From Anaerolineae bacterium (lineage in GTDB: Bacteria; Chloroflexota; Anaerolineae; B4-G1; SLSP01): a DNA stretch of 7,936 nucleotides. Position 1 is the stretch's first letter; each line of letters opens with the position of its first letter. Of the stretch, positions 1-7,936 are shown one piece after another. Position numbers and translations under genes: made by a program. The stretch is from positions 1 to 7,936 of the forward strand of contig JAFGNI010000109.1 in the NCBI GenBank assembly GCA_016927095.1, in the 5' to 3' direction. The notes beneath the pieces were generated by a model, which made no database searches, was not told the origin of the DNA, and worked only from the letters and a program-made list of their open reading frames with translations.

Positions 1-584
1 AGCAGATGCTGGGGCAGCATCAATGGATCGCCGCCCGACAGTAGGACATCACGGATCTGCGGCGTAGCAGCGATGTACGCAAGTTGGCGCTCATAGGCCG
101 CTGTGTTGAAGGCCTGATGTTGATCTCCGACGAGACGGCTTCGCGTACAGAATCGGCAGTAGCTGGCACACTGCGTCGTAACCAGCATCAACACGCGGTC
201 TGGGTAGCGATGCACCAAGCCGGGCACGGGCGAATGGGCTTCTTCGCCGAGGGAATCCACCATTTCGGAGTCGAAGGGGACCAGTTCTAGCGCTGTGGGT
301 ACGACTTGCCGCCGGATGGGGCAGTTGGGATCGTGCGGATCCATCAGACTCGCGAAGTAGGGGGTCACCTCTACGTGGAACCGGCCCGGCGCTGACAGAC
401 CGACAATCTCATCAGGCGTCAGCTCCAACACCTGGACGAAGTCCTCAACGGTTCGCAGACGGTGCGTCATCTGCCATCGCCAGTCTTGCCAGTCTTCTAC
501 AGAGACGTGCTGCCAAGGATCAAAGGATTGTTTGCCCTTCCCAGGGGGCTCCTCAAAACCGCTCATTGACGTCATCTCAGGCAT
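1..584 (-). CDS. kamA: KamA-family radical SAM aminomutase (N-terminal part, runs off left edge)
   Basis: This is the first 194 residues of a radical SAM, PLP-dependent amino-acid 2,3-aminomutase of the lysine 2,3-aminomutase family, which moves an amino group from the alpha to the beta carbon. The 4Fe-4S cluster motif CASYCRFC is visible (Cys139, Cys143, Cys146), followed by the family's SGGDPL segment (about 183-188). The start of the protein (FDPWQHVSVEDWQDWRWQM) is also typical of the family. The PLP lysine and the substrate-selecting residues lie beyond the edge, so lysine cannot be told from glutamate as substrate. I prefer the ATG at 584: the GGAGG core at 594-598 lies 9 nt upstream of it. 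The ATG at 593 directly abuts that core, which is too close. The gene is incomplete at position 1. It lies 98 nt downstream of the receiver-like gene on the same strand, so it could be co-transcribed or have its own promoter. Family is sure; exact enzyme is not. Confidence 0.9.
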   Translation of the reverse strand, partial: MPEMTSMSGFEEPPGKGKQSFDPWQHVSVEDWQDWRWQMTHRLRTVEDFVQVLELTPDEIVGLSAPGRFHVEVTPYFASLMDPHDPNCPIRRQVVPTALELVPFDSEMVDSLGEEAHSPVPGLVHRYPDRVLMLVTTQCASYCRFCTRSRLVGDQHQAFNTAAYERQLAYIAATPQIRDVLLSGGDPLMLPQHL

Positions 585-593
585 CTGTGTCAT

Positions 594-598
594 CCTCC
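594..598 (-). promoter_or_regulatory. Ribosome binding site that decides the aminomutase start
   Basis: Read on the minus strand this is GGAGG. It touches the first in-frame ATG (593) but is 9 nt from the second (584), so the second is the more likely start. Confidence 0.6.
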
Positions 599-605
599 GT
601 TCTAT

Positions 606-617
606 GATAGGCCTATC
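606..617. promoter_or_regulatory. Perfect 12-bp palindrome upstream of the aminomutase, possible operator
   Basis: GATAGGCCTATC is a perfect inverted repeat with no loop, as a dimeric repressor site would be. It is flanked by GTTC (599-602) and GAAC (619-622), which extend it as an imperfect outer repeat. It lies 7 bp from the GGAGG and overlaps a TATCAT hexamer read on the minus strand. Binding here would block transcription or translation start of the aminomutase gene. No regulator is identified. Confidence 0.4.
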
Positions 618-691
618 GGAACATCGTCAGCGAGTTTGCAGACCTAACGTCACGCCCAGAATCAGGGGCGGCAGACGATTCACGGTCGAAG

Positions 692-1102
692 TCATAGGCT
701 GACAGGCGATTTCCCGGACACACCGACGTGTGTCTCTGATCCCAGCAGCTGCTCCAACACACGCGATAGCTTGGCCGCCGGATATCCCTTTAGCAGGACC
801 TGATTGGCACCGGCATCCTCAGCCTGCTGAATAGATCGGATCGTGTCAGTCATCACAACACACCACGTCTGGGGCCAGCGTCGTTTCACCTGACGTAGCA
901 GCGCCCAGGCTTCGCCACCAGGGAGATCTGCATCCACCAGGATCAGCGTCGGCTGGTGCAGCGTCACTGTCCGCAGGGCGGATGCCAAGCTGTCCGCTTG
1001 GTGAACGGCACTAAGCAGAGGCATACTTCCCAGCAATGCTGCCAAGCCATCCCTCAGCGGACTGGGACGCGCAACCACCAACGCTGAACGGAGACTGGCC
1101 AT
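692..1102 (-). CDS. Stand-alone receiver-domain protein, acidic pair missing
   Basis: This 136-residue protein is a single CheY-like receiver fold of the NarL type, with no output domain. The phosphoacceptor position is kept (Asp57 in VDADLP), as are the switch Thr85 (VVMTD) and Lys105 (LLKG). The two acidic residues that normally end beta strand 1 and bind Mg2+ are replaced by Ala11-Arg12 (LVVARPSPLRDGL, where relatives have a DDH-like triplet). It is therefore probably poorly phosphorylated or phosphorylation-independent, an inference from family knowledge. I chose the ATG at 1102 because GGGGAG (1110-1115) lies 7 nt upstream and homology begins right after it. The same frame is open back to 1402, but those extra 100 residues look like no domain. 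The gene points the same way as the aminomutase gene that follows it. The two-component operon at 1912-3817 is nearby on the same strand but separated by a plus-strand gene and a terminator. It might act by protein-protein contact, for instance on a kinase. Confidence 0.8.
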   Translation of the reverse strand: MASLRSALVVARPSPLRDGLAALLGSMPLLSAVHQADSLASALRTVTLHQPTLILVDADLPGGEAWALLRQVKRRWPQTWCVVMTDTIRSIQQAEDAGANQVLLKGYPAAKLSRVLEQLLGSETHVGVSGKSPVSL

Positions 1103-1276
1103 GTGAGCTCTCCCCAAATTGCTACGCCTAGCGACGATGTTCACCATCGCCGCGATGCCCTCCGGCAACACCCAGAACACCCAATTGTAGGTGTATGATA
1201 TCGGATAGCCACGCATAACGCATCGGCACACAGTCGTGATATGCGTACGACAAAAGCCTGCTGTTGTGACCGGCAG

Positions 1277-1402
1277 ACCTACGTCATTTGTCCTGCAAAG
1301 GCGTGGTTGGCGAGGAAGTCCGGGAAGTATGGACCACTTAGTAGGTGGCAGTTTTGGCACAGGGGGCACTGTGCTGTCATCGGCTTTGCACCAGCCTGCC
1401 AC
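1277..1402. ncRNA. Candidate structured RNA or long leader (speculative)
   Basis: Several complementary segments nest here. ACCTAC (1277-1282) pairs with GTAGGT (1341-1346). GTGGCAG (1345-1351) pairs with CTGCCAC (1396-1402) and encloses two hairpins: GCACAG (1357-1362) with CTGTGC (1369-1374), and GGCT (1382-1385) with AGCC (1393-1396). GTCC and GGAC around 1317-1334 form another short stem. The first two long-range stems share two bases, so they may be alternative states. The strand is uncertain because the repeats are symmetric. It resembles no RNA family I can name. Confidence 0.25.
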
Positions 1403-1423
1403 AGGATTTCCACCCTGCGCCTC

Positions 1424-1429
1424 TATAAT
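1424..1429 (+). promoter_or_regulatory. Perfect -10 hexamer (TATAAT), candidate promoter of the zinc-ribbon gene
   Basis: TATAAT matches the sigma-70 -10 consensus exactly and lies about 113 bp before the ATG at 1542. No good -35 hexamer sits 16-19 bp upstream, so it would need an activator or other contacts. It would give a leader of roughly 105 nt. Confidence 0.35.
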
Positions 1430-1482
1430 CCGAAACGTCTCAAGGCCTGTGACGCGGGGGCGCGCTTCACCCGGTGTCTGGG

Positions 1483-1523
1483 CTAAGAGGCAATCACTCT
1501 ACGCGGTGATGCTACCGCCTTAG
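1483..1523 (+). promoter_or_regulatory. Hairpin in the leader of the zinc-ribbon gene
   Basis: CTAAG plus GC (1483-1487, 1490-1491) pairs with GCCTTAG (1517-1523), leaving a two-base bulge. Inside it, ATCAC (1493-1497) pairs with GTGAT (1506-1510). The stem ends 4 nt before the GGAGG at 1528-1532, so folding could affect ribosome access. Function is inferred. Confidence 0.35.
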
Positions 1524-1541
1524 TTACGGAGGCTATGAACA

Positions 1542-1775
1542 ATGGCACTGACAGCAACATGCCCGGCATGCGATGAGACGATTATCCTCAACGCGATGCC
1601 GAAACTCGACCAGAAAATCCGCTGCCCGCACTGCCGGACGGACCTCATCGTCGTGGATCTCGATCCTGTCGAGCTGGACTGGGACGACTTCGAGGATGAT
1701 GATGACTGGGACGATGAGGACGATGAGGACGATGACGACTGGGATGACGATGACGACGACGGAGGAGAGTGGTAG
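1542..1775 (+). CDS. LysW-like zinc-ribbon protein with Asp/Trp-rich acidic tail
   Basis: The 77-residue product has two parts. Residues 7-45 form a compact zinc ribbon with CPAC (Cys7, Cys10) and CPHC (Cys28, Cys31), followed by DLIVVDLDPVEL. That ending closely resembles LysW, the amino-group carrier of lysine/arginine biosynthesis. LysW carries its substrate on the terminal Glu of a short EDWGE tail. Here the tail (46-77) is much longer: 25 of 32 residues are Asp or Glu, with Trp at 47, 56, 67 and 77. The octapeptide EDDDDWDD occurs twice (51-58, 62-69), and the protein ends GGEW, so the attachment glutamate is not at the C-terminus. Whether it still carries amino acids is therefore doubtful. 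No LysX-like ligase is in the window. The start is supported by GGAGG at 1528-1532, 9 nt upstream. A strong hairpin follows the stop. It may instead be a metal- or protein-binding acidic protein. Confidence 0.8.
   Translation: MALTATCPACDETIILNAMPKLDQKIRCPHCRTDLIVVDLDPVELDWDDFEDDDDWDDEDDEDDDDWDDDDDDGGEW
1692..1763 (+). repeat. Short tandem repeats encoding the acidic tail
   Basis: GACGATGAG-type 9-bp units stand in tandem at 1710-1718, 1719-1727 and 1728-1736, the last with one change. The coding units for EDDDDWDD lie at 1692-1715 and 1725-1748. The tract looks grown by slippage or small duplications and could vary in length between strains. Confidence 0.6.
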
Positions 1776-1796
1776 GTCATCCCCAGCATAGGTAAG

Positions 1797-1848
1797 AACA
1801 CCCGGCTTGCCAGATGGTGCTGTTCACCGCCATCGCAAGCCGGGTGTT
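1797..1848. terminator. Bidirectional terminator between convergent genes
   Basis: AACACCCGGCTTGC (1797-1810) and its exact complement (1835-1848) form a 14-bp perfect stem. The 24-nt loop folds again through GATGG (1813-1817) and CCATC (1830-1834). A modest T-rich run follows on each strand. It sits 22 nt after the zinc-ribbon stop and 64 nt after the regulator stop on the other strand, as expected for a shared terminator. Confidence 0.8.
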
Positions 1849-1911
1849 TCTGTCTAGCCGGGCAGCCGTGATCCGCCGCTGAGGGCAGGGTAGGGTCGCA
1901 GCGACGGCAGC

Positions 1912-2583
1912 TTACTGGTCTTCGGTGCCCGCCTCGTCCAAGCGCGCCAGACCCTCTCGCAGAGCATAGAGAGCGGCCTGCGTGCGGTTTGCCACGTGCA
2001 GCTTCCGAAGTATGTTGCTGACGTGCGTGCGCGCCGTCCTCTCGGTGACGAAGAGCTGCTTGGCGATGTCTTCGTTGCTCAGACCTCGAGCCACGAGCTT
2101 GAGCACATCCATCTCCCGGTCCGTCAGTGGCTCCGTTGTTGGGGGAAGCTTCGGTGGACCGCGCAGTTCCTCGATGAGCTTGCGAGCCACAATGGGATGC
2201 ATCGTCGGCGTGCCGGCATGCACGTCACGGATGGCCTGCAGCAGCGCCTGGGGTGAGGTATCCTTGAGGAGATAGCCCATCGCACCGGCCTTGATCGCCG
2301 GGAAGATCTGCTCGTCCTCAGCAAAGCTGGTCAGAACCAGGATGCGGGCACCTGCATGGCGTGTGCGAATCTCATTGATAGCCGCAATGCCGTCCACCCG
2401 AGGCATCACGAGATCCATCAGGATGACATCCGGATCGAGCCTATCAACGAGGGCGATGGCCTCGGCACCATCGCGCGCCTCACCCACCAAAGTCATGCCG
2501 GGTTCTGTCTCCAGCAACCAACGCAGTCCCTCGCGAACAATGGCGTGGTCGTCCGCGATCATCACACGAATAGTATCGCCCAC
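1912..2583 (-). CDS. NarL/LiaR-type two-component response regulator
   Basis: The 223-residue regulator has a complete receiver (about 5-122) and a LuxR-type helix-turn-helix (about 150-212). Receiver residues are all present: Asp11-Asp12, phosphoacceptor Asp57 (LMDLVMP), Thr85 and Lys107. The output domain shows the classic LTDREMDVLKLVARGLSNEDIA segment broken here as LTDREMDVLK (153-162) and GLSNEDIA (167-174), then the recognition helix near TERTARTHVSNILRKL (180-195). It should be phosphorylated by the kinase encoded just upstream, dimerise and bind promoters. The start codon is GTG at 2583. GAGGAG lies 10 nt upstream within the end of the kinase gene, and the 4-nt gap suggests translational coupling. 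Overall it resembles LiaR/DegU-like regulators, but the stimulus cannot be read from sequence. It is transcribed towards the terminator at 1797-1848. Confidence 0.95.
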   Translation of the reverse strand: MGDTIRVMIADDHAIVREGLRWLLETEPGMTLVGEARDGAEAIALVDRLDPDVILMDLVMPRVDGIAAINEIRTRHAGARILVLTSFAEDEQIFPAIKAGAMGYLLKDTSPQALLQAIRDVHAGTPTMHPIVARKLIEELRGPPKLPPTTEPLTDREMDVLKLVARGLSNEDIAKQLFVTERTARTHVSNILRKLHVANRTQAALYALREGLARLDEAGTEDQ

Positions 2584-2587
2584 GGCG

Positions 2588-3817
2588 CTAACGCTCCTCG
2601 TGATCCATGACTGGCTGATCGAGCGTCACGATCACACGGGTCCCGCTTCCCGGCGTCGAGTCAATCACGAGTTCTCCCCCTAGCCTCTCAGCACGTTCCT
2701 CCATGCTGGACAATCCAAAGCTGCCCTCTGCCGTTACCCGATCTACACTGAAGCCTTTGCCGTCATCGACAATCTCAAGCCGGAGAGAGCTCCCGGCGAC
2801 CACGATTCGCACATTGACGGAGGTTGCGGCGGCGTGTTTGAGCGCGTTGTTCAGCGCCTCCTGCGCCAAGTAGTACAACTGCTCCTCCAGTGTCGCCGGC
2901 AGTGCCAAGTCCCCGTCTACGGTCAAAGAGGCTTCCACACCGGCACGTCGTTCTACAGTCTCTAGTCGTTGGCTCAACGCCCGCACCAAGCCGACGCGCC
3001 GCAACACCGAGGGGCGCAACTGGTAGACCAGCAACCGCATCTCCTTGAGCGCCTGCTGACCGATCTCACCCAGCCGAGTCGCCACGACACGAGCCTGGTC
3101 AAGATCACCAGAGTTCGCCAGACGTCGTGTCGCTTCGGCGAGCAGGGTGACACTATACAATGACTGTGTTACCGAATCATGCAGATCTCTGGCAAGCCTG
3201 CTGCGCTCTTGTAGCACAGCCGCTTGCTCGGCCTGCCGTCTGAGCCAGGCGTTCTCCACAACCAAAGCGGCTTGCGCGGCAATCCGGGCAGCCCGCGTGG
3301 TGAGTGTCTCCCAATCGGCGGGTGGCGCCGTGTACAGGAGCGTCAAGACCCCCCTGCAGCGCTCAAGCTCATCCGTGCTCGCGGGCCCGCCTGCAGACCT
3401 GGCAGCACCGGCATCGTCCCCGATCAACAGGGGGACGATGAGTAGGGCCGCATAGGTGTCGCGAAGAAGTCCCAGCCAACCGCGCAACCCATCACCGCCG
3501 GGAGCGCCGCCTATGACGCCACCCAAAGCTGGATCGGTCAAATCGAGACGCTGAACACCGGACTGCTCTGGGCCAAAGGCCTCGAGGAACGCCCTTGGTT
3601 CCCACGAAACCGGTGCCCCTACGACGGCCTCGGGCAAGCCAATGCTGGCATCGAGGACGAGACGGGCCAGTTCCGGATCTAGGCGATAGTAGGCAATCGC
3701 CGCAGGCTTCAGCCGCTGCCCGATCTGCATAACCAGATAAGCACCGATCTGTTGTTGGGGTTGGTCGGCATTTAGAATCCGGAGCAGATCCTCTGCCGTT
3801 CGGTCCAGCATCGTCAT
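2588..3817 (-). CDS. Cytosolic GAF-type sensor histidine kinase (NarL/LiaS family)
   Basis: About 409 residues (numbered here from the TTG at 3820, so the ATG at 3817 is residue 2). No membrane helix is evident, so it is probably a soluble sensor. Residues about 10-192 look like a GAF sensory domain with a low-complexity Gly/Ala insert near 135-150. A HisKA_3 dimerisation helix follows, with phosphoacceptor His214 in RLARDLHDSVTQ. The ATPase domain shows the N box QEALNNALKHA (320-330), the G1 box DDGKGF (352-357), a G2 region (GSFGLSSMEERA) and GSGT near 391. It autophosphorylates and passes phosphate to the regulator encoded 4 nt downstream. The ATG at 3817 is chosen; an AAGG lies 10 nt upstream. 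TTG at 3820 and ATG at 3811 are alternatives. The GAF ligand is unknown; heme, a small molecule or redox state are possibilities. The gene is divergent from the molybdoenzyme at 4061, which may be a target. Confidence 0.93.
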   Translation of the reverse strand: MTMLDRTAEDLLRILNADQPQQQIGAYLVMQIGQRLKPAAIAYYRLDPELARLVLDASIGLPEAVVGAPVSWEPRAFLEAFGPEQSGVQRLDLTDPALGGVIGGAPGGDGLRGWLGLLRDTYAALLIVPLLIGDDAGAARSAGGPASTDELERCRGVLTLLYTAPPADWETLTTRAARIAAQAALVVENAWLRRQAEQAAVLQERSRLARDLHDSVTQSLYSVTLLAEATRRLANSGDLDQARVVATRLGEIGQQALKEMRLLVYQLRPSVLRRVGLVRALSQRLETVERRAGVEASLTVDGDLALPATLEEQLYYLAQEALNNALKHAAATSVNVRIVVAGSSLRLEIVDDGKGFSVDRVTAEGSFGLSSMEERAERLGGELVIDSTPGSGTRVIVTLDQPVMDHEER

Positions 3818-3966
3818 CAATCAGATACCTTGTTACCGTGCTCACAACGCATCACATATCTCGCCAGAGGCTTGGCAAAGCATGCAGTCAAGCCCGTTCA
3901 CATGGTATCACTCTCTCGTCGAGACTCAATATCACGGCTCTATGTTGATTCCTGACGCGTTCGTGC

Positions 3967-3996
3967 TAGACTGGGAGATACAGAGATTGATATGAT
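3967..3996 (+). promoter_or_regulatory. Candidate promoter of the molybdoenzyme gene
   Basis: TAGACT (3967-3972) and TATGAT (3991-3996) are separated by 18 bp. They match the sigma-70 -35 and -10 consensus at four and five of six positions. Transcription would start near 4003 and give a leader of about 58 nt. Confidence 0.4.
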
Positions 3997-4024
3997 ATAA
4001 ATGACGCATTCAGAAGCACGCAGT

Positions 4025-4036
4025 GCAGGCGCCTGC
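4025..4036. promoter_or_regulatory. Perfect 12-bp palindrome in the molybdoenzyme leader
   Basis: GCAGGCGCCTGC is its own reverse complement. It lies between the candidate promoter and the AGGAG ribosome site (4048-4052), 24 nt before the start codon, a typical place for a repressor site. It is GC-rich, so chance is not excluded. Confidence 0.35.
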
Positions 4037-4060
4037 GGCATAGGGCTAGGAGTATGACCC

Positions 4061-5716
4061 ATGAAGCGAGCTACGTTGGCACAAGGGTTGTGGGTAGGTG
4101 GTCTCACGGGGTTGGTGGTCCTAGCAACTCTCTACTCCGCCAATCAGGCCTTCGGGGCGCCTTTTGTCCCCTACGATGTCTGGAACTGGCAAGCCCGCGT
4201 CACTCCCGGAAACGCGCTTTCCTTGACGCTATCTTGGCCGGGCACCGTTCTGGCTAGGGTCTTCAACGCGCGCGAATCCGCGTGGGGGAAAACGTCGGAG
4301 CAGATCGGTTCCCTGCTGCTCTCCCTTGCCGTCTTGGCGGGGATTGGACTACTCGCTGCATGGCTCAAGGGACACGCCGAGCGCCGCCGTGTAAGAGCTG
4401 GACTGTGGGGTAGTGCCGTCGTCCTGATCTTGATCTCAGCAGTAGAGCTCGCAGTCGGCCTGGAAAGGCCCGTCCTCTCCTTGACCTGGTTAGCGATCGT
4501 CCTGCTGGGATGGGGCATCTTGCTCGACAGCATTCTGGACGGTAGGATCTTCTCAGCAATCTCAGAAAGCACCGACGAAGCGCGACGCCAGGGCCTCATC
4601 AAGCTAGCGAGCAGCGCGCTCGGCGCAACACTAGCGGCATGGGGTGTGGGGCGGTTGATAGCAAGTGGTGACGAGGGCACCGGGGCAGACCGGCCCTTGA
4701 CCGGGATCACCCCTGTGGCGCCGGATGATGAACCACCGGTGGTCGTAACAGCGCCAAGGGTCACACCAGCGGGATCCGAAGGAATAACCTCCGGAGATAT
4801 CGCGGAAATCCCCATCGGCGACGACGGCAGAGTAGTTCCCGTGCCCGGCACCCGCGAAGAGATCACGCCTCAGGGCGAGTTCTATCGGGTAGATATCAGC
4901 GCAACGCCCCTTAGCCTCGATGGTGAGAGCTGGCGCCTTGCGATGGCAGGGCTTTTCGAGCAGACGCCCCAGCTGACACTTGGCGACCTTCGAGCCTATC
5001 CAGCACGCACTCAAGCGATCACGTTGAGTTGCATCTCCAACCCGGTCGGCGGCACCGCGATCAGCTCAGCCTATTGGACCGGTCTGCGCCTCAACGATCT
5101 GCTCGAGGATTTGGGGCTGCTGCCAAAGGCGCAGTATCTGTACATCCAGTCGGCAGACGGCTTCTACGAGACCGTTCCAATGGAAGACATGATGAACCCC
5201 AGAACGCTGCTCGTCTACGGCATGAATGACCGCACGCTTCCCGACAGACACGGCTTCCCATTGCGCATCTACATCCCCAACCGCTATGGGATGAAGCAAC
5301 CGAAGTGGATTGAACGGATCGAGGCCACGGAGACCGACAGAGGTGGCTATTGGACGGATCGTGGCTGGAGCAAGCAAGCCATCGTCAACACCACGTCCGT
5401 CATCGACGTGGTAGCTGTTGATACCGAGGAGAACGGCTACATTCCGGTGGGCGGGGTCGCTTGGGCCGGTGCCCGCGGCATCCAGAAGGTTGAGGTCCAG
5501 ATCGATGAGGGCGAGTGGCATCAGGCAGCCCTCCGAACACCGGCGCCCAGCCCGCTTGCATGGGTTCAATGGCGCTATCATTGGATGGCATCACCAGGGA
5601 ATCACACGCTCAGCGTGCGCGCCACCGATGGGACGGGTGAGCTGCAGACGCCGGAGGCACGAGACACCCTCCCCAACGGGGCGACCGGCTACCACAGCGT
5701 CGATGTCGAAGTCTAG
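4061..5716 (+). CDS. Membrane-anchored sulfite-oxidase-type molybdopterin oxidoreductase
   Basis: The 551-residue protein joins a membrane part to a molybdenum enzyme. Five hydrophobic helices are seen near 10-32, 80-102, 113-133, 139-158 and 181-201. Positive charges at 2-3, 104-112 and 175-176 put the N-terminus inside and the rest outside. A Pro-rich linker (about 211-270) leads to an oxidoreductase molybdopterin-binding domain (about 272-440). Cys324 in LSCISN is the expected Mo ligand, and NRYGMKQPKWIERIE (407-421) matches the family's cofactor-binding end segment. A C-terminal Ig-like Mo-co dimerisation domain (about 445-551) follows. Such enzymes oxidise sulfite or reduce S- or N-oxides; the substrate here is unknown. 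The first 205 residues contain only one histidine (His105), so the membrane part cannot hold a bis-His heme like MsrQ and is probably an anchor. AGGAG at 4048-4052 lies 8 nt before the ATG. The divergent kinase operon may regulate it. Confidence 0.9.
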   Translation: MKRATLAQGLWVGGLTGLVVLATLYSANQAFGAPFVPYDVWNWQARVTPGNALSLTLSWPGTVLARVFNARESAWGKTSEQIGSLLLSLAVLAGIGLLAAWLKGHAERRRVRAGLWGSAVVLILISAVELAVGLERPVLSLTWLAIVLLGWGILLDSILDGRIFSAISESTDEARRQGLIKLASSALGATLAAWGVGRLIASGDEGTGADRPLTGITPVAPDDEPPVVVTAPRVTPAGSEGITSGDIAEIPIGDDGRVVPVPGTREEITPQGEFYRVDISATPLSLDGESWRLAMAGLFEQTPQLTLGDLRAYPARTQAITLSCISNPVGGTAISSAYWTGLRLNDLLEDLGLLPKAQYLYIQSADGFYETVPMEDMMNPRTLLVYGMNDRTLPDRHGFPLRIYIPNRYGMKQPKWIERIEATETDRGGYWTDRGWSKQAIVNTTSVIDVVAVDTEENGYIPVGGVAWAGARGIQKVEVQIDEGEWHQAALRTPAPSPLAWVQWRYHWMASPGNHTLSVRATDGTGELQTPEARDTLPNGATGYHSVDVEV

Positions 5717-5742
5717 CCGCAGCCTCAGGTGGGTAGCTGGAA

Positions 5743-6714
5743 CTAGTAGCCGGCTCTCATATCCACCACGTTTCGGAGGGGCATCTTTGTGACATAGCGC
5801 CGCAAGTTATCCAGGAAGATGGCCAGGGCCCGCTCATCGTAGTATGGGTTGTGTCCAGCATAGTGGGCGGTGACAATCACGTTGGGCATGTCCCACCACG
5901 GCGAATCCTCGGGCAGGGGCTCGGTCTCGAAGACATCCAGCCCGGCGCCTCCGATCCATCCCTCTTGGAGGGCGCGCAGAAGCGCATTCTCTTGGATCGT
6001 CCCACCGCGGCCGATATTCACGATGATCGCTGATGGCTTCATCGCTCTGAGTTCGGTCTCACCAATCATCCCACGCGTCCTCTCCGTCAATGGCACGGTG
6101 AGGACGAGAAAATCCGCCTCCGGCAGCACGTCAAGCAGTTGATCAGGTCCGACCATCCGCGCGACGCCCTGAACGGCATCCGCCGGATCGCGGCGCACAC
6201 CGATGACGCGGATGCCCAACGCTGCAGCCACCTTGGCTGTCTGGGCCCCAATCGCCCCCACCCCGACCAGCACCATCGTCGTGCCCGGTAGCTCGAAGAC
6301 ATTTTGGCCGCAGGGATCGGGGGGCTGGACCCACCGGTGTGCCACTTGATCCCGCACGGCGCAGTGTAGCCCACGCGCGAAGGCCAGCAACAGCGCGAAG
6401 ATATGCTCAGTGATCGGCACAGCATGGATACCCGACCCGCTCGTCAGGATGAAGTCCTTCTCAACGATCTCGGGGCGCGTAACGAAGCTGTCCACACCGG
6501 CTGCCCAGTGCTGCACCCATTGCACCCTCGGCATAGCCAGCACCACATCGGGGTCTAGCCAGCCGGCTGCGACCTCGATCTCATCGAGGCTATCTTGAAT
6601 CGCTGCTTCTTCCCGAGAGACCACGACCGTCATGTCTGGCACCACATCCTGCACTTGAGCAAGCTGCTCTGGTGTCACATCGTCTACATCTGTGCAAAGC
6701 CATAGAAACGGCAT
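5743..6714 (-). CDS. D-isomer-specific 2-hydroxyacid dehydrogenase
   Basis: The 323-residue enzyme is a full-length member of the D-2-hydroxyacid dehydrogenase family, which reduces 2-oxoacids to D-2-hydroxyacids (or the reverse) with NAD(P)H. The Rossmann motif VGVGAIG spans about 150-156. The catalytic set is complete: Arg236 in NIGRGG, Glu263 in DVFETEP and His284 in TAHYAG. The Rossmann strand ends in a run with Arg residues (VIGVRRDP), which fits NADPH use, as in glyoxylate/hydroxypyruvate reductases; this is inference. I chose the ATG at 6714: AAGGA lies 6 nt upstream and homology starts there. The frame is open back to 6807, but that extension would overlap the upstream gene and has no family character. 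It follows the glycosidase-like gene by 52 nt on the same strand with no terminator between, so the two are probably one operon. It faces the molybdoenzyme gene tail to tail across 26 nt. Confidence 0.92.
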   Translation of the reverse strand: MPFLWLCTDVDDVTPEQLAQVQDVVPDMTVVVSREEAAIQDSLDEIEVAAGWLDPDVVLAMPRVQWVQHWAAGVDSFVTRPEIVEKDFILTSGSGIHAVPITEHIFALLLAFARGLHCAVRDQVAHRWVQPPDPCGQNVFELPGTTMVLVGVGAIGAQTAKVAAALGIRVIGVRRDPADAVQGVARMVGPDQLLDVLPEADFLVLTVPLTERTRGMIGETELRAMKPSAIIVNIGRGGTIQENALLRALQEGWIGGAGLDVFETEPLPEDSPWWDMPNVIVTAHYAGHNPYYDERALAIFLDNLRRYVTKMPLRNVVDMRAGY

Positions 6715-6766
6715 GTTCGGTCCTTTCGCATTGTCAAACGCTATGGTGCGAGCATTCCCGCTACCG

Positions 6767-7936
6767 TCAGTCCAACGCCTGGGAAAGAATGTAGCGTGCC
6801 TCGTCACCCGCCAACTCGGATACGGGATCCCGCGTCTGGAAGATGAGTGTGGGAATCGCTCCTTGCCGCAGGGTCGCGTCGATCATCGCTCTGCGGTTCT
6901 CGCCCTTGCCGTAGTTGTAGCCGATGCCGCGCGATAGGCCGCCAAAGAGCACCTCGTTAACGGGCAACGTCCCCTCAAGCACCCAACTGACATCCTGTCC
7001 ATTAATGGCAGCAGCGTGCGCGAAATTGTAGAGATGGAACTGGACCATTGACAGGTACTGCGTGGAGATCTCGTTGCGCCCCTCGCCGGAGACACAGAAG
7101 CCCGGCGCCAATTCTGCCAACTCGCGGATCAGCTTCAGCGAACCCTCCGCGTAGGTCAGCCCTTCCAGAATCGCGTTGTCGCTGTTGTGAATCAGCTGCG
7201 AGACGTCCACGAACATGCTGTCGAGACCCAACTCCTTGATCAACTGGGCGACCTGGCGCGTCAGCTGCCTGCGCCACGGCGACCAGGCAAGGTGGACGTT
7301 TACAAGGATGTTCCAGTCCTTGTTGGCGGGCATCTGTGAATAGCTCTGCGGTGGCCCGAAGCTTCCCCATCCATCCACGGGTAACCAGCTCCACCCGCCC
7401 CAGCGCATATCAACGGGCGAGCGGGTACAGAAGTCTCGTGCCTGGAAGAAGAAAGGATGATCCGGATTCATCTGGCAGGCATTGGCATGCGGCGCCACGT
7501 GGAATCCCATCGAACGCGCTTTCTGGATGAAGGATCGCCCCTCCGCACTGGGCACAAAGGAAGGGTAGTCCTGATCGTACTTGTAGGGACGCCAGCGAGG
7601 CAGGTGCAGGAACACCTTATCGGGAGCGACGCGCTCTGACAGAGCATCCAGCAGGCCGAGGTCGGTTGGGCACCAGGAAACAGCCAGCCGGATATCATCC
7701 AGCCAATCGGGACGCAGCTGCGCTGCGTCCTCGAGCCGGTAGGTTGCCCAGTACCAAGCGCGATACCGCTTGACGGGTCCGGTCCAGTCCCCTTGGTGCG
7801 CCGAGATGCGCCACGCGAGATTACCCACGCAGCGGTTCTGCTCCAGCGGGCCGTACGGTTGCGTCACGAATGTCGCCGTCTGCGGGTCCTTGTCGTGGCC
7901 GATATGCACCTGTTTGAAGATGAAGTGCGCATCCCA
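6767..7936 (-). CDS. Putative TIM-barrel glycoside-hydrolase-like protein (DUF6259-like; runs off right edge)
   Basis: The last 389 residues of a larger protein are visible. The frame is open to the window edge, so the GTG at 7909 is not the start. It is rich in Trp, Tyr, Phe and His, as carbohydrate-active enzymes often are. Barrel-like strand endings can be seen: KVFLHLPRW (about 107-115), GFHVAPHANA (about 144-153), MFVDVSQ with Asp244, and FCVSGEGRNE with Glu285. Asp244 and Glu285 are candidate catalytic acids by analogy with other TIM-barrel glycosidases; this is inference. The general look matches proteins labelled DUF6259, but I cannot confirm the family without a profile search. The repeated aromatic-His stretches (for example HLAWSPWRRQ and HNSDNA) suggest a sugar-binding cleft. 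The product is followed after 52 nt by a D-2-hydroxyacid dehydrogenase gene, which fits sugar or sugar-acid catabolism. No signal peptide can be judged because the N-terminus is missing. Confidence 0.65.
   Translation of the reverse strand, partial: WDAHFIFKQVHIGHDKDPQTATFVTQPYGPLEQNRCVGNLAWRISAHQGDWTGPVKRYRAWYWATYRLEDAAQLRPDWLDDIRLAVSWCPTDLGLLDALSERVAPDKVFLHLPRWRPYKYDQDYPSFVPSAEGRSFIQKARSMGFHVAPHANACQMNPDHPFFFQARDFCTRSPVDMRWGGWSWLPVDGWGSFGPPQSYSQMPANKDWNILVNVHLAWSPWRRQLTRQVAQLIKELGLDSMFVDVSQLIHNSDNAILEGLTYAEGSLKLIRELAELAPGFCVSGEGRNEISTQYLSMVQFHLYNFAHAAAINGQDVSWVLEGTLPVNEVLFGGLSRGIGYNYGKGENRRAMIDATLRQGAIPTLIFQTRDPVSELAGDEARYILSQALD

Follow-up and report, generated by a model that had tools for sequence, protein, structure and literature searches.

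The gene at positions 1542 to 1775 of the window (the whole stretch of 7,936 nucleotides analysed here) encodes a paralogue of the amino-group carrier protein LysW, and not LysW itself. The protein has kept the LysW zinc-ribbon fold and lacks the terminal glutamate that serves as the acceptor. In a considerable share of its relatives' loci the gene stands beside a D-Ala-D-Ala-ligase-like ATP-grasp gene and a gene of the lysine 2,3-aminomutase family (KamA). It is this acceptor-less LysW-derived family with its ligase and KamA, rather than the spacing of the tryptophans in its tail, that makes the locus notable. LysW-fold proteins are known as covalent carriers. If the interpretation developed below is true, the occurrence of paralogues without an attachment point, partly beside an ATP-grasp ligase and KamA, would mean that the fold of a carrier can persist after carriage is lost, and would suggest that Chloroflexota possess a pathway of beta-amino-acid ligation that has not been described. 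The features of the window on which the analysis draws are as follows, with L numbers denoting loci and G numbers genomes of relatives.

3 to 593, minus strand: KamA (lysine 2,3-aminomutase family), truncated by the window edge to its first 197 residues and separated from the LysW-like gene by 949 bp
692 to 1102, minus strand: response regulator consisting of a receiver only, located between KamA and the LysW-like gene (Response_reg, 43 bits), syntenic with L001 and L003
1528 to 1532, plus strand: GGAGG, ribosome-binding-site-like, read from the sequence nine bases 5' of the ATG
1542 to 1775, plus strand: LysW-like paralogue gene, an open reading frame of 77 aa (pN/pS 0.07-0.15 against L001-L004)
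1554 to 1679, plus strand: LysW-fold zinc-ribbon domain, residues 5-46, with four Cys (Pfam PF21344, PDB profile match and structure model)
1677 to 1772, plus strand: Asp/Trp-rich C-terminal tail, residues 46-77, without terminal Glu (25 of 32 residues acidic; low pLDDT of 51-56 from residue 51)
1797 to 1848, no strand assigned: perfect 14-nt inverted repeat with a 24-nt loop, placed like a terminator between two convergent genes
1912 to 2583, minus strand: LuxR-type response regulator, convergent with the LysW-like gene and in synteny with L001 and L003
2588 to 3820, minus strand: sensor histidine kinase, syntenic in L001 and L003

In the first 46 codons, most differences between the window gene and four relatives (L001-L004) are synonymous, and the resulting pN/pS of 0.07-0.15 indicates that 1542-1775 is a real gene under purifying selection. 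The third-position GC content is 0.74 in the globular part and 0.68 in the tail, similar to that of the four neighbouring genes (0.68-0.72). The encoded protein, with a predicted charge of about -28 at pH 7 and a pI of 4.05, is exactly the 77-residue chain given by an earlier note on this DNA. The details listed in that note were likewise confirmed, namely tryptophans at positions 47, 56, 67 and 77, a motif EDDDDWDD that occurs twice, the acidic count of the tail, and a C-terminus that reads GGEW and bears no terminal glutamate. The two copies of EDDDDWDD start at residues 51 and 62. Promoter and terminator scans gave no call; the inverted repeat at 1797-1848 was not called by the terminator scan, which admits loops of 3-8 only. 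Among viral contigs, 98 pattern matches were obtained, none of which is a relative.

The LysW-like fold proposed in the earlier note is supported by profile searches as well as by structure prediction. Residues 5-46 pass the cut-off of the Pfam family Zn_ribbon_LysW (PF21344; 31.4 bits, cut-off 27), but the protein does not reach that of the LysW equivalog TIGR01206 (26 bits, cut-off 53.2). In 48 relatives E44, L45, D46 and W47 are each at least 90% conserved, and the top PDB hit of a profile of 48 relatives is LysW (E 3e-12). In the AlphaFold2 model of the 77-residue protein, the block-mean pLDDT is 82-90 at residues 1-50 and 51-56 beyond. The six best Foldseek matches of this model are all LysW chains (rmsd 0.7-1.9 Å), with E-values that are modest (0.003-0.2), the chain being so short.

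The genomes of most relatives encode a separate, canonical LysW. Matches to PF21344, 66 in total, occur in every one of the first relatives' 19 genomes, and the loci read include a LysW ending in EDWGE in 15 of these 19 genomes; no match with this ending was present among the loci read in G006, G011, G017 and G018. Six pairs, picked from 16 loci, were tested for LysX, and in all six the EDWGE-ending LysW is adjoined by a LysX that scores above its equivalog cut-off. Since LysW is thus separately encoded and accompanied by its own LysX, recruitment of the paralogue to another role, as the earlier note had suggested, is probable. Labels such as 'lysine biosynthesis protein LysW' on several relatives in the source records are probably wrong. 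Few forks are resolved in a tree of the 46-column domain, from which it is taken only that the canonical rows cluster (2 changes, 18.7 when shuffled). The window protein has neither the EDWGE ending nor the acceptor Glu, and among 56 paralogues the last residue is of 15 different kinds (W in 11, D in 10, R and L in 5 each, and others). A study of ArgW reports that the terminal Glu is needed, an E54A mutant being unable to make arginine, and that EDWGE is recognised through a GSWGR motif in the ligase (PMC10433800).

The globular domain of the paralogue has changed as well. Glu, which occupies alignment columns 8, 24 and 34 in all 21 canonical rows, is found there in 35%, 7% and 25%, respectively, of 57 paralogue rows. 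At column 24 the Glu found in 100% of canonical rows is replaced by Gln in 58% of the paralogue rows, and at column 25 an Ile that is equally invariant in canonical rows is replaced by Arg or Lys in 52%, while the Glu at column 36 is retained in 77%. The paralogue rows have furthermore gained a P-x-E-L-D-W motif (E 86%, L 82%, D 86%, W 79%), and the median net charge of the globular part has shifted from -10 (-14 to -6) in canonical proteins to -3 (-12 to 2). In carrier pathways, the enzymes contact the acidic carrier electrostatically (PMC9303977), and from the altered acidic positions we infer that the ancestral LysW docking surface has probably changed in the paralogue. In these counts, the 56 proteins correspond to 57 domain rows because L168 carries two LysW domains in one protein. 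L172, which ends in EDWGE, was counted as canonical in the column alignment and the domain tree, yet is still a row in the neighbourhood table; L178 is a repeat of L012 and was excluded from later counts, and the ORFs of L019, L159 and some others extend upstream of the domain. The L168 protein (6313-6702) is a fusion of two LysW-like domains of 129 residues in all, and in L048 (from G005) five LysW-like ORFs with diverged sequences follow one another on one strand (592-2008).

In the window, KamA and the regulator at 692-1102 lie upstream of the LysW-like gene and are divergent from it, and the gene order KamA, receiver, LysW-like protein, LuxR-type regulator and kinase is common to the window, L001 and L003. 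In L001-L004, KamA is followed by the D-Ala-D-Ala-ligase-like ATP-grasp gene; an HDAC-like gene comes after these two in L001 and L002, and such a gene is also present in L006. Of these genes the window contains the KamA fragment alone, and no LysX/RimK-type ligase is present among the annotated genes of its 7.9 kb. Judging from the relatives, a ligase gene would lie just beyond the window edge. On the other side of the two-component genes, the window holds a molybdopterin sulfite-oxidase-like protein with a hydrophobic N-terminal half (4061-5716, plus strand; Oxidored_molyb), which does not reach the cut-offs of the NCBIfam models for named sulfite dehydrogenases, and a protein with a DUF6259 match that is cut by the window edge (6767-7936, minus strand).

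Among the 20 first loci, including the window, KamA and an ATP-grasp gene each occur in 9, and an OmpR-type regulator occurs in 8. Loci L001-L019 and L159-L177 were chosen for their LysW-like gene, the latter because this gene lay off the ligase contigs. To avoid such selection, the ligase itself was searched in 150 genomes of the class of G001, 76 of which have a match at E 1e-60. Examination covered 61 of these 76 genomes, in sets of 54 and 4 and a further 3 that were already known through their LysW-like gene. The LysW-like gene adjoins the ligase or its KamA in 14 of the 54, in none of the 4 and in all 3 of those previously known; the clean figure, from loci chosen regardless of the LysW-like gene, is 14/58, with KamA present in ten of the 14. 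By chance about 0.6 would be expected in 54, a hand estimate that assumes 4-Mb genomes with 3.5 PF21344 genes each and regions of 12.6 kb. A tree was built of 74 ligases from all locus sources, without fragments shorter than 250 aa. Ligases with the LysW-like link group together in it (8 changes, shuffled mean 19), and the link recurs in two distant parts. KamA accompanies 17 of the 22 linked ligases and is not nearby for the other 5, which makes the ligase a steadier partner of the LysW-like gene than KamA. Of the 74 ligases, 33 have KamA but no LysW-like gene and 19 have neither. The link between LysW-like gene and ligase is old, but since many ligase loci do without the LysW-like gene it is optional, and the order of the genes differs among the linked loci.

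The optional nature of the link is also seen at loci reached by other routes. Six ligase loci from the genomes of the first set (L153-L158) contain no LysW-like gene (0/6), and at its places in 27 other genomes (22 rows of L159-L177, together with L005, L009-L013, L015 and L017-L019) the LysW-like gene mostly occurs without KamA or ligase. In L009, L010 and L013 it is followed by genes for a histidine kinase of ~1100 aa and a protein of ~1630 aa, the L009 copy of which has protein kinase, AAA and TPR domains. As a control, KamA loci outside the class sample were taken from 36 of 50 genomes of the phylum with a KamA match, the other 14 being omitted as already in the class sample. The LysW-like gene is found at none of these 36 loci and the ligase at 2. 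In 27 of the 36 genomes no LysW-like profile match was obtained at E 1e-6, and the matches in the other 9 are LysW ending in EDWGE; the control thus shows that the paralogue is absent from those genomes, and not that it avoids KamA or prefers a certain KamA type. The earlier note had proposed to look near homologues for ligases of the LysX/ArgX type. A ligase is indeed found there, but it is D-Ala-D-Ala-ligase-like and often adjoins KamA. No description of a linkage between LysW-like gene, ligase and KamA was found among the matches listed in the literature searched, which consisted mainly of titles and the openings of abstracts.

The KamA proteins of L006 and L014 pass the lysine 2,3-aminomutase cut-off, and that of L001 scores just below it (519 bits, cut-off 525.4). 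The L006 protein gives a 483-bit alignment with 2a5h, in which the Asp residues contacting the lysine side chain are conserved. Against the EpmB equivalog (cut-off 369.3), three relatives' KamA score 237, 251 and 269 bits, and the fragment in the window 104 bits. The ligase matches D-Ala-D-Ala ligases and scores below the cut-offs of the NCBIfam ligase models. Furthermore, a cluster of GNAT-family genes, one member of which is annotated, is present in 9 of 60 ligase regions.

The earlier note had drawn attention to a repeated Asp/Trp tail; as a defining feature of the protein, such a periodicity is not borne out by the relatives. W47 belongs to the conserved end of the globular domain and not to the tail repeat, and among 84 non-redundant relatives no Trp offset from W47 stands out against shuffled tails (best three-column window 24, null mean 22.7). 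Spacings of 9-11 between tryptophans occur 11 times in 55 tails (9.1 in shuffles) and 17 times in a wider set of 88 (11.5 in shuffles), the latter a weak excess that 25 of 400 shuffles also attain. A conserved code of periodic Trp residues was therefore rejected. The tails nevertheless have some non-random features: in the set of 55, Trp pairs at most 3 apart are rarer than in shuffles (9 vs 21.1; a count this low in 1/400 shuffles), spacings of 5-8 exceed the shuffled number (27 vs 18.1; a count this high in 5/400), and 22 tails end in an aromatic residue, where 8.5 would be expected. These 55 non-redundant relatives, whose domain ends in DW, have tails of 13-46 residues that are 50-84% acidic (median 0.74), and they were found using the tail in the query, which enriches for acidic tails. 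Among the 56 locus-derived paralogues the last 28 residues are at least half acidic in 35 and below 40% in 19. Because the offsets are unconserved and these 19 tails are weakly acidic, the situation that the earlier note had itself set against its proposal, low-complexity tails without conserved Trp spacing, is largely the one observed. A variable polyanion, rather than a code, is the better description of the tail. The ligase-linked L100, L101, L103 and L105 have tails that are merely 16-27% acidic; in L100 (223-471) the LysW-like protein carries an extra CxxC (VCQAC) in place of acidic residues. At the DNA level, GAY-rich tandem repeats underlie the tail repeat of the window gene, with rows within 1677-1761.

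A further recurrent neighbour is an OmpR-type regulator, encoded directly upstream on the same strand within 1 kb in 9/21, 8/14 and 3/22 LysW-like rows of the three sets. Of 25 aligned regulators, 24 have a residue at the position of the phospho-acceptor Asp, and in all 24 it is replaced by Ala, Ser, Val or Thr (e.g. L099-L107, L146). This adjacency and the missing phospho-Asp leave room for a regulatory role.

The best reading, although still short of probable, is that the LysW-fold protein serves a putative beta-lysine ligase module as an accessory that docks on the ligase, without terminal-glutamate carriage. The paralogue itself would be non-catalytic. KamA would convert lysine to beta-lysine, the families of the enzymes being what suggests this product, and the D-Ala-D-Ala-ligase-like ATP-grasp enzyme would join beta-lysine to a partner. 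The LysW-fold domain would dock on that ligase, as LysW does on LysX, and the terminal-glutamate amide of LysW would not be used, since that residue is absent. The tail would be a disordered polyanion whose exact sequence is of little weight and which may hold basic enzymes or the dicationic substrate. Against this speaks that the link is optional, that the window itself shows KamA and no ligase, and that many LysW-like genes adjoin a regulator instead of KamA or the ligase. The pairing with an ATP-grasp ligase, like that of LysW with LysX, and the HDAC-like gene of L001, L002 and L006 would also suit a protein that is still a covalent carrier, to which the ligase attaches lysine or beta-lysine via a free C-terminal or side-chain carboxylate and from which the HDAC-like hydrolase releases the product. 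However, the unconserved last residue of the 56 paralogues, the non-acidic tails of the four ligase-linked loci named above and the terminal Glu that ArgW requires (PMC10433800) make this unlikely. A second LysW-fold carrier system, in which the ligase would load lysine or KamA-made beta-lysine onto the tail carboxylates as on a ribosomally encoded scaffold recalling cyanophycin, with release by the HDAC-like hydrolase, is very improbable.

It is doubtful, too, that the acidic protein is a partner of the OmpR-type regulator with the unphosphorylatable receiver, binding this regulator and controlling DNA binding (for example as a DNA mimic), with the KamA module as one target. The closeness of the two genes and the uniform replacement of the phospho-Asp agree with such a partnership, but an OmpR-type regulator was not found adjoining the gene in the window or in L001-L004, 5 of the 14 ligase-linked rows of L099-L158 have none within 3 kb or only one at 1.8 kb, and adjacency could mean mere co-regulation. 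There is a small chance that the tail is a drifting low-complexity extension with no function of its own, lengthened by slippage of the GAY repeats, and that the globular domain alone matters. The tandem repeats, the shuffle-like Trp offsets and the range of tail lengths are in line with drift, whereas the high acidity of most tails, in a set found with the tail in the query, the depletion of close Trp pairs, the excess of spacings of 5-8 and the frequent aromatic end are not. Finally, the strong negative charge and low pI, and a calcium-type P-ATPase gene adjoining L012, would fit a buffer in which the polyanionic tail binds divalent cations or polyamines and the ribbon is a mere anchor. This is highly unlikely given the weakly acidic tails of ligase-linked relatives and neighbour clusters that show no repeated link to metal transporters.

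The protein and its loci can be compared with several known systems. The pearlin carrier peptides and LysW-like AmCPs of natural-product clusters resemble the present loci in that a ribosomal protein adjoins amino-acid ligating enzymes (PMC9303977, PMC8346489), but no adduct is known here and the annotated loci contain no pearlin enzymes. In the beta-lysylation of elongation factor P by EpmA and EpmB, a KamA-type enzyme likewise adjoins a ligase-type enzyme. EpmA is lysyl-tRNA-synthetase-like, whereas the ligase here is of the ATP-grasp type, the KamA proteins of the relatives remain below the EpmB cut-off and EF-P is not encoded at the annotated loci. The pathway for the osmolyte N-epsilon-acetyl-beta-lysine (AblA/AblB) shares the lysine 2,3-aminomutase and, in the ligase regions with the GNAT-family cluster, a GNAT gene assigned at family level; the present loci add one or two ATP-grasp ligases, plus in some a LysW-fold protein. 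Similar in fold are the LysW/ArgW carriers of Thermus and archaea, with which the paralogue shares the zinc ribbon with four Cys, an acidic C-terminal region and, in some relatives, an adjoining ATP-grasp ligase. It differs from them in lacking EDWGE and the terminal Glu, in its changed columns 8, 24 and 34 (column 36 mostly keeping Glu), in the gained P-x-E-L-D-W and in the D-Ala-D-Ala-ligase-like nature of its partner. More distant LysW-like families with acidic tails were also observed (P0083-P0120), some of which end in EDWEE and at least one record of which is named Acidobacteria.
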